Assembly (NCBI GenBank): GCA_944390195.1
Contig: CALXOZ010000012.1
Span: 1 to 59,747, forward strand
From: an uncultured Alphaproteobacteria bacterium
GTDB lineage: Bacteria; Pseudomonadota; Alphaproteobacteria; CAAGCB01; CAG-977
DNA: 59,747 nt
Direction: 5' to 3'
Shown here piece by piece: positions 1-59,747 of the stretch (within the stretch, counting starts at the first letter, position 1; each line of letters opens with the position of its first letter). The translations under genes and the position numbers were made by a program. Under the pieces are notes generated by a model that was not told the DNA's origin, made no database searches, and was given only the letters and a program-made list of their open reading frames with translations.

Positions 1-108
1 GCCCAGAAAGGTTGTTCGCTTTCGCTCACCCCTATGGGGTCGCCTGACGGCGTCGCTCCCTTCGGTCGCCGAACTCTCCCCGAGAGTTCAAATCTTTGGA
101 CTTACTTC

Positions 109-147
109 AAAAAAAACACCCCGCTCTAATGAACGGGGCTGTTTTTT
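109..147 (-). terminator. Second-copy intrinsic terminator downstream of tRNA-Arg
   Basis: Hairpin with arms CCCCG (119-123) and CGGGG (134-138), followed on the minus strand by a run of eight T's. It is a duplicate of the terminator at 263-300, inside the tandem repeat. Confidence 0.6.
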
Positions 148-262
148 TGGCGCGCCCAGAAAGGTTGTTCGCTTTCGCTCACCCCTATGGGGTCGCCTGA
201 CGGCGTCGCTCCCTTCGGTCGCCGAACTCTTCCCCGAGAGTTCAAATCTTTGGGCTTACTTC

Positions 263-300
263 AAAAAAAACACCCCGCTCTAATGAACGGGGCTGTTTTT
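263..300 (-). terminator. Intrinsic terminator of tRNA-Arg
   Basis: Hairpin CCCCG (273-277) with CGGGG (288-292), then an eight-T run on the minus strand, directly after the encoded CCA of tRNA-Arg. Confidence 0.7.
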
Positions 301-302
301 TT

Positions 303-379
303 TGGCGCGCCCAGAAAGATTCGAACTCTCAGCCTTCTGATCCGTAGTCAGATGCTCTATCCAGTTGAGCTATGGGCGC
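303..379 (-). tRNA. tRNA-Arg(ACG)
   Basis: Read on the minus strand, the sequence folds as a tRNA: acceptor arms GCGCCCA (379-373) and TGGGCGC (313-307), D arm with GCTC...GAGC, anticodon stem TCTGA/TCAGA around loop CTACGGA giving anticodon ACG, T arm with GAGAG TTCGAAT CTTTC (one weak pair). Discriminator G, and CCA is encoded in the gene. The ACG anticodon would be read as inosine-CG in bacteria. Its 3' end is repeated in the adjacent tandem array. Confidence 0.93.
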
Positions 380-469
380 TTAAGCAATTCTTATATACGC
401 TCACAAAAAGATACTTGCAAGTGTTTTTTTTTAAAAATTAAAACAAAATTACGTTTACAATAAAATTTC

Positions 470-497
470 TTGCAAAAGCGGGATTTCCGGTTACATT
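470..497 (+). promoter_or_regulatory. Possible promoter of the 568 lipoprotein gene
   Basis: TTGCAA at 470-475 and TACATT at 492-497 with a 16-bp spacer. Transcription would begin near 504, which fits translation from the ATG at 568 and not from an earlier ATG at 502. Confidence 0.4.
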
Positions 498-567
498 AAA
501 AATGTCGTTTTTTTGCAAAAACAAACGAAAAAAATATTGTTTTTTATTTCTTAAGGTGTCTGCAACC

Positions 568-1755
568 ATGTTCATTTTCAAGAGATTCTTTTTAGTTGCC
601 GTTTTGTTAACCTCTGCCGGCTGTATGTCTTCAGATTACGATGCGGACAAGCTTTTTTCCGACGATTTTTCGCTGGAGGTTCTAGAGTTCGATTTTCAAG
701 AAACTACACCTTCAAAAGAAGTTTCACAGACAACCTCTCCGGCATATCAAACGGCTCCGATGGATTCAAGTGTGGGGTTGGAAGATTTCTTTATGGATTT
801 TCCGGAAGGATTTTCAGATCCGCAGCCGGAAGTTTCCGTCGCCCGAACATCAAATTCTGAAAGCATTCCTGATATAACAAAAAAAGTTGCCGGATTTGAA
901 AATCAATTCAAACAGATCCAAGACAATATGTCAAAAAACAATACGGCTTTTATGGAGCTCAAGAAAAAAAGTGCTGATGAAGTCCGCCAGTATTATAATT
1001 ACAATGCGGAAATTCGCACAAGATTACAGAATGGAACAACTCAAGCAAATCCCGAGCTGATCAAATTGTGGCAAAAAGCCTCGGATGTATTGAACAATAT
1101 TAATAAAAACAGTGACGAGGCAACAAAATTATCCAATACTTTCACTCGCATCAAGAGCGAACTGGATTCTTTATTGGAAACAATCGAAGCGACTCTCTTA
1201 ATCCCCGGAGCTACTGAGTCTGACCACGAAAAACTGAAAGGATTGGAAGATAAAGCCAATCAAATCGTTGTTTCTTTAAATCGGTTAAATTCGGATATTT
1301 CTGCGTGGATCTTCCGTCAGCAACAATTTTTCAACATGGAAAGCAAAAACGCCCCTATCCTGAAAAAAGGTATTCAAAACGGTAGTCTGTTTTCTCAAGC
1401 ATCTGTTACAAACACAGCTTTTCCGATGGCAATGACTGCGGCGGATATGCCCGAAGCAAGCCTTTCTGGGCGTCGTCCTTTAATGATCATTCGTTTTAAT
1501 AAAAAAAATGTCGCTTATAAACAACCTTTATATCAAACAATAAAAGCAACTTTGAAAAAACAGCCGGATGCTAAATTTGAAATCGTTTCCGTAACGCCGG
1601 AAAATTCTGAAAAAGACGAACAGGAAGCAGCTAAAAACGCAAAAATCATACGGGAAACCATGATGATGACAGGCATTTCCGAGGATAGAATTTTTTTAAC
1701 AAAAACAAAAAATCCGACCGTAAAAACACCGGAAGTTCGTTTGTATCTGAAATAA
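568..1755 (+). CDS. Lipoprotein with coiled-coil middle and OmpA-like C-terminal domain
   Basis: A 395-residue predicted outer-membrane lipoprotein. The start was moved to ATG 568 because it is preceded by AAGG and opens a clean signal peptide (FIFKRFF, hydrophobic stretch) ending in the lipobox LTSAGC with Cys19; the frame is open upstream to 502 but that part is lysine-rich and lies around a likely transcription start. After an acidic, Ser/Pro-rich linker, residues about 100-270 are charged and helical, likely coiled coil. The last ~95 residues (RPLMIIRFNKKNV..., AAKNAKIIRETMMMTGISEDRI...) match the pattern of peptidoglycan-binding OmpA-like domains, with the repeated-residue numbering and helix typical of that fold. 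A strong hairpin terminator follows. Specific function unknown; an envelope tether or secretion-associated lipoprotein is plausible. Confidence 0.72.
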   Translation: MFIFKRFFLVAVLLTSAGCMSSDYDADKLFSDDFSLEVLEFDFQETTPSKEVSQTTSPAYQTAPMDSSVGLEDFFMDFPEGFSDPQPEVSVARTSNSESIPDITKKVAGFENQFKQIQDNMSKNNTAFMELKKKSADEVRQYYNYNAEIRTRLQNGTTQANPELIKLWQKASDVLNNINKNSDEATKLSNTFTRIKSELDSLLETIEATLLIPGATESDHEKLKGLEDKANQIVVSLNRLNSDISAWIFRQQQFFNMESKNAPILKKGIQNGSLFSQASVTNTAFPMAMTAADMPEASLSGRRPLMIIRFNKKNVAYKQPLYQTIKATLKKQPDAKFEIVSVTPENSEKDEQEAAKNAKIIRETMMMTGISEDRIFLTKTKNPTVKTPEVRLYLK

Positions 1756-1797
1756 ATCTGATTTCAGACAGCTTGAATATTATCTTGTTCATAAAAA

Positions 1798-1852
1798 ATA
1801 AAAGCTAAGCTTGTTTAACATCTTTACCAGATGAAAAAGCTTAGCTTTTTTC
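1798..1852. terminator. Rho-independent terminator after the lipoprotein gene
   Basis: Long inverted repeat AAAAGCTAAGCTT (about 1800-1812) and AAGCTTAGCTTTT (1837-1849) followed by a T-run. The A-tract on the other side would let it act in both directions. Confidence 0.75.
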
Positions 1853-1922
1853 TGTTTTTTCCAATTTCGACAATTCCCGATTACAATCCGGCTTCATATT
1901 TGACGACAGCTTCACTCTTATT

Positions 1923-2135
1923 TTGGAATCCTGTACTTCGCACTTGATCACGATGAATGCAAACAAAGTAAAAAACTTAATAAAGAAGCTAAAACCGGCA
2001 TCAGTTAAGCTCAAAAAAAACATTTTTAACTTGCAAACAAACGAAGATAAAGCAATTTTATTATATACGATATTCGGAACAATCAAAGAAAACTTGTTTC
2101 AAAAATTAAAGCGTCATGATCAAAAAGACTCTTAA
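1923..2135 (+). CDS. Small basic protein of unknown function (doubtful)
   Basis: A 70-codon reading frame ending 17 bases before the AIM24 gene. I do not recognise it. The region from the internal ATG at 1953 is lysine-rich, followed by a more protein-like part (NEDKAILLYTIFGTIKENLF). No convincing ribosome binding site precedes either ATG. An 81-codon frame on the other strand overlaps it and looks weaker. It may be a real small gene or a remnant. Confidence 0.28.
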   Translation: MESCTSHLITMNANKVKNLIKKLKPASVKLKKNIFNLQTNEDKAILLYTIFGTIKENLFQKLKRHDQKDS

Positions 2136-2152
2136 ATACGGGGGTAAAAACA

Positions 2153-3061
2153 ATGTGGTATTGTTTATCGGGCAATGAAAAATACGGTCCTTTTTCCATA
2201 GAAGAGGCATCTCTTTTTATTCAATCCCATCCGGATTGTCTTGTTTGGCGAGAAGGTATGCCAGAATGGGTTCCGGCAAACAAGTTTTCAATTTTAACGA
2301 ATCATTATGAAAATCTTCCTGCCGAAGAAAGCTATTTTGATCCAGAATTTGACTTTACAATTTTTGGTGACGATATGCAATTTGTCGAAATAACACTGCC
2401 TCCGGAAACATCTGTTATTGCCGAACCGGGTGCAATGGTTTACAAAGAAACAGGGATTGAACTGGAGGCCTTATTCGGTTCCGGAAGAAAACAAAGCATT
2501 TTCGGGAAAATTTTCGGAGCCGGAAAAAGAGTCTTATCCGGTGAAAGCGCTTTTTTATCAGCTTTCGTAAACATATTAGATATTCCCTTAAAAGTGGCAT
2601 TTTCCGCTCCCTACCCCGGAAAAATCATTCCTGTCTCATTATCCGGTATCGGTTCGGAATTAATCTGTCAAAAAGACAGTTTTTTATGCGCTCAGATGGG
2701 AACGGAGGTGGGAATTTATTTCCAAAAAAAGATCATGACCGCTTTATTCGGCGGTGCCGGCTTTATTATGCAACGCCTCAGCGGGAACGGAGTCGTTTTC
2801 ATTCATGCGGGTGGAACCATTCGAGAAATCACTTTGCAAGAAGGAGAAAGTTTGCAAATTGATATTGGATGTCTGGTTGCCTTCCAACCGTCCGTGTCTT
2901 TTAACATTCGCGGTGTCGGCAGTATAAAATCACAGATATTCGGAGGATCAGGGCTTTTTTTTGCAGACATGATCGGTCCCGGAAAAGTATGGATACAATC
3001 TTTACCGTTTTCACGTTTAGCTCAAAGATTTGCCGAACAAATCCATCCCCGGAAAAAATAA
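2153..3061 (+). CDS. GYF_2 domain / AIM24 family protein
   Basis: A 302-residue two-domain protein. Residues 1-50 (WYCLSGNEKYGPFSIEEA..., ending in VWREGMPEWVPA) are a GYF_2-type domain. Residues about 72-290 are an AIM24 (DUF124, TIGR00266-like) beta-rich domain, with the family signatures EITLPPETSVIAEPGAMVY, glycine-rich FGSGRK/GAGKRVLSGES and the closing GPGKVWIQSLP. Bacterial members are of unknown biochemical role and are usually cytoplasmic or membrane-associated; the yeast namesake is mitochondrial. GGGGG-containing sequence precedes the ATG. It stands alone ahead of the rplU promoter, so it is probably not in the ribosomal protein operon. Confidence 0.82.
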   Translation: MWYCLSGNEKYGPFSIEEASLFIQSHPDCLVWREGMPEWVPANKFSILTNHYENLPAEESYFDPEFDFTIFGDDMQFVEITLPPETSVIAEPGAMVYKETGIELEALFGSGRKQSIFGKIFGAGKRVLSGESAFLSAFVNILDIPLKVAFSAPYPGKIIPVSLSGIGSELICQKDSFLCAQMGTEVGIYFQKKIMTALFGGAGFIMQRLSGNGVVFIHAGGTIREITLQEGESLQIDIGCLVAFQPSVSFNIRGVGSIKSQIFGGSGLFFADMIGPGKVWIQSLPFSRLAQRFAEQIHPRKK

Positions 3062-3084
3062 TGCCTCTTTTATTAAATATCCTG

Positions 3085-3114
3085 TTGACAAATTCATGAA
3101 TTTCTGGCTATAAA
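3085..3114 (+). promoter_or_regulatory. Sigma-70-type promoter for rplU-rpmA
   Basis: Consensus -35 TTGACA (3085-3090), 18-bp spacer, -10 TATAAA (3109-3114), about 60 bases upstream of the L21 start. Strong match as expected for ribosomal protein genes. Confidence 0.7.
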
Positions 3115-3176
3115 AAGCTCTCTTTAAAGCAAAATTGTTTTTGCTTTTGTTATAGGTTTCTAAGATGGTGGAAAAA

Positions 3177-3476
3177 ATGTTCGCAGTTATTAAGACAGGC
3201 GGCAAGCAGTATAAAGTCGCAAAGGACGATGTAATCGTTGTAGAAAAACTCAATGCAGAGATCGGCTCCACTGTGACATTTGACAATGTGCTTGCCCTTG
3301 ATGAAAAAATCGGCACCCCGATCGTTGCCGGTGCTAAGGTTTCAGCAAAGGTCGTAAAACAAACACGCGATGATACGGTAATTGTTTTCAAAAAGAAACG
3401 TCGTCATGGTTACCGTCGTAAAAACGGTCATCGCCAATATATTTCGATTGTCAAGATCACAGACATTGCTGAATAG
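3177..3476 (+). CDS. rplU: 50S ribosomal protein L21
   Basis: A 99-residue protein opening with the classic [14 protein letters not shown] and ending with [16 protein letters not shown]...VKI, both diagnostic of bacterial L21. L21 binds 23S rRNA in the large subunit. The ATG at 3177 was preferred to the in-frame ATG at 3165 because it gives the family's universal N-terminus and has GGTGG seven bases upstream. Followed 27 bases later by rpmA, the usual partner, under one promoter. Confidence 0.97.
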
Positions 3477-3503
3477 TCAGTTTAACGGTTAAGGAGATCA
3501 ATT

Positions 3504-3758
3504 ATGGCTCACAAGAAAGCAGGCGGTAGCACAAGAAACGGGCGCGATTCCGAAAGTAAGCGTTTGGGGTTGAAAAAGTCCGGCGGTCAATCTGTCATAC
3601 CGGGCAATATTATTGTTCGTCAACGTGGCACAAAGTATCGTACCGGAGAAAATGTCGGTTTGGGTCGTGACCATACCATATTTGCAACAGCGCAGGGTCG
3701 TGTTGCTTTTACGCGCAAAGCCGATGACAGAGTGTATGTTTCCGTTGTAACGGAATAA
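3504..3758 (+). CDS. rpmA: 50S ribosomal protein L27
   Basis: An 84-residue protein starting [20 protein letters not shown], the standard L27 N-terminus that reaches the peptidyl transferase centre. Strong ribosome binding site AAGGAGA about eight bases before the ATG. No N-terminal propeptide of the Firmicutes type is present. A GC-rich terminator follows, so rplU-rpmA forms a short unit in front of obgE. Confidence 0.97.
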
Positions 3759-3780
3759 CATTTGCGTAAAAAGTGTTTTC

Positions 3781-3813
3781 AAGGGGAGTGGTTTGCCATT
3801 CCCCTTTGTTTTT
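3781..3813 (+). terminator. Rho-independent terminator after rpmA
   Basis: Stem AAGGGGAGTGG / CCATTCCCCTT with a TTTG loop, followed by TGTTTTT. obgE starts 32 bases later. Confidence 0.85.
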
Positions 3814-3841
3814 ATAATAAAAAAGAAAAGCGGAACAATAA

Positions 3842-6007
<2,166 letters not shown>

Positions 6008-6011
<4 letters not shown>

Positions 6012-7261
6012 TCATGAAAGAACTCATGCGTTCCATAGCTTTAAAAGCAAAAAATGCCGCCCGCACATTGGCAAACGTGCCGGCAAGTCAAAAAAATAAA
6101 GCCCTTTTATGCGCAGCGCGCTTAATACGCGAAGAAACAAATGAATTATTAAAAGCCAATCAAACCGATATGGCTGCATTACCTTTGACGACTTCCGAAG
6201 CCATGCGTGACCGTTTACTGTTAACGCCTCAACGCATTGAATCCATGGCAAACGGATTGCAGGAAATTGCCGCCCTGCCCGATCCTGTCGGCAGGATTTT
6301 AGCACAATGGACGCGCCCGAACGGTCTGGTCATTACTCGCGTCGCCGTCCCTTTAGGCGTGATCGGTGTCATTTATGAAAGCCGTCCCAATGTAACGGCT
6401 GATGCGGGAGCGTTATGTTTTAAATCAGGTAACGCCGTCATCTTGCGTGGAGGATCCGAAAGTTTTCATTCTTCGGCGAAAATTGCTGAAATCATGCATA
6501 AGGGATTGAAAGAAGCCGGACTTTGTGAAGACTGCATTCAAAGCGTTCCGACTGCGGATCGCGCCGCTGTCGGTGAAATGTTAAAGTTGGACGAATATAT
6601 TGACGTTATCGTACCTCGTGGCGGTAAATCCCTTATTCAAAGGATCACGGAAGAAAGTAAAATTCCTTTATTCAAACACTTAAACGGCATTTGCCATACT
6701 TATATTCATGCGGCGGCAGATATCGAAAAAACGCGAAAAGTCGTCTTAAACGCTAAAATGCGCAGGACGGGAACGTGTAATTCGACCGAAACAATTCTGT
6801 GTGACGATGCCGTATCCAAAACCGTTTTACCCGTTGTCATTGATGATCTGATCAAAGCCGGATGCGAAATCCGCGGCGATGAAAAGACTCAAGCTTTGGA
6901 TCCGCGCGTCATTCCCGCAATCGAAGAAGATTGGGATACGGAATATTTATCGGCAATCGTTTCGATCCGCATTGTCAAAGACATTGATGAAGCCATCGAT
7001 CATATTGCCCGACACAGTTCTCATCACACGGAAGCCATTTTGACACAAGACGAAAACGCTGCAGAAAAATTTTTAAGTCAAGTGGACAGTGCCGTTGTCA
7101 TGCATAACGCTTCGACACAGTTTTGCGATGGGGGCGAATTCGGAATGGGCGCTGAAATCGGCATTGCGACTGGACGGCTGCACGCAAGAGGTCCGATCGG
7201 ATTGGAACAATTAACCACTTTCAAATATCAGGTGCGCGGTGCCGGTCAGATTCGTTCATAA
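6008..7261 (+). CDS. proA: Glutamate-5-semialdehyde dehydrogenase (gamma-glutamyl phosphate reductase)
   Basis: A 417-residue NADPH-dependent aldehyde dehydrogenase superfamily enzyme; second step of proline synthesis. Seen are the PLGVIGVIYESRPNVT segment, FKSGNAVILRGGSES, VPRGGKSLI, and the catalytic cysteine in RRTGTCNSTETIL (Cys257). C-terminal MHNASTQFCDGGEFGMGAEIGIATGRLHARGP is the ProA signature. ATG 6008 overlaps the proB stop; an in-frame ATG at 6014 is possible. nadD starts inside its 3' end. Confidence 0.97.
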
Positions 7262-7838
7262 AACTGTAGGACTGCTGGGAGGATCTTTCAATCCGGCTCA
7301 CGACGGTCACCGTTATATCAGTCTGCAAGCTTTGAAATTGTTGGGGCTGGACGAGGTATGGTGGCTTGTTTCCCCGCTCAACCCTTTAAAACAGGCAAAA
7401 GACATGGCCTCTTATGAGCGTCGCATTGCAAGCGCCGAACAAATTGCCAATCATCCGCAAATCAAAGTGTCCGATATAGAGCGGGAAATCGATACGCGTT
7501 ATACCGTCGATACGATTAAAAAGCTTCAAGAAATCCACCAAGACATCAACTTTGTCTGGTTGATGGGTGCCGATAATTTGTTAGAATTTCATCAGTGGTA
7601 TCATTGGCGTACAATCATGCATATAATCCCCATTGCTGTCTTTGCCCGTAAAAATTATGCTTTAAGAGCTCTTCACGGCAAAGCCGCAAGATTGTATCAT
7701 CTTTACCGCCAGCCACCCGAGAACGCTCGCAAGCTTGCTTTTTTAAAGCCGCCTGCATGGGTGTTTCTTCCAATCAGAAAACATCCCGCTTCGGCAACCG
7801 AGATCCGTAAAAAAGGTTTATTTAAGGTAGGAGATTGA
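7239..7838 (+). CDS. nadD: Nicotinate-nucleotide adenylyltransferase
   Basis: A 199-residue nucleotidyltransferase that adenylates nicotinate mononucleotide in NAD synthesis. N-terminal GLLGGSFNPAHDGH contains the HxGH-type site (here H..GH) of the family, followed by LDEVWWLVSPLNPLK and FVWLMGADNLLEFHQW; the C-terminal ISATEIR-like motif is present as SATEIRKKG. The start is GTG 7239, overlapping proA by 23 bases; no ATG precedes the conserved N-terminus. A few bases after it comes rsfS, a widespread pairing. Confidence 0.94.
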   Translation: MPVRFVHKTVGLLGGSFNPAHDGHRYISLQALKLLGLDEVWWLVSPLNPLKQAKDMASYERRIASAEQIANHPQIKVSDIEREIDTRYTVDTIKKLQEIHQDINFVWLMGADNLLEFHQWYHWRTIMHIIPIAVFARKNYALRALHGKAARLYHLYRQPPENARKLAFLKPPAWVFLPIRKHPASATEIRKKGLFKVGD

Positions 7839-7841
7839 ATT

Positions 7842-8387
7842 ATGCCTGAAAAAAAGACAACCAAGCCAACAGAAAAATCAAAAAAAGTAAAGAAAAACAG
7901 TAAGATAACGACTTCAGAAAAAAAAGTGTCTAAAGTCGCTAAGAAAGAAATCAAAAAAACCGTAAAAAAGACGATTAAAAAAATCCTCAAGGCAAAAGAA
8001 AAAAATGACAAGTTGCTCAAAAAGGCTTTAAAAACAAAAGAAAGTGCAAAAGAAAACAAAGTTCTCGCCTTAATTGAAAAAACTTTGGAAAACGGTAAAG
8101 CCGAAGATATTAAAGTCATTAATTTAACAGGAAAAACAGCTATTGCCGATTATCTGGTCATTGCAACGGGGCGAGCCCAACGTCATGTCATAGCTTTGGC
8201 CGAACAAGTGCAATTGCGTTTGAAAAAAACAGGAGTCGCAGCAACAATTGAAGGCGAGGAAATCGGTGATTGGGTTATCGTTGATGCTGGAGATATCATT
8301 GTTCACGTTTTCCATCCGGAAACCAGAGAACTTTATTGCATTGAAGAATTGTGGGGCGAAGAAACACCGCATCATTCAAGTAAATGA
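7842..8387 (+). CDS. rsfS: Ribosomal silencing factor RsfS with long lysine-rich N-terminal extension
   Basis: Residues about 72-175 form the RsfS (YbeB/Iojap) domain, with KAEDIKVINLTGKTAIADYLVIATG and GDWVIVDAGDIIVHVFHPETRELYCIEELWG. RsfS binds L14 on the 50S subunit and blocks subunit joining when nutrients are low. The usual bacterial protein is about 105-150 residues; here an extra ~70-residue, lysine-dominated, low-complexity segment (KKTTKPTEKSKKVKK..., KKTVKKTIKKILKAK) precedes it, resembling histone H1-like tails and likely to bind RNA or DNA. The ATG at 7842 has GGTAGGAG upstream, so the extension is really translated. Its stop overlaps the rlmH start. Confidence 0.93.
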   Translation: MPEKKTTKPTEKSKKVKKNSKITTSEKKVSKVAKKEIKKTVKKTIKKILKAKEKNDKLLKKALKTKESAKENKVLALIEKTLENGKAEDIKVINLTGKTAIADYLVIATGRAQRHVIALAEQVQLRLKKTGVAATIEGEEIGDWVIVDAGDIIVHVFHPETRELYCIEELWGEETPHHSSK

Positions 8388-8842
8388 ATATCATCATCTC
8401 TTGCATCGGGCATTTGAAGCCAAGCCCCGAATCGGATCTGTTCGCCAGATATGTGAAACAAACAAGATGGTCTGTCAGCGTTCGCGAATTTGAAGATAAA
8501 AAAGCGGGATCGGTGGAAGAACGCAAAAAACGCGAAAGCGCTTTATTGTTTTCCGCCGTTCCTTCGGGATCGAAAATCGTTGTGCTGGATGAACGCGGAA
8601 AGCTTTTATCTTCAGAAAAATTCGCCCGACAACTTGGGAAATGGCAGGATGAAAGCATACCCGCCGTTGTTTTCATGATCGGAGGCGCCGACGGACACAC
8701 GGAAGAAACAAGAAAAAAAGCGGATCTGGTTTTGGCTTTCGGAGAAATGACTTTTCCCCACATGTTCGCCCGCATTATGCTTGCCGAACAAATCTATCGC
8801 GCTAAAGCCATATTGGACGGTCATCCTTACCATAGAGCATAA
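8384..8842 (+). CDS. rlmH: 23S rRNA pseudouridine-1915 N3-methyltransferase
   Basis: A 152-residue SPOUT-class methyltransferase. Core motifs are seen: VLDERGKLLSSEKFARQLG, the SAM-binding FMIGGADGH (around residues 102-110) and the closing EQIYRAKAILDGHPYHRA typical of RlmH. It modifies helix 69 of 23S rRNA. Start ATG overlaps the rsfS stop (ATGA), and rsfS-rlmH is a conserved pair. Confidence 0.96.
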   Translation: MNIIISCIGHLKPSPESDLFARYVKQTRWSVSVREFEDKKAGSVEERKKRESALLFSAVPSGSKIVVLDERGKLLSSEKFARQLGKWQDESIPAVVFMIGGADGHTEETRKKADLVLAFGEMTFPHMFARIMLAEQIYRAKAILDGHPYHRA

Positions 8843-8907
8843 AAGCTATATCCTTTCCGTTTCAAAAGCATGCTTTAATTTCCCAGTTCATTTTTGGAGA
8901 ATTAATC

Positions 8908-10989
8908 ATGAAGTTTTTTGTCTTTTTTTCAACTTTATTGTGTTTTTTCATAACAAAAGCTTATGCGATAACGACAACAGTCGACGCCGGAACAACCGTT
9001 AATGGCGGCGATGTACTTTCAATCATTACTCAAAACGTATACGGCACTGTAAATGATATGACCGTTTACGGAACACAAAACATCATGTCCGGAGGAAACG
9101 CCCATGACACGATCATTTACACTTACGGTCAACAAGTCGTCAATTCCGGAGGAATATCGGAAAATGCAACCATCATGCAAAGCGGCGTCCTAAAAGTATA
9201 TGGATCCGCCTTATCAACAATGCTCAATTCTTACGGTTCGATGACAGTCTATTCCGGAGCGGCGACACAAACGACGATCAACGGAGGCACACTTTATGTC
9301 CGTTCAGGAGCCGCTGCAAACAACACGCTGTTAAATTCAGGCAAACAGTACGTTTATGGGACGGATAACAGCGCGGAAATAAACGGAGGGACGCAAATTG
9401 TAACAAACAGTGGAATAGCAAACGACACAATCATCAACACCAACGGCTATCAAGAAGTGGATGCCGGATCAAGCGCCGTCGGCACATATATCGAAGGCGG
9501 AAAGCAAAATGTTTACGGAACGGTTGAAAATTCCGTTTTAAACAGCGGGCAACAAAATATCTTCAGTGATGCGGCAGCAAACAACCTGACCGTCAACGGC
9601 GGCAGACTCACAATAAATGAATCAGCAACGGTTGATACATTGACTTTGAATGGCGGAACGACAAACATCTATGGCGGAGCCGTTTTAAATGGACAAATAA
9701 CCGTCAGGAACAGTACTGTAAACTTATATTCAAATGTAGCCATTTCGGATTTAATGCTCGACAATGGAATTGTCAACGTCAAAACAAGTTCCGTCAACAT
9801 ACCGATTGACACTTTGAACGGAAGCGGGATTTTTTACTTGACAACGACCGTATCCGAAAATATTTCCGACGTATTAAGCGTTACAAACGGTAGCGGCAGT
9901 TACGGTATCGCCCTTTATGATTACAGTCCGTCCGAAGAATTTCCAAACACATTGACATTGGTCAATACGGACAATCCTGATCAGAATTTTTACTTGATTG
10001 GCGGAGCGGCAGATATTGGTGCTTACCGCTATGATTTGGTTCATGTCGGTGATACATGGCAATTGCAAAAAACACCTTATCTTAACGACGGTTCCATTGT
10101 GGCAAAAAATACATTTACAGCCATCAGTTCCGTTTTTTATTCGCATTTACATGGCTTAGGACGTCATTTTGACGAGATCGACTTTACAAAAAAGACGGGA
10201 TTTTGGGTACGCGGCATTGGACGGGAAATCCGGTTGAACTTTCAAGATGACACAAAAAGTCACTTGAACGTTCGCGGAACGCAAGTCGGATTTGACATTC
10301 CAATTAAACAAAAATTGTTTGAAGAAATGATTGCCGGTATATATTGGGGATATTCGTCTTCCAAACAGAAGTTCATCAACTCTGGAAAAGCCAACTCCCA
10401 AACAAACAGCATCGGCATATATACCACCGCAAAAACGCAAAAAGAGTACTTTTTTTCTTTAGAGGGAGTTTTTTATCATCACCGTCAAAAAATTTTCAGT
10501 CAATTGGCTAACGGATTTCAGGTCAACTCAAAGTACTCGATGGATGCTTGGAGCTTTTCCGGATCTTTCGGCAAACGTTTTTCAAAAAACGGCTGGTTTG
10601 TGAAACCTCAGATACAAGCCTATTATATGCGCTTGCCGGACGTTTTTTACACAACCGACGCCAATACACCGGTTGACAGCGACAACACAGATTCAATTAT
10701 GGGACGGATTTCCATAAAAGGAGGGAAAAATTTCAAAGAAAGCCATCAAATACCGCTGGAAGCATACTTGAGATTAGGCATCTTGCGCGAATTCAACAAA
10801 AAAAGTTCCGTCAGTTTTGCCAATTATGACTTTGTGGAAAGCATGACGGAAACACTTTATGAAGCCGGTATCGGATTAAGTGCGGAATTTAATGAAAAAT
10901 TTTCATTGTTTGCCGATTTCAACACCTTTTGGGGAAATAAAACAGATATTCCCGTTGATGTCAGTTTCGGCGCAAAGATCCTTTGGTAA
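8908..10989 (+). CDS. AIDA-like autotransporter (type Va secretion) with short passenger
   Basis: A 693-residue predicted outer-membrane autotransporter. Signal peptide residues 1-20 (ending KAYA). Residues ~21-400 are a repetitive passenger with degenerate ~20-residue repeats of the pattern N-G-G-x-x-x-V-Y-G-T / SGG-A, as in AIDA-I/Ag43-type beta-helices; no cysteine is present. Residues ~415-693 form a C-terminal barrel with alternating hydrophobic strands (GFWVRGIGREIRLNF, VGFDIPIKQKLFEEMIAGIYWGY, SFSGSFGKRF, YEAGIGLSAEFNEKFSLFADF) and a terminal tryptophan. Its Asn/Thr-rich composition differs from its neighbours. It sits between rlmH and gpmI, probably as a separate transcription unit; a GGAG site precedes the ATG. 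Adhesion or aggregation is the likely role by family; specificity is unknown. Confidence 0.87.
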   Translation: MKFFVFFSTLLCFFITKAYAITTTVDAGTTVNGGDVLSIITQNVYGTVNDMTVYGTQNIMSGGNAHDTIIYTYGQQVVNSGGISENATIMQSGVLKVYGSALSTMLNSYGSMTVYSGAATQTTINGGTLYVRSGAAANNTLLNSGKQYVYGTDNSAEINGGTQIVTNSGIANDTIINTNGYQEVDAGSSAVGTYIEGGKQNVYGTVENSVLNSGQQNIFSDAAANNLTVNGGRLTINESATVDTLTLNGGTTNIYGGAVLNGQITVRNSTVNLYSNVAISDLMLDNGIVNVKTSSVNIPIDTLNGSGIFYLTTTVSENISDVLSVTNGSGSYGIALYDYSPSEEFPNTLTLVNTDNPDQNFYLIGGAADIGAYRYDLVHVGDTWQLQKTPYLNDGSIVAKNTFTAISSVFYSHLHGLGRHFDEIDFTKKTGFWVRGIGREIRLNFQDDTKSHLNVRGTQVGFDIPIKQKLFEEMIAGIYWGYSSSKQKFINSGKANSQTNSIGIYTTAKTQKEYFFSLEGVFYHHRQKIFSQLANGFQVNSKYSMDAWSFSGSFGKRFSKNGWFVKPQIQAYYMRLPDVFYTTDANTPVDSDNTDSIMGRISIKGGKNFKESHQIPLEAYLRLGILREFNKKSSVSFANYDFVESMTETLYEAGIGLSAEFNEKFSLFADFNTFWGNKTDIPVDVSFGAKILW

Positions 10990-11073
10990 GACTTCTTTTT
11001 CAGATTCAGAGTGCGTAAAAAAAAGTTTTGTATTATAGTAACGACGAATTTTGTTTTTAACGGAGAAAAGACA

Positions 11074-12615
11074 ATGGAAGAAAACAAAAGACCCCGTCCC
11101 GTCATGTTATGTATTTTGGACGGTTGGGGACACCGTGATAATAAAGAAAACAATGCGATTGAAATGGGAAACACCCCTCATTGGCATGAATTGATCAAGA
11201 CTTGCCCGAACACCCTTATTGCCACATCCGGACTTGATGTCGGGTTACCAAAAGGACAAATGGGGAACTCCGAGGTCGGTCATATGAATATCGGAGCAGG
11301 ACGTGTCGTCATGCAGGATCTGCCCAAGATCGATCAAGCCGCTCAAGACGGTTCTTTGGCAAAACGTCCGGCGGTTGTCGACTTGATCGACGCCTTGAAA
11401 GCGTCAAAAGGAACTTGTCATCTGATGGGGTTGATGAGTCCCGGCGGTGTTCATTCTCATATGGATCATATTTTCGCTTTGGCAAAAATTCTCAGTAACG
11501 CCTCAATCCCCGTTGACATCCATGCTTTTCTTGACGGTCGGGATGTTCCCCCTGATTCCGCTTTAGGTTATGTCAAAGAATTTGAAGAAAAAATAAAAAC
11601 GTTAAATCATGTCAAAATTGCGACGATCAGCGGTCGTTATTATGCCATGGATCGTGATAACCGTTGGGAACGCATAGAGCTTGCCTATAACGCTTTAATG
11701 TTGGGAGCCGGTAATCGATTAAAAACGGCTCAAGAGGCAATTGAAGAATCTTATAAACAAAAAGTTTACGATGAATTCGTTTTGCCCGCCGTAATCGGTG
11801 ACTATCATGGCATGAATGATGGCGATGCCCTGCTTTTCGCCAACTTCCGTTCCGATCGCGCCCGCGAAATCATGTATGCTTTGGCAGATACGGCGTTCGA
11901 TAAATTCAAACGCTCTAAAACTGTGAAATTTTCCGCTGTCGTCAGTATGACACAATACTCGGTCGATCATGATCGATTTGTAAAACCGATCTTCCCGCCT
12001 GAACAGCTGAGCAATATTTTCGGAGAAGTCGTTTCAAATGCCGGTTTGACACAACTTCGCATAGCCGAAACGGAAAAATACGCTCATGTAACATTTTTCT
12101 TCAATGGTGGCGAAGAACGTTTGTTTAAAGGGGAAGAACGCATTCTGATTCCCTCCCCTAAAGTTGCGACCTATGATTTGAAGCCGGAAATGAGCGCTTA
12201 TGAAGTTTGCGATGCTTTGGTCGATGCCATTCAATCGGCAAAATTCGATGTCATCATTGTCAATTTTGCAAACGGCGATATGGTCGGGCACACCGGCGTT
12301 TTAGAAGCGGCGGTCAAAGCGACCGAAGCCGTTGACAAGTGCTTGGGACGATTGCAGGAAGCCGTTGAAAAAGCCGGCGGTGTCATGTTGATCACCGCGG
12401 ATCACGGCAATTGCGAGCTGATGAAAGATGAAAAGACGGGCGCCCCTTATACGGCTCACACAACTTTTGAAGTCCCCGTCGTTTTATTTAACGATCAAAA
12501 CGGTCATACATTGCGCAACGGCGGACGTCTAGCCGATTTAGCACCAACTTTGTTGGAATTGTTACATATCGACCAACCTGCTGAAATGACCGGAAAATCA
12601 TTACTGGTAAAATAA
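11074..12615 (+). CDS. gpmI: 2,3-bisphosphoglycerate-independent phosphoglycerate mutase
   Basis: A 513-residue dimanganese enzyme interconverting 3- and 2-phosphoglycerate in glycolysis. Starts with PVMLCILDGWGH (metal site Asp), then the phosphoserine motif MGNSEVGHMNIGAGRVV, GLMSPGGVHSH, FLDGRDVPP, GRYYAMDRDNRWER, NFRSDRAREI, NFANGDMVGHTG and ITADHGNCE. ATG 11074 was chosen over the longer frame (from 11011) because it has GGAGAAAAG upstream and gives the normal N-terminus. It is followed three bases later by the EnvC-like gene. Confidence 0.96.
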   Translation: MEENKRPRPVMLCILDGWGHRDNKENNAIEMGNTPHWHELIKTCPNTLIATSGLDVGLPKGQMGNSEVGHMNIGAGRVVMQDLPKIDQAAQDGSLAKRPAVVDLIDALKASKGTCHLMGLMSPGGVHSHMDHIFALAKILSNASIPVDIHAFLDGRDVPPDSALGYVKEFEEKIKTLNHVKIATISGRYYAMDRDNRWERIELAYNALMLGAGNRLKTAQEAIEESYKQKVYDEFVLPAVIGDYHGMNDGDALLFANFRSDRAREIMYALADTAFDKFKRSKTVKFSAVVSMTQYSVDHDRFVKPIFPPEQLSNIFGEVVSNAGLTQLRIAETEKYAHVTFFFNGGEERLFKGEERILIPSPKVATYDLKPEMSAYEVCDALVDAIQSAKFDVIIVNFANGDMVGHTGVLEAAVKATEAVDKCLGRLQEAVEKAGGVMLITADHGNCELMKDEKTGAPYTAHTTFEVPVVLFNDQNGHTLRNGGRLADLAPTLLELLHIDQPAEMTGKSLLVK

Positions 12616-12618
12616 TCA

Positions 12619-13791
12619 ATGGCTTTGAAAAAGACGACCCGACTATTTTTCCTTGTTTTCATGACAGGACTTTTCGTGTCGTCTTTTTCGTACGCCGGCG
12701 AAGAAACTCCTGTTTCAGCAAAGTCCGAACTGTCCAGAGTTACCGATCAAATCAAAAAAGCTCAAAAAGAACATCAGGATCTGAAACAAAAAGCTAAAAG
12801 CGTTCAAAAAGAAATCTTAAATGTGCGACGAAAAATGGTCGCAGCAGCCGGATCCATTCAAGAACAAGAAGAAAGTCTGGATAGGTTGGAACAAAAGCTT
12901 GAAGAATTTGAAGCCCAACAGGCTTTGATGAAAAAACGGCTGGAAGTCAGAAAAGCTCAAAGAACTCGTGTTTTGGCAGCATTACAGTCTCTTGCCTACA
13001 AGCCTACGGAAGCATTGATCGCCCAGCCGATGAAACCGCAAGACACTCTTCGCAGCGCACTATTATTACGCGAAGCCGTTCCCCAACTCGAATATTCCAC
13101 GGAAGGCTTGCGTAAAGACCTCAATAAAATAGCCAGCCTGACAACTGCAATCCGCGCCCAATATGCTCAAATAAAAACCATGACACGGCGCTTGAACGAA
13201 AAAAGACAAAGCATGAACGCATTGATTAAAAAAAAATCGGAATTGCAAACTGCTTTTGCAAGTGAGAGCTCCCGCGCAAAAGAACGGGCTGAAAAGCTCG
13301 CACGTCAGGCAAACGATTTAAAAGAACTATTGGCGAAACTGGAAGCGGAAAGTAAGCGTCAAGAAAAAGAAGACAATCAAAAAAGCGTTCCGACAGGAGC
13401 TTTCATGGCGGCTAAAGGGCGTATCCCGTATCCGGTGAAAGGAAATATCATCAAACAATACGGACAAGTCGATGCCGGTATCACCTCTAAAGGTATCACG
13501 ATACAAACACGTTCCAACGCACAAGTCATCTCCCCTTACGACGGGAAGGTCTTGTTTGCCGGACCGTTCCGAGGATACGGACAACTGTTGATCATCGAAC
13601 ATGGCGATGGATATCATACTTTGCTTGCCGGTATCGGACGATTGGATACTTCCGTAGGACAATCCTTGCTTGCCGGAGAACCCGTTGGAATAATGCTGGC
13701 ACAATCAAAGCCGACGTTGTATATTGAATTAAGAAAAAATGGACAACCCATTAATCCGGCAACTTGGCTGAATCAAAAAAACAAAGGGTAA
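12619..13791 (+). CDS. envC: EnvC-like murein hydrolase activator
   Basis: A 390-residue periplasmic protein: signal peptide ending near residue 27 (FVSSFSYAG), long coiled coil (~30-255, SELSRVTDQIKKAQKEHQDLKQKAK...), then a LytM/M23 domain (~275-385). The M23 zinc ligands are missing (HxxxD position reads KGITI, and the HxH position reads YIELR), which is the hallmark of EnvC/NlpD-type activators that switch on amidases at the division septum rather than cutting peptidoglycan. Position between gpmI and ctpA is the standard alphaproteobacterial order. Confidence 0.88.
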   Translation: MALKKTTRLFFLVFMTGLFVSSFSYAGEETPVSAKSELSRVTDQIKKAQKEHQDLKQKAKSVQKEILNVRRKMVAAAGSIQEQEESLDRLEQKLEEFEAQQALMKKRLEVRKAQRTRVLAALQSLAYKPTEALIAQPMKPQDTLRSALLLREAVPQLEYSTEGLRKDLNKIASLTTAIRAQYAQIKTMTRRLNEKRQSMNALIKKKSELQTAFASESSRAKERAEKLARQANDLKELLAKLEAESKRQEKEDNQKSVPTGAFMAAKGRIPYPVKGNIIKQYGQVDAGITSKGITIQTRSNAQVISPYDGKVLFAGPFRGYGQLLIIEHGDGYHTLLAGIGRLDTSVGQSLLAGEPVGIMLAQSKPTLYIELRKNGQPINPATWLNQKNKG

Positions 13792-13801
13792 GGAATAAAT
13801 T

Positions 13802-15214
13802 ATGAAGCGTTTATATCTGACTGTTTCCATCATGTTTTCGCTCTTTTTATGTTGCTCTCCAGCAACATCAAAAGAAAAAAATGAAGAAACAAAAAACAAA
13901 GACCAAACCTCTTCAATCTATAAATATTTAAATGTTTTCAGTGAAACGTTGAAACGAACCCAAACCGATTATGTCGAAGAAGTCCCGCAAGATAAGTTGA
14001 TCGAATATGCTATCAATGGAATGTTATCCTCTTTGGATCCCCATTCCTCCTATTTGGACGCGGAAACATTCAAAGATATGAGCGAACAAACAAAAGGGGA
14101 ATTCGGAGGATTGGGCATTGAAGTAACCATGGATAACGGTTGGATTAAAATCATTTCCCCGATTGATGACACGCCGGCTTTCAGAGCCGGATTGCAGGCA
14201 GGCGATTATATCACTCATATCGACGGGACAACCGTTTTGGGGGAAACACTTACTCAAGCCGTTGAAAAAATGCGGGGTCCTTTAAAATCCAAAGTTAAAT
14301 TGACAATCCGCAGAAAAAACAAAGAGCCCTTTGATGTCGTTCTGGAACGCGCCAATATAAAAATCCGCTCGGTAAAAACAGAAGAAAAAGATCCCTCTGT
14401 CGGTTATGTCCGTATTTCTTCGTTTTCGCAAACAACAACAGACGATGTTATAAAAGCTGTTGAAAAAATACAAAAAGAGCACCCTGATCAGTTGTCCGGA
14501 TATATCCTTGACTTGCGTAACAACCCCGGCGGGCTGTTAGATCAAGCCGTATCCGTCGCAGATTTGTTCCTGAACGAAGGTGAAATCGTTTCCACCCGCC
14601 CGCGCAGAGAAGAGGAAATACAGCGTTTCAGCGCAACAAAGGGAGATATTACAAAAGACAAACCGATCGTCGTGTTAATTAACGAAGGATCGGCTTCCGC
14701 TGCGGAAATTGTCGCCGGCGCCTTGCAAGACCATAAAAGGGCTGTTGTCGTAGGTATGCGTTCTTTCGGAAAAGGATCCGTTCAAACGGTCATCCCCATC
14801 ACCGGTTTCGGCGCCATCCGTTTGACAACAGCGCGTTATTATACGCCTTCTGGCAGATCTATCCAAGCAAAGGGAATCGAACCCGATATTCAAATTCCCC
14901 CCGGACATGTCGAATACTACGCCTTGAGATCTGATGATTTCGCCGAAGCGACTTTGCCAAACGCCTTGTCGAAACAAGACGATCAAAATTCAAAGGAAAC
15001 GGCTAAGGAAGCAAAAGACAAAGACAAAAATAAAGATAAGGATAAAGATAAAAACAAGGATAAAGATAACTCCGCAAAACAGAAAAATTCCAAAAAAGAA
15101 CCTGATCCCTTTGATGAAAAACCAAAGGAAGAAAAAAAGTTTGAAGATTACCAGCTTGACCGGGCTATCGACATCGTCAAAGCTATGGGAATCTATCATT
15201 CAAAACAGGATTGA
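13802..15214 (+). CDS. ctpA: Carboxyl-terminal processing protease (S41 family)
   Basis: A 470-residue periplasmic serine protease. N-terminal hydrophobic segment (residues 3-20) is a signal peptide, possibly lipidated at the CC pair. A PDZ domain lies at ~95-180 (GGLGIEVTMDNGW...GDYITHIDG). The S41 catalytic core has RNNPGGLLDQA, NEGSASAAEIVAGAL with Ser299 and GMRSFGKGSVQ with Lys324, exactly 25 residues apart as in the Ser-Lys dyad. The ~75-residue tail is highly charged with a KDKDKNKDK low-complexity run before the conserved closing KFEDYQLDRAIDIVKAM. The gene ends in a 17-bp tandem duplication (199-232 of the 15-kb block). Confidence 0.94.
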   Translation: MKRLYLTVSIMFSLFLCCSPATSKEKNEETKNKDQTSSIYKYLNVFSETLKRTQTDYVEEVPQDKLIEYAINGMLSSLDPHSSYLDAETFKDMSEQTKGEFGGLGIEVTMDNGWIKIISPIDDTPAFRAGLQAGDYITHIDGTTVLGETLTQAVEKMRGPLKSKVKLTIRRKNKEPFDVVLERANIKIRSVKTEEKDPSVGYVRISSFSQTTTDDVIKAVEKIQKEHPDQLSGYILDLRNNPGGLLDQAVSVADLFLNEGEIVSTRPRREEEIQRFSATKGDITKDKPIVVLINEGSASAAEIVAGALQDHKRAVVVGMRSFGKGSVQTVIPITGFGAIRLTTARYYTPSGRSIQAKGIEPDIQIPPGHVEYYALRSDDFAEATLPNALSKQDDQNSKETAKEAKDKDKNKDKDKDKNKDKDNSAKQKNSKKEPDPFDEKPKEEKKFEDYQLDRAIDIVKAMGIYHSKQD

Positions 15215-15232
15215 ATTCAAAACAGGATTGAA
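15199..15232. repeat. Perfect 17-bp tandem duplication at the ctpA stop
   Basis: TTCAAAACAGGATTGAA occurs twice back to back (15199-15215 and 15216-15232). The first copy contains the ctpA stop codon, the second places AGGA six bases before the next gene's ATG. Confidence 0.9.
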
Positions 15233-15233
15233 A

Positions 15234-16787
15234 ATGCCTTCTTTTGATAAAAATAATATGGTCGAAAACTCTTTTTCAAAAGACCCGAACACAGGGAAAA
15301 AACGTGCGTTCATTGTCGTTTTCTCCCTTGCCGTTCTGGCATTTTCTTCCACGCTTTATGGCATCTATCTTAACTTTTTCAAATCCGTTAACATTCAAAC
15401 CACTTATTACCTCTCACAAAGTGCGCCAAAGCTTCCTACCGAATCATTATTCGCCCCCCAACCACCTGAAAAAAAACACAGTCCGGAAAATACTGATCTG
15501 AATTCCTCCGAATTGATTAAACAATTGGAACAAGAAAAAGAAAATATCGAAAAAACTTCCGTCATGTTACAAAAAATGATCGAAGCAAAAGAAAATGCGT
15601 CAAAGGACGAACAAAATATCGCGGATCTATCAAATATTCCCTCTGACAATCAGCTTGTACAAGAAAAAGACACAACAAACCAAACATCACAACCACAAAA
15701 AAATGTTCCAAATAAATTAGACGCCGCCTTAGCCGCCTTTAACGCGTTGGACTTTCCGGAATTAAAAGAAAAAAAAATTCCAGACACACAAAAAAAAATC
15801 CCGACAAGTCAAAAAGCAATTCAAAAAAAAAATGAAAAAAACTCAAATGTAAACACTGAAATAAACATTTCAGAAAATCCGTATCAAATAAACCAAGAAA
15901 CCCTCCAACCGGATCTCATTCAATCAAATTTAACTGATTCCCTGCCCGATTTTTCCGTAATTAAAAAGTCTAGTTCATCAAAAAAAAAACCTCTGGAAAT
16001 TATCGAACCGTTAAACGAACTTCAAAGCAAAACGGAAAATAAAAAACTACCGGTAAAAACAAAAACAAATTCTCCTTTTTCCGCCTACGCCAAACCATTC
16101 CGGCTAAAAGAAAACACACCTTATATCGCTGTTTTATTTTCAGGTCTCGGGAAAAAAAGAAATATCACACAAGCGGCAATAAACACTTTGCCCGACGTTG
16201 TTTCCTTGTCTTTCAGCCCTTATGCAAACAATTTGGGAAAATATGTTATCGAAGCACGTCAATCCGGTCATGAAACTTTACTGGATATGCCAATGCAACA
16301 AGGGCGGTTTCCCCATACAGATCCCGGTCCTTTAGGATTGGTTACCGAATTGCCTGTTTCCGAAAATCGCAAACGATTGCATAAAGTTATTGGACAAGAT
16401 ATCGCTTTTATCGGTTTAAGCGCTACTGCTGAAGAAAATTTTTCATTATCTGAAGAACAAATAACCCCTGTCTTAGAAGAACTTTCAGATCGCGGTTTGA
16501 TCTATGTCAATGGAACGGATAATCCGGCACATGTCCGCTTCAGTACGATTATCCGCCCTGATGTTCATATCTTTGAAAATTTTCACCGAGCCGCAATCCG
16601 TTCAAAGCTGGATAAAGCAAAACAAATCGCTTTAAAAAACGGAGCCGCATTTGTGCGTATGGAAGCCCTTCCCATCACTTTGCTGGTTCTTGAAGAATGG
16701 ATGAAATCCGTTTCAAATAAATCCGAGACAGAGATTACTTTCGTACCGCTGTCTTATTATGTTAAACAAAAGGAAGCCGGAAAATGA
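15234..16787 (+). CDS. Divergent polysaccharide deacetylase family protein (YibQ-like)
   Basis: A 517-residue membrane-anchored protein. The frame is open back into ctpA, but translation most likely starts at ATG 15234 with AGGA upstream. One N-terminal transmembrane segment (residues ~26-46) is followed by a ~210-residue Lys/Gln/Asn-rich low-complexity linker, then the divergent deacetylase domain (~280-510: PYIAVLFSGLG, AINTLPDVVSLSFSPYA, ARQSGHETLLDMPMQ, DPGPLGL, ELSDRGLIYVNGT). The metal-site Asp pair of the usual IDDLG motif reads FSGLG and the NHMGS region reads GLSATAE, so metal-dependent catalysis looks lost. It follows ctpA and precedes rppH as in many alphaproteobacteria; an envelope role is inferred. 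Confidence 0.85.
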   Translation: MPSFDKNNMVENSFSKDPNTGKKRAFIVVFSLAVLAFSSTLYGIYLNFFKSVNIQTTYYLSQSAPKLPTESLFAPQPPEKKHSPENTDLNSSELIKQLEQEKENIEKTSVMLQKMIEAKENASKDEQNIADLSNIPSDNQLVQEKDTTNQTSQPQKNVPNKLDAALAAFNALDFPELKEKKIPDTQKKIPTSQKAIQKKNEKNSNVNTEINISENPYQINQETLQPDLIQSNLTDSLPDFSVIKKSSSSKKKPLEIIEPLNELQSKTENKKLPVKTKTNSPFSAYAKPFRLKENTPYIAVLFSGLGKKRNITQAAINTLPDVVSLSFSPYANNLGKYVIEARQSGHETLLDMPMQQGRFPHTDPGPLGLVTELPVSENRKRLHKVIGQDIAFIGLSATAEENFSLSEEQITPVLEELSDRGLIYVNGTDNPAHVRFSTIIRPDVHIFENFHRAAIRSKLDKAKQIALKNGAAFVRMEALPITLLVLEEWMKSVSNKSETEITFVPLSYYVKQKEAGK

Positions 16788-17266
16788 AAGAATTAAAATT
16801 ATACCGTCCAAACGTCGGCATCATGCTTTTAAATAAAAAAGCCGAAGTTTTTGTAGCTCATCGCACCGATTCCCGAAAGCAGGCATGGCAAATGCCCCAA
16901 GGGGGTATAGATAAAGGAGAAGACGAATATCACGCCGCCTTACGGGAACTTTATGAAGAAACAAACATTTCTTCCGTTACTTTGATTGCTGAAAGCAAAA
17001 ATTGGTATTCTTATGATTTTCCTCCCGGCATACACTTTTTTAGTCCAAAGAAAAAAGAATTCGTCGGACAAATGCAAAAATGGTTTTTATTTCAATTCAC
17101 AGGGAATGAAACGGAAATTGATCTGAATCGCCCAGACCCAGAGTTTAATCAATGGAAATGGATTGATGTGGAAAAGGTCGTTGAATTGATTGTGGATTTT
17201 AAAAAAGAAGTCTACCGTCATGTCGTTGATGAATTTTTGCCTTTCATTGACGCAATCAGGAAATGA
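16784..17266 (+). CDS. rppH: RNA pyrophosphohydrolase (Nudix)
   Basis: A 160-residue Nudix hydrolase that removes pyrophosphate from mRNA 5' ends and starts decay. YRPNVGIMLLNKK and AWQMPQGGIDKGED are RppH hallmarks. Nudix box runs G40-x5-E46-x7-R54 E L x E58 E59; the glycine normally found at position 61 is Asn (EETNI), a mild deviation that leaves the metal-binding glutamates intact. FSPKKKEFVGQMQKWFLFQF and NQWKWID are also typical. Start ATGA overlaps the preceding stop. No terminator is evident. Confidence 0.95.
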   Translation: MKELKLYRPNVGIMLLNKKAEVFVAHRTDSRKQAWQMPQGGIDKGEDEYHAALRELYEETNISSVTLIAESKNWYSYDFPPGIHFFSPKKKEFVGQMQKWFLFQFTGNETEIDLNRPDPEFNQWKWIDVEKVVELIVDFKKEVYRHVVDEFLPFIDAIRK

Positions 17267-18311
17267 TCCCTTTCATTGAAATAATATGCTTCTGTTGATA
17301 AAGACTTTAAAAGATATTCCAGATTTGCTTTAATCCGCACACCTTTCTATAAGCGTGTATCAAGAGCAGAAAACAAGAAAAAAATTTCAACATTTTTTTT
17401 CAGATCAATTAAAACGTCGTTTGCCTCCTAAAAAAATCTTATCCGTTTTTCCCTGAATTTAGCGCCAACAACTTTTGAAAGGAAGCGTATCTGTTTGTCA
17501 ATTGTTTTCTGGCAAACGGCATTCAAGTCCGATCAATTTTTTTATGCCTTTTTTATAAAAGGTTTTATAGGACATTTTAAAATGTTTTTCATTCCGGCTC
17601 ATATTCAACAGATATTTTCTTTATCGTCTCTCATTTCAGAACATCATAAACTTTATTTCAATATGCGTTCTCATAATCTTTAATCGACATAGCTTTTATG
17701 TTCAGATACTCACTGTCAATCAGTATAACAATACGGACACCTGCAACAGTCCTGTCAATCCTTCTTGTAGTCATATTTTTTTAAAGGCTTCGGTCTTGTT
17801 ACAAAAGTATATCCTTGATATTTTTTATTAAAAAACACACTCCACTTTCATGATATTACGAAAGAAAAACCTTCTGAAAACATTTACGCTTTCTTTATTC
17901 TTAGTTCTTCCGCTTTCCTAGTCCGGTATATGTCTATCACATAACCCGCCGGATCTTTTATTCCACCCAAAAACGATAAATATTTGTTTCACAATTTATC
18001 CTTCAACAACCACCTATTTGATTTTTTTACCTGCCGTTAAACATAATCTTCGATATATCGTTGCTTTTCAGCAGTTTTCATATCCGTCTATGCCAATGTT
18101 ATAATCCTGAATTCCCGCATTTTTTAATTTTCCGAAGGCTTTTCCTTGTTCTCAATACAAAATTACGCCATTCCCGAAATGTTCCTTGTTTCGAGTTCAA
18201 AATTGTCTGTAATTGCCTCGTCTATCGCAAGGATTTTTTCCGTTCAATGCCAAGAATCTTAAATATTTCTAAAAAGAAAAACTTCGCTCTGAAATTGCGA
18301 GGTTTTAAAGA
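17267..18311. other. 1.0-kb AT-rich interval without recognisable genes
   Basis: Short open frames at 17495-17683 and 18061-18333 (+) have no ribosome binding site and give Phe/Lys-rich translations that look like AT-rich noise. I see no RNA fold, repeat or gene remnant that I can name. A small palindrome ACATTTTAAAATGT lies near 17570. Confidence 0.5.
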
Positions 18312-18388
18312 TGGTCGGAGCGATAGGATTTGAACCTACGACCACCTGATCCCAAATCAGGTGCGCTACCAGACTGCGCTACGCTCCG
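18312..18388 (-). tRNA. tRNA-Pro(TGG)
   Basis: On the minus strand: acceptor arms CGGAGCG / CGCTCCG, D arm GCGC AGTCTGGTA GCGC, anticodon stem CCTGA/TCAGG around loop TTTGGGA giving anticodon TGG, T arm with GTAGG TTCAAAT CCTAT, discriminator A, CCA encoded. 77 nt. Confidence 0.96.
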
Positions 18389-18401
18389 GATAATTTGCAC
18401 T

Positions 18402-18884
18402 TTACATATTATTTTCAGAATTTTCAAGGTTAAAAAATGAATGAACGACAATATTACCGGTTTTTATCCCCATTTTATCCGAAATACCCGCTTTTAATTC
18501 CAAAACCCCCTTCACCGATTGGTCGGAGCGGATTTCATCATGAGAAAAAGGAACAGTATTTTCAACGATTTGCACGATTTTTCCTGTTTCATCAATAAAA
18601 AGCATATCTAAAGACATCGGTGTATTTGCCATCCACATACTAGCTTTTCTTTTGACTGGGAATAAAAACAACATTCCTTCATCATCGTTCATTTGTGTCC
18701 GGTACATCAGCCCTCGAGCTCTTTTTTTGTCCGTATCCGCTATTTCAACATTCAAAACGACAGCCGGAGAATCTGCACGGTCGATACGAAGCGTTTGCTT
18801 TTCAAAGGTCAAAGGTGATTGTTCTTTTTCCGGCAGACAGGCGGTTACAAAAGCAATCAGAATAAAACACAAAAGTTTTTTCAT
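18402..18884 (-). CDS. DUF192 family lipoprotein
   Basis: A 160-residue lipoprotein: short signal peptide and lipobox FVTAC (Cys16), then a DUF192 domain (LNVEIADTDKKRARGLMYRTQMNDDEGMLFLF, MWMANTPMSLDMLFIDETGKIVQI, GVLELKAG). DUF192 proteins are small beta-rich extracytoplasmic proteins of unknown function. Start: ATG 18884 has GGAG six bases upstream; the longer frame to 18929 would read through the terminator hairpin of the gene before it. Ends 13 bases from tRNA-Pro. Confidence 0.88.
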   Translation of the reverse strand: MKKLLCFILIAFVTACLPEKEQSPLTFEKQTLRIDRADSPAVVLNVEIADTDKKRARGLMYRTQMNDDEGMLFLFPVKRKASMWMANTPMSLDMLFIDETGKIVQIVENTVPFSHDEIRSDQSVKGVLELKAGISDKMGIKTGNIVVHSFFNLENSENNM

Positions 18885-18897
18885 ATTCATCTCCATA

Positions 18898-18926
18898 AAA
18901 AAACGGGCATTTAACGCCCGTTTTTT
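18898..18926. terminator. Rho-independent terminator between the 19.8-kb gene and the DUF192 gene
   Basis: Stem AAAACGGGC / GCCCGTTTT with a 7-base loop and A/T runs on both sides; minus-strand T-run follows the hairpin. Confidence 0.8.
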
Positions 18927-18935
18927 CAACTATGT

Positions 18936-19856
18936 TTACTTACCAAAAGGCGAATAGGTTTTCATATCAATACGCTGATTTTGATCTTTTTGCGCATCAG
19001 GTTCTTTGACATTATTTTCGACAGCCGTTTTCGGATCGGTTTTATTTTCCTGCGCAGCTTCCGGATTCACCGCTTCTTTTGCAGGAACATCTTCCGCTTC
19101 AGGAATCAAAACTGCATCCGGAGCCGTAAGAATTGTTTTTTCCTCTTTCAGAGCAGGGGAATTCAACTTGATTTGTGTTTTACCGTCAACAGTCGTCAAA
19201 TCAACGGTCGGTTGATTTTGATAATCCAAGAAAGTCAACCCCGCATTGGAAGGTTGCGCTTTCAGAGCAACTGCGGATCCGACCGTTTCGGTTAAAGCCA
19301 GAACGGCAGAATCACCTGACATATCCAACGTGGAGGTCATACCGTCTATGACCACAGAAGAGTTACCTGTACTGACCATGTCAAAACTTGCCTCTCCTGA
19401 ACCAGTCAGCCCCAGATAGATGTTATTTTTCTTGGTATCATCCGTAATGGCAATCGAACGAATGGAATCCGTCAAGCCCATGCTGATTTTACCGGCATAA
19501 ACATCTGTCAAGGATAAAGTCGCATTTTTCCGGTCTACAGCGATAGCGGCAATCGGGTACTTATCCTTATGCATCATAGCGAAAGAAGTCGCTTCGTCAT
19601 CCGCCGTCCAAACCCCGCGTATGTTTCCGGCGGCATCTTTCAGCAAAAAGACTTCAGCTTCAACAACGACGGGAACGCCCGCTTCTTCTTTGGAGATTTC
19701 TTTAGCCGGTTGCTGTTGTTGAGCAAGAGCAGACAAATTCACTGTCGTTCCCGTCAATCCGACATAGGCCGCGAAGCACATCAATCCGACGACCGAATAT
19801 TGCAATGTGCGATATTTTTTTTCTAAATTTTGAATACGTAATTCCATTTCATTCAT
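18936..19856 (-). CDS. Membrane-anchored protein of unknown function with coiled-coil N-terminus
   Basis: A 306-residue protein that I do not recognise. ATG 19856 has GGAG with a 6-base spacer, so it is preferred to the ATG at 19868. It opens with a short heptad-like helix (EMELRIQNLEKKYRTLQYS), then one transmembrane segment (~residues 18-38). The exported part (~60-230) is rich in small beta-prone residues with recurring patterns such as VFLLKDAAGNIRGVW, AIAVDRKNATLSL, NNIYLGLTGSGEASFDM and SVVIDGMTSTLDMSGDSAVLALTE, suggesting a repetitive beta structure, and contains no cysteine. The tail is Ala/Glu/Asp/Lys-rich and disordered. It precedes the DUF192 gene but is separated from it by a terminator. 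Confidence 0.7.
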   Translation of the reverse strand: MNEMELRIQNLEKKYRTLQYSVVGLMCFAAYVGLTGTTVNLSALAQQQQPAKEISKEEAGVPVVVEAEVFLLKDAAGNIRGVWTADDEATSFAMMHKDKYPIAAIAVDRKNATLSLTDVYAGKISMGLTDSIRSIAITDDTKKNNIYLGLTGSGEASFDMVSTGNSSVVIDGMTSTLDMSGDSAVLALTETVGSAVALKAQPSNAGLTFLDYQNQPTVDLTTVDGKTQIKLNSPALKEEKTILTAPDAVLIPEAEDVPAKEAVNPEAAQENKTDPKTAVENNVKEPDAQKDQNQRIDMKTYSPFGK

Positions 19857-19869
19857 TGTCTGCTCCATA

Positions 19870-20540
19870 GGATAACAGGATTATTGGTCAATAATAAAAT
19901 CAGTTGGTATTAAAATAAAGGATAACTTGTTAATTATCTATGAAAATTTTATACAAGTGCTTTTATTTTTTCTGCAATCTGCATTTTCCGCCAATGTTTC
20001 AATCCATTTCGAAACGATAACTTTTAATTTTTTAATAGTAAAAATGCTTTGGACACTTTCAATAAAAAAACAGACTTGTAAAAAACGGGCTTATTCGAGT
20101 AAAAAAAATAAACATAACACTACAAGCTTTTTCATCAACAAATACCTCCGCCAAGACACCGGTTTATAACGTAAGCTGAGAATATAATGAATTTTTGTTC
20201 AAAACATGACTTTTATAAGCATGGGAAAATATTTTCTTTTAAAGAAAAAACAAGCCGCTTTTCTCTTTTCATCATAAGAACGCATATTCCAAGATTTTCG
20301 CGATTGCAAATATCGCTGAATCCCCTTTCATAGCAAGAACACAACAAATAACAGTCTGCAATATCTCAATTAAATCACCTTATTCTTTTTTCCACCGATC
20401 CCCCATTGGAAACAAAACCTGAAAACGGTATTTCGATTGAAAAAACTCTGATTTTCAGATAAAAGATATAAAGTGTATAATTTTATTTCGCTTTCATGTT
20501 AATCTGATAAAAAACAGTTAAAAGTTCATCAGGAAGAGGA
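19870..20540. other. 680-bp interval with no supported gene
   Basis: One open frame at 19927-20169 (+) gives a Phe/Lys/Ile-rich translation without a ribosome binding site. The part from about 20460 (TATAAAGTGTATAATTTTAT) is AT-rich and may contain the promoter of the 20551 gene. I see no RNA or repeat. Confidence 0.45.
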
Positions 20541-20550
20541 TCTTTTTTTT

Positions 20551-23490
20551 ATGGAAAATAATACAACCCCTACAAATTCAACCCCCACCCCTCATCCGGC
20601 AAAAGCCAAAACACCTTTGGTTAAACGCATAAAAATCCCCACCGTCCGCCCCGGTGAGGCAGCACCAGCGCAACAACCGGCTCCCGAAAACAATCAGGTG
20701 AAAAATAATACTCAAGAAAGTACGGAAAAACAGGAAACTCAAACAACAACTGAAATGCCCGTACAAAATATACAAGAGACACCTCATGAACAAGAGGCTC
20801 CCCACGAACCCGACTTGCCTCCGGAAGATGAACCGACTCCTTTAAAAACCCCTGCAACCCCAACTGTTACAGGGAAAAAGTCCTTACGCAAAAAACGTCA
20901 TAGCACAAATAACGCCCAATCCGATGAACAAAAAACGGATCAAGAAAAAACACTTAAAAATAAAATAAAATTATTCTTTTCCAAAAAATGGAACAGAAGA
21001 CTCTTTTTTATCACGTTGATATTTCTTATTGGGTACGGTTCTTATCTGGCCTTGCCTATAATAGCCCGAAAAAAGTTACCTGAAATTTTCGCCGAAAACG
21101 GTATTTCATTTAAAACATTCAAAGTTAAACAAATAACCTTTACAACAATCGAATTAACGCATCTGTCCGATAAAACGGGCTCTATGAACATTTCATCCAT
21201 AAAATTCAAGTATTCCTTGTTCGGATTGTTGTACCGCCGCACCCTTAAATCAATCGAATTGACAGGCGTTACAATCAAAGGGTACAGAAGAAATGACGGC
21301 ATTTCTTTAGGTGTCCTCAACAATCTGATCTATTCCCCCATCGAGTTTAAACAAGACAAGGTCTTCACCGTTAAATCATTGGACATAAAAAATGGTAACT
21401 TCATTCTTAGAAATGATATGCCTGTTAATGCAAACCAATCTGAAAACGAAAATGATGGAACTATTGTTGTTTCCTTTTCTTCCAAAGGTTCCTTTGAAGA
21501 AAAAGAACTGAATATGACCGTGTTCACCGACTATAATTCGTCAAAAGCCAGTTTTAAAACAAAGTCCGCTTTGAAAAAAACGGCTTCATCTTCAGAAATA
21601 ACAACAGAAATCACCGACGGAAAATTATTAAAAGACGAAAAGGAAACCGGAGCTATTACAGGTAATATGGCTGTTTCCGTCAACAATGGCGTCTTATCAA
21701 AAGGTGAAGCGGATCTGTTGTTATCATCTTCGGATCAAAAGCTGAATTTAAAAGCGGCTGTCATTCCCAAAGAAAAAAGCTTCGATATCACTGTCGATTT
21801 AAACCGTTCTTTTGAAAACTCTCAAGAAGCCAAAGGTAAATTCGGCGGAGACTTGTCTATAAAAGCTGACAATACGGTTATCAGCGGAACCTTTGAAAAA
21901 TTTGAAGGAACGCTTCCCCTAATCCTGAGTGCCAACACACTTACAAACGGGAAAATTGCCATCCAAGATATGAAAACAAAAATGGATTTGAAATTTGCGT
22001 GCAATAAAGGAGTATGCAATACAACTCTTCAAAACCCGATGACTCTTTCATTTTCCGGATTGCAGTATCTGGGGAATTTCAGGCAGATCAGAACGTTGGC
22101 TCCCTTAGAACTGACCGTCAATCCAAATCCTGACATCCCCTTCATGAAATCTGAAAAAGGCAATGTAACTTTCCATTTACCCGTAACACCGTTATCGACA
22201 CAAATCTTTATTGCTGATACGGTAAGCAACTCACAGGCTTCTTTAGCCCTGAACGAATTGACAGCAAACTTAACCTATAACGTCTTTTCAGGAAAACATC
22301 ACGCCGAAGCAACTTTCAATCAATCAAGCTTTGCAAACAACAACATTAACTTGACCGGAATACAAGGCTTTTCATCATTTAACAGCGGTTCTTTACCCGA
22401 TGTCCGCTTAAGGATACAAAATGCCTCTTTGGCTCAAGCCAATGTTTTGGCGGACTTTTCCGCAGACTTGCGTTTCCGTCCGATGAGCGCTTCTGAATTC
22501 GGCGTAGATGCCTCTATCGCTTTAAAGAACGGATTGGTTACGGCAAACGCAAACGGCTCTTACACCCTGCCGACACATGAATGGAATATGTACCTCGTCG
22601 TCCCCAAGTTCATTCTGTCCGATTCAGGAGTAAACTTTGAAACAGTAGCCCCATTCATGCTCAATTACCTGCCGAACACCACTACCGGAGGAATTGCCGC
22701 TAAAGGACGATTGAATGTTAAAAATGGTCAAGTAACCGGTCCTATGAACGTCTTGTTGGAAAACGTTTCAACAACATGGAAGGGAATCGGTGTCAATGCG
22801 TTAAACGGAGTCGTTACCCTGTCTTCCGTTCTGCCATTGGGTACACCAGAAAACCAACAGCTGTTCATAGGCAATTTCAATATTGGCGTTCCCATGCAAA
22901 ACGCATTGTTCAACTTCCAAATCTTCCCCAACAAAGGGGTGGAAATCGCAAACGCTCGTATGAAATATGCCAATGGACAGTTTAAAACCATAAAATCCTT
23001 CTACGTCCCTTATGAAGGAGAGGCTTCGCAGATCTTGTTTGAAGGCAGCGGAATAGATCTGGCTGTTGTAACAAACAATCTGACCTCATCCGCTTTGCAA
23101 GTCGACGGTATCATGAATTCCGAATGGAGATTATCGCTTGATGACGACAAACTGCTTGTCGAAGATGTCCTCTTTACATCAAAGCTGCCCGGAACATTGC
23201 ATTACTATCCGCCTAAAGCGATCAAAGAAAAAATGGATCCTGAAATGGCAACTTTCTTAAAAGACGTTATCGTCAAAAACATGGAAATACGCGCCAGCGG
23301 TGAATTAAACGGATTGATGGCTTTCACTGTATCAATCACAGGACATTCCCCTTTGGATGAAGAACAAAACGATCAAGAACTTTCTTTCGACTTTCAAGGA
23401 AGTCTGAGAAGTTTCCTGAAACAAAAAAACCATCCAATTGAAATTCCTTCGGATATCTTGTTAGCCATACAAGAATATACCAAAAAGTAA
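20551..23490 (+). CDS. YdbH / AsmA-like large envelope protein
   Basis: A 979-residue inner-membrane-anchored protein. Residues 1-~135 are a Pro/Glu/Gln-rich cytoplasmic region ending in a basic stretch; a transmembrane segment lies at ~150-170 (RLFFITLIFLIGYGSYLALP). The rest is predicted periplasmic and beta-rich, with AsmA/YdbH-type features: FAENGISFKTFKVKQITFTTIELTHLSD near the start, and a C-terminal segment (LTSSALQVDGIMNSEWRLSL..., SGELNGLMAFTVSITGHSPL) matching the YdbH/DctA-YdbH pattern. YdbH and relatives (TamB, AsmA) are bridge-like proteins implicated in phospholipid movement to the outer membrane. GGAAGAGG precedes the ATG. Family assignment is by pattern, not by search. Confidence 0.72.
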   Translation: MENNTTPTNSTPTPHPAKAKTPLVKRIKIPTVRPGEAAPAQQPAPENNQVKNNTQESTEKQETQTTTEMPVQNIQETPHEQEAPHEPDLPPEDEPTPLKTPATPTVTGKKSLRKKRHSTNNAQSDEQKTDQEKTLKNKIKLFFSKKWNRRLFFITLIFLIGYGSYLALPIIARKKLPEIFAENGISFKTFKVKQITFTTIELTHLSDKTGSMNISSIKFKYSLFGLLYRRTLKSIELTGVTIKGYRRNDGISLGVLNNLIYSPIEFKQDKVFTVKSLDIKNGNFILRNDMPVNANQSENENDGTIVVSFSSKGSFEEKELNMTVFTDYNSSKASFKTKSALKKTASSSEITTEITDGKLLKDEKETGAITGNMAVSVNNGVLSKGEADLLLSSSDQKLNLKAAVIPKEKSFDITVDLNRSFENSQEAKGKFGGDLSIKADNTVISGTFEKFEGTLPLILSANTLTNGKIAIQDMKTKMDLKFACNKGVCNTTLQNPMTLSFSGLQYLGNFRQIRTLAPLELTVNPNPDIPFMKSEKGNVTFHLPVTPLSTQIFIADTVSNSQASLALNELTANLTYNVFSGKHHAEATFNQSSFANNNINLTGIQGFSSFNSGSLPDVRLRIQNASLAQANVLADFSADLRFRPMSASEFGVDASIALKNGLVTANANGSYTLPTHEWNMYLVVPKFILSDSGVNFETVAPFMLNYLPNTTTGGIAAKGRLNVKNGQVTGPMNVLLENVSTTWKGIGVNALNGVVTLSSVLPLGTPENQQLFIGNFNIGVPMQNALFNFQIFPNKGVEIANARMKYANGQFKTIKSFYVPYEGEASQILFEGSGIDLAVVTNNLTSSALQVDGIMNSEWRLSLDDDKLLVEDVLFTSKLPGTLHYYPPKAIKEKMDPEMATFLKDVIVKNMEIRASGELNGLMAFTVSITGHSPLDEEQNDQELSFDFQGSLRSFLKQKNHPIEIPSDILLAIQEYTKK

Positions 23491-23503
23491 AAGGGGCGAA
23501 CCT

Positions 23504-25210
23504 ATGAAATTCGGGGAGTTTCCTGTCTATTCCGCACTGGGTGTCGAATTGACACATGATGTGAAATGTCAGGAAAAATCCCTGAAAAAAGGGCACATTC
23601 TGACCCCGACCGACATCGGATTACTTAAAAGCGCCGGCATAAAAACTGTTGTCGGCGCTATATTTGATTCTGAAGACATCCATCCTCAAACCGCCGCCGA
23701 CATCCTGTTAAAAGCTATCGCCGGAGATTTTTTACGTTACACCTTACCCGATGAAAACGGCTACAGCGAAATATTCGCGGATACGGACGGAGTTCTTGTC
23801 TTTGAACCAAGCAGAATGAACCGCTTCAATGCCCATTGCCAAAATATTTCTTTAATCTCGCTTCCCGCTTATTTACCTGTATTCAAAGGACAGTTCATTG
23901 CCAATCTGCGCTTGTACGGCCCCGCCATTCAAGCAGATCTTATAAATGAAGCCATTACAAAGATTTCAGGCAACGGAGCTTTATTAAAAATCGCCCCGTA
24001 CGCTTTTTGCAAAATCGCATTCATAAAAACATTCGTCTTTGACAATTTTGAACACAAACCTTTAAGCAAAGCCGAACTTGAAAGACGTTTCGGCATTTAT
24101 GGCTTTGATGTTATCTATCATAATCTCTGCGAATATAATTCGCTTGAAATCGAAAAGCACGTCCGTAACGCCATTGATTGCAAAGCTGAAGTCATTCTTG
24201 TGGAATGTCCGTTTCCCCCTTTGCATCAAGACGATGTCGTTGCCAAGGGTTTTAAAGAAGCGGCGGCAGATATCGACAGTATCTCATGGCCTTTGGATTC
24301 GGGGCTGTCTGTCGTCATTGCCCATAAAAACAATATCAAACTTTTGGGATACGCCGCCCATGACACCGATTTGCCAGCGTTCGATCGCTTAATCCGTTTT
24401 CTGGCAACAAAATCTTTGCCATCTTGTGATGTTTTTCCCTCTCTGGCTGTCAACGGCATCTCATTATCTCGTCTGGGGAAAAGAATTACTTCGGAACAAA
24501 TAAAAAAATCGGTTAATATCACTTCCTTGTCAAACAGTACGAAAATTGCCGTCGTCATTTTAGCGGCAGGGTCTTCCGGACGCATGGTCGGATCAAATAA
24601 ATTGCTTGAACCTTTAAACGGGTTGGCTATGGTTGAACATTCCGTACGTTCAGCATTGGCTTCCAAAGCGGATTACATTACGGTTGTAACCGGATACGAT
24701 GCCAAATTCATCGAAAAACGTCTGGAAAAATATGATGTTAAAATAGTGCGTAATCCCGATTTCATTTCAGGGGTTTTAGGGTCGATCCGTTTAGGGTTGG
24801 CCGTATTACCTCCTGATGTTATCGCTGCAATCGTCCTTCCCGCAGATATGCCCGCTTTTGATGCCGGATATATTGATCGTATGATCGACACTTTTAACAA
24901 TGCCACAACAAAACGTCCTCCTGTCGTAATGCCTTCATACAACGGTGTGCGTCATAACCCCGTGCTGTGGCCGAAAGACCTGTTTAAAGCGGTGAAAATC
25001 ATTCCCGAAGATTCTCATTGGTCTCCGGCTTTGATCGAACATTCCGATTATATCAAAGAGGTCGTTTTAAAAGACGATTTGGCTTTAACAGATATCAACA
25101 CAAAAGGTGATCTGGAAAAATATAAAGCCAGAACAGAAGCTGTGCTTGATGCGGAAAAAGATTTGCTCGCTTTGGAAAATGACTTCAGCGTCTTGGGAGA
25201 AAAAAGCTAG
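23504..25210 (+). CDS. Molybdopterin-binding / MobA-like nucleotidyltransferase fusion
   Basis: A 568-residue two-part protein. Residues 1 to ~330 resemble molybdopterin-binding (MoeA N-terminal/MoCF-type) sequences: GVELTHDVKCQEKSLKKGHILTPTDIGLLKSAGI, followed by a domain ending in HKNNIKLLGYAAH. Residues ~348-550 are an NTP_transf_3 (MobA/MocA-like) domain with VVILAAGSSGRMVGSNKLLEPL, VVTGYD, GVLGSIRLGLAVLPP and IVLPADMPAFD. Such fusions occur in alphaproteobacteria and are thought to make cytidylyl- or guanylyl-molybdopterin for hydroxylases of the xanthine dehydrogenase family, but the substrate is unproven. No molybdoenzyme is visible nearby. The gene starts 13 bases after the YdbH-like gene. 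Confidence 0.82.
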   Translation: MKFGEFPVYSALGVELTHDVKCQEKSLKKGHILTPTDIGLLKSAGIKTVVGAIFDSEDIHPQTAADILLKAIAGDFLRYTLPDENGYSEIFADTDGVLVFEPSRMNRFNAHCQNISLISLPAYLPVFKGQFIANLRLYGPAIQADLINEAITKISGNGALLKIAPYAFCKIAFIKTFVFDNFEHKPLSKAELERRFGIYGFDVIYHNLCEYNSLEIEKHVRNAIDCKAEVILVECPFPPLHQDDVVAKGFKEAAADIDSISWPLDSGLSVVIAHKNNIKLLGYAAHDTDLPAFDRLIRFLATKSLPSCDVFPSLAVNGISLSRLGKRITSEQIKKSVNITSLSNSTKIAVVILAAGSSGRMVGSNKLLEPLNGLAMVEHSVRSALASKADYITVVTGYDAKFIEKRLEKYDVKIVRNPDFISGVLGSIRLGLAVLPPDVIAAIVLPADMPAFDAGYIDRMIDTFNNATTKRPPVVMPSYNGVRHNPVLWPKDLFKAVKIIPEDSHWSPALIEHSDYIKEVVLKDDLALTDINTKGDLEKYKARTEAVLDAEKDLLALENDFSVLGEKS

Positions 25211-25235
25211 AAGGCGGTTTATTGAAAGGTTCTTC

Positions 25236-25568
25236 ATGTCTACGAAAAGTCAATTGGAAGCTGAACGGTTTCTTCATCGTGCTCTAAACTATTTAAAAAC
25301 AAATTTCCCTGAAAAAGCAGAGGACTTAAGCGAAAATATTCTAAAAGACAAGCTTATTTCGAGTTGTCAAACGGCTTGGAATTACGGCTTTGAAACACAA
25401 ATCGAAATGATGATGATTGTCGATTTTTTGTGGCGTTTGCCTGTGGAATACACAGGACAGGAAGAATATAAATGGATTGAAGAAATAATGAGCTCCAAAG
25501 ATATGGATAATAATACTAAAATCGATACTTTACATCACACTTTACAAGTGTTTAACGCATTAAAGTAA
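25236..25568 (+). CDS. Small helical protein of unknown function
   Basis: A 110-residue acidic, soluble, mostly helical protein (LEAERFLHRALNYLKTNFPEKAEDLSENILKD, FETQIEMMMIVDFLWRLPVEYTGQ, SSKDMDNNTKIDTLHHTLQVFNAL). I do not recognise the family. The frame is open upstream into the preceding gene but ATG 25236 follows AAAGG and gives a sensible start. It starts 25 bases after the nucleotidyltransferase gene and is probably cotranscribed. Confidence 0.6.
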   Translation: MSTKSQLEAERFLHRALNYLKTNFPEKAEDLSENILKDKLISSCQTAWNYGFETQIEMMMIVDFLWRLPVEYTGQEEYKWIEEIMSSKDMDNNTKIDTLHHTLQVFNALK

Positions 25569-25930
25569 AAAATTTTTTTGAAATTATTTGTTCAATTAAG
25601 CTGTCAACTTTTTCGCTTATTAAAATGAAGTCCATTTTTTATCATACAAATGATTTGTATGCAGATATCAAAAAACTATCAAAAACGCTTTATTTCCCGT
25701 ATATTTTTTAATTAAAATGGATCCATACCATAAGACGGTTTAAAGTCGAACAGGTACATGAGGAAAAAACTGATATTTCCCAAAACTTTTCCGAACAGTT
25801 TCGTTTAAAACGTCTTTATATAATTACCAGTCGGAACTTTCATTTTGAAACAAAAGACATTTTATCTTTTAACAAAGATCTTTTTAACTACAGCAATCTA
25901 GCCTCAAACACTTTAGTATGTTTTCGTATA
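25569..25930. other. AT-rich spacer with a 19-bp palindrome
   Basis: No gene is supported here. CATACAAAT-G-ATTTGTATG at 25643-25661 is a perfect inverted repeat that could be an operator or short hairpin. From 25931 the holC-derived tandem array begins. Confidence 0.5.
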
Positions 25931-26589
25931 AAAACAGATCGTAAAGGTCTTCCTAAAAACATCACTTCTTTTCCGGAACTTTTGACGTTTTCATTTCCCA
26001 CTTCCCATTATCGCCCTGTTACCAATAATAAGCTTCAAAACCAACTGCGACAACCGCTTTCCAAAACAGATCGTAAAGGTCTTCCTAAAAACATCACTTT
26101 TTTTCCGGAACCTTTGACGCTTTCATTTCCCACTTCCCATTATCGCCCTGTTACCAATAATAAGCTTCAAAACCAGCTACGACAACCGCTTTCCAAAACA
26201 GATCGTAAAGGTCTTCCTAAAAACATCACTTCTTTTCCGGAACCTTTGACGCTTTCATTTCCCACTTCCCATTATCGCCCTGTTGCCAATAATAAGCTTC
26301 AAAACCGGCTGCGACAACCGCTTTCCAAAACAGATCGTAAGGGTCTTCCTAAAAACATCACTTTTTTCCGGAACTTTTGACGTTTTCATTTCCCACTTCC
26401 CATTATCGCCCTGTTACCAATAATAAGCTTCGAAACCAACTGCGACAACCGCTTTCCAAAACAGATCGTAAAGGTCTTCCTAAAAACATCACTTTTTTTC
26501 CGGAACCTTTGACGCTTTCATTTCCCACCTTCCATTATCGCCCTGTTGCCAATAATAAGCTTCAAAACCAGCTGCGACAACCGCTTTCC
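25931..26589. repeat. Five-copy 132-bp tandem array copied from the holC 3' end
   Basis: Units start at 25931, 26063, 26195, 26327 and 26458 (period 132, one unit 131). The rightmost unit is the real 3' end of holC plus ~32 bases beyond its stop; the other four are copies of that stretch. On the minus strand each unit encodes the last ~32 residues of the chi subunit (KAVVA.GFEAYYW..., EMK.SKVPEKK), but most copies have TAA in place of the CAA after YYW, so they are not extra domains. Because 132 is a multiple of three, an open frame runs through the copies on the plus strand (25982-26380, 26377-26643), giving an artefactual 44-residue repeat protein. The units differ at only a few bases, so the expansion is recent. 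Confidence 0.93.
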
Positions 26590-26956
26590 AAAGCTGTCTT
26601 GCGTTTTGCAACGACGCATTATCTTGTCCGTCGAACAAATTAAAGCAACGTTCGAACGAACTGATTTCCTCCAATATGGCTCCGTCAAGCAACATGACAA
26701 ACTGCGCTTGATTCAGGTTTTCGTCTTGAGTCGTAATCAAAATTGGCTGATCTGCAACATCGGTGTCTTTATCAGAGCCATGCGGCAACCAGGAATCCGT
26801 TCTAAACGTCCATAATAAATTATTGACATATTCCGCCTTTTCCGGCAGTTCCGTTTTTATAAGCAATCTTTTCCCGCCGGCATACACTTTTTGAACTAAA
26901 GCTGGCACGATTTGATCAAAAGACAAATGTCTGAGATGGTAAAAATCAACCCGCAT
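26489..26956 (-). CDS. holC: DNA polymerase III chi subunit
   Basis: A 155-residue protein of the clamp-loader complex that contacts SSB. Family pattern is clear: VDFYHLRHLSFDQIVPALVQKVYAGGKRLLIKT, YVNNLLWTF, DSWLPHGSDKD, DQPILITT, GAILEEISSFERCFNLFDG and the C-terminal LWKAVVAAGFEAYYWQQGDNGRWEMK. ATG 26956 is used; an upstream TTG at 26965 is in frame. It is the last gene of a leftward run after the deg protease (12 bases away). Its 3' end lies inside the 132-bp tandem array and is the intact parent of the other copies. Confidence 0.92.
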   Translation of the reverse strand: MRVDFYHLRHLSFDQIVPALVQKVYAGGKRLLIKTELPEKAEYVNNLLWTFRTDSWLPHGSDKDTDVADQPILITTQDENLNQAQFVMLLDGAILEEISSFERCFNLFDGQDNASLQNARQLWKAVVAAGFEAYYWQQGDNGRWEMKASKVPEKK

Positions 26957-26968
26957 AAAGATCAACTT

Positions 26969-28381
26969 TCAAGGAACTGGAGCAAAACGGACGACGGCAA
27001 AAAAGCGTTCCCCATGCCGGTCAATTAAAACAAAAGCAGATTCCTGCCCCAATTCTGCAGCTTCTTTTTCCCAATCTTCCGCAACAGAGAAATGCGACAG
27101 TTTTTTCTTGTCCAATTCGACCAAAAGATCCCCCGGTCTTAATCCTTTTAAAGACGCATCCGATTTGGGTTGAACAGCAACAACAACCAATCCTTCGGCG
27201 TTTTTCGCCAAATTAAACCGGCGCCTTAATTCAGGTGTTTGTTGCGCCAGCGTTATCCCCAACAAAGTCAAATTTTTTGTTTTCCCCTGTTGAAAATGTT
27301 CGGGATCCGGCAAAGTCTGGGAAAAAGACGGTTCTTTCATTTCAGAAATACGGATGGAAAGATCAATTTCTTTTCCATCACGCCATACCGTAAGAGGAAC
27401 GACAGAACCGACTGTCGCCTCTGCCGCCATACGGGGTAAAGCTCGCATTGACGGGACTTCCCGTTGATTAAACTTGATAATGACGTCTCCTGTTTTAATC
27501 TTTGATCCGACAGCCAACGAAGACGGATCAATCCCCGCGACCAAAGCCCCATAGGTCTTATCCATTTTAAGACTTTCTGCAATTTCTTTTGTAACAGTTT
27601 GGACTTTTAACCCAAGACGTCCTCTTTTTACGACCCCGTCTTTTATCAAAGCATCCACAACCGTCTTTACCATTTTTGACGGAACGGCGAAAGCGATTCC
27701 GACGCTACCTCCGGACGGGGAAAAAATAGCCGTATTGACTCCGATCATTTCGCCGTCCGCATTAAACAACGGTCCTCCGGAATTTCCGCGATTAATAGCC
27801 GCATCGGTTTGAATGAAATCATCATAAGGTCCGACTTGAATATCACGGGAACGAGCTGAAATAATGCCGGCAGTTACCGTATTTCCCAATCCGAAAGGAT
27901 TCCCGATTGCTAAAACGGGATCCCCTATTCTGGCAAGATCAGAATTGCCGATTTTTACAGCGGGCAAATCATGAGAATCTATTTTTATAACAGCAAGATC
28001 CGTCTTCGGATCCCGTCCGGCGACATGACCCTTGACGACATTTCCGTCATTCAAAGTTACCATGACATCATTCATGTTTTCCACAACATGCGCACTGGTA
28101 ACAATAAATCCGTCTTGATTGTAGACAAAGCCCGAACCCAATAAAATGGATTTCGGGGTATCGAAACTGCCATCGCGGTAAACATCTTTGAAAAACTGTT
28201 CAAAAGGCGAACCACGCAAAGCCAGCATCATTTCCGGCGGCTCGGCAGTCATTTTAGTGGCAGAAACACTTACAACCGAAGGTAAAACTTTTTGCACCGT
28301 ATCCGCAAATGAAATAACACTCTGAGCCATTAACGGCGAATATGCTAAAAAATAAAACAGGAAGAAAACAAAAGCTTTCAT
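26969..28381 (-). CDS. degP: Deg/HtrA family periplasmic serine protease
   Basis: A 470-residue protein of the DegP/DegQ (Do) type. Signal peptide 1-19 (ending LMAQ). Trypsin-like domain with catalytic His98 (TSAHVVE), Asp128 (KTDLAVIKI) and Ser201 (RGNSGGPLF). Two PDZ domains follow (~255-345, RGRLGLKVQTVT..., and ~375-465, LLGITLAQQTPELRR..., LRPGDLLVELDKK). It degrades or chaperones misfolded envelope proteins. Located directly downstream of hflK-hflC-DUF2065, the common alphaproteobacterial arrangement. Whether it is DegP or DegQ cannot be decided from the sequence. Confidence 0.94.
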   Translation of the reverse strand: MKAFVFFLFYFLAYSPLMAQSVISFADTVQKVLPSVVSVSATKMTAEPPEMMLALRGSPFEQFFKDVYRDGSFDTPKSILLGSGFVYNQDGFIVTSAHVVENMNDVMVTLNDGNVVKGHVAGRDPKTDLAVIKIDSHDLPAVKIGNSDLARIGDPVLAIGNPFGLGNTVTAGIISARSRDIQVGPYDDFIQTDAAINRGNSGGPLFNADGEMIGVNTAIFSPSGGSVGIAFAVPSKMVKTVVDALIKDGVVKRGRLGLKVQTVTKEIAESLKMDKTYGALVAGIDPSSLAVGSKIKTGDVIIKFNQREVPSMRALPRMAAEATVGSVVPLTVWRDGKEIDLSIRISEMKEPSFSQTLPDPEHFQQGKTKNLTLLGITLAQQTPELRRRFNLAKNAEGLVVVAVQPKSDASLKGLRPGDLLVELDKKKLSHFSVAEDWEKEAAELGQESAFVLIDRHGERFFAVVRFAPVP

Positions 28382-28387
28382 ACCTCA

Positions 28388-28573
28388 TTATCCTTTAATC
28401 ATCACAATCACCAAAACGCCGACAATGGCAATCAACAATCCGGCTTTGCGCAACATATCGGGTTCAAGCGTACTGAGCTCCCGCATCATCGCTTGAGCTT
28501 TTTCAGGAGCCAAGGCGTAATACGATCCCTCGAAAACAAGCGCTAATGCTATTGCAATAAATAAATCTTGCAT
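28388..28573 (-). CDS. DUF2065 small membrane protein
   Basis: A 61-residue protein with two transmembrane helices separated by the loop LAPEKAQAMMRELSTLEPDMLRKAG, a clear match to the DUF2065 (YjeT-like) pattern, which is regularly found between hflC and deg. Function unknown; a small partner of the HflKC complex is plausible from context. Confidence 0.88.
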   Translation of the reverse strand: MQDLFIAIALALVFEGSYYALAPEKAQAMMRELSTLEPDMLRKAGLLIAIVGVLVIVMIKG

Positions 28574-28590
28574 TACGATCCCTATGTGTT

Positions 28591-29469
28591 TCAGCGTCTT
28601 ACATTATCAGGCACGGTGTTAAAAAACTTGAAGAACTCGGAATCCGGAGAAACAACCAACGACGTTCCCTCGGTCTTCATGCTGTTTTTATAAGCTTCCA
28701 AAGAACGGTAAAAAGCATAAAAATCCGCATCGCGTTTGGAAGCTTTCGCCCAAATACGCGCCGCTTCCTTATCGCCTTGTCCGCGTAAAATCTGTGCATT
28801 CTTTTGGGCTTCGGCTATAATTCTTATTTTATCCCTGTCAGCTTCCGCTTTGATTTTCTGATTCATCTGTTGACCTTGAGCACGAAATTCTTTCGCTTCC
28901 CGTTCACGTTCGGAACGCATACGCGCATAAACGGCTTGAGACGTTTCTTCCGGCAAGTCGGCTCTGCGAATGCGAACATCGACCACCTCAACCCCGAAAG
29001 CCTTTGCCTTTGAATCCACCTCGTCCCTGATTTTCGCCATAATTTCCGTACGCTTTGGAGACAATATCGTCTTCATATCATATTTCCCTAAAACATCGCG
29101 CAAAGAGGAAACCGTCGCATCACTTAAACGGGAATGAGCCATTTCTTCAGTCTGCAAAGCCTGATAAAACAACAAAGGATTGACAATTTTAAAACGTAAA
29201 AAGGCATCGACGACAATTCGTTTCTTATCCGAAAGCAACACTTCCTTTGCCGGAGGATCTAAACCCAACAAACGGTTGTCGTAAAGCACCACCCGTTGAA
29301 TGAAAGGAATCTTCATATGCAAGCCAGGATCTTGAATCACTCGTTTAGGTTCACCGAACTGAATGACAATCGCCTGTTGTGTCTGAGGTACGACAAACAA
29401 CGCATCCAACATGACAATAAAAGCAATAATCGCTGTTATGCCTAAAATCATTTTCAATCGAGACGTCAT
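28591..29469 (-). CDS. hflC: HflC, SPFH/band-7 protease modulator
   Basis: A 292-residue protein with an N-terminal transmembrane segment (~9-27, ILGITAIIAFIVMLDALFVV) then a periplasmic SPFH domain (VPQTQQAIVIQFGEPKRVIQDPGLHMKIPFIQRVVLYDNRLLGLD) and a long helical region rich in Glu/Arg/Ala (RMRSEREREAKEFRAQGQQ...) and the closing FYAFYRSLEAYKNSM. HflK and HflC assemble into a large membrane cage around the FtsH protease. Starts 11 bases after hflK. Confidence 0.95.
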   Translation of the reverse strand: MTSRLKMILGITAIIAFIVMLDALFVVPQTQQAIVIQFGEPKRVIQDPGLHMKIPFIQRVVLYDNRLLGLDPPAKEVLLSDKKRIVVDAFLRFKIVNPLLFYQALQTEEMAHSRLSDATVSSLRDVLGKYDMKTILSPKRTEIMAKIRDEVDSKAKAFGVEVVDVRIRRADLPEETSQAVYARMRSEREREAKEFRAQGQQMNQKIKAEADRDKIRIIAEAQKNAQILRGQGDKEAARIWAKASKRDADFYAFYRSLEAYKNSMKTEGTSLVVSPDSEFFKFFNTVPDNVRR

Positions 29470-29479
29470 GAATGAACTC

Positions 29480-30574
29480 CTATTGTTTTTTGTTCAGCCC
29501 TGGCAAAGGCAAATACGGGACAACACCACCGGCTTGTTTATCAATAACAACTTTATCGACATGGCCATAAACATCTTCCATCGTTTCCAAATACAAACGG
29601 CGGGCGACAACTTCTTTTGCCGCCAGATATTCTTCCAATACGGCTGTAAAACGGGCACTATCCCCTTTCGCGGCATCAATCACTTTGGACTTGTAAGCTT
29701 CCGCCTCGCTTATGATACGGGAAGCCTCTCCCCTTGCACGCGGTAAAATATCATTACGATACGCTTCAGCCTCATTGCTTAAACGTTCCTTATCCGCTTT
29801 CGCACGTTGAACATCGTTAAAAGCGTCAATAACTTGTGCAGGAGCGTCCGCCTTTGTCAATTGGACAGAGGTAACCGCTATCCCCGTTTTGTATTTGTCA
29901 AGTAAAGACTGCAATGTTTTTTCCGCACGTTCCTGAACACCTTTACGATCGTCGGCGATAATCTCCATAATCGGTGTTACCCCGATGGAATCACGCATAG
30001 CACTTTCCGCCGCTGTGCGCACGGTTGCTTCAGGATCCCGAACATTAAACAAAAAATCACCGGCATTCTTGACTTTCCATGTAACGGTGAAGTTAACCTC
30101 GACAATATTTTCATCTCCGGTCAACGCAATATTTTCCGCCTGAAGATCGCGCATTGAAGACCCTCGGCGATTTTTACGGAACGGTTCCGAACTGAAACCG
30201 ATCTCGATACGGTTTTCCCGTGACACATTCGGTTTTAAAACCGTTTCAACCGGATAGGGTAAATGGTAATGCAAACCGGGAGCCGTCGTATAGGCATATT
30301 TCCCAAAACGTAAAACAACACCTTGTTCTTGCGGTTGAACCTGATAAAACCCCGTCAAAGCCCATAATAATAAAACAATAACGGCAATAGCTCCCCAATT
30401 ATTAAAATCGGCACCGCGCTTTTTTTTCCCGCCGTTCATGATATGATGAACCTTCGCCTGACTCTTTTTCAACAAAGATTCAATATCCGCCGTTTCCGAT
30501 TCATTTTGGCGCGGCTTCCACGGATTTTGATCCTCATCATTTGAATTGCCCCAAGGGCTTTTGTTATCTGACAT
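29480..30574 (-). CDS. hflK: HflK, SPFH/band-7 protease modulator
   Basis: A 364-residue protein: Asn/Pro/Trp-rich N-terminal tail ([16 protein letters not shown]), transmembrane segment ~60-78, then the SPFH domain ([52 protein letters not shown]) and helical tail ([27 protein letters not shown]). Start ATG 30574 has GGGGAAG upstream; a TTG at 30589 is in frame. It overlaps the thyX stop by 11 bases. Confidence 0.95.
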
Positions 30575-31517
30575 CTTTTTCTTCCCCAATCCCCAGCATT
30601 GCTTGTAATTCGTTCCATTCGCCTTTCATCAAACCGGAACTTTCACGATCGACTTTTTCACCTTTGATCATCCGGCGAACGACTTCCAACCCTTTTGCCG
30701 ACAAACGCCCGGATTTCAAACAATGTTCCTCGAAAGCTTGCGTCGCCAAAGGAACCCATTTACGGCATATGTCCAAAATCACATTCGCATAATCCCGAAT
30801 TTCCTTTTGCGCATGCGCTTCGGCGCGTAAAGACAAAAAATGAAACAAGTTATGTAAATCCGTCTTCCAATACCATTGCGTATAAATATTAACCGGCAAA
30901 TTCATGCGCGCCAATTCTCTCGCCAAGCCCAAACGCGTCGGGTCTTTGCGTGATCCGTCGGGATTTTCATTCAACATATACTCGTAATCATCATAGCATT
31001 TCAAAGCGTCCGCTTTTAAAATATCAAAAGCTTTTTGAGCCTCCTCCATCGAAAGAACCTGTCCGCGCCCTTGGTGATTCGTTGTCGCTTGAGCCGCCAT
31101 GTCTTCAAACTTCGGAAAATAAAATTCACGATCTAAAATGGAATAGCGGGCAGAATATTCATTAATGCTCGCCGTACGGTGGCGAACCCAATGACGAGCC
31201 ACGAAAATAGGCAATTTAACATGTAATTTGATTTCACACATCTCAAACGGCGATGTGTGACGATGACGCATCAAATAGTTGATCAAGCCTTTATCCTGAG
31301 ATGTCTGCTTCGTTCCGCGGCCGTATGACACCCGCGCTGCCTGAACAATTGCCGAATCATCCCCCATATAATCCATGACACGGACAAATCCATGGTCTAA
31401 AACAGGAAACGGTTTATAAAGAATTTCTTCCAAAGCAGAAACGGTCGGACGTTTTGTTTGATATCCGGATAATGTTAATTCATTAATTTCGCGTTGTTGG
31501 TCTATGGTCAATTCCAT
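30564..31517 (-). CDS. thyX: FAD-dependent thymidylate synthase
   Basis: A 317-residue flavoenzyme that makes dTMP with methylenetetrahydrofolate and NADPH. The ThyX signature RHRx7S is intact (R112-H113-R114 ... S122 in [16 protein letters not shown]). Other family segments: [79 protein letters not shown]. It implies that the organism depends on ThyX instead of, or besides, ThyA. First gene of the leftward run thyX-hflK-hflC-DUF2065-deg-holC. Confidence 0.97.
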
Positions 31518-32063
31518 AAGTCAAAAGCTCCGTAATAAAAAAATTGCAGACAGTTTAATTCACGAACGCCGGTAACGCAAGGACTTGTTTCCGAATCACG
31601 ACAGGCTTATCATTTTTTAAATTCAACACCTTTCAAACTGATACAAGACGATCAGAGATAACTTAATGGACTTTTTCGATATAATTATAACGCACAGATA
31701 ATTTAAAAACAGCACCGGTTTTTGTTTGTCCCTTCCCGTTTTTGCAATAGCGTCTCAGGGTACGCAAGTCCGGCGATCACCGGTTCCAAAAAAACTTCCG
31801 ACAAAATGAAGTAATATCTCTATTTTCAGCTAACACGGCAAATGTTCATATTTGACAAGCGGCGCTTTGATCGGACAAGAACGCAAAAAGCCACAAAACC
31901 ACACGGAAAAAATACGTCTTTTGATTATATCAAGATTTTCTTTTGGTCGGACAAAAACGTTAAAAAAACCTTTCTTCACTTCATCCGGAATCACTATTTT
32001 AAAATCCGGAAGACTTTCAGATCCTCACGTCATCCACACCCCGACAAGCGGATTTGCTTTTTT

Positions 32064-32191
32064 GCCGAAATTTCACCTGACGGCGTGTTTTCTAAAACAA
32101 TTTAAATTAAACCCCGCCCAATTCTTGCGGGATATTAAAGAAACAGATCTAAATATACAAGAGTTCATTTGGATCTGTAGCACTCCATAAC
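32064..32191 (+). pseudogene. Degenerate duplicate of part of the class I fumarase gene
   Basis: A 128-base stretch aligns end to end with 34226-34353 inside the fumarase gene 2.2 kb downstream. The first 23 bases (GCCGAAATTTCACCTGACGG...) and the block AACCCCGCCCAATTCTTGC are identical; by eye about four-fifths of bases match, with compensating one-base indels and in-frame stop codons. Same orientation as the intact gene. It is too short to be functional and looks like the remains of a tandem duplication that once spanned the tmRNA and sspB. Confidence 0.85.
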
Positions 32192-32312
32192 AGCCCCTGC
32201 TTCCCCTTCAATCCATTAAAAACCGGAAATTCATAAAAATGATTTCAACCGATAAAATGCGGATTTATTCAATGCCTTGATTCTTTAATATCGTGTTTTT
32301 CCAAAACACAGT

Positions 32313-32465
32313 TCAAAGTTTGTAAAAATAAAGCATTTGCATCTTATTCCATACTGTCAAGATCAACATGAAATCTTTTATATCGTTTTCAGGGATAAAC
32401 AGCCCAGTTTTACTTTCTCGAAACAATTCTTTATAACGGACACGGTCGAAAAGCTCTTGATTCAT
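32313..32465 (-). CDS. Possible 50-residue remnant or small protein
   Basis: Minus-strand frame from ATG 32465: MNQELFDRVRYKELFRES, continuing to TVWNKMQMLYFYKL. The start looks protein-like, but there is no ribosome binding site and I know no family. It lies just upstream of the tmRNA promoter on the opposite strand. Could be the N-terminal stub of a lost gene. Confidence 0.22.
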   Translation of the reverse strand: MNQELFDRVRYKELFRESKTGLFIPENDIKDFMLILTVWNKMQMLYFYKL

Positions 32466-32497
32466 AATCAAAACTTATAAAGCTGTTTCTCAATCTC

Positions 32498-32526
32498 TTG
32501 CTTTTATAATAACTTTCTTCTATAAT
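32498..32526 (+). promoter_or_regulatory. Sigma-70 promoter of the tmRNA gene
   Basis: TTGCTT (32498-32503), 17-bp spacer, perfect TATAAT (32521-32526). Predicted transcription start near 32533, at the base of the first hairpin of the tmRNA precursor. Confidence 0.78.
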
Positions 32527-32532
32527 AAAAAA

Positions 32533-32823
32533 TGCCGGCTTCAACCGGCTATGATGCTAAACACCCTATGGAATAGGCGTAGCGGACCCGGGGGCGGTAC
32601 CCGGCGTCTCCACCAACGGGGACGAAACAGGATCGACGCGCGTAGTAAAGGTAGGATCTGCATCCGGCATTGTACCACCGTTATCGGGCTGTAATTTTAA
32701 ATGCGAATGATAATCGCACTCAGGTCGCTCTCGCTGCGTAATGCGGTCGGAGCACCGAACTTAATCCCTGAGGCTTGAGCGCTTCAGGTGGGGCGGGGAC
32801 TTGCCTAGCAACAGAAGTGTCCC
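32533..32823 (+). ncRNA. ssrA: Two-piece (circularly permuted) tmRNA
   Basis: Transfer-messenger RNA for rescue of stalled ribosomes. The gene is permuted as in alphaproteobacteria: the acceptor piece comes first, with a T-arm stem CCGGG/CCCGG and 3' strand CGTCTCC + A + CCA ending at 32615, followed after only two bases by the 5' strand of the coding piece, GGGGACGAAACAGGATCGACG from 32618. GGGGACG and CGTCTCC pair as the acceptor stem (one G-U). The coding piece carries the tag frame at 32703-32741 (ANDNRTQVALAA, then TAA) and ends in a hairpin and T-run. A strong promoter precedes it and sspB, the gene for the tag-binding ClpXP adaptor, follows 37 bases later. Confidence 0.95.
32703..32741 (+). 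other. tmRNA proteolysis-tag reading frame
   Basis: Codons from GCG 32703 read ANDNRTQVALAA and stop at TAA 32739-32741; with the alanine from the charged tmRNA the tag would be A-ANDNRTQVALAA. The final ALAA is the usual ClpX/ClpA recognition end; the ANDN start is conserved in proteobacteria, while RTQV in the middle is unlike the Caulobacter tag. Confidence 0.9.
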
Positions 32824-32836
32824 TTTATTTTTTTAA
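32796..32836 (+). terminator. Terminator at the tmRNA 3' end
   Basis: GGGAC (32796-32800) pairs with GTCCC (32819-32823), with extra pairing through ACTT/AAGT, followed by TTTATTTTTTT. The hairpin may double as part of the last structural element of the coding piece. Confidence 0.6.
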
Positions 32837-32859
32837 TCTCTTCATCTTTAAGGGGTATT

Positions 32860-33309
32860 ATGAACGAAATCTCTTATGAACACCTTGTCGAAAAAGCTCT
32901 GATCCATGTCGTCCACGACGCCCTTCTGTCCGCACAAAAAAACGGGTTGAAAGGAAATCACTTCTATATCACTTTCCAAACGGCTCGTGATGATGTCATC
33001 TTATCCGACAGATTGAAAACAGCCTATCCGGATAATATGACCATCGTTCTACAGCATGAATACAGCGACTTAAACGTTTCAAACGATGCGTTCTCTGTCG
33101 TTCTGAGCTTTAGCAACGTCCCCGAAAAAATATCCGTCCCCTTCAATGCCATTATGCGCTTCGCCGACCCTTACGCACAATTCGCCCTTTCCTTCAATCC
33201 GGAAAAACCGAAAGAAAAACCGAAAGAAAAACCGCAACAAAACCAACCGGCATCCGACGATGACACACCAAAAGTCGTCAGCCTCAGCGCTTTCCGGAAA
33301 AAGAAATAA
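32860..33309 (+). CDS. sspB: SspB-type ClpXP adaptor
   Basis: A 149-residue homologue of the alphaproteobacterial SspB (DUF1321-type) adaptor. The core is clear: SYEHLVEKALIHVVHDAL, GNHFYITFQTARDDVILSD, YPDNMTIVLQHEYSDLNVSNDAFSVVLSFSNVPEKISVPFNAI and FADPYAQFALSF. A Lys/Pro linker (EKPKEKPKEKP) leads to a short C-terminal tail PKVVSLSAFRKK, which matches the ClpX-binding (XB) peptide. It captures SsrA-tagged proteins and tethers them to ClpXP. AAGGGG precedes the ATG. It directly follows ssrA and is followed one base later by the fumarase gene. Confidence 0.94.
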   Translation: MNEISYEHLVEKALIHVVHDALLSAQKNGLKGNHFYITFQTARDDVILSDRLKTAYPDNMTIVLQHEYSDLNVSNDAFSVVLSFSNVPEKISVPFNAIMRFADPYAQFALSFNPEKPKEKPKEKPQQNQPASDDDTPKVVSLSAFRKKK

Positions 33310-33310
33310 A

Positions 33311-34873
33311 ATGCCCTTCTACCGTCCTTTCGTTTCAAAAAAAATCAATACAGCTCCCGTTTCATGGCAAAACGGCTTTTTGCGCATTCCCACACAAGTC
33401 TTTGAAGATCTCGCTTTTACAGCGTTGCACGATGTCTCTCATCTGTTGCGTTCTTCCCATCTGGCGGCAATACGGGCGATTTTTGACAGTCCGGACGCTT
33501 CGGTCAATGAACGTTTCGTTTCTTTGGAACTTCTGAAAAACGCTAATATCGCTTCCGGCATGACCCTCCCGCTTTGTCAGGATACAGGAACTGTACTTGT
33601 TTTCGGCGAAAAAGGGCATCTGGTCTTGACAGACGGTCTTGAAACCGAAGCTTTAACACGCGGTATAAAAAAAGCGTACTCGTCATTAAATCTGCGCTAT
33701 TCGCAAAACGTACCGCTATCCATGTTTGTTGAAAAAAACACCGGAACAAACTTACCGGCTCAAATTGATCTGGCGGCAGTCAAAGGCAACACTTACCGGT
33801 TCTTGTTCATTGCCAAAGGAGGTGGGTCGGCAAATAAGACTTTCCTGTTCCAAAAAACACGCGCCTTGCTTAACAAGCAAGATTTAATCCGCTTTTTGCT
33901 GGAAAAAATAAAGGAAATCGGCGTATCGGCATGTCCTCCTTATCATCTGGCTGTCGTCATCGGCGGATTGAGTGCCGAAGCAAACTTGAAAACCGTAAAA
34001 CTCGCCTCAAGTGGTGCTTTGGACAATATGCCAGCGTCTCCAAACGGCTTCAGAGATGTCGATTTGGAAAATGAACTTCTTTCCCTTGTCAATCAAAACG
34101 GGCTTGGTGCTCAATTCGGAGGAAAACACTTCTGTTTGGATATACGCGTTATCCGCCTGCCCCGTCATGCCGCCTCTTTGCCTGTCGGTATCGGTGTTTC
34201 TTGTGTCGCAGACAGAAATATTTTCGCCGAAATTTCACCTGACGGCGTTTTCCTAGAACAACTTGAAACAAACCCCGCCCAATTCTTGCCAGATGTTAAA
34301 GAAGTTGTATTAAATCATACGGATGTTCATCTGGATCTACAACGCCCCATAACGGATACTCTCGCTCGACTCGATACATTAAAAGTCGGAGATCGTTTGA
34401 CTTTAAACGGAACGTTGATCGTTGCCAGAGACATTGCCCATGCCAGATTTAAAGAAATCCTAGATCAAAATAAGCCCTTACCGGACTATCTGAAAAAATA
34501 TCCCGTCTATTATGCCGGACCGGCAAAACAACCCGATGGTTTTCCTTGCGGTTCTTTCGGCCCGACAACCGCCGGAAGAATGGACGGTTATGTTGATTTA
34601 TTACAAAAAAATGGCGCTTCATTAATTATGTTGGCAAAAGGAAACCGTTCCGAAGAGGTTGTAAAAGCCTGTCAAAAAAATGGCGGTTTTTACCTTGGCA
34701 CGTTAGGAGGAGCAGCCGCTCAAACTGCAGCGTCATACATTACAGCATGCCGTTGTATTGATTTCCAAGACTTGGGCATGGAAGCGGTATGGGAAATCCA
34801 TGTAAAAAATCTGCCGGCTTTCGTATTAATAGACAATAAAGGAAACGATTTTTATAAACAGATAAAAAAATGA
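33311..34873 (+). CDS. fumA: Class I fumarate hydratase
   Basis: A 520-residue iron-sulfur fumarase of the single-chain type, converting fumarate to malate. N-terminal alpha part: FTALHDVSHLLRSSH, GMTLPLCQDTGTVLVFGEKGH (cluster-ligand Cys), NLPAQIDLA, GGGSANKTFLFQ, CPPYHLAVVIGGLSAE. C-terminal beta part: DVHLDLQRPITDTL, VGDRLTLNGTLIVARDIAHARFKEIL, PVYYAGPAKQPDGFPCGSFGPTTAGRMDGYV. ATG 33311 is used; the frame is open upstream through sspB. An incomplete, decayed copy of bases 34226-34353 lies upstream of ssrA. The stop overlaps the next gene (ATGA). Confidence 0.95.
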   Translation: MPFYRPFVSKKINTAPVSWQNGFLRIPTQVFEDLAFTALHDVSHLLRSSHLAAIRAIFDSPDASVNERFVSLELLKNANIASGMTLPLCQDTGTVLVFGEKGHLVLTDGLETEALTRGIKKAYSSLNLRYSQNVPLSMFVEKNTGTNLPAQIDLAAVKGNTYRFLFIAKGGGSANKTFLFQKTRALLNKQDLIRFLLEKIKEIGVSACPPYHLAVVIGGLSAEANLKTVKLASSGALDNMPASPNGFRDVDLENELLSLVNQNGLGAQFGGKHFCLDIRVIRLPRHAASLPVGIGVSCVADRNIFAEISPDGVFLEQLETNPAQFLPDVKEVVLNHTDVHLDLQRPITDTLARLDTLKVGDRLTLNGTLIVARDIAHARFKEILDQNKPLPDYLKKYPVYYAGPAKQPDGFPCGSFGPTTAGRMDGYVDLLQKNGASLIMLAKGNRSEEVVKACQKNGGFYLGTLGGAAAQTAASYITACRCIDFQDLGMEAVWEIHVKNLPAFVLIDNKGNDFYKQIKK

Positions 34874-35106
34874 GCATTCATAAATATTCTGTTATGATTT
34901 CCGGTCACCACACAAGCATTTCACTAGAACCGGAATTTTGGGAAGAATTAAAAAAAACAGCTGCCAGTCAAAACTTGACAACTGTCGAGTTGATCACACA
35001 AATTGACCGTCAAAGAAATGGGAACTTATCCTCTGCCATACGAGTTTACATTTTGAATCAGTTATTATTAAAATCAAAAGAAAAACCCGCTACCAACGCC
35101 CCTTAA
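34870..35106 (+). CDS. Ribbon-helix-helix domain protein (RHH_4)
   Basis: A 78-residue small protein. KYSVMISGHHTSISLEPEFWEELKKTAASQNLTTVELITQIDRQR, with the tail NLSSAIRVYILNQLL, matches the RHH_4 (DUF4) family common in alphaproteobacteria, a putative DNA-binding fold. In other alphaproteobacteria it is often found next to the fumarase/SspB genes. Translationally coupled to fumarase by a 4-base overlap. Confidence 0.9.
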   Translation: MSIHKYSVMISGHHTSISLEPEFWEELKKTAASQNLTTVELITQIDRQRNGNLSSAIRVYILNQLLLKSKEKPATNAP

Positions 35107-35129
35107 GGCTGATATAAAATCAGCCTTTT
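35105..35129 (+). terminator. Likely terminator after the RHH gene
   Basis: AAGGCTGA (35105-35112) and TCAGCCTT (35120-35127), 7-base loop, then TTTT. T-run is short. Confidence 0.5.
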
Positions 35130-35157
35130 GGCAGCATTGACAGTTTTGGAATTTCCG

Positions 35158-35499
35158 TTAAGGAATTAAAATAGAACGTTCTTTACAATCAAAAGTGGCT
35201 CGACGAAAACCGTGTTTGTTCGTTAAACGCATATCCACTAATACAGTATCCCTTCCGTTTCCTTCGCAAAAACGACGGGCATGATCCGCCAATTGAGATA
35301 AACGGATATTTTGATCATTGTATTCATAAGCAATTCTTTTTTGTTTGGCTTCCACAATTCTGATATCTTCGGTTTGCAATATCAACAAGTCGCTATTAAT
35401 AGATGTTTCCAATACCAACGGGACTTTTGTATCTGGCACTTTTTGAAAAGCGCATGCCGTCAAAAAACATAAAGTTGCAACACAAATCAGGTATTTCAT
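35158..35499 (-). CDS. Small lipoprotein of unknown function
   Basis: A 113-residue lipoprotein with lipobox FLTAC (Cys16). The mature part shows a helical middle (DIRIVEAKQKRIAYEYNDQNIRLSQLADHARRFCEGNG) and two further cysteines (FCEG, FDCKE) that could form a disulfide. I do not recognise the family. Its start overlaps the stop of the next upstream gene by 4 bases (35496-35499), so it is the last gene of a four-gene leftward cluster of secreted proteins. Confidence 0.72.
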   Translation of the reverse strand: MKYLICVATLCFLTACAFQKVPDTKVPLVLETSINSDLLILQTEDIRIVEAKQKRIAYEYNDQNIRLSQLADHARRFCEGNGRDTVLVDMRLTNKHGFRRATFDCKERSILIP

Positions 35500-36026
35500 T
35501 GTTTCGTAACCGCCTTTTTTTCATCTTGTTCTGCTTGAATTTTTTCCGCTAACGCTTCCAGTCTTTTCATCCGGTTTCTTTTCACTTCTTTACGTTGCGC
35601 CTTTGCACTGTCGTACTGATTGCGTGCTTCAATAACATCTTTTTCATTTTGAGGAATCCCTTTTTCCACATCAACAGTGTATGTGTAAATTTTGTCTCCG
35701 TTTTGATTGAACACATCAAAAACAACATTATCACGATTAATGGTAATAACAGGTTCTCCATCTTTGTTTTTCATCGTTACGCCACGATTTTTAAAGCGTT
35801 CTTCAACTGTTTGAATCAAGTATTGCTTGATTTCACCTTCACTTCTTTTGCGCAACACGCGTCCGGTTTGATCTCGTTCGTAAATCAAATCCCCTAATTC
35901 ACCCATTTCAGAACACCCCGAAAAAGCGGCATTTTTCCCGTCAAGCCCGCCAGAGCACACCGCAAAAGCTTGCGGAACCGATAAAAAAAGGAATCCTAAA
36001 ATCAAAATTGCATACCTCATCTTCAC
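35496..36026 (-). CDS. Secreted protein of unknown function
   Basis: A 176-residue protein with a signal peptide ending at ~22 (PQAFA). Two cysteines close to the mature N-terminus (VCSGG, SGCSE) could form a disulfide. The middle has a beta-like segment (VTMKNKDGEPVITINRDNVVFDVFNQNGDKIYTY), and the C-terminal ~55 residues are a highly charged helix (coiled coil). Family not recognised. Directly abuts the upstream 36027 gene (no gap). Confidence 0.7.
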   Translation of the reverse strand: MKMRYAILILGFLFLSVPQAFAVCSGGLDGKNAAFSGCSEMGELGDLIYERDQTGRVLRKRSEGEIKQYLIQTVEERFKNRGVTMKNKDGEPVITINRDNVVFDVFNQNGDKIYTYTVDVEKGIPQNEKDVIEARNQYDSAKAQRKEVKRNRMKRLEALAEKIQAEQDEKKAVTKQ

Positions 36027-36428
36027 CTAACCCCCATCTTTTTCAAAAGTAATACGATTCATAATATCTTGTTTACGTTTATCACTCAGTTTATCAAATT
36101 CCGGATTTTCAACATCAAAATTCAGCACTTTGTCTTCATCTTTTTTCTGAAAGACTTTTATTCCCGTTTGCTGAATTTTGGAAGGCTTATCTTCTTGCTG
36201 TCGATCCGGCTTAAACGATTCATCTTTTTGGTTTTCATCCGCATTGGCATCTGGAGTCTCATCCGGAGCTGTAAAAGCAGGTTGGCGCGGAACCGCCACC
36301 GTCTCTGGTTTAGGTTGATACGCTTTAAAACCACGCTGGCGACTGTAAGCACGAACATCAAACGGTTGTGCCGACACCGGTATCGAAAAAAGCATTTCCA
36401 ATATAACAAAACAAATGACTACACGCAT
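36027..36428 (-). CDS. Secreted protein with DVRAYSRQRGFKAYQ motif (copy 1)
   Basis: A 133-residue exported protein. Signal peptide ~1-20 (SIPVSA), and then the mature N-terminus QPFDVRAYSRQRGFKAYQPKP; the stretch DVRAYSRQRGFKAYQ is identical to that of its neighbour at 36438. The remainder is Asp/Glu/Lys/Pro-rich and disordered, ending in the helix PEFDKLSDKRKQDIMNRI. No known family. Part of the leftward cluster 36755-35158. Confidence 0.72.
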   Translation of the reverse strand: MRVVICFVILEMLFSIPVSAQPFDVRAYSRQRGFKAYQPKPETVAVPRQPAFTAPDETPDANADENQKDESFKPDRQQEDKPSKIQQTGIKVFQKKDEDKVLNFDVENPEFDKLSDKRKQDIMNRITFEKDGG

Positions 36429-36437
36429 TTTCTTCCT

Positions 36438-36755
36438 TTAAATATCAGGTTTTACATGAGGGTTGTTCTTAATATATTCTTGCATTTCTTCGGTTTGATC
36501 CGCTTTTTCATTACGAACGGGCATTTGTGCTGATTCATCTACAACTGCCTTTTGTTGACTTTCCTGCAACAAACTATTTGCCGGACTATCCGGTTTAACC
36601 GGTTGTGCAACAGGCATACCGTATGGTTTGCCTTGATATGCCTTAAAACCGCGTTGACGGCTGTAAGCGCGGACATCGATCACCTGAGCCATAGAAGGGA
36701 CGCTGCCACAAACAACCAAAAAAAATCCTAAAATCAAAAATTTCCTTATCATCAA
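36438..36755 (-). CDS. Secreted protein with DVRAYSRQRGFKAYQ motif (copy 2)
   Basis: A 105-residue exported protein, first gene of the leftward cluster. Signal peptide ~1-23 (VPSMAQ), then VIDVRAYSRQRGFKAYQGKP, followed by a Gln/Ser/Pro-rich disordered tail ending NNPHVKPDI. The motif is placed at the mature N-terminus in both copies, while the tails do not align, so selection seems to be on the motif. The ATG has a possible purine-rich site (AAGGACG). Confidence 0.72.
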   Translation of the reverse strand: MMIRKFLILGFFLVVCGSVPSMAQVIDVRAYSRQRGFKAYQGKPYGMPVAQPVKPDSPANSLLQESQQKAVVDESAQMPVRNEKADQTEEMQEYIKNNPHVKPDI

Positions 36756-36858
36756 CGCGTCCTTTTTTTATATTTTAACATTTATTTTCAAAAAAATTCA
36801 ACAAAAGCCTTTCATTATGATATAGTAGCATGTTTTTTATTTTTATTCGGATTAAGCT

Positions 36859-37680
36859 ATGGGTAATAATGTGAATTTTTTTGAACGGTTAAAAGTTGTT
36901 TTATTTTCCTATACGGAAAAAGCAAAAAATGTTCTGTTTAACATAAAAAATTCAAAAAATTTTCAAAAATTGGCAGAAAAATGCAAGTGGAAAAATGTTT
37001 CCCCCCATTATCAAAACGCGAAAAGAATACTTGCCAATTTTACAACAAAATATCCCAAGACCGCCGCATTCATCTATGTTTGTTTATTTTGTTCGTTTTC
37101 CATTTGTTTTTTAGATGAGCCTTTCGCTTTAGCCGGCATGAACTCTGAACAAGACAGCCTCTTTTATCACTTGGCGGAACTCAACCCTTCGGTATGGTGG
37201 TTCGTCATATTAATTGCTTTATGGTTGATTTACATGGCTATCGCCGGTTTGTCATTGACAACGGATCTGTTTGAAAAAAATCTGGAAAAAGCCCGTTGCG
37301 TCTTGTTTATCCTTTTTACTTTGTCTCTTTCATCCCTGTTGACTTTGGTTTTGAATATTTTAATCGGTCGTTATCCTCCGGAATACATGGAAACAATGCA
37401 AATTTACGGCTTTTCCGCTTTCAGGTTCCGTGTCGCCGAAATCTCTTTCCCCAGCTTTGCCACTCAAAGCTTATGGGCTGTCATCGTTTCCTTTGCAAGC
37501 TTTGTGCCGCGCTTTGCAAAGCTGTTGTTTGCTTTTGCCTTGTTGATGACTTTATCTCTTGTTATGACGGCTCATTGTTTCATCAGCGATGCCGTTATGG
37601 GAGCTTATATCGGAATCATGATGTATCATGTCGCCCAATGGATCGTTTCAGATAAAAATATGCCGTTAATCACTATTTAA
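36859..37680 (+). CDS. PAP2-like membrane protein with divergent active site
   Basis: A 273-residue protein with a basic N-terminal ~65 residues and about six transmembrane segments. Topology and spaced motifs resemble PAP2 lipid phosphatases: LVLNILIGRYPP (for KxxxxxxRP), ISFPSFATQS (for PSGH) and MTAHCFISDAVMGAYIG (for SRxxxxxHxxxD). The His of PSGH is replaced (PSFAT), and the SR of motif 3 reads MT, so catalysis is doubtful, although the last His/Asp pair remains. A weak promoter-like pair TTCAAC (36797) and TATAGT (36821) precedes it. It sits opposite to, and between, the secreted-protein genes. Confidence 0.68.
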   Translation: MGNNVNFFERLKVVLFSYTEKAKNVLFNIKNSKNFQKLAEKCKWKNVSPHYQNAKRILANFTTKYPKTAAFIYVCLFCSFSICFLDEPFALAGMNSEQDSLFYHLAELNPSVWWFVILIALWLIYMAIAGLSLTTDLFEKNLEKARCVLFILFTLSLSSLLTLVLNILIGRYPPEYMETMQIYGFSAFRFRVAEISFPSFATQSLWAVIVSFASFVPRFAKLLFAFALLMTLSLVMTAHCFISDAVMGAYIGIMMYHVAQWIVSDKNMPLITI

Positions 37681-37682
37681 TC

Positions 37683-38330
37683 CTATTCGTCCAGCACTTG
37701 TGCCAGAACGTCTCGATTCAATTTGATCAACTCATACTCATCTGAAGACACAGGAGCTTTCACAGCCGTCGCTGAACGGATGGTATGAATTGTGTCAATA
37801 TACCGGTCTTTCATCTGACGCTTCTGCTCCAAAGTCAAATTTTTATTTTCTTCCAATTGGCGAATCTGACGTTCAACGTGTTTTAACAAATTTGTTCGCT
37901 TCGTTTCCTGTTCCAAAACCGCAAGTGTCGTACGAAACTTTCTTTCCAGCAAGAAAAAGCGATCTGTCGCCCAACCGTGATCGTCCATCCATTGAATGAC
38001 CTCCGGTGGATAATCTGCAGGATTATCCACCCCCAAATAAGCAACAGCCTTATATTGATTCCCGTCCGATTTCAACCAATGAGAATATTTTTTCCAATCG
38101 CGGACGAATAATTGCAACTCGTTATCCGTAACCGGAGCAACGGCATCTATATCGTGTTGCAACAAAGCTGAAGCATAAACAGGAGGTTTCTTTATTTTCT
38201 TATTTTTTTCTGAAAAATCCAAACTTGAAGTATCCATTACAGAATAACTCTGCGCCATTCCGGAAACAGGCAAAAATCCCACCGCAAACACAGCAACCAA
38301 AACTCTTATTTTGCCAGATATGTCCTTCAT
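37683..38330 (-). CDS. Secreted protein of unknown function with helical C-terminus
   Basis: A 215-residue exported protein: signal peptide ~1-26 (PVSGMAQ), a Lys-rich linker, then DNELQLFVRDWKKYSHWLKSDGNQYKAVAYLGVDNPADYPPEVIQWMDDHGWATDRFFLLERKF-type helical region (residues ~85-150, broken here into parts) and a coiled-coil C-terminus (TKRTNLLKHVERQIRQLEENK, LTLEQKRQMKDRYIDTIHTI). The pattern resembles uncharacterised helical periplasmic proteins but I cannot name a family. Divergent from nadK, convergent with the PAP2-like gene (2-base gap). Confidence 0.7.
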   Translation of the reverse strand: MKDISGKIRVLVAVFAVGFLPVSGMAQSYSVMDTSSLDFSEKNKKIKKPPVYASALLQHDIDAVAPVTDNELQLFVRDWKKYSHWLKSDGNQYKAVAYLGVDNPADYPPEVIQWMDDHGWATDRFFLLERKFRTTLAVLEQETKRTNLLKHVERQIRQLEENKNLTLEQKRQMKDRYIDTIHTIRSATAVKAPVSSDEYELIKLNRDVLAQVLDE

Positions 38331-38422
38331 AATCTTTTCCTGTTTAATTCTTTTTATTTTTTTGTATATTATAAAAAGTTTCTGAAATAAAGTCCATTAT
38401 TTGAAAAAAGAAAGGAATTTGA

Positions 38423-39181
38423 GTGCGGATCTGTTTTATTGCAGACACGACAGAAATTGCTCAAAAGTCATTAAAACGGTTGCAAAGAATTTATGGAACC
38501 GTGGAATGTGGTAAAGCTGATGTCTTTGTTGTTTTGGGCGGGGACGGTTTCATGTTGCAATCACTGCACAAACACATAAAAAAAGGCATTCCTTTCTATG
38601 GAATGAATCGTGGTAGTATCGGTTTTTTAATGAACAACTACCATGAAGACGATTTGCTTGAGCGTTTAAACGAAGCGGATGCTATTACTTTGCACCCCTT
38701 GATTATGGAAGCTTTCGCCTTAAACGGGAAATACAAGAAAGCTTTAGCTTTCAATGAAGTGTCTCTTTGGCGTCAAAGCCGTCAAGCTGCAGACATATCA
38801 ATCAGTATTGACGGCATCCAAAAACTGCCCAATTTGATTTGTGATGGTGTGCTGGTTTCAACTCCCGCCGGCAGTACAGCTTATAATTTTTCCGTGCATG
38901 GTCCGATACTGCCGATGACATCGAACGTATTGGCGCTAACACCGATCAGTCCTTTCCGCCCGCGCCGCTGGCAAGGCGCTATCATTCCGCGTCATGCGGA
39001 AGTTTCTTTTGACATATTGCAAAATCAAAAACGCCCCGTAAGCGCCGTCGCCGATTTTACAGAATTACGCAACGTCATTAAAGTTACTGTCAAAGAAGAC
39101 ACTCAAACAGGATTGAATCTATTGTTCGATCCAGAATACAATCTGGAAGATCGTGTTTTAAATGAACAGTTTATGGGATAA
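38423..39181 (+). CDS. nadK: NAD kinase
   Basis: A 252-residue kinase that phosphorylates NAD to NADP. GGDG motif in VVLGGDGFMLQSLH, NRGSIGFLMN, FNEVSL, DGVLVSTPAGSTAYNFSVHGPILP and ALTPISPFRPRRW are all present. It is a short version (usual ~255-295) as found in alphaproteobacteria. The start is GTG 38423, with AAAGGAA upstream; no ATG is suitably placed. Confidence 0.96.
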   Translation: MRICFIADTTEIAQKSLKRLQRIYGTVECGKADVFVVLGGDGFMLQSLHKHIKKGIPFYGMNRGSIGFLMNNYHEDDLLERLNEADAITLHPLIMEAFALNGKYKKALAFNEVSLWRQSRQAADISISIDGIQKLPNLICDGVLVSTPAGSTAYNFSVHGPILPMTSNVLALTPISPFRPRRWQGAIIPRHAEVSFDILQNQKRPVSAVADFTELRNVIKVTVKEDTQTGLNLLFDPEYNLEDRVLNEQFMG

Positions 39182-39356
39182 TCCTGTAGTACATCTATTG
39201 TCTTTCAGCCAGTTTTATACGTTTAAAATCCGGTAATGATATGCCGGATCTTTATTTTTCTTGACATCTTCGATTGTTTTCAGATCAAGCCCCGTTTCGT
39301 ATGCAAATCTTTCAAAGATTTCCATAAAACAGATAAATATGTCTGAAAAAAATCCA

Positions 39357-40232
39357 TTACCAGACAAAAGCCGGCAATACAGCTTTCGCTGTACATTCAT
39401 ATTGGCATAATAATGAAAAAACACGATCGGGATCAGGTTGCTGACCTCGATTGATTCCTAAATCTTTGGCATGGATTCCACCGGCGACAAACAACGCGTC
39501 CAGCCCAGCCAAGTTTGCTCCGCGAATATCCGTTTGCACACCATCACCGATCACCGCGATTCTGGATTTATCGACTTCAGCGCCTTCAACACAGTAGGAA
39601 AAAACAGCAGGATCCGGCTTTCCCCGCCAAAAAACAGAACCGCCGATTTTTTGATATTGTGCCGCCAAAGCCCCCGGCGCCATATGAGGTATCCCCTCTT
39701 TTATAACAACGGGATCGGGACAGGCACAAACCATTGGTAAACGGCGGGACAAACACAATTTAAAAAATGGGTCGTATTTATCTAAGGAATCTTGGGCGTT
39801 AAAGGTTCCGGTAACAAAAATGAAATCGGCTTCATCAATATTAGGAACGCAAACATATCCCGAATCTGCAAACGACTGCCAAAACGATTCCGGTCCGACA
39901 TGAAAACATTTCCGACCCAGATTGGCAAAAAACGGAGATACTCGACGTTGCATTTCATGATAAATCAGCTCACCCGCCGTTAAAACCCCGTAAAACAAAT
40001 AACGTTTCACGCCCATACGTTCCAATATCTTTATCATATCGGAAGACCTGTATGGAGAATTGGACAGGAAAATAACTTTTTTACCTTCATCGCTTAACTG
40101 GCTCAAAGCGTTAAAAACACCGAAACACAACCTTTTATCTTCATAAACAACGCCCCACAAATCAACAATAAAAGCGTCATAATTTGCGACTACACTGCGC
40201 AATCCGGTAATATATGGAATTTCGTCGTTCAA
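39357..40232 (-). CDS. HAD-superfamily (IIA) hydrolase, TIGR01459-like
   Basis: A 291-residue phosphatase-like protein. Motif I DAFIVDLWGVVYED, cap region VIFLSNSPYRSSDMIKILERMGV, motif III K in WRGKPDPAVFSYC and motif IV IAVIGDGVQTDIRGANLAGLDALFVAGGIH. It matches the alphaproteobacterial TIGR01459 group of unknown substrate (motif I second Asp reads W, i.e. DLWG, as is usual for that group). Followed by 175 bases without a supported gene before nadK. Confidence 0.9.
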   Translation of the reverse strand: MNDEIPYITGLRSVVANYDAFIVDLWGVVYEDKRLCFGVFNALSQLSDEGKKVIFLSNSPYRSSDMIKILERMGVKRYLFYGVLTAGELIYHEMQRRVSPFFANLGRKCFHVGPESFWQSFADSGYVCVPNIDEADFIFVTGTFNAQDSLDKYDPFFKLCLSRRLPMVCACPDPVVIKEGIPHMAPGALAAQYQKIGGSVFWRGKPDPAVFSYCVEGAEVDKSRIAVIGDGVQTDIRGANLAGLDALFVAGGIHAKDLGINRGQQPDPDRVFSLLCQYECTAKAVLPAFVW

Positions 40233-40314
40233 GGTGCGTCTCCGAAAAACAGGTTAATATCTTCACTAAGATATATCATGCTTTTATTTATTGTCAAAGA
40301 CTGGCTTTCGTTTT

Positions 40315-41133
40315 TTACAAACACGGCAATTCCGGCAACCGCCTTAATTCGGTCAAGGTCGACACCAAACGGTATGAATTGAAATTCTGAACGATTTTAT
40401 CGCTGATCCCGTTATCATAATAGTACAAGGACACTTCATAATAAGGAGTGCCGTCAGGAAGATCGGTTGTTTTGAATTCTTCAAAAAAAGCTGTATCAAA
40501 CCGGTATGCTTTTTTTCCAAGAATTAAATCAACGTCCCCCAGAACACTGTCCGAATGAAAACGATCCGGTATTGAAATAAAAGTGTTCATTGAATACAGA
40601 GCTTCCGGACGTGTGCCGTCATAAACATACACGGACACATTCCGTTCTGCACTGCTCGCCGATTCCAACAAGCGTAATGTCTGCTGGACGGGAAACAAGA
40701 CATTCTGAGGAAAAACCGCCTCCGATTGAACCGGATAAGACAAACGCAAAACTTTCTTATTATCTTTGCATGCAGCCGATCCTGCAAGACTTTTCCTGTC
40801 TTTGCCTTTTTCACGAACAAAAACTTCAAAATCAAACAAACAACCGTCCGCACTTTCCCGCGTCGTCTGTTTCCAGTTGGTCGTATCCAAACCGGATAAT
40901 TCATAACCGATATCCAATGAAAAAACAGATTCCGTACGCCATTGTCCGCAAACTTTTTGAATACTGTAGCGCATTTTCCCTTTAGCGCTGACGACACTGG
41001 CGGCTCCTCCCGCCGTAGAAGCCAAAGCTATGTCATAAACGGCCTGATGTGAAACCAGTCGTTCTTCCGAATGTACGGGCAATGCTCCTGAAAACAAAGC
41101 ACAACAACAGAAAATTTTGAAAGACAATCTCAT
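40315..41133 (-). CDS. eipB: EipB family cell-envelope integrity protein (DUF1849)
   Basis: A 272-residue periplasmic protein. Signal peptide ~1-22, then SHQAVYDIALASTAGGAASVVSAKGKMRYSIQKVCGQW-type sequence (split by family positions: HxAVYD near residue 29, KGKMRYS near 51), TRESADGCLFDFE and KKAYRFDTAFFEEFKTTD. EipB of Brucella is a beta-spiral protein that keeps the envelope intact, with one conserved disulfide joining the N- and C-terminal parts; here Cys62 and Cys271 sit at equivalent places. Lies downstream of the TonB-like gene on the same strand. Confidence 0.85.
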   Translation of the reverse strand: MRLSFKIFCCCALFSGALPVHSEERLVSHQAVYDIALASTAGGAASVVSAKGKMRYSIQKVCGQWRTESVFSLDIGYELSGLDTTNWKQTTRESADGCLFDFEVFVREKGKDRKSLAGSAACKDNKKVLRLSYPVQSEAVFPQNVLFPVQQTLRLLESASSAERNVSVYVYDGTRPEALYSMNTFISIPDRFHSDSVLGDVDLILGKKAYRFDTAFFEEFKTTDLPDGTPYYEVSLYYYDNGISDKIVQNFNSYRLVSTLTELRRLPELPCL

Positions 41134-41180
41134 GCAAAAGACCCTTTTGTCGTTTTGCGCATAATAACCGAAAAAACAAC

Positions 41181-42245
41181 TTAATGATAGACCCGAAACA
41201 CAATCGGTATTTCAACTGTTATCGCTCCGTAAGGCGGAACCGGCAGATGAACAGCTTCGGATACTGTTTTCAAAGCTTGTCTGTCAAGAACTTCATTACC
41301 GGAAGAAACAACCAAATATACCGATTTCTCATCCAATCTGCCGTCCCTTTGAATATGGAAACGTACAACGGAACGACCTGAAATTTTTTTATTTTCAATT
41401 TCTTCCGGATATTTCAACCGCCGTTGGAACAAACGGCGCAAACGAACAAAATAACGGGCGGCTTTAATATCTCCGATTCCCTTTCCCGAACCGATTCCAA
41501 TCCCCGATCCGCTGCCAGCGCCAAACCCTGCGCCATCACCGATCATCCCTCCGTAAGGTTGCGTTCCCGATCCATTCTGACCCCCGTTTTGACCGGACGA
41601 TCCATAAACTGAACCGCTTTGCCCCCTTTTCCCACCGGACATTCCTGCCACGACACTTTTCTTTTTAGATGCTTTTGCCGTTTTCGTTCCGGTTTTTCCG
41701 GACTTCTTTCGTTTATTCGCAGCAACCTTTTTCGCTTGCTCTCTTTTTTCCGCAATCAAAACCTTTAGCGTACTTTCCGGTTCTTTCGCAACGCCTGCCT
41801 CCTTCCTGTCCGGACGAAGCTCTTTTTCCACATCTTCCCTGACACTGGATTCTTTTCCGTCCGTTAGGCTTTCATTATCCTCATCGCCTGTTATATCTTC
41901 AGCCATGTCCGTATTTTTTTCATCCGAAAAAGTTTCCGGCATCAAAGCGTCCCGACCTTTTTGAATAGCGGAAACGGACGTTTCTCCCTTTCCACCGGTT
42001 CCCTCGCCCGAAGCCCCTTTTTCCCCCGGTCGAAAATTAATATCCCCCCACGGAACACCTTTTTGATAAAACCCGTCCCCGCCTGAAATTAGAAAAGCAT
42101 CCATTAATAACCCCGACCCACCGGGCTCTGGCATATTTTTTACTTGCCAAAACAGCCAAAGAACAACCCACATATGCAAAAAAAGGGAAACCGCCGTTCC
42201 ACAAAACAAAAATAAATTTTCTTTCCCGTTTTTCAAACCGCCCAA
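41181..42245 (-). CDS. TonB family energy-transducing protein
   Basis: A 354-residue protein with an N-terminal transmembrane anchor (~11-33), a long Gly/Lys/Ser-rich and basic periplasmic region (GSGSGIGIGSGKGIGD near 245), and a C-terminal TonB domain (~260-354: RRLKYPEEIENKKISGRSVVRFHIQRDGRLDEKSVYLV, LDRQALKTVSEAVHLPVPP, EIPIVFRVYH). It would couple the proton gradient to outer-membrane transport or envelope tension. No ExbB/ExbD is nearby. Ends 48 bases before eipB. Confidence 0.86.
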   Translation of the reverse strand: MGGLKNGKENLFLFCGTAVSLFLHMWVVLWLFWQVKNMPEPGGSGLLMDAFLISGGDGFYQKGVPWGDINFRPGEKGASGEGTGGKGETSVSAIQKGRDALMPETFSDEKNTDMAEDITGDEDNESLTDGKESSVREDVEKELRPDRKEAGVAKEPESTLKVLIAEKREQAKKVAANKRKKSGKTGTKTAKASKKKSVVAGMSGGKRGQSGSVYGSSGQNGGQNGSGTQPYGGMIGDGAGFGAGSGSGIGIGSGKGIGDIKAARYFVRLRRLFQRRLKYPEEIENKKISGRSVVRFHIQRDGRLDEKSVYLVVSSGNEVLDRQALKTVSEAVHLPVPPYGAITVEIPIVFRVYH

Positions 42246-42262
42246 CCTTTAAAATCGCTTTG

Positions 42263-42868
42263 TCAATGATAAAAATGGCTCAATCTTTCCAGATGCCGTT
42301 TTTGCGGTTGGCTCTTGCTGTCAAAAACGTGTTCAACCGTTTTAAACACATTTCGGGAGTAATATCCCGTTTTCAAGCCAGCCAAAACAGAAAAACAGTT
42401 TTTTATTCCATTGTTGATTTTGCCATCGATTTCATAGGTGCAAACGATTTTATTAAGTATATTTTTCACATTTAAGATCAAATTAATGAATTTCACATTT
42501 TTTCGACGGATTTGTTTTTTTATAACAAACAAACATAGATTTTGAAGACCGCATTCAAAACTTTTTCCATTGCGCTTTTGAAATGTCTGCACACTTAAAG
42601 TTGAATTTTCTTTAATTAGTTTTAAATATTCAACCACCGGAAAAATAATCTTTTCTGATTTAAAAAAACTTTTACTTGAAATAACGTTGTTTAAAAGTCC
42701 ATTCATTATTCCGGCACTTATCACCGTATCATTCAAGATTTCATTCGCACCTGCCGGATCAAGAGCTCGCAATGTTCTGTCTTTTTGCTTTTTTTTAAAA
42801 AAGGGTTTGAAAAACGGCAGAACACCCAAAGCCAAGATTGAAGCAGAAAAAAGAAACAGTTTTTCCAT
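42263..42868 (-). CDS. Membrane-anchored protein of unknown function
   Basis: A 201-residue basic protein. Residues 3-22 are hydrophobic (FLFSASILALGVLPFFKPFF), probably a membrane anchor, followed by KKKQKDRTLRALDPAGANEI. The rest is Lys/Asn/Phe-rich with no recognised motif. It ends 17 bases before the TonB-like gene in the same direction, so they may be cotranscribed. AT-rich composition makes it a weaker gene call. Confidence 0.5.
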   Translation of the reverse strand: MEKLFLFSASILALGVLPFFKPFFKKKQKDRTLRALDPAGANEILNDTVISAGIMNGLLNNVISSKSFFKSEKIIFPVVEYLKLIKENSTLSVQTFQKRNGKSFECGLQNLCLFVIKKQIRRKNVKFINLILNVKNILNKIVCTYEIDGKINNGIKNCFSVLAGLKTGYYSRNVFKTVEHVFDSKSQPQKRHLERLSHFYH

Positions 42869-43041
42869 TTCCCGTCCTGATTTTTCGGTTATGGCGGCAT
42901 CAACCCTGCAAAACCATTATGCAGGAGGCAACGGACCCGATCAAACCCGTCTCAATCTTTAAAAGACGGATTTTTAAGTATACTAAATCAATCTATTAAA
43001 AACGAGTCAAATATTTTTGTTTTAAAATTCAGCAGAAAGTC

Positions 43042-43068
43042 TTGAGTTTTTAAAAAAGCGGTTATACT
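43042..43068 (+). promoter_or_regulatory. Possible promoter of the ABC exporter operon
   Basis: TTGAGT (43042-43047) and TATACT (43063-43068) with a short 15-bp spacer. A start near 43075 would exclude the GTG at 43072 and support the ATG at 43105. Confidence 0.35.
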
Positions 43069-43104
43069 CTAGTGAGGCAGAATTTTAACTTTTCGGGAAA
43101 ATTT

Positions 43105-44064
43105 ATGATCATATTGGAAAATGTTACACGAAAATTCGGCTCTTTCACAGCTGTCGACCACCTTTCCATGAGTGTCCCCAAAGGGCAGGTTTTAGGTTTT
43201 TTAGGGCCAAACGGTGCCGGAAAAACAACGACGATGCGCATGATTTCGGGCTTTTTGACCCCCAGTTCGGGAAAGATAACCGTTTGCGGTTACAATGTCG
43301 AAGAAAATCCGGTCGAAGTCAAACGTCATATCGGCTATATGCCCGAAGTCGCCTCTTCTTATAATGATATGACCGTCTTGTCTTTTTTAAACTTCATTGC
43401 CGAAGCGCGAGGTCTTTTCGCATCGGTGAAGGAAAAAGCCATTGAAAAAGTCGTTTCGGAAATATCATTGTCAAACGTGTTATACCAACCGATAGAAACT
43501 TTGTCCAAAGGGTATAAACGTCGTGTCGGTTTGGCTCAAGCACTGGTTCATGATCCCGCCGTTTTAATTCTGGACGAACCGACGGAAGGGCTTGATCCCA
43601 ATCAAAAACACGAGATACGAACACTTATCCGCCATTTGCAAAAGGATAAAGCCATCATTATTTCAACGCACGTTTTGGAAGAAGTCGAAGCCATGTGTTC
43701 CCGAGCAGTCATTATTGACAAAGGGAAAATCGTTTTGGACGATACTCCTCGCGCTTTGCTGAATCTGTCCGGACGTCATCAAATCGTATCCGTCTTGATA
43801 TCAGCAAATCACAAAGATACAGCTGAAACGGCCTTTTCCGAAGACCCGAAAATCAATATTGCCGATGTCAAACAGGAAACGGAACAAACCGTCTTGTTTA
43901 CTTTATACCCAACCGGCAAAGAATCAATAGCGGCAACTATTGTTGATGCCTTACATCAAAAAGACATTGAAATCCTGGATTTGTTTATTGAAAAAGGGCG
44001 TTTGGAAGAAGTCTTCTACGCCTATACATCAGCAGACAAAGAAATGAAAGATCACAAAGAATGA
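43105..44064 (+). CDS. ABC exporter ATP-binding protein (GldA-like)
   Basis: A 319-residue ATPase: Walker A GPNGAGKTT, Q-loop region IGYMPEVASSYNDMTV, signature LSKGYKRRVGLAQAL, Walker B AVLILDEPTEGLDPNQ, H-loop STHVLEE, then a ~100-residue C-terminal extension usual in ABC-2 exporters. Begins the operon with permease, GldG-like and DUF4340 genes. ATG 43105 gives the normal ABC N-terminus (MIILENVTRKFGSFTAVD). GldA resemblance is through the partner genes; the substrate is unknown. Confidence 0.93.
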   Translation: MIILENVTRKFGSFTAVDHLSMSVPKGQVLGFLGPNGAGKTTTMRMISGFLTPSSGKITVCGYNVEENPVEVKRHIGYMPEVASSYNDMTVLSFLNFIAEARGLFASVKEKAIEKVVSEISLSNVLYQPIETLSKGYKRRVGLAQALVHDPAVLILDEPTEGLDPNQKHEIRTLIRHLQKDKAIIISTHVLEEVEAMCSRAVIIDKGKIVLDDTPRALLNLSGRHQIVSVLISANHKDTAETAFSEDPKINIADVKQETEQTVLFTLYPTGKESIAATIVDALHQKDIEILDLFIEKGRLEEVFYAYTSADKEMKDHKE

Positions 44065-44795
44065 AAGCCTTGACAGTTTTAACAAAACGCGAATTCATCA
44101 GTTATTTTACAACACCGGTCGCTTGGATTTTTTTAATGATCTTCGTTTCCTTGTCCGGACTTTTAACTTTTTACGCCGGTGATTTCTTTGGACGCGGTCA
44201 AGCTGATCTGCAGTCCTTTTTCCTGTTCCATCCGTGGCTGTACGTCTTTTTAATCCCCGCCATATCAATGCGGATGTGGGCTGAAGAAAGAAGAAGCGGA
44301 ACCATAGAAATGTTAATGACTCTGCCCGTTTCAACAACCCAACTGGTCTTGGGGAAGTTCTTCGCCGCATGGGCTTTCGTCGGTATAGCCTTGTTGCTGA
44401 CTTTACCGATGTGGATCACTGTAAATTACTTGGGCAACCCCGACAACGGCATCATCTTCATGAGCTATCTTGCCAGCTTTTTAATTGCAGGAACTTTTCT
44501 GTCCGTCGGGTCTTGCATTTCCGCTTGCACAAAAAGTCAAGTCGTCGCATTCACCTGCGCCATGATGGCTTGCATTTTGTTGACTTTTTTGGGATCAGAT
44601 GCGTTAATCAACCTGTTTTCCGGCGTCGTTACGGAAAAAGTAATCAAATTATTCCAGTCTTTCGGATTTTTAATCCATTTCCTATCCTTGACACGCGGCG
44701 TTTTGGATGTACGCGATTTATTGTTCTTCATCTCTTTCTCAAGCGTGTTCCTCTTCGCTACAGTCATTGTTCTCGATCATAAAAAGGCGGTCTGA
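44061..44795 (+). CDS. ABC-2 type permease (GldF-like)
   Basis: A 244-residue membrane protein with six predicted transmembrane segments and the ABC-2 signature region FLIPAISMRMWAEERRSGTIEMLMTLPVSTTQLVLGKFFAAW. ATGA overlap with the ATPase gene. Forms the membrane channel of the exporter. Confidence 0.92.
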   Translation: MKALTVLTKREFISYFTTPVAWIFLMIFVSLSGLLTFYAGDFFGRGQADLQSFFLFHPWLYVFLIPAISMRMWAEERRSGTIEMLMTLPVSTTQLVLGKFFAAWAFVGIALLLTLPMWITVNYLGNPDNGIIFMSYLASFLIAGTFLSVGSCISACTKSQVVAFTCAMMACILLTFLGSDALINLFSGVVTEKVIKLFQSFGFLIHFLSLTRGVLDVRDLLFFISFSSVFLFATVIVLDHKKAV

Positions 44796-44797
44796 TA

Positions 44798-46687
44798 ATG
44801 AAAAAAATATCCGATCTTGATAAAAGCACCATAGGCGTTTTAGGATTAATTCTGGCTGTCGTATTGTTCTTCAGCGTTAATGTCATCGCCGCTTTCACAT
44901 TGAAAAACTACCGTCTGGATTTGACGGAAGAAAAATTATATTCGCTTTCCCAAGGATCCTTGAATACAGTAAAACAAATCAAAGAACCGATCACCATCCG
45001 GTTTTATTTGTCCGGAAAACTTGCCAAAGTGTCTCAAATACATGCGACATACGCAGTCCGTGTGATCGAACTCTTGGAACAATACGCTTCCGCTTCAGAC
45101 GGGAAAATCAAATTGGAAATCGTCGATCCGGAACCTTTTTCCAAAAAAGAAGATGAAGCCTTAAGCTACGGATTAAAAGGAATCCCCGTTGGAAATTCTT
45201 CGGAATACGTCTATATCGGTATGACCATATCAAATTCTTCGGATCGTCGCAGAACCATAGCTTTGCTGGATCCGTCCAGAGAACGTTTTTTGGAATATGA
45301 CATAACGAAATACCTCACCGACTTGACACGTTCAAAACGTCCGACAATCGGTATCATCAGTACGCTCCCCATTGACGGTCGCGGCGAACCTCATTTGATG
45401 TACCCGAAATATCATCCGCGCTGGGCTATCATGAATGTGATCAGAGACATATTCAATGTGCGCTTCATTTCAAGGCAAACATTGGATATCCCGCCGGATA
45501 TCGACGTTTTGATGCTGGTAAATCCGAAAAAATTCAATGAAGAAACAATGTATGCCATTGATCAACATGTCATGCGCGGTGGAAATTTATTGGTTTTGAT
45601 CGATCCGTTTTCCGAAGTGGAAGTCGCATTGGGTGAAGTCCCCTATTCCATTCGTCCGGATATAGATAAGCTATTGAAAACATGGGGAATTTCTTTTGAT
45701 CCGACACATTTTGTCGCCGATACCGTTCTGGCTCGCACAATTTCCCATACTCAGGAGGATAAGTCTTTACAGACAAAATTCCTGCCTTGGCTGGCTGTCA
45801 ATGAAAATTATCTCAGCCCGGAAGACCCCGTTACAAGCGCCATCACTTCAGTCAATCTTGCATACGCCGGCAACTTCAACGTAACGGAAAAAGTCGACGG
45901 TTTAACCGTAACTCCTTTACTTTTTTCATCAAAAGAATCCGAATTGTTGAAAACAATCTTGGGATTAAACCCCGATCCGGCGGAAATGTTGCGTAATTTT
46001 TCAGCAAGCGGAAAAAATATGATCCTGGGATTGAGAATAAAAGGAACGCCGAAAAGCGCTTTTGAAAAAGCGCCGACGCGTAATTTTCTTAAACAACGTC
46101 CGGAAGCTCATATCCCAGAAGCCAAAAACCCAGTCAATATCATTTTAATAGCAGACAGCGATTTGTTGGCTGACAAGTTTTGGACAAAAAAATCAACCGT
46201 TCTCGGTGTCGAACAGCTTTATCCGTTCGCAGGAAACGCCGATCTGATTGTCAACGCCCTTGACAACCTCAGTGGAGCGACTTCTTTAATAGACCTGCGT
46301 TCAAAAGCGGAATGGAAACGTCCGTTCATCGTTATTGAAAAACTGGCTTTAAGAGCGGGATTGAAATACAGGGAACAAGAAGCTTTACTGTTCAGCGAAT
46401 TGGAAGCAACCCAAGACAGACTGAAGGAATTAACGCAAAAAGCCTCTGATAAAAACAATGAAACTCTGTCCAAAGAAGACAAAGACGAAATCCAGATGTT
46501 GCAAGAACGCATCATTGCATTAAGAGCGGCTTTGCGTTCCGTCCAAAACGTTTTAAGTCACGATATTCTCGCCTTACAATCAAGCATCATTGCGTTCAAT
46601 GTCATACTTATTCCTGTATTGTTAGTCTTTATCGCTTTATTCGTCGCTTGGCGCCGGAGAGCCAGACGCACACAGGGTCGTAAATAA
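44798..46687 (+). CDS. GldG family auxiliary ABC protein
   Basis: A 629-residue protein with transmembrane segments at each end (~15-35 and ~603-622) and a large extracytoplasmic domain of the ABC_transp_aux/GldG type (LDLTEEKLYSLSQGSLNTVKQIKEPITIRFYLSG, LLEQYASASDGKIKLEIVDPEPFSKKEDEAL, IGIISTLPIDG, NLLVLIDPFSEVE). A coiled coil lies at ~545-600. Two bases after the permease gene. GldG-like proteins accompany GldA/GldF in many non-gliding bacteria. Confidence 0.9.
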   Translation: MKKISDLDKSTIGVLGLILAVVLFFSVNVIAAFTLKNYRLDLTEEKLYSLSQGSLNTVKQIKEPITIRFYLSGKLAKVSQIHATYAVRVIELLEQYASASDGKIKLEIVDPEPFSKKEDEALSYGLKGIPVGNSSEYVYIGMTISNSSDRRRTIALLDPSRERFLEYDITKYLTDLTRSKRPTIGIISTLPIDGRGEPHLMYPKYHPRWAIMNVIRDIFNVRFISRQTLDIPPDIDVLMLVNPKKFNEETMYAIDQHVMRGGNLLVLIDPFSEVEVALGEVPYSIRPDIDKLLKTWGISFDPTHFVADTVLARTISHTQEDKSLQTKFLPWLAVNENYLSPEDPVTSAITSVNLAYAGNFNVTEKVDGLTVTPLLFSSKESELLKTILGLNPDPAEMLRNFSASGKNMILGLRIKGTPKSAFEKAPTRNFLKQRPEAHIPEAKNPVNIILIADSDLLADKFWTKKSTVLGVEQLYPFAGNADLIVNALDNLSGATSLIDLRSKAEWKRPFIVIEKLALRAGLKYREQEALLFSELEATQDRLKELTQKASDKNNETLSKEDKDEIQMLQERIIALRAALRSVQNVLSHDILALQSSIIAFNVILIPVLLVFIALFVAWRRRARRTQGRK

Positions 46688-46702
46688 AGGAAACAGTTGA
46701 AA

Positions 46703-47998
46703 ATGAAACCACGTTCATTTTATAAGCTTCTTGCCGTTACAGTCGTCGCTTTTGTTGTTGCCCTGAGTGTATGGATATTAACACCGACCTATTCTACAGG
46801 AAACGTTTTCGGGGAACCTTTCATTCCCGGATTGATTGATAAAATCAACGACGTCGCCACCATATCCGTTGAACATGAAGGACGGACAATGACCTTCAAT
46901 CACGACGAAAAAGGAGAATGGTTTCTTGCCCAAGCGGATAACTATCCAGCCGATAAAGAAAGAATCAGAAATATTTTGATCGGAATCGCCAATCTGGAAA
47001 AAATAGAACCAAAAACGGCTTTGCCCGAATTCTATCCTGATTTGCAGGTCGAAGATATAAAACAAAGCGATGCAAAATCTTATCTGATCTCTTTAATAAA
47101 CAATCAAGGACAATCTATAACAAAATTGCTGATCGGTAAAAAGACAAGAGGTCTGTCTTGGAACGGTCAAGGGTATTTCGTACGTTTTCCAGACGATCCG
47201 CAATCATGGCTTGTCAGGGGGAATGTCGATGTAACGGGAGATATGCGCTCTTGGATGGCTACACGCTTGTTACCTTTGACCAAAGGAAGAACGTCTTCCA
47301 TAACATTGGTCGACGGAACCAAAACACGTGAAGCCGTCTATAAAAGGTCAGCGCCCGCAATGGCAATCCAACCGTCATTCCTGTCCGACGGCTATTTCAT
47401 TATCGCTTCCGACTTTATTGAAAAAATGGAAGAGGCATTGACTTCGTTCAATTTTAAAAATGTAACCGAACGTCCTGACAATATCGGTCAAGAAATCCCG
47501 TTCGCCTCTGCTTTCATTGAAACTTTCGACGGATTGAATATTTACCTTTTCATGTACTTGCCGGACGGTCAGCCTTTTGTTGCGCTTTCATTCGCAGCAA
47601 CCGAAAAAGCCGATGAAAATGTTAAAAAAGAAGCAAAAGAATTGGAAGAACTTCATCAAAACTGGCTTTATCAAATGCCAGAAGAAACAGTTACAGCCAT
47701 TCTGCCTTTCTTATCCGTCCCTGCTGAAAAAAACACTCAAGCCCCTTCTGTAAAAGAAACAAAAACAGAAACTATCGGTGAAGAAAAAAATAAAAATGAC
47801 ACTGTTGCTCAAAAAGATGAACAAAAAGAAAAACAACAGGAAACCGTCAAAAAGAAAGTAGTTGAAAAGAAACCGGAAACTACAGCAAAAAGCATAAAAA
47901 AAGAAGATGCAAAATCAACATCTTCGGGGAAAACAGCAACAAAAAAAGCTGTTACAAAAACAAACGCGACAAAAAAATCAGCTTCCGAAAAAAAATAA
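46703..47998 (+). CDS. DUF4340 domain protein
   Basis: A 431-residue anchored protein: transmembrane segment ~7-25, then DUF4340-type beta domain (DVATISVEHEGRTMTFNHDEKGEWFLAQADNYPADKERI, ITKLLIGKKT, YFVRFPDDPQSWLVRGNVDVTGDMRSWMATRLLPL). The last ~90 residues are Lys/Glu/Thr-rich low complexity (KKKVVEKKPETTAKSIKK). DUF4340 genes regularly follow GldG-like genes. ATG 46703 was taken rather than TTG 46697; AAAGGAAA lies upstream. Confidence 0.88.
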   Translation: MKPRSFYKLLAVTVVAFVVALSVWILTPTYSTGNVFGEPFIPGLIDKINDVATISVEHEGRTMTFNHDEKGEWFLAQADNYPADKERIRNILIGIANLEKIEPKTALPEFYPDLQVEDIKQSDAKSYLISLINNQGQSITKLLIGKKTRGLSWNGQGYFVRFPDDPQSWLVRGNVDVTGDMRSWMATRLLPLTKGRTSSITLVDGTKTREAVYKRSAPAMAIQPSFLSDGYFIIASDFIEKMEEALTSFNFKNVTERPDNIGQEIPFASAFIETFDGLNIYLFMYLPDGQPFVALSFAATEKADENVKKEAKELEELHQNWLYQMPEETVTAILPFLSVPAEKNTQAPSVKETKTETIGEEKNKNDTVAQKDEQKEKQQETVKKKVVEKKPETTAKSIKKEDAKSTSSGKTATKKAVTKTNATKKSASEKK

Positions 47999-48018
47999 AA
48001 ACATAAAATAAAGATAAT

Positions 48019-48678
48019 CTAAATAATCCACACCGTTGCGGCGATATCACTATCTAACGCAACGTTTTTTTTATCAACCGTCAGTAAAAAACGGTCTTTT
48101 TCTTTATCCCACAAAATATTTTCACAAAAGCTCCCGCAAACAACACCTTTATCCGACAGCATTTTGTTTATTTTATCCGTTCCGGTTAAACGGTCGACTT
48201 TTCCGCAAGAACGTGTCATCAATGTAATCGGAACAGGAAAAAGTTCAGGTCTGTTCAAAGATAATTGCAAGTTTTCAATCCATTGCAACTTATTTTCTTG
48301 AGCCTGTTTCAAATAATCAATCAAACTGAAAAAACGTTCTGCCGCATCTCCGTCCAAATGATGTTCAATCAAACAGGCAATTTCTTCTGCCCGAGCGCAG
48401 TCCTGCCCTAAAAAGTCATGAAAAAAAGATTTCAAGCGTTCGTGTTTCATATAAATCTGCCAACCGATACGCCTTCCTTGCGGTGTCAAACGAATGGAAC
48501 CATACGACTCATGCAAAACAAGCTCTTGTTCAACCATTTTTTTGACAACAGTTGCAATTGTTCCTTTAGTCAATTTTAATATTTCGGCCAAAGCGGTTAC
48601 AGTCTGCTTTTGTCCCGTTGTTTCCAAATAAAACAACGCTTCCAGATAATCTTCCAACCGTGAAGAAATCATAATCAT
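48019..48678 (-). CDS. DtxR/MntR family metal-dependent regulator
   Basis: A 219-residue repressor. Winged helix (residues ~5-65: SSRLEDYLEALFYLETTGQKQ, VTALAEILKLTKGTIATVVKKMVEQELV, GSIRLTPQGRRIG), metal-binding dimerisation region (HERLKSFFHDFLGQDCARAEEIACLIEHHLDGD) and a C-terminal FeoA/SH3-like part (MTRSCGKVDRLTGTDKINKMLSDKGVV). Iron or manganese is the likely ligand. ATG 48678 has AAGGAA six bases upstream. Divergent from the esterase gene; the intergenic stretch with TATATATATCTATA may hold both promoters. Confidence 0.88.
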   Translation of the reverse strand: MIMISSRLEDYLEALFYLETTGQKQTVTALAEILKLTKGTIATVVKKMVEQELVLHESYGSIRLTPQGRRIGWQIYMKHERLKSFFHDFLGQDCARAEEIACLIEHHLDGDAAERFFSLIDYLKQAQENKLQWIENLQLSLNRPELFPVPITLMTRSCGKVDRLTGTDKINKMLSDKGVVCGSFCENILWDKEKDRFLLTVDKKNVALDSDIAATVWII

Positions 48679-48767
48679 GAAAAATTCCTTATATATATCT
48701 ATAAAATAGCTGTAACATGATCCTTGAGTCAAGCATTCCCCTTGAGGGACAATACAGACAGGAAGAC

Positions 48768-49541
48768 ATGATGCAAACGGAAGATTTCATTTATTCTTAT
48801 GGCGGTCAAACGTTGAGCGGGATACAATTAATCCATGAAGGTAAAATCGAAAAATTAATATTTTTACTCCATGGTTATAAAGGTGATGCCCCTTCCAACT
48901 TTGATTTCGGCAAAAAGATATTCAACAGTATCCCTCAATCATCTGTATTCATTCCAGACGGAATCAAACCCATTCCTTTTTTCAACGATGAACACCAACG
49001 CCAATGGTGGGATCTTGATGAAAGCTCTTTTGAAGGAAAAATGTGTTCGTTCATGCCTTACTACGCACATGGGGAAAAAAGAAAATTGATCGATCAAATG
49101 AGCAAAAACATTCATAAAACGGCTTTGTTTTTAAATAATTTCATCTTGAACCAGATTCGGAAATACGGATTGAATTTATCGAATTGCTTGTTGATGGGGA
49201 TCTCTCAAGGTGGTATGACCGCTTTTGAAATGGTTTTATTTTGCAAAGAATTACATCATGACAATCAAAACAATTTTCTGGGAGCCTTGGTAATTATCGG
49301 TGCCGGAATTATCGGCGCGGATCGTCTAAGATCCGATCATTACTCAATTCCCCCCGTCCCCGTGCTGTTAGCTCGGGCAAAATATGACGAAATCTTTCCA
49401 AAAACCGTCGACTACTTTTCATACAGTTTGTTAAAAGAACAAAATATCCCCGTTGTCTTAAAAGAGGTTGAATCGGTTCATTTCGGTTTAGAACACAATG
49501 CTTGTCATGAAATCTGCCGTTTTATCAAAGATTATTTTTAA
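48768..49541 (+). CDS. Alpha/beta hydrolase, phospholipase/carboxylesterase family
   Basis: A 257-residue hydrolase. LIFLLHGYKGDAPSNFDFG gives the oxyanion loop, MGISQGGMTAF the nucleophile Ser in GxSxG, AKYDEIFPKTV the acid region, and SVHFGLEHNACHEICRFI the catalytic His. It belongs to the Abhydrolase_2 group; the substrate is not predictable. ATG 48768 follows AGGAAG. Beyond it comes the rpmH promoter. Confidence 0.88.
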   Translation: MMQTEDFIYSYGGQTLSGIQLIHEGKIEKLIFLLHGYKGDAPSNFDFGKKIFNSIPQSSVFIPDGIKPIPFFNDEHQRQWWDLDESSFEGKMCSFMPYYAHGEKRKLIDQMSKNIHKTALFLNNFILNQIRKYGLNLSNCLLMGISQGGMTAFEMVLFCKELHHDNQNNFLGALVIIGAGIIGADRLRSDHYSIPPVPVLLARAKYDEIFPKTVDYFSYSLLKEQNIPVVLKEVESVHFGLEHNACHEICRFIKDYF

Positions 49542-49568
49542 AAAATGAAGAAAAACGATAAAGCATTC

Positions 49569-49597
49569 TTGACTCTCGAGAATAGAAAGGGTATATG
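49569..49597 (+). promoter_or_regulatory. Promoter of rpmH-rnpA-yidD-yidC-engB
   Basis: TTGACT (49569-49574), 17-bp spacer, TATATG (49592-49597); rpmH starts 35 bases downstream. Confidence 0.72.
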
Positions 49598-49631
49598 AAA
49601 GTACTCAATTTGATTTAGAACGGAGCTGTCC

Positions 49632-49766
49632 ATGAAACGTACATATCAACCAAGTAAAGTGGTCCGGACTCGCCGTCACGGTTTTCGCACCCGCATGGCA
49701 ACAGTTGGCGGACGCAGAGTGTTAAACAGCCGCAGGCGCAAAGGGCGCAAGCGTTTAGCTATATGA
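49632..49766 (+). CDS. rpmH: 50S ribosomal protein L34
   Basis: A 44-residue basic protein: [18 protein letters not shown], then [26 protein letters not shown]. This is the complete bacterial L34. GGAG lies nine bases before the ATG. The stop overlaps the rnpA start (ATGA at 49763), the classic rpmH-rnpA coupling. Confidence 0.98.
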
Positions 49767-50179
49767 TTTCCCCCGCAGGATTGGCGGGTATGTCAAAAAA
49801 GTTGATACTGATCAAGAAAAGACCGGATTTTGTTCATGTTACTCACAATGGGTACAGGATTGTGAAGTCCGGTTTTATTTTACAAGCTGCCAAAACAAAG
49901 CGTTTATTCAATCCTCCTGTTTACCGGATCGGATATACGGCTTCAAAAAAAATCGGGAACGCGGTTTGCCGGAATAAAGCAAAACGCAGGTTAAGGGCTT
50001 TGTGTCATGAATTGTTTGCACGCTATGCCGTTGCGGGCTATGATTATGTTATTATCGCCCGCTATGCCACAATAGAGGCAGATTATAAAAAATTATACAA
50101 AGAATTAAAAACCGCCCTGAAAGAAATCAAACTGGAAATCAATGCCATTCTTAAGACTTCGCAAGCCCCCGCCAGTTAA
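49763..50179 (+). CDS. rnpA: Ribonuclease P protein component
   Basis: A 138-residue protein subunit of RNase P. It has the RNR-type motif [17 protein letters not shown], the [13 protein letters not shown] strand, and [23 protein letters not shown]. The first ~10 residues before [14 protein letters not shown] may be extra; a second ATG lies at 49790. It overlaps yidD at its 3' end by 38 bases. Confidence 0.95.
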
Positions 50180-50861
50180 TTTAAAACAAACGGAACCTCC
50201 AGAAGAATCGCCTTCTTTTGCCGCAAGAGTCTTAACAGCGGTCGTTTTGTTTTACAGAAAATTTTTATCACCTTTAAAACCGGGGTGCTGCCGTTTTACG
50301 CCGACGTGTTCGGCTTATGCCTTGGAAGCCTTGCGCGTCCACGGAGCAATAAAAGGGTCTTGGTTAACAATTAAACGGATTTTACGTTGCCAACCTTTCG
50401 GGGGTTCCGGTTATGACCCCGTCCCGCCAAAAGAAGAAAAATCGCATTTTCCGATCAAACGTCGACGCACGCTTTATGCCGTTGCTTTTGCGCTTTTTTC
50501 TTTTTTCCTTTTCGCAGGCGTGTTCAGTGTTTGTTATCAACCTCTTGTTCCGGAAACAGTTTCTCGAACAAACGGCGCCCTGCAAACAAGCAAGACCACT
50601 GATCAAAATACAGTCAACGCCACTTTGCAAAAAAAAATTAATGCTCCAACGCAATTTTTAATCTGGCTTATCCGTCTGTATCAGGATAATATATCGCGTT
50701 TTTTACCGGGTAAATGCCGGTATGAACCGACATGTTCCGCTTATGGTATTCAAGCTTTGAAACGTTTCGGGGCAATCAAAGGCTCATGGCTGACAATTAA
50801 ACGGATCTTTCGTTGTAATCCTTGGGGAGGATCGGGAAGAGATCCTGTACCGGAAAAATGA
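50142..50861 (+). CDS. yidD: Double-domain membrane protein insertion factor YidD
   Basis: A 239-residue protein with two full YidD domains. Domain 1 (~residues 27-95): [57 protein letters not shown]. Domain 2 (~170-239): [61 protein letters not shown] basic hinge and a transmembrane segment ([20 protein letters not shown]) lie between. Ordinary YidD is ~70-100 residues with one domain. It assists YidC-dependent membrane insertion; it lies between rnpA and yidC, the standard place. Confidence 0.93.
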
Positions 50862-50882
50862 AGTTAATATACAGGTGAATTG

Positions 50883-52658
50883 ATGGAAAAAAATAATATA
50901 GGAAAACGTGATTTAATTTTAGCCATTATTTTTTCGGCTGTCTTTTTATTTTTAATCGATGCCCTTTTCCCGCCGACACAACCGGTAAATACGCCTTCTG
51001 TTGTCCCGTCGGCTCCCAATATCTCTGCCGAAGCTCAAAAGCAAACCGCATCTGCGCAACCGGTATCGGAACATTCTTACGCTCCCGCTCCGAATGCTTT
51101 GGGAGAACAACAAAACAATACGATTTCTGTTGTTATGTCACAAGAACAGGCTGTTAACCAATATCGTCACATTCCCATAAAAACTCCTTCTTTAAGCGGA
51201 TCAATACGTTTAAAAGGTGCTCGTCTGGATAACTTGATGTTAACGCGCTATCATGAAACTTTGGCAAAAGACAGTCCTTACATCACCTTATTATCCCCCG
51301 TCGGAACGGCTTATCCTTTCTTTGCAGAATTCGGCTGGGTTTCGACAGATGCAATTTCTTTGCCGAACGCAGACACTTTGTGGCAAACACAAGATCAGGA
51401 ATTGAATTCCAAAAAACCGCTGACTTTGACTTGGGACAACGATGCCGGTTTGAAGTTCATTCGCCAGATATCCGTCGATGAAAATTATATGTTCACGATT
51501 ACCGATCGAATCGAAAATTACGGTTCAAAAATCGTTACGCTGTTCAATTACGGACTGGTCGGAAGAACAAACGTCCCGCCTTCTCAACGCGGCGCCGTTT
51601 TGGAAGGTTTGGTCGGTTATCTGGACAGTTCCTTAAAAGAATTCCCTTATGCAAAAATGGACAAAGAAGAACAGGCTTCTTTTAAGACAACCGGAGGATG
51701 GGCGGGTATCACCGATAAATATTGGATGGCTATTCTGGCTTTCGATCAAAACATATCGAATGTTACTGTGAAATTCAGCCAAAGCAATACATCTGCCGGA
51801 AAACATTACCAAGCCGATTATTTAATGCCGCCTACAGTCATTGAACCGGGACAAGCCGTTCAAACAACGGGACGAATCTTCGCCGGCGCAAAAGAGCTGA
51901 AGTTGATTGATGCCTACGAAGACCAATTGAAAATCAAACGTTTCGATTTGACTGTCGATTTCGGATGGTATTATTTCCTGACAAAACCGTTCTTCTTCAT
52001 CCTTAGCTGGTTTTACTCGCTGTTCGGAAACATGGGATTAGCCATTTTGTTCTTTGCCCTGTTACTGCGCATAGCCATGTTCCCCATCGCCAACAAGTCT
52101 TTCGCAAGCATGGAAAAAATGAAGGAAATCCAACCGAAGCTGGAACAACTGCGGGAACGTTACGGCGATGATAAAATGCGTTTGAATCAAGAAATGATGG
52201 AACTCTATCGCAAAAACAACATTAATCCGGCAGCCGGTTGTTTGCCGATGTTAATTCAAATTCCCGTATTTTTCTCTTTGTATAAGGTGCTTTATATTTC
52301 GTTGGAATTGCGTCAGGCGCCTTTTTACGGATGGATCCACGATTTATCCGCTCCGGATCCGTCATCCGTATTTACATTGTTCGGTTTGATTAACTGGCCG
52401 ATTCCGCAAGCTTTGAACATTGGCGTGTGGCCCGTTTTAATGGGATTGACTATGTGGTTGCAGCAAAGAATGAATCCCAAAATTGCCGATAAAACACAAA
52501 ACATGATCTTATCTTTGATGCCTTTGATGATGACATTCCTGTTGGGACATTTAGCCTCGGGTTTGGTGATCTACTGGACATGGAGCAACATTTTGTCCAT
52601 AGCGCAACAATATGCCCTGAGATTAAAAAACAAAAAAGGAAAACCTCATCATGGATAA
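50883..52658 (+). CDS. yidC: Membrane protein insertase YidC
   Basis: A 591-residue Gram-negative-type YidC (Oxa1 family). TM1 at ~8-26 (RDLILAIIFSAVFLFLIDALF), large periplasmic beta domain (~70-345), then the conserved five-helix core: YFLTKPFFFILSWFYSLFGN, RIAMFPIANKSFASMEKMKEIQPKLEQLRERYGDDKMRLNQEMMELYRK-type loop (split), NPAAGCLPMLIQIPVFFSLYKVL, PVLMGLTMWLQQRMNP and the last helix. ATG 50883; TTG 50880 is in frame. Overlaps engB by 8 bases. Confidence 0.97.
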   Translation: MEKNNIGKRDLILAIIFSAVFLFLIDALFPPTQPVNTPSVVPSAPNISAEAQKQTASAQPVSEHSYAPAPNALGEQQNNTISVVMSQEQAVNQYRHIPIKTPSLSGSIRLKGARLDNLMLTRYHETLAKDSPYITLLSPVGTAYPFFAEFGWVSTDAISLPNADTLWQTQDQELNSKKPLTLTWDNDAGLKFIRQISVDENYMFTITDRIENYGSKIVTLFNYGLVGRTNVPPSQRGAVLEGLVGYLDSSLKEFPYAKMDKEEQASFKTTGGWAGITDKYWMAILAFDQNISNVTVKFSQSNTSAGKHYQADYLMPPTVIEPGQAVQTTGRIFAGAKELKLIDAYEDQLKIKRFDLTVDFGWYYFLTKPFFFILSWFYSLFGNMGLAILFFALLLRIAMFPIANKSFASMEKMKEIQPKLEQLRERYGDDKMRLNQEMMELYRKNNINPAAGCLPMLIQIPVFFSLYKVLYISLELRQAPFYGWIHDLSAPDPSSVFTLFGLINWPIPQALNIGVWPVLMGLTMWLQQRMNPKIADKTQNMILSLMPLMMTFLLGHLASGLVIYWTWSNILSIAQQYALRLKNKKGKPHHG

Positions 52659-53301
52659 AGAAGTAATGCAACCGGACGCCCTGGAAAAAGGGCGTCTTCT
52701 GTTTTCCAAAGAATGCCGTTTCATGCTCAGTGTCGCGGAATTGGAAAACCTGCCGGATACGAGTCTGCCGGAAGTAACTTTTACAGGCGCTTCTAACGTA
52801 GGAAAGTCAAGTTTGATCAACGCATTGACAGGACATAAATCTTTAGCACGCACTTCAAATACGCCGGGAAGAACGCAATTGTTAAACTTTTTCGATCTGG
52901 GCGGATATCTACGATTGGTGGATATGCCCGGTTACGGCTTTGCAAAAGCCCCGAAAGAAACCGTTCAGTCATGGCAAAAACTGGTAACTCAATACTTAAA
53001 AGGACGTGCCAACTTGCGCCGTGTCTGCCTGCTTGTCGACAGCCGGCATGGCTTGAAAAAAAACGATCTGGAAATGATGACTTTGTTGGATAAATCTGCC
53101 GTCGTCTATCAAATTGTTTTAACAAAAACGGATAAAATTTCCCCGTCTGCTTTAAAAACCGTTGAAAGTGATATCTTAAACATCTTAAACAAACACACCG
53201 CCGCATATCCCTTCATCTACCCGACCAGTTCCCAAAAAAACACAGGTATTCCGGAATTAAAAGCACGACTGGCGACATTAAGTAATTTCGTATACCTGTA
53301 A
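52651..53301 (+). CDS. engB: Ribosome biogenesis GTPase EngB (YsxC/YihA)
   Basis: A 216-residue TRAFAC GTPase. G1 GASNVGKSSLINAL, T in SNTPGRTQLLNFF, G3 DMPGYGFA, G4 TKTDKI and G5 TSSQK. Needed for 50S assembly. It overlaps the yidC end, the usual alphaproteobacterial order yidC-engB. Confidence 0.96.
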   Translation: MDKEVMQPDALEKGRLLFSKECRFMLSVAELENLPDTSLPEVTFTGASNVGKSSLINALTGHKSLARTSNTPGRTQLLNFFDLGGYLRLVDMPGYGFAKAPKETVQSWQKLVTQYLKGRANLRRVCLLVDSRHGLKKNDLEMMTLLDKSAVVYQIVLTKTDKISPSALKTVESDILNILNKHTAAYPFIYPTSSQKNTGIPELKARLATLSNFVYL

Positions 53302-53368
53302 CATCCGTCCTTGTTTTAATGAAAACAATCTTTTAATATTAATTATGTCTCTTTAAAGGATGATCCGA

Positions 53369-54805
53369 ATGAATAAAAAAATTGTTTTTTTGTTACTTGC
53401 ATTCTTCATCACCGGATGTGGTCATACTGGAAAAGAGCATTCCCGTTTCGTCAACTTTATCAAAGAAGGAAATTATTCAGCCGCCGAACAACTGACGCAA
53501 GACGAAGACTTTTATATGGACGAGGCTTCTTTATTAGTCCGTTATTTCGAATTGGGCAGCTTGCACTATTTAAAAGGAGAGTATTATCAGGCTCTGCAAA
53601 ATTTCGATAAAGCTCACGATTTGGCTGAAAAGTTGTATACAATCAGTATTTCAAAGTCTGTTCTGTCTGAAATGGCCGGTGACGGTCTTGCTCCGTATCG
53701 CGGTGAAAAATACGAACTTTCCCTGTTACGCTTTTATCAGTCGTTGACACATTACAAATTATACGAACAGGGATATTACGAATCATACAAAATCAAAGAA
53801 GGCGATCAAGAAATTCAAATAGAACAAAAAGATTTGTCCGAATCCGAAAAAAGAATGCATTTTAATGCGGCAAGAGCCTCCATTCTGGATTGGAACAGCC
53901 TGTTAACGACCTACAAAAACGAGACGAAAGATCCTGAATCATTTCATCAAGATATGCTGGCAAAAACGTTCGGAGCCGAAATTCACGATATTTATGCCAC
54001 GACCGGAGACCGCCAGATTGCACGACAGCTGTATAAAGACACAGAAAAGCTCCTTGATTCCGTGTACAAGAACTATCCTTCTTATGATGAAAAAAACACG
54101 AATCAATTGAAAAAGTACGCTAAACATAAAGGAAAAGATCTTTATGCTGCAGCAGCTGAAAAAGAAAATGTGAAAATCGTATTAAAAACAGGATTGATCA
54201 CCCCGAAAACAGCTGAAAAAGTGGACTTTATCATCCCGATAGGAGTCTTTCTGGCTGCAGGAAGTGGAAATGAAATCGTTTCCTGCTTAGGAACCATTCT
54301 TCCCGGACAAAAAATTTCTTTTGAGATTCCCGCTGTTTCCCAACCTGAAAAAGTGAAAGAATACACATTGGTTGTCAAAGATAAAATGGACAAGAAAATT
54401 TTATCCGTCCCCATGGTTTTGACAGCCCCCGTATCGGAAACGGCTTATAAAGAATATCAATACAACCGAAGTGGCATCATCGCGGAGAAAAGCGCTCGGC
54501 TTGCCTCAAAATACGCGGCCGCCGTCGTTTCCGCTTGCGCTTTATACGATCCGGACAACATTCTAAAACTTTTAGGAGCCTATGCCGCTTTTGCTGGATC
54601 TGCCAAACTGATAGAAGCAACAGAATATGCGGATATCCGATATTGGGGATTGCTCCCCCATGCTATTTTCCAACAGTCGGTTAAACTCAAGAAAGGGGCT
54701 TATCGTGCAGAAATCTTGTCGGAAGGAAAAAGTATAAAATCTTTTACCTTCGACGTCAAAGACGCCCGTCCGATTCTAATCGATCTCAATATCCCGAACG
54801 GGTAA
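53369..54805 (+). CDS. COG3014-like lipoprotein
   Basis: A 478-residue lipoprotein with lipobox FFITGC (Cys17). The N-terminal half is helical and TPR-like (ELGSLHYLKGEYYQALQNFDKAHDLAEKLY, RFYQSLTHYKLYEQGYYESY). The C-terminal half is beta-rich (TAEKVDFIIPIGVFLAAGSGN, KKILSVPMVLTAPVSETAYKEYQYNR, RYWGLLPHAIFQQSVKLKKGAYRAEI). The overall plan matches the uncharacterised COG3014 family, which often sits with LPP20- and LpoB-like genes. AAAGGA precedes the ATG at 53369. First of four genes ending at 57037. Confidence 0.78.
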   Translation: MNKKIVFLLLAFFITGCGHTGKEHSRFVNFIKEGNYSAAEQLTQDEDFYMDEASLLVRYFELGSLHYLKGEYYQALQNFDKAHDLAEKLYTISISKSVLSEMAGDGLAPYRGEKYELSLLRFYQSLTHYKLYEQGYYESYKIKEGDQEIQIEQKDLSESEKRMHFNAARASILDWNSLLTTYKNETKDPESFHQDMLAKTFGAEIHDIYATTGDRQIARQLYKDTEKLLDSVYKNYPSYDEKNTNQLKKYAKHKGKDLYAAAAEKENVKIVLKTGLITPKTAEKVDFIIPIGVFLAAGSGNEIVSCLGTILPGQKISFEIPAVSQPEKVKEYTLVVKDKMDKKILSVPMVLTAPVSETAYKEYQYNRSGIIAEKSARLASKYAAAVVSACALYDPDNILKLLGAYAAFAGSAKLIEATEYADIRYWGLLPHAIFQQSVKLKKGAYRAEILSEGKSIKSFTFDVKDARPILIDLNIPNG

Positions 54806-54834
54806 TTTCGCTTTTTTAACCAGGAGTAACTCAT

Positions 54835-55437
54835 ATGAAAAAACTTTTAATCACTGTTTGTACTGCAAGTTTATTGGCTTCCTGCGCCAGCTTTACGCCG
54901 GACTATGTTGTAACAGACGCTTCCGAAAGTTCCGCTCCGTCTTGGATAGCCCAATCAAAAGCACATAAAATCGATTCTTCCTCCGAAGCAAAACAAAACC
55001 GTTATTTCGTCAGCGATGCTCAAAATGTCAATCAACGTTTATGCCTGAAATCGGCGGAAACTCGGGCAACACAGAAAATTGCCTCCGAAGTCGCTCAAGA
55101 ATTAATGAGCAAATTTGAAGAAAAAAACAGATCTACTGACGATAGCGCGGATTCAAAAATAAAAGACAATCTTGAACAGAATATCCAAGTCAATCTGCAT
55201 GGCATCATTGTTGCAGACAAATATTGGGAAAAAAGAGCCTATAAAAAGGAAATGGGAGCGGAAAAAGACTATGTCGCCTATAAATGTGATGTTGTCGTCA
55301 AAATTAAAAAAACAGCTCTCGCCGATGCTATAGAAGCTTATAAAGATAAAACCGTCAAGACGTTGCAAGGCGAAAATAAAAAAGCCATGGAAGAAGCCAT
55401 AAATGACTACATTTCCGATTTAAGCAATCACTATTAA
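54835..55437 (+). CDS. LPP20-like lipoprotein
   Basis: A 200-residue lipoprotein, lipobox LLASC (Cys17). The mature protein has APSWIAQSK, YFVSDAQNVNQRLCLKSAETRATQKIASEVAQELMSKFEEK (seen in parts), a beta segment NIQVNLHGIIVADKYWEKR and a helical end. The layout (helix of AxxxAxxxIA type followed by a strand with the W-E-K motif) is that of LPP20/HP1456-like proteins. Function unknown; envelope. AGGAGTAA upstream of the ATG. Confidence 0.72.
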   Translation: MKKLLITVCTASLLASCASFTPDYVVTDASESSAPSWIAQSKAHKIDSSSEAKQNRYFVSDAQNVNQRLCLKSAETRATQKIASEVAQELMSKFEEKNRSTDDSADSKIKDNLEQNIQVNLHGIIVADKYWEKRAYKKEMGAEKDYVAYKCDVVVKIKKTALADAIEAYKDKTVKTLQGENKKAMEEAINDYISDLSNHY

Positions 55438-55462
55438 AGATACCTTGTGAAAGGACAGGTCG

Positions 55463-56404
55463 ATGATAAAACGGATTTTAGCAGTGTTATTCTTTGTTTT
55501 TGCAGCACAATATGCAAAAGCGGATTCTGAAAAAACAAAGCCGGAATGGGTTCACAATCCTTACGCTGTTTGTTCTCAAAACGAACTGTGCGCCGTCGGA
55601 GTCGGTCCCGGATTAAATACGGCAAAAGCCGATGCCCGTAGCGGTTTGGCAAAAGTTTTCGAAGCAAGGATAAAATCGTCTTTTGAAGCAAGTTTGGATC
55701 AGGATAATGACGAAACTAAATCAAAGGTTAAAGATTTTATTTCGGAATCTTCTGATGTGATGCTTAATGCCGTAGAAATCAAAGAAACCTATGAAACCCC
55801 TACGGAAATATATGCGCTTGCCGTTTTAAACCGACCTGTCGCCGCTAAAATAACTCAAGAGGAAATCGACGATTTGGATCAAAAAATGCTTTCCTTGCTA
55901 AAAGAGGATACGCCGGCTGCAGCGGTTCAACTGGAAAAACTTTATGAACAACGCCGTTCTTTAAACCAACGTCATATTGTCTTAACAGGATCTCCGGTAA
56001 TCGAAGAAGTTACATACGATCAAGTCTATGGCAATAAAAAGGCGCGTATCGGAAAACGTCATATTTTTCTGGCTTTGGAAGGTTATCCCGACAAAGCTTT
56101 CGATCAAACCGTTCGTAGCGTCCTAAGGGAAAACGGATACACTTTCGCCAGAACACCGTCTGACACGACCCCTTACGTCATCATCTCTTTAATTCCCGAA
56201 GAACAATATTCCAATATTAACGGTTTTGTAAAATACAACTACTATTTTACAATGCAAGCTCCGGACAGAAAAACAGGAAAAATCGTTGACGTGTTGACAA
56301 CCACTTTAACGGAAACGGGACGAAACGAACAACAAGCCCATTCAAATGCATTAAACTCACTCAAAGAATATTTAAATGAAAATATCTTAAACTTGAACTT
56401 TTAA
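55463..56404 (+). CDS. Exported LPP20-domain protein
   Basis: A 313-residue exported protein with a signal peptide ~1-20 (AAQYAKA) rather than a lipobox. Residues ~27-140 are LPP20-like: KPEWVHNPYAVC, LCAVGVGPGLNTAKADARSGLAKVFEARIKS, EIYALAVLNRPVAAKI. The C-terminal half is a beta domain (ARIGKRHIFLALEGYPDKAFDQTVRSVLRENGYTFAR...). Two Cys near the N-terminus may pair. Lies 25 bases after the LPP20-like lipoprotein gene. Confidence 0.75.
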   Translation: MIKRILAVLFFVFAAQYAKADSEKTKPEWVHNPYAVCSQNELCAVGVGPGLNTAKADARSGLAKVFEARIKSSFEASLDQDNDETKSKVKDFISESSDVMLNAVEIKETYETPTEIYALAVLNRPVAAKITQEEIDDLDQKMLSLLKEDTPAAAVQLEKLYEQRRSLNQRHIVLTGSPVIEEVTYDQVYGNKKARIGKRHIFLALEGYPDKAFDQTVRSVLRENGYTFARTPSDTTPYVIISLIPEEQYSNINGFVKYNYYFTMQAPDRKTGKIVDVLTTTLTETGRNEQQAHSNALNSLKEYLNENILNLNF

Positions 56405-56422
56405 AATAAGGACACAATTAAA

Positions 56423-57037
56423 ATGAAAAAAACTCTATTCGCATTTCTTTTCATGTCCCTGATGTTGACACAAGGATGTTCCAGTTTTAAAGCTGAACGC
56501 CTTTCAACGGCGGAAGGAGACGAAAAAGCAATGAGTATCACCGACGAATGGTTATTGACTGATACTGAAATTGCCGTTGCCGATATTATAAAACAATTAG
56601 ACAACCATCGCGGCTATCAACGTTTTCTTACACAATTGGGACACCGTCCCCGTTTGTTCATTGCTGAAGTGCAAAACGAAACTTCCGAAGCTTATTTCCC
56701 GATAGATGATCTGAACGATGAATTACTTAACGAATTTTCAGCTTCCGGAGATTATGTTCTGATTGATGCTCAGGCTCGTAACAAGATATTAAAAGAATTA
56801 CAATATCAAAACGACGGTATGGTAAAGGCTTCCGATGTTAAAAAAGTCGGAAAAGCAACAGGGGCGGAAGTCTTGATCTTTGGTGCTATCCGTATGAATC
56901 CGAAAACTTTAAACGGAAAGACCATTAAAGAATATACTGTTAATATGCGTATCACGGATATTGAAAGCGGTGAAGAAATTGCGCGAGTAAGAACAAAAAC
57001 TTCCAAATATTCGAAACGGGGTGGTTTCGGTTGGTAA
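56423..57037 (+). CDS. LpoB-like lipoprotein (penicillin-binding protein activator family)
   Basis: A 204-residue lipoprotein with lipobox LTQGC (Cys19). The domain at ~75-200 matches LpoB (PF13036-type): RPRLFIAEVQNETSEAYFPIDDLNDELLNEFSASGDYVLID (seen in parts), ILKELQYQNDGMVKASDVKKVGKATGAEVLIFGAI, TVNMRITDIESGEEIAR. E. coli LpoB activates PBP1B from the outer membrane; bacteria outside the gammaproteobacteria have many LpoB-fold proteins whose partners are not known. Last gene of the set; a strong terminator follows. Confidence 0.84.
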   Translation: MKKTLFAFLFMSLMLTQGCSSFKAERLSTAEGDEKAMSITDEWLLTDTEIAVADIIKQLDNHRGYQRFLTQLGHRPRLFIAEVQNETSEAYFPIDDLNDELLNEFSASGDYVLIDAQARNKILKELQYQNDGMVKASDVKKVGKATGAEVLIFGAIRMNPKTLNGKTIKEYTVNMRITDIESGEEIARVRTKTSKYSKRGGFGW

Positions 57038-57040
57038 TAA

Positions 57041-57071
57041 AAAAAACCCTCGAAAATTTCGAGGGTTTTTT
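57041..57071. terminator. Rho-independent terminator after the LpoB-like gene
   Basis: AAAACCCTCGAA and TTCGAGGGTTTT with a 4-base loop, and A/T runs on both sides. Confidence 0.9.
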
Positions 57072-57072
57072 C

Positions 57073-57666
57073 ATCTCGGAAATCTTATGGCATAGGACAA
57101 TATAAAATCATTGAATGAACAGGCATTAAAGAAAAACAATCTTGTATCTTTATAAAAACATTTTTATTTGAAAGCATGAATTTGAAAAATAAAAAAGTCC
57201 TTTTTTATTTCATTTAACAATAGGCTAAAAATAAAAAAAATTTCTTCTCTTTTTCAGAAACAGAAATTTCAAAACTACCGGCAAATAAAAGAACTTACGA
57301 AAGTTTAAGAAAGTACAAATATATACCTCATTATTTCCGTAGCAAACTCCTTTAATGCCGGATTTAAAATCTCCGGATAAAAAACAGATCCCTGAAAAGC
57401 CCATTTCCCTTCATTAATAACATAAAAATTTAACAGCTCTTCATTTCTTGTTTTATTTCTTAATTTTAAGACATACTCGATAATAAATAAAAAAAAGACA
57501 CTTTAAATTACCGAAAATTCATATGCCCCGATCCTTAAATCGCTTCAGATCCCCTTTTCTCCGATTTCTTAAAACTTAACCGAATGCCTAAGAAGTTAAT
57601 ATATTTTCCAAAAAATCAAACAGATATACTAAACCTAAAAGAATAAAAACTCTTTTTTATAATTAA
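57073..57666. other. 590-bp AT-rich interval without genes
   Basis: Mostly A/T runs with no reading frame of note, no hairpin of note and no repeat that I can match. It separates the LpoB-like operon from the P-loop kinase and prophage edge, so it may contain the prophage boundary, but I see no att-like repeat. Confidence 0.45.
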
Positions 57667-58188
57667 TCATAACTCTAAAAAACTCTTATGTTTCAGAAAT
57701 TCTTCAATTCTAAGAACACTCTGTTCGGCTGTTTCATCTGAATTGTCAATCAGAAAATCCGATTGCTGCGGACATTGATAACCTTCTTGGTACATTTGTT
57801 TAATTCTTTGTATTTCCCACAAAGTTAATTCTCTGTGTCCGCGATTGGTTAAGCAAACTTCTTGTCGGGGAGACAGTGTTATATTAATAAATCTTGTGTA
57901 TTGATCTTCATACCTTTTCCAACGAGCGTAATTGTTTACCTCCATCGGGTACGCAAACAATATGATACGATATTTTTTCGATTTTTTTTCTTCTTTTATT
58001 TTCGCATCCAAACGGTTCAAACGCTCTTTTATTCCACCCATAAAATCCAAACAAAGATCATCTTGTTCCGTATCACTCAATAAATCATCCACCTCAATAA
58101 ACAAGGAAGCTGGCAATCGTTTTTCCAACAAACGACAAATTGTCGTTTTCCCTGAGTTAATCGGTCCGTTAATATTAATAATCAACAT
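57667..58188 (-). CDS. P-loop NTPase / small-molecule kinase-like protein
   Basis: A 173-residue cytoplasmic protein. The P-loop GPINSGKTT near residue 8, a D-D pair after the second strand (FIEVDDLL), and the lid-like region RRGHRELTLWEIQRIKQMY (written here as NRGHRELTLWEIQR) resemble shikimate-kinase/chloramphenicol-phosphotransferase-like folds. The substrate is unknown. Codon and base use resemble the AT-rich spacer. It may be a moron of the adjacent prophage or a host gene. Confidence 0.75.
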   Translation of the reverse strand: MLIININGPINSGKTTICRLLEKRLPASLFIEVDDLLSDTEQDDLCLDFMGGIKERLNRLDAKIKEEKKSKKYRIILFAYPMEVNNYARWKRYEDQYTRFINITLSPRQEVCLTNRGHRELTLWEIQRIKQMYQEGYQCPQQSDFLIDNSDETAEQSVLRIEEFLKHKSFLEL

Positions 58189-58293
58189 AAAAAAAATCCA
58201 TAAAAAGACTATTCGCTCACACTCAATTATCTGGATAGATATAACGGAGATTTATCATCACCACAATCGGAAGTCAATTTATGGACAAGGCTT

Positions 58294-58512
58294 TTATCGA
58301 CACATTTTTTCCCAAACGATATTGTTTTGATCGATCTGCCTGATTGTTTCCGGGGTGTCATTTTCGTAATCGGGATAAACGGGCAGGTAAATATCGCAGA
58401 AATCACCGTTTAAAACTGTTGTGCAACCGGTCGACAACATCAGGGTCATTAAGAGAAGCACGCAAGCGGCGCACTTCGAGCATTGTTTTTTCTTTATTTT
58501 CAAAATTTTCAT
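58294..58512 (-). CDS. Putative prophage outer-membrane spanin lipoprotein (Rz1-like)
   Basis: A 72-residue protein starting at ATG 58512 (the frame is open to 58557): basic N-terminus, hydrophobic stretch and lipobox LSTGC (Cys26). The C-terminal part CDIYLPVYPDYENDT, then PETIRQIDQNNIVWEKMC, matches the pattern C..Y.P...S..DT..T..QI..HN..W...C that I associate with Rz1-like lipoproteins of alphaproteobacterial phages. It overlaps the 58403-58603 gene in another frame, the typical Rz/Rz1 arrangement. Confidence 0.66.
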   Translation of the reverse strand: MKILKIKKKQCSKCAACVLLLMTLMLSTGCTTVLNGDFCDIYLPVYPDYENDTPETIRQIDQNNIVWEKMCR

Positions 58513-58603
58513 TTTTTTGCACCTTTTTACCCAAGAAATAACAAAGACAACCGACACCGGAAACCAAAGAGATTAAAAACAACGTTAAAACAAAACCGTT
58601 CAT
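58403..58603 (-). CDS. Putative prophage inner-membrane spanin (Rz-like)
   Basis: A 66-residue protein: N-terminal transmembrane segment (MNGFVLTLFLISLVSGVGC), then a short charged helix (KKVQKNENFENKEKTM) and LEVRRLRASLNDPDVVDRL, reminiscent of small phage proteins upstream of Rz1. ATG 58603 overlaps the stop of the upstream gene by one base and has GGGGGGAG before it. The frame is open to 58660 but that start lies inside the preceding gene. The Rz1-like gene begins inside it. Assignment rests on topology and overlap. Confidence 0.6.
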   Translation of the reverse strand: MNGFVLTLFLISLVSGVGCLCYFLGKKVQKNENFENKEKTMLEVRRLRASLNDPDVVDRLHNSFKR

Positions 58604-59154
58604 CACTCCCCCCTCAATGACAAATAATAAAGGTAAAAACAAACCGCGCCGCTGACACATTCCGCAATCTTCGTATAACGCTTATCGGCAAAAAGAAGAC
58701 CGCAAACACCATAAATCAACGCGACAACCGCTCCGGCAAAACAAAACAAAGGCGAAGGCATGACTATTGATGATAAAATTGCGGGAACCGTATAACCGAT
58801 CAACAATCCCGTTACATTGCCTTTAAAATTGTAATATCCCTCTTTTCCATACAGAACACGCAAACACGCATCAACCCATTTGGAACGCCCTTCGTCTTTA
58901 CCCGTATCCAAAACGACAAAATAATCTCCGTGAGAATGATTCCAAAAACGCATGAACCACCCCCAAGACCAAACGGCACAACAATATTCAGGCATTCCCC
59001 ATTTGCAAAAACTCAAAAAATCCGTCTGAACGTAAGCGGCATAACAAACAACAAATAAAACCAATATCTGCCAAATTCTGGAAATATTCCAAAAGCTGCC
59101 GCCAAACCAAGCACGCCAGAATCCGCCGACACATAAAAACAACCATTGCGACAC
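58603..59154 (-). CDS. Prophage membrane protein of unknown function
   Basis: A 183-residue protein with about four transmembrane segments (ISRIWQILVLFVVCYAAYV, GYTVPAILSSIVM, LFCFAGAVVALIYGVCGLLF, ISGAVCFYLYYL-like) and a loop between with HSHGDYFVVLDTGKDEGRSKWVDACLRVLYG. Unusually Trp- and Cys-rich. GTG start at 59154 with AGAGG seven bases upstream. Lies between the NrdD-tail-like gene and the spanin pair; a role in lysis or superinfection is only guessed. Confidence 0.6.
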   Translation of the reverse strand: MSQWLFLCVGGFWRAWFGGSFWNISRIWQILVLFVVCYAAYVQTDFLSFCKWGMPEYCCAVWSWGWFMRFWNHSHGDYFVVLDTGKDEGRSKWVDACLRVLYGKEGYYNFKGNVTGLLIGYTVPAILSSIVMPSPLFCFAGAVVALIYGVCGLLFADKRYTKIAECVSGAVCFYLYYLSLRGE

Positions 59155-59180
59155 GACACACCTCTTTTGTTACACTTGTT

Positions 59181-59381
59181 TCAAACAATATTTCCGCTTT
59201 TAGCGGTACCGCTTAGCGCTTTCGTTTCACAAAAACAGACCCGTTCGGCGTATTCCTGTTTCTTCCCGATGTTAAAAGCTTCCACAGGGCGGAAATACCC
59301 CATGACCCGCGTCCAGATTTCACATGGCTGGCGTTCGCTATCGTCCAATTTGATCTCAGTTGCCTTTTCATATTCAGTCAT
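59181..59381 (-). CDS. Small NrdD-tail-like protein (anaerobic ribonucleotide reductase C-terminal motif)
   Basis: A 66-residue protein. RQPCEIWTRVMGYFRPVEAFNIGKKQEYAERVCFCE resembles the Cys-containing C-terminal end of anaerobic ribonucleoside-triphosphate reductase (C-x-W-x-R-x-x-G-Y ... P ... F-N-x-G-K-x-x-E-x-x-x-R), which in phages is often found as a free-standing short gene. The catalytic glycyl-radical core is not here. Preceded by AAAGG; cotranscribed with neighbours. Confidence 0.66.
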   Translation of the reverse strand: MTEYEKATEIKLDDSERQPCEIWTRVMGYFRPVEAFNIGKKQEYAERVCFCETKALSGTAKSGNIV

Positions 59382-59395
59382 TTTTCAACCTTTCA

Positions 59396-59620
59396 TTATG
59401 CAGTGTGCCGCACGGGCGTCACTTTTTCCTTTTCATGCACATCTTTAACTCCCGCCCCAAAGGCGTTTACGTCGCTTGCCAACCATGCGACTTTGCGCAA
59501 ATAACAAATCAGGCTATAAAAGAAAAGTCCGGCGCCACAAACACCGGACTTTACCCAAAAACAACAGGTCTTTTTCCAATACGGTAATGTTTCCGCAAAA
59601 AAAGAGCTAAGAATGAGCAA
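59396..59620 (-). CDS. Small prophage membrane protein (holin-like position)
   Basis: A 74-residue protein with one transmembrane stretch (GVCGAGLFFYSLICYL) and a charged C-terminus (VHEKEKVTPVRHTA). Start uncertain: TTG 59620 gives the longest frame, with no strong ribosome binding site. It ends 14 bases before the NrdD-tail-like gene. Position at the head of a lysis block suggests a holin, but this is only inference. Confidence 0.45.
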   Translation of the reverse strand: MLILSSFFAETLPYWKKTCCFWVKSGVCGAGLFFYSLICYLRKVAWLASDVNAFGAGVKDVHEKEKVTPVRHTA

Positions 59621-59670
59621 GCTTTTAATTATATTTAAGCCCTTACCGTCTTATTGCGTCAAAGCAGAAA

Positions 59671-59698
59671 AACGGCAGGCATTAACCTGCCGCTTTTT
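59671..59698. terminator. Terminator after the truncated gene at the right edge
   Basis: CGGCAGG (59673-59679) and CCTGCCG (59686-59692), 6-base loop, T-run on both strands (minus strand TTTTTC after the hairpin). Confidence 0.8.
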
Positions 59699-59699
59699 G

Positions 59700-59747
59700 T
59701 CATTCGTTTTTGTCCGACATTTCAAACTTCGGGTATTTTTTCTTGAA
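59700..59747 (-). CDS. C-terminal end of a prophage gene cut by the window edge
   Basis: The minus strand reads FKKKYPKFEMSDKNE and then TGA (59702-59700), followed by a strong terminator. Only 15 residues are visible, so the product cannot be named. Confidence 0.4.
   Translation of the reverse strand, partial: FKKKYPKFEMSDKNE

Follow-up and report, generated by a model that had tools for sequence, protein, structure and literature searches.

In Salmonella, a belt of YecR sits on the flagellar L-ring (PMC11756786, PMC12222027), and alphaproteobacterial outer-membrane proteins linked by L,D-transpeptidases carry a conserved motif, alanyl-aspartyl, at the mature N-terminus (PMC10787603). Together with the PAP2 phosphatases YbjG and PgpB and the envelope-integrity protein EipB, these are the described systems with which we compare a locus found in a 59,747-nucleotide stretch of DNA (the window, referring to this whole stretch) from an uncultured rumen/gut alphaproteobacterium. 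The core of the locus is an operon that is present in every family genome examined, yet undescribed in the protein libraries used.

A compact operon of predicted exported proteins

Four closely spaced open reading frames run along the minus strand from 36755 to 35158 and make up the operon p36438-p36027-p35496-p35158, each protein being named after the lower coordinate of its reading frame. The operon and the features next to it are as follows.

p36438, 36438 to 36755, minus strand: predicted exported protein of 105 aa, with the motif VIDVRAYSRQRGFKAYQ after the signal peptide, then a variable linker
p36027, 36027 to 36428, minus strand: predicted exported protein of 133 aa, tandem paralogue of p36438 with the same 15-mer
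p35496, 35496 to 36026, minus strand: predicted exported protein with a Cys pair, a small alpha/beta core and a predicted C-terminal helix
p35158, 35158 to 35499, minus strand: putative lipoprotein with a predicted beta-beta-alpha-beta-beta domain
Divergent intergenic region, 36756 to 36858, no strand: promoter-like sites conserved in an alignment of seven genus genomes
PAP2-superfamily membrane protein, 36859 to 37680, plus strand: Pfam PF01569, 1.3e-7, without both catalytic histidines
p37683, 37683 to 38330, minus strand: predicted exported protein that adjoins NAD kinase and lies outside the operon

The first two genes are 9 bases apart. The gap between p36027 and p35496 is 0 bases if p35496 starts with the GTG at 36026 and 6 bases if it starts with the ATG at 36020, and the last two genes share the 4 bases ATGA. 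N-terminal export signals were recognized on all four operon proteins and on p37683; signal peptides, cleavage sites and localisation are by-eye calls throughout, made without a signal-peptide predictor. A preliminary description had reported a cluster of five exported reading frames in one strand direction. All five are indeed there on the minus strand, and four of them are packed as an operon, but p37683 stands apart, with the plus-strand PAP2-like gene in between.

The four operon proteins had no match in Pfam or NCBIfam at curated cut-offs or in PADLOC at E up to 0.1, and sequence searches of the PDB with all five alignments and the PAP2-like protein returned chance-level matches only. The operon proteins are thus outside every curated family in the libraries searched, an absence that holds for those libraries only. 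A defence system was rejected, as there is no PADLOC match among the operon proteins, and PHROG matches that might have pointed to a phage origin were weak (best E 0.0033) and taken as chance. Neither the unit nor its conserved neighbours include a transporter or secretin gene. Of the undescribed envelope or export system proposed in the preliminary description, the envelope half fits, whereas the export half has no support.

A shared N-terminal motif and distinct C-terminal blocks

An identical 15-residue string, DVRAYSRQRGFKAYQ, lies near the mature N-terminus of both p36438 and p36027.

Motif copy in p36027, 36315 to 36359, minus strand: 15-residue string
Motif copy in p36438, 36633 to 36677, minus strand: the same peptide, with 8 of 15 codons different

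Judged by eye, the string starts three residues past a plausible signal-peptidase site (between SMA and QVI-DVRAY... in one protein and between VSA and QPF-DVRAY... in the other), so that its identity in the two proteins stands but its placement exactly at the mature N-terminus does not. A blastp comparison of p36438 with p36027 reaches E = 4e-14, owing to the motif, and a profile-profile comparison gives 98.6%, aligned over the motif region only; the sharing of the motif is not due to chance. Since 8 of the 15 codons differ between the window's two identical 15-mers, it is the motif peptide, rather than its DNA, that is kept under selection.

We searched a degenerate DNA pattern for the motif in all 12 genomes of our family sample, seven of one genus and five of other genera. 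The 13 matches all fall inside the operon and in the seven genus genomes (two in each of six and one in the seventh), and the reversed pattern, our control, has no match in the 12 genomes. As no genus genome has more than two copies, a role as a genome-wide tag was rejected. Outside the genus the N-terminal motif loosens to [LIV]-[IV]-D-[VLM]-R; it is absent from p36027 in G007, G008 and G009 (3 of 12 genomes, and three of the five outside the genus) and, in G008, from p36438 as well. The motif is thus not confined to one genome, recurring in all seven genus genomes and more loosely in the other family genomes except G008.

Beyond the motif, the two proteins had been described as disordered and unalignable. 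This holds for the unconserved middle linkers, whose pairwise identity within the genus is 10-20%. It does not hold for the C-terminal parts, where a conserved block specific to each protein is present (54-86% overall). The C-terminal tail of p36438, EYIKNNPHVKPDI, runs to the stop and contains the invariant pattern YI..[NH]P...PD; its residues Y94, I95, P99, P103 and D104 are invariant in all 12 family members, and it is the strictest element across the family. The block of p36027 reads IQQTGIKVFQKKDEDKVLNFDVENPEFDKL...RI. Within the genus, pairwise identity is 59-77% for the N-terminal motif, 63-86% for the p36438 tail and 77-83% for the p36027 block (residues 91-110). With these distinct conserved blocks, p36438 and p36027 are more than a tag on disorder. 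The earlier picture of a short conserved element survives in the selection on the peptide, and has to be widened to include the C-terminal blocks.

Conservation and modularity across the family

Tandem motif-bearing genes occur in all seven genus genomes, where a single-sequence search with p36438 finds itself and its paralogue; the same search has no match outside the genus, and a single-sequence scan of genome contigs with p36438 has none either. By tblastn, the order p36438-p36027-p35496-p35158, divergent PAP2-like gene, then p37683 and NAD kinase is conserved in all seven. Beyond the genus, four of the five family genomes retain the block as well, in line with the conserved, unscattered gene order anticipated in the preliminary description. 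The flanks (SspB, fumarase, an RHH protein, a HAD hydrolase and EipB) are rearranged there or absent from the stretch compared. The named relatives include metagenome assemblies from the rumen of roe deer, sheep and water buffalo and from horse faeces.

Three genomes depart from the usual layout. In G007, p35496 was not found. G010 has a TerC-like gene inserted within the operon on the opposite strand. In G009, the set p36438-p36027-p35158 has another location, next to two M16 peptidases, the PAP2-like gene is elsewhere, and p37683 stays with NAD kinase. From this arrangement, the operon core, the PAP2-like gene and p37683 are three separate modules. A five-gene unit was accordingly rejected: p37683 tracks NAD kinase, its weak relatives in other alphaproteobacterial families lying next to NAD kinase, a HAD hydrolase or both, and the PAP2-like gene is separable, a usual divergent neighbour that is not strictly part of the operon unit. 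What had been taken as one conserved unit is upheld for the operon core p36438-p36027-p35158, found in all 12 family genomes, but not for p35496, which was not found in G007 and G009 among the 12, or for the motif, which some p36027 proteins lack.

A candidate envelope assembly

At just short of an even chance, we tentatively favour a lineage-specific envelope assembly. Two disordered proteins encoded in tandem would use one motif to dock on a partner that they share, while their C-termini would reach different partners. This reading starts from the conserved genes and gene order, the move of the three core genes as a set, the selection on the motif peptide and the residue loss in the PAP2-like protein; we infer export, outer-membrane anchoring, docking and a tether role. 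Also in its favour are the conserved protein ends on either side of variable linkers, the lipobox and folded domain of p35158, the coupled Cys pair of p35496, the within-genome likeness of the two motifs and the conserved divergent promoter region; the absence of the motif from some p36027 proteins, and from both proteins in G008, weighs against it. The core would consist of disordered, periplasmic p36438 and p36027 and the outer-membrane lipoprotein p35158, usually joined by periplasmic p35496 and by the divergently encoded, presumably dead PAP2-like protein of the inner membrane. The shared N-terminal motif would be a short linear motif that docks p36438 and p36027 on one common partner, which could be p35158, p35496 or the PAP2-like protein. 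The C-terminal ends, which differ from each other, would bind different partners, and the pair may thereby act as tethers within the assembly.

It is unlikely, though a serious alternative, that these are small co-transcribed envelope proteins without a joint function, whose motif arose by N-terminal duplication and gene conversion. Across the seven genomes, the two motifs are more alike within than between genomes: 0.95% of pairings are as good at the residue level and 0.06% at the DNA level, the latter a value that genome-specific codon usage may inflate. This likeness fits either a shared-partner constraint or partial gene conversion. Its presence at the DNA level, together with the lack of synonymous differences between the motif copies of G001, suggests that gene conversion may be part of the explanation, and the loss of p35496, and of the motif from p36027, in some genomes likewise favours proteins without a joint function. 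However, pure gene conversion is insufficient for the window, where 8 of 15 motif codons differ: conversion alone leaves unexplained an identical peptide in different codons beside diverged linkers, and the three core genes are still together at the different site in G009.

The p35158 lipoprotein and the flagellar LP ring

A lipobox, LTAC, with Ala at position +2 was recognized by eye in p35158 and places the protein probably in the outer membrane. A class-wide profile search with p35158 found only two distant matches outside the family. The distant relatives, in families f48 and f51 and in L064, are lipoproteins, and two of them are encoded directly downstream of a different small exported protein. 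An alignment that includes one distant relative has 12 invariant residues, two of them Cys, one at the helix end and one in the last strand of the predicted domain. The AlphaFold2 model (pLDDT about 90 over the core) has strands at 30-36 and 39-45, a helix at 51-63 and strands at 67-76 and 82-91.

An accessory of the flagellar LP ring, with p35158 as a YecR-like belt around the L-ring that the disordered proteins decorate or link, is improbable in our estimation. The closest structure to the p35158 model in VIA-align is YecR of the Salmonella LP ring (7bgl_1; Z 6.8, 64 residues, 3.0 A), like p35158 a lipoprotein with, by eye, similarly placed Cys, and in Salmonella YecR belts the L-ring (PMC11756786, PMC12222027). 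FlgI was found in all but one of the 12 family genomes, and each of the three genomes tested for FlgH and FliF, among them the one where FlgI was not found, has both. However, Z under 8 may mean merely a common arrangement, and PilO, EpsL and further small alpha/beta folds score about 5 (5-5.8 for unrelated folds); YecR as the nearest fold is suggestive only. The profile match is not significant (hhalign of the p35158 alignment, A6, against E. coli YecR: probability 0.5%, E 0.11, 12 columns), Foldseek with the model has no match below E 0.001, and Pfam scans gave no YecR family match for the operon proteins. Genome G353 holds a distant p35158 relative but has no FlgH or FliF match, and no flagellar gene lies among the conserved operon neighbours.

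p35496 and a possible tether

p35496 has a Cys pair near its mature N-terminus that is coupled among relatives, both residues being present or both absent, as expected of a periplasmic disulfide. A small alpha/beta core and a C-terminal helix of ~50 residues are predicted to follow. The best matches in a fold search were single long helices (Z 5.5), which are uninformative, and no closer fold was found. A class-wide profile search of 385 genomes, drawn evenly, returned only genus members and two borderline matches (E 0.0025) that cover short segments only and were taken as chance. A Lpp-like wall tether through a C-terminal Lys was dropped: the window copy ends in Q, and most relatives end in K.

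A bolder reading is quite improbable: a tether from the outer membrane to either the wall or the inner membrane that would differ from Lpp, from Pal and from linked beta-barrels and be specific to this rumen/gut family. It would combine the lipoprotein p35158, long-helix periplasmic p35496, the short-linear-motif linkers p36438 and p36027 and the dead PAP2-like protein as inner-membrane anchor.

A divergently encoded, predicted PAP2-like pseudoenzyme

The PAP2-like gene is divergent from the operon and convergent with p37683. Its product matches PF01569 over the whole domain (31.9 bits vs a cut-off of 27.2); a mad8 match on its N-terminal part (E 0.0015) is weak and was disregarded. When aligned to YbjG and PgpB, all 11 orthologues have the histidines of PSGH and HxxxD and the Arg of SR replaced, with PSF[ADGS] (PYFG in one) and CFISD-type sequences at the catalytic motifs. 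An active PAP2 enzyme was rejected, as catalytic residues of PSGH and SRxxxxxHxxxD are missing, and the protein is predicted to be a catalytically dead pseudoenzyme.

A consensus scan of the divergent intergenic region finds no more promoter-like sites than in shuffles, so that only their cross-species conservation counts. Two elements are conserved in the seven-genome alignment, a promoter-like site serving the operon (TTGAAT-18-TAAAAT on the minus strand, 36801-36772) and a TATAGT-type element for the PAP2-like gene, which suggests that the operon and the PAP2-like gene are probably co-regulated.

This conserved shared promoter region, and the conservation of the PAP2-like protein at 32-57% identity despite its lost catalytic residues, would suit a role in regulating or scaffolding the metabolism of lipids or undecaprenyl phosphate, in which the dead PAP2-like protein would sense lipids by binding them and the operon products would be its effectors in the periplasm. 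The PAP2-like gene is, however, unlinked from the operon in G009, and we regard such a role as hardly probable. That the N-terminal motif is a signal for covalent peptidoglycan attachment by L,D-transpeptidases is scarcely credible: it lies near the mature N-terminus, as in the linked class (PMC10787603), but the predicted mature ends, by eye, start with Q, D, E or R and continue with V/P-[IVF]-D, where the known signal has alanyl-aspartyl, and the 15 residues of the motif greatly exceed that signal in length.

Comparison with known systems

As it stands, the operon is a well-defined orphan module and its mechanism a proposal. Should it prove to be an envelope assembly, it would represent a further way to build an envelope, in a bacterial class whose connections between outer membrane and wall continue to come to light, and would offer a clear-cut example of a short docking motif in the periplasm.

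EipB is, like the proposed module, an alphaproteobacterial periplasmic protein; its gene (DUF1849, 40315-41133) lies a few genes from the operon and near the block in several relatives, but its sequence is unrelated to the operon proteins and it is a neighbour only. The PAP2 phosphatases YbjG and PgpB share with the 36859 protein a family match above cut-off, and differ in the catalytic His/His/Arg that its orthologues have replaced. YecR resembles p35158 as a lipoprotein of ~110 aa with a helix-end and a last-strand Cys (by eye); p35158 is nevertheless encoded in a four-gene operon, and its distant relative in a genome with no FlgH or FliF match contrasts with the flagellar setting of YecR. 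Finally, the peptidoglycan-linked outer-membrane proteins of Brucella and Agrobacterium are likewise exported, alphaproteobacterial and marked by a conserved element near the mature N-terminus, whereas p36438 and p36027 have no alanyl-aspartyl start and are far too short for beta-barrels.

Genes beside the operon and its relocated copy

The PAP2-superfamily membrane protein encoded divergently from the operon (36859-37680) is kept, with its orthologues, across the family, and both catalytic histidines are substituted. Judged from sequence, this protein is a predicted pseudoenzyme. In G009, a family genome that carries p36438-p36027-p35158 at a different site (L083), two M16 peptidases precede the relocated operon, and the following gene lies after it:

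L083:5302-6441, acid-rich single-pass membrane protein without a Pfam match

Other features of the window

32494-32825, + strand, permuted (two-piece) tmRNA of the alphaproteobacterial type
25931-26592, tandem array of five copies of a 132-base unit, 94% alike
1-318, a 153-base repeat present in two copies, right where the window begins

ARAGORN, which identified the tmRNA, gives its tag as ANDNRTQVALAA, and an SspB gene (32860) lies directly downstream. Because 132 is divisible by 3, the tandem array may be coding. The 153-base repeat pair extends up to a tRNA-Arg gene (303-379); it may be a repeat element or may stem from the edge of the contig.

Relatives of the exported proteins in other alphaproteobacteria

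Two further alphaproteobacterial families hold weak relatives (loci L065, L066, L068 and L069) of p37683, the exported protein encoded next to NAD kinase (37683-38330). These relatives also adjoin NAD kinase and/or a HAD-type hydrolase. Together with p37683 they form a broader uncharacterised exported family with the core W..Y..W...DRFF..E.

Distant lipoproteins resembling p35158, the predicted lipoprotein of the operon, are encoded downstream of another small exported protein family (..ATLKAVVNYKI..) at L064:7342-8198 and L070:8886-9568. At both loci the neighbouring gene upstream is divergent and of the same type. The exported protein and p35158-like lipoprotein at these loci possibly constitute an equivalent pair.
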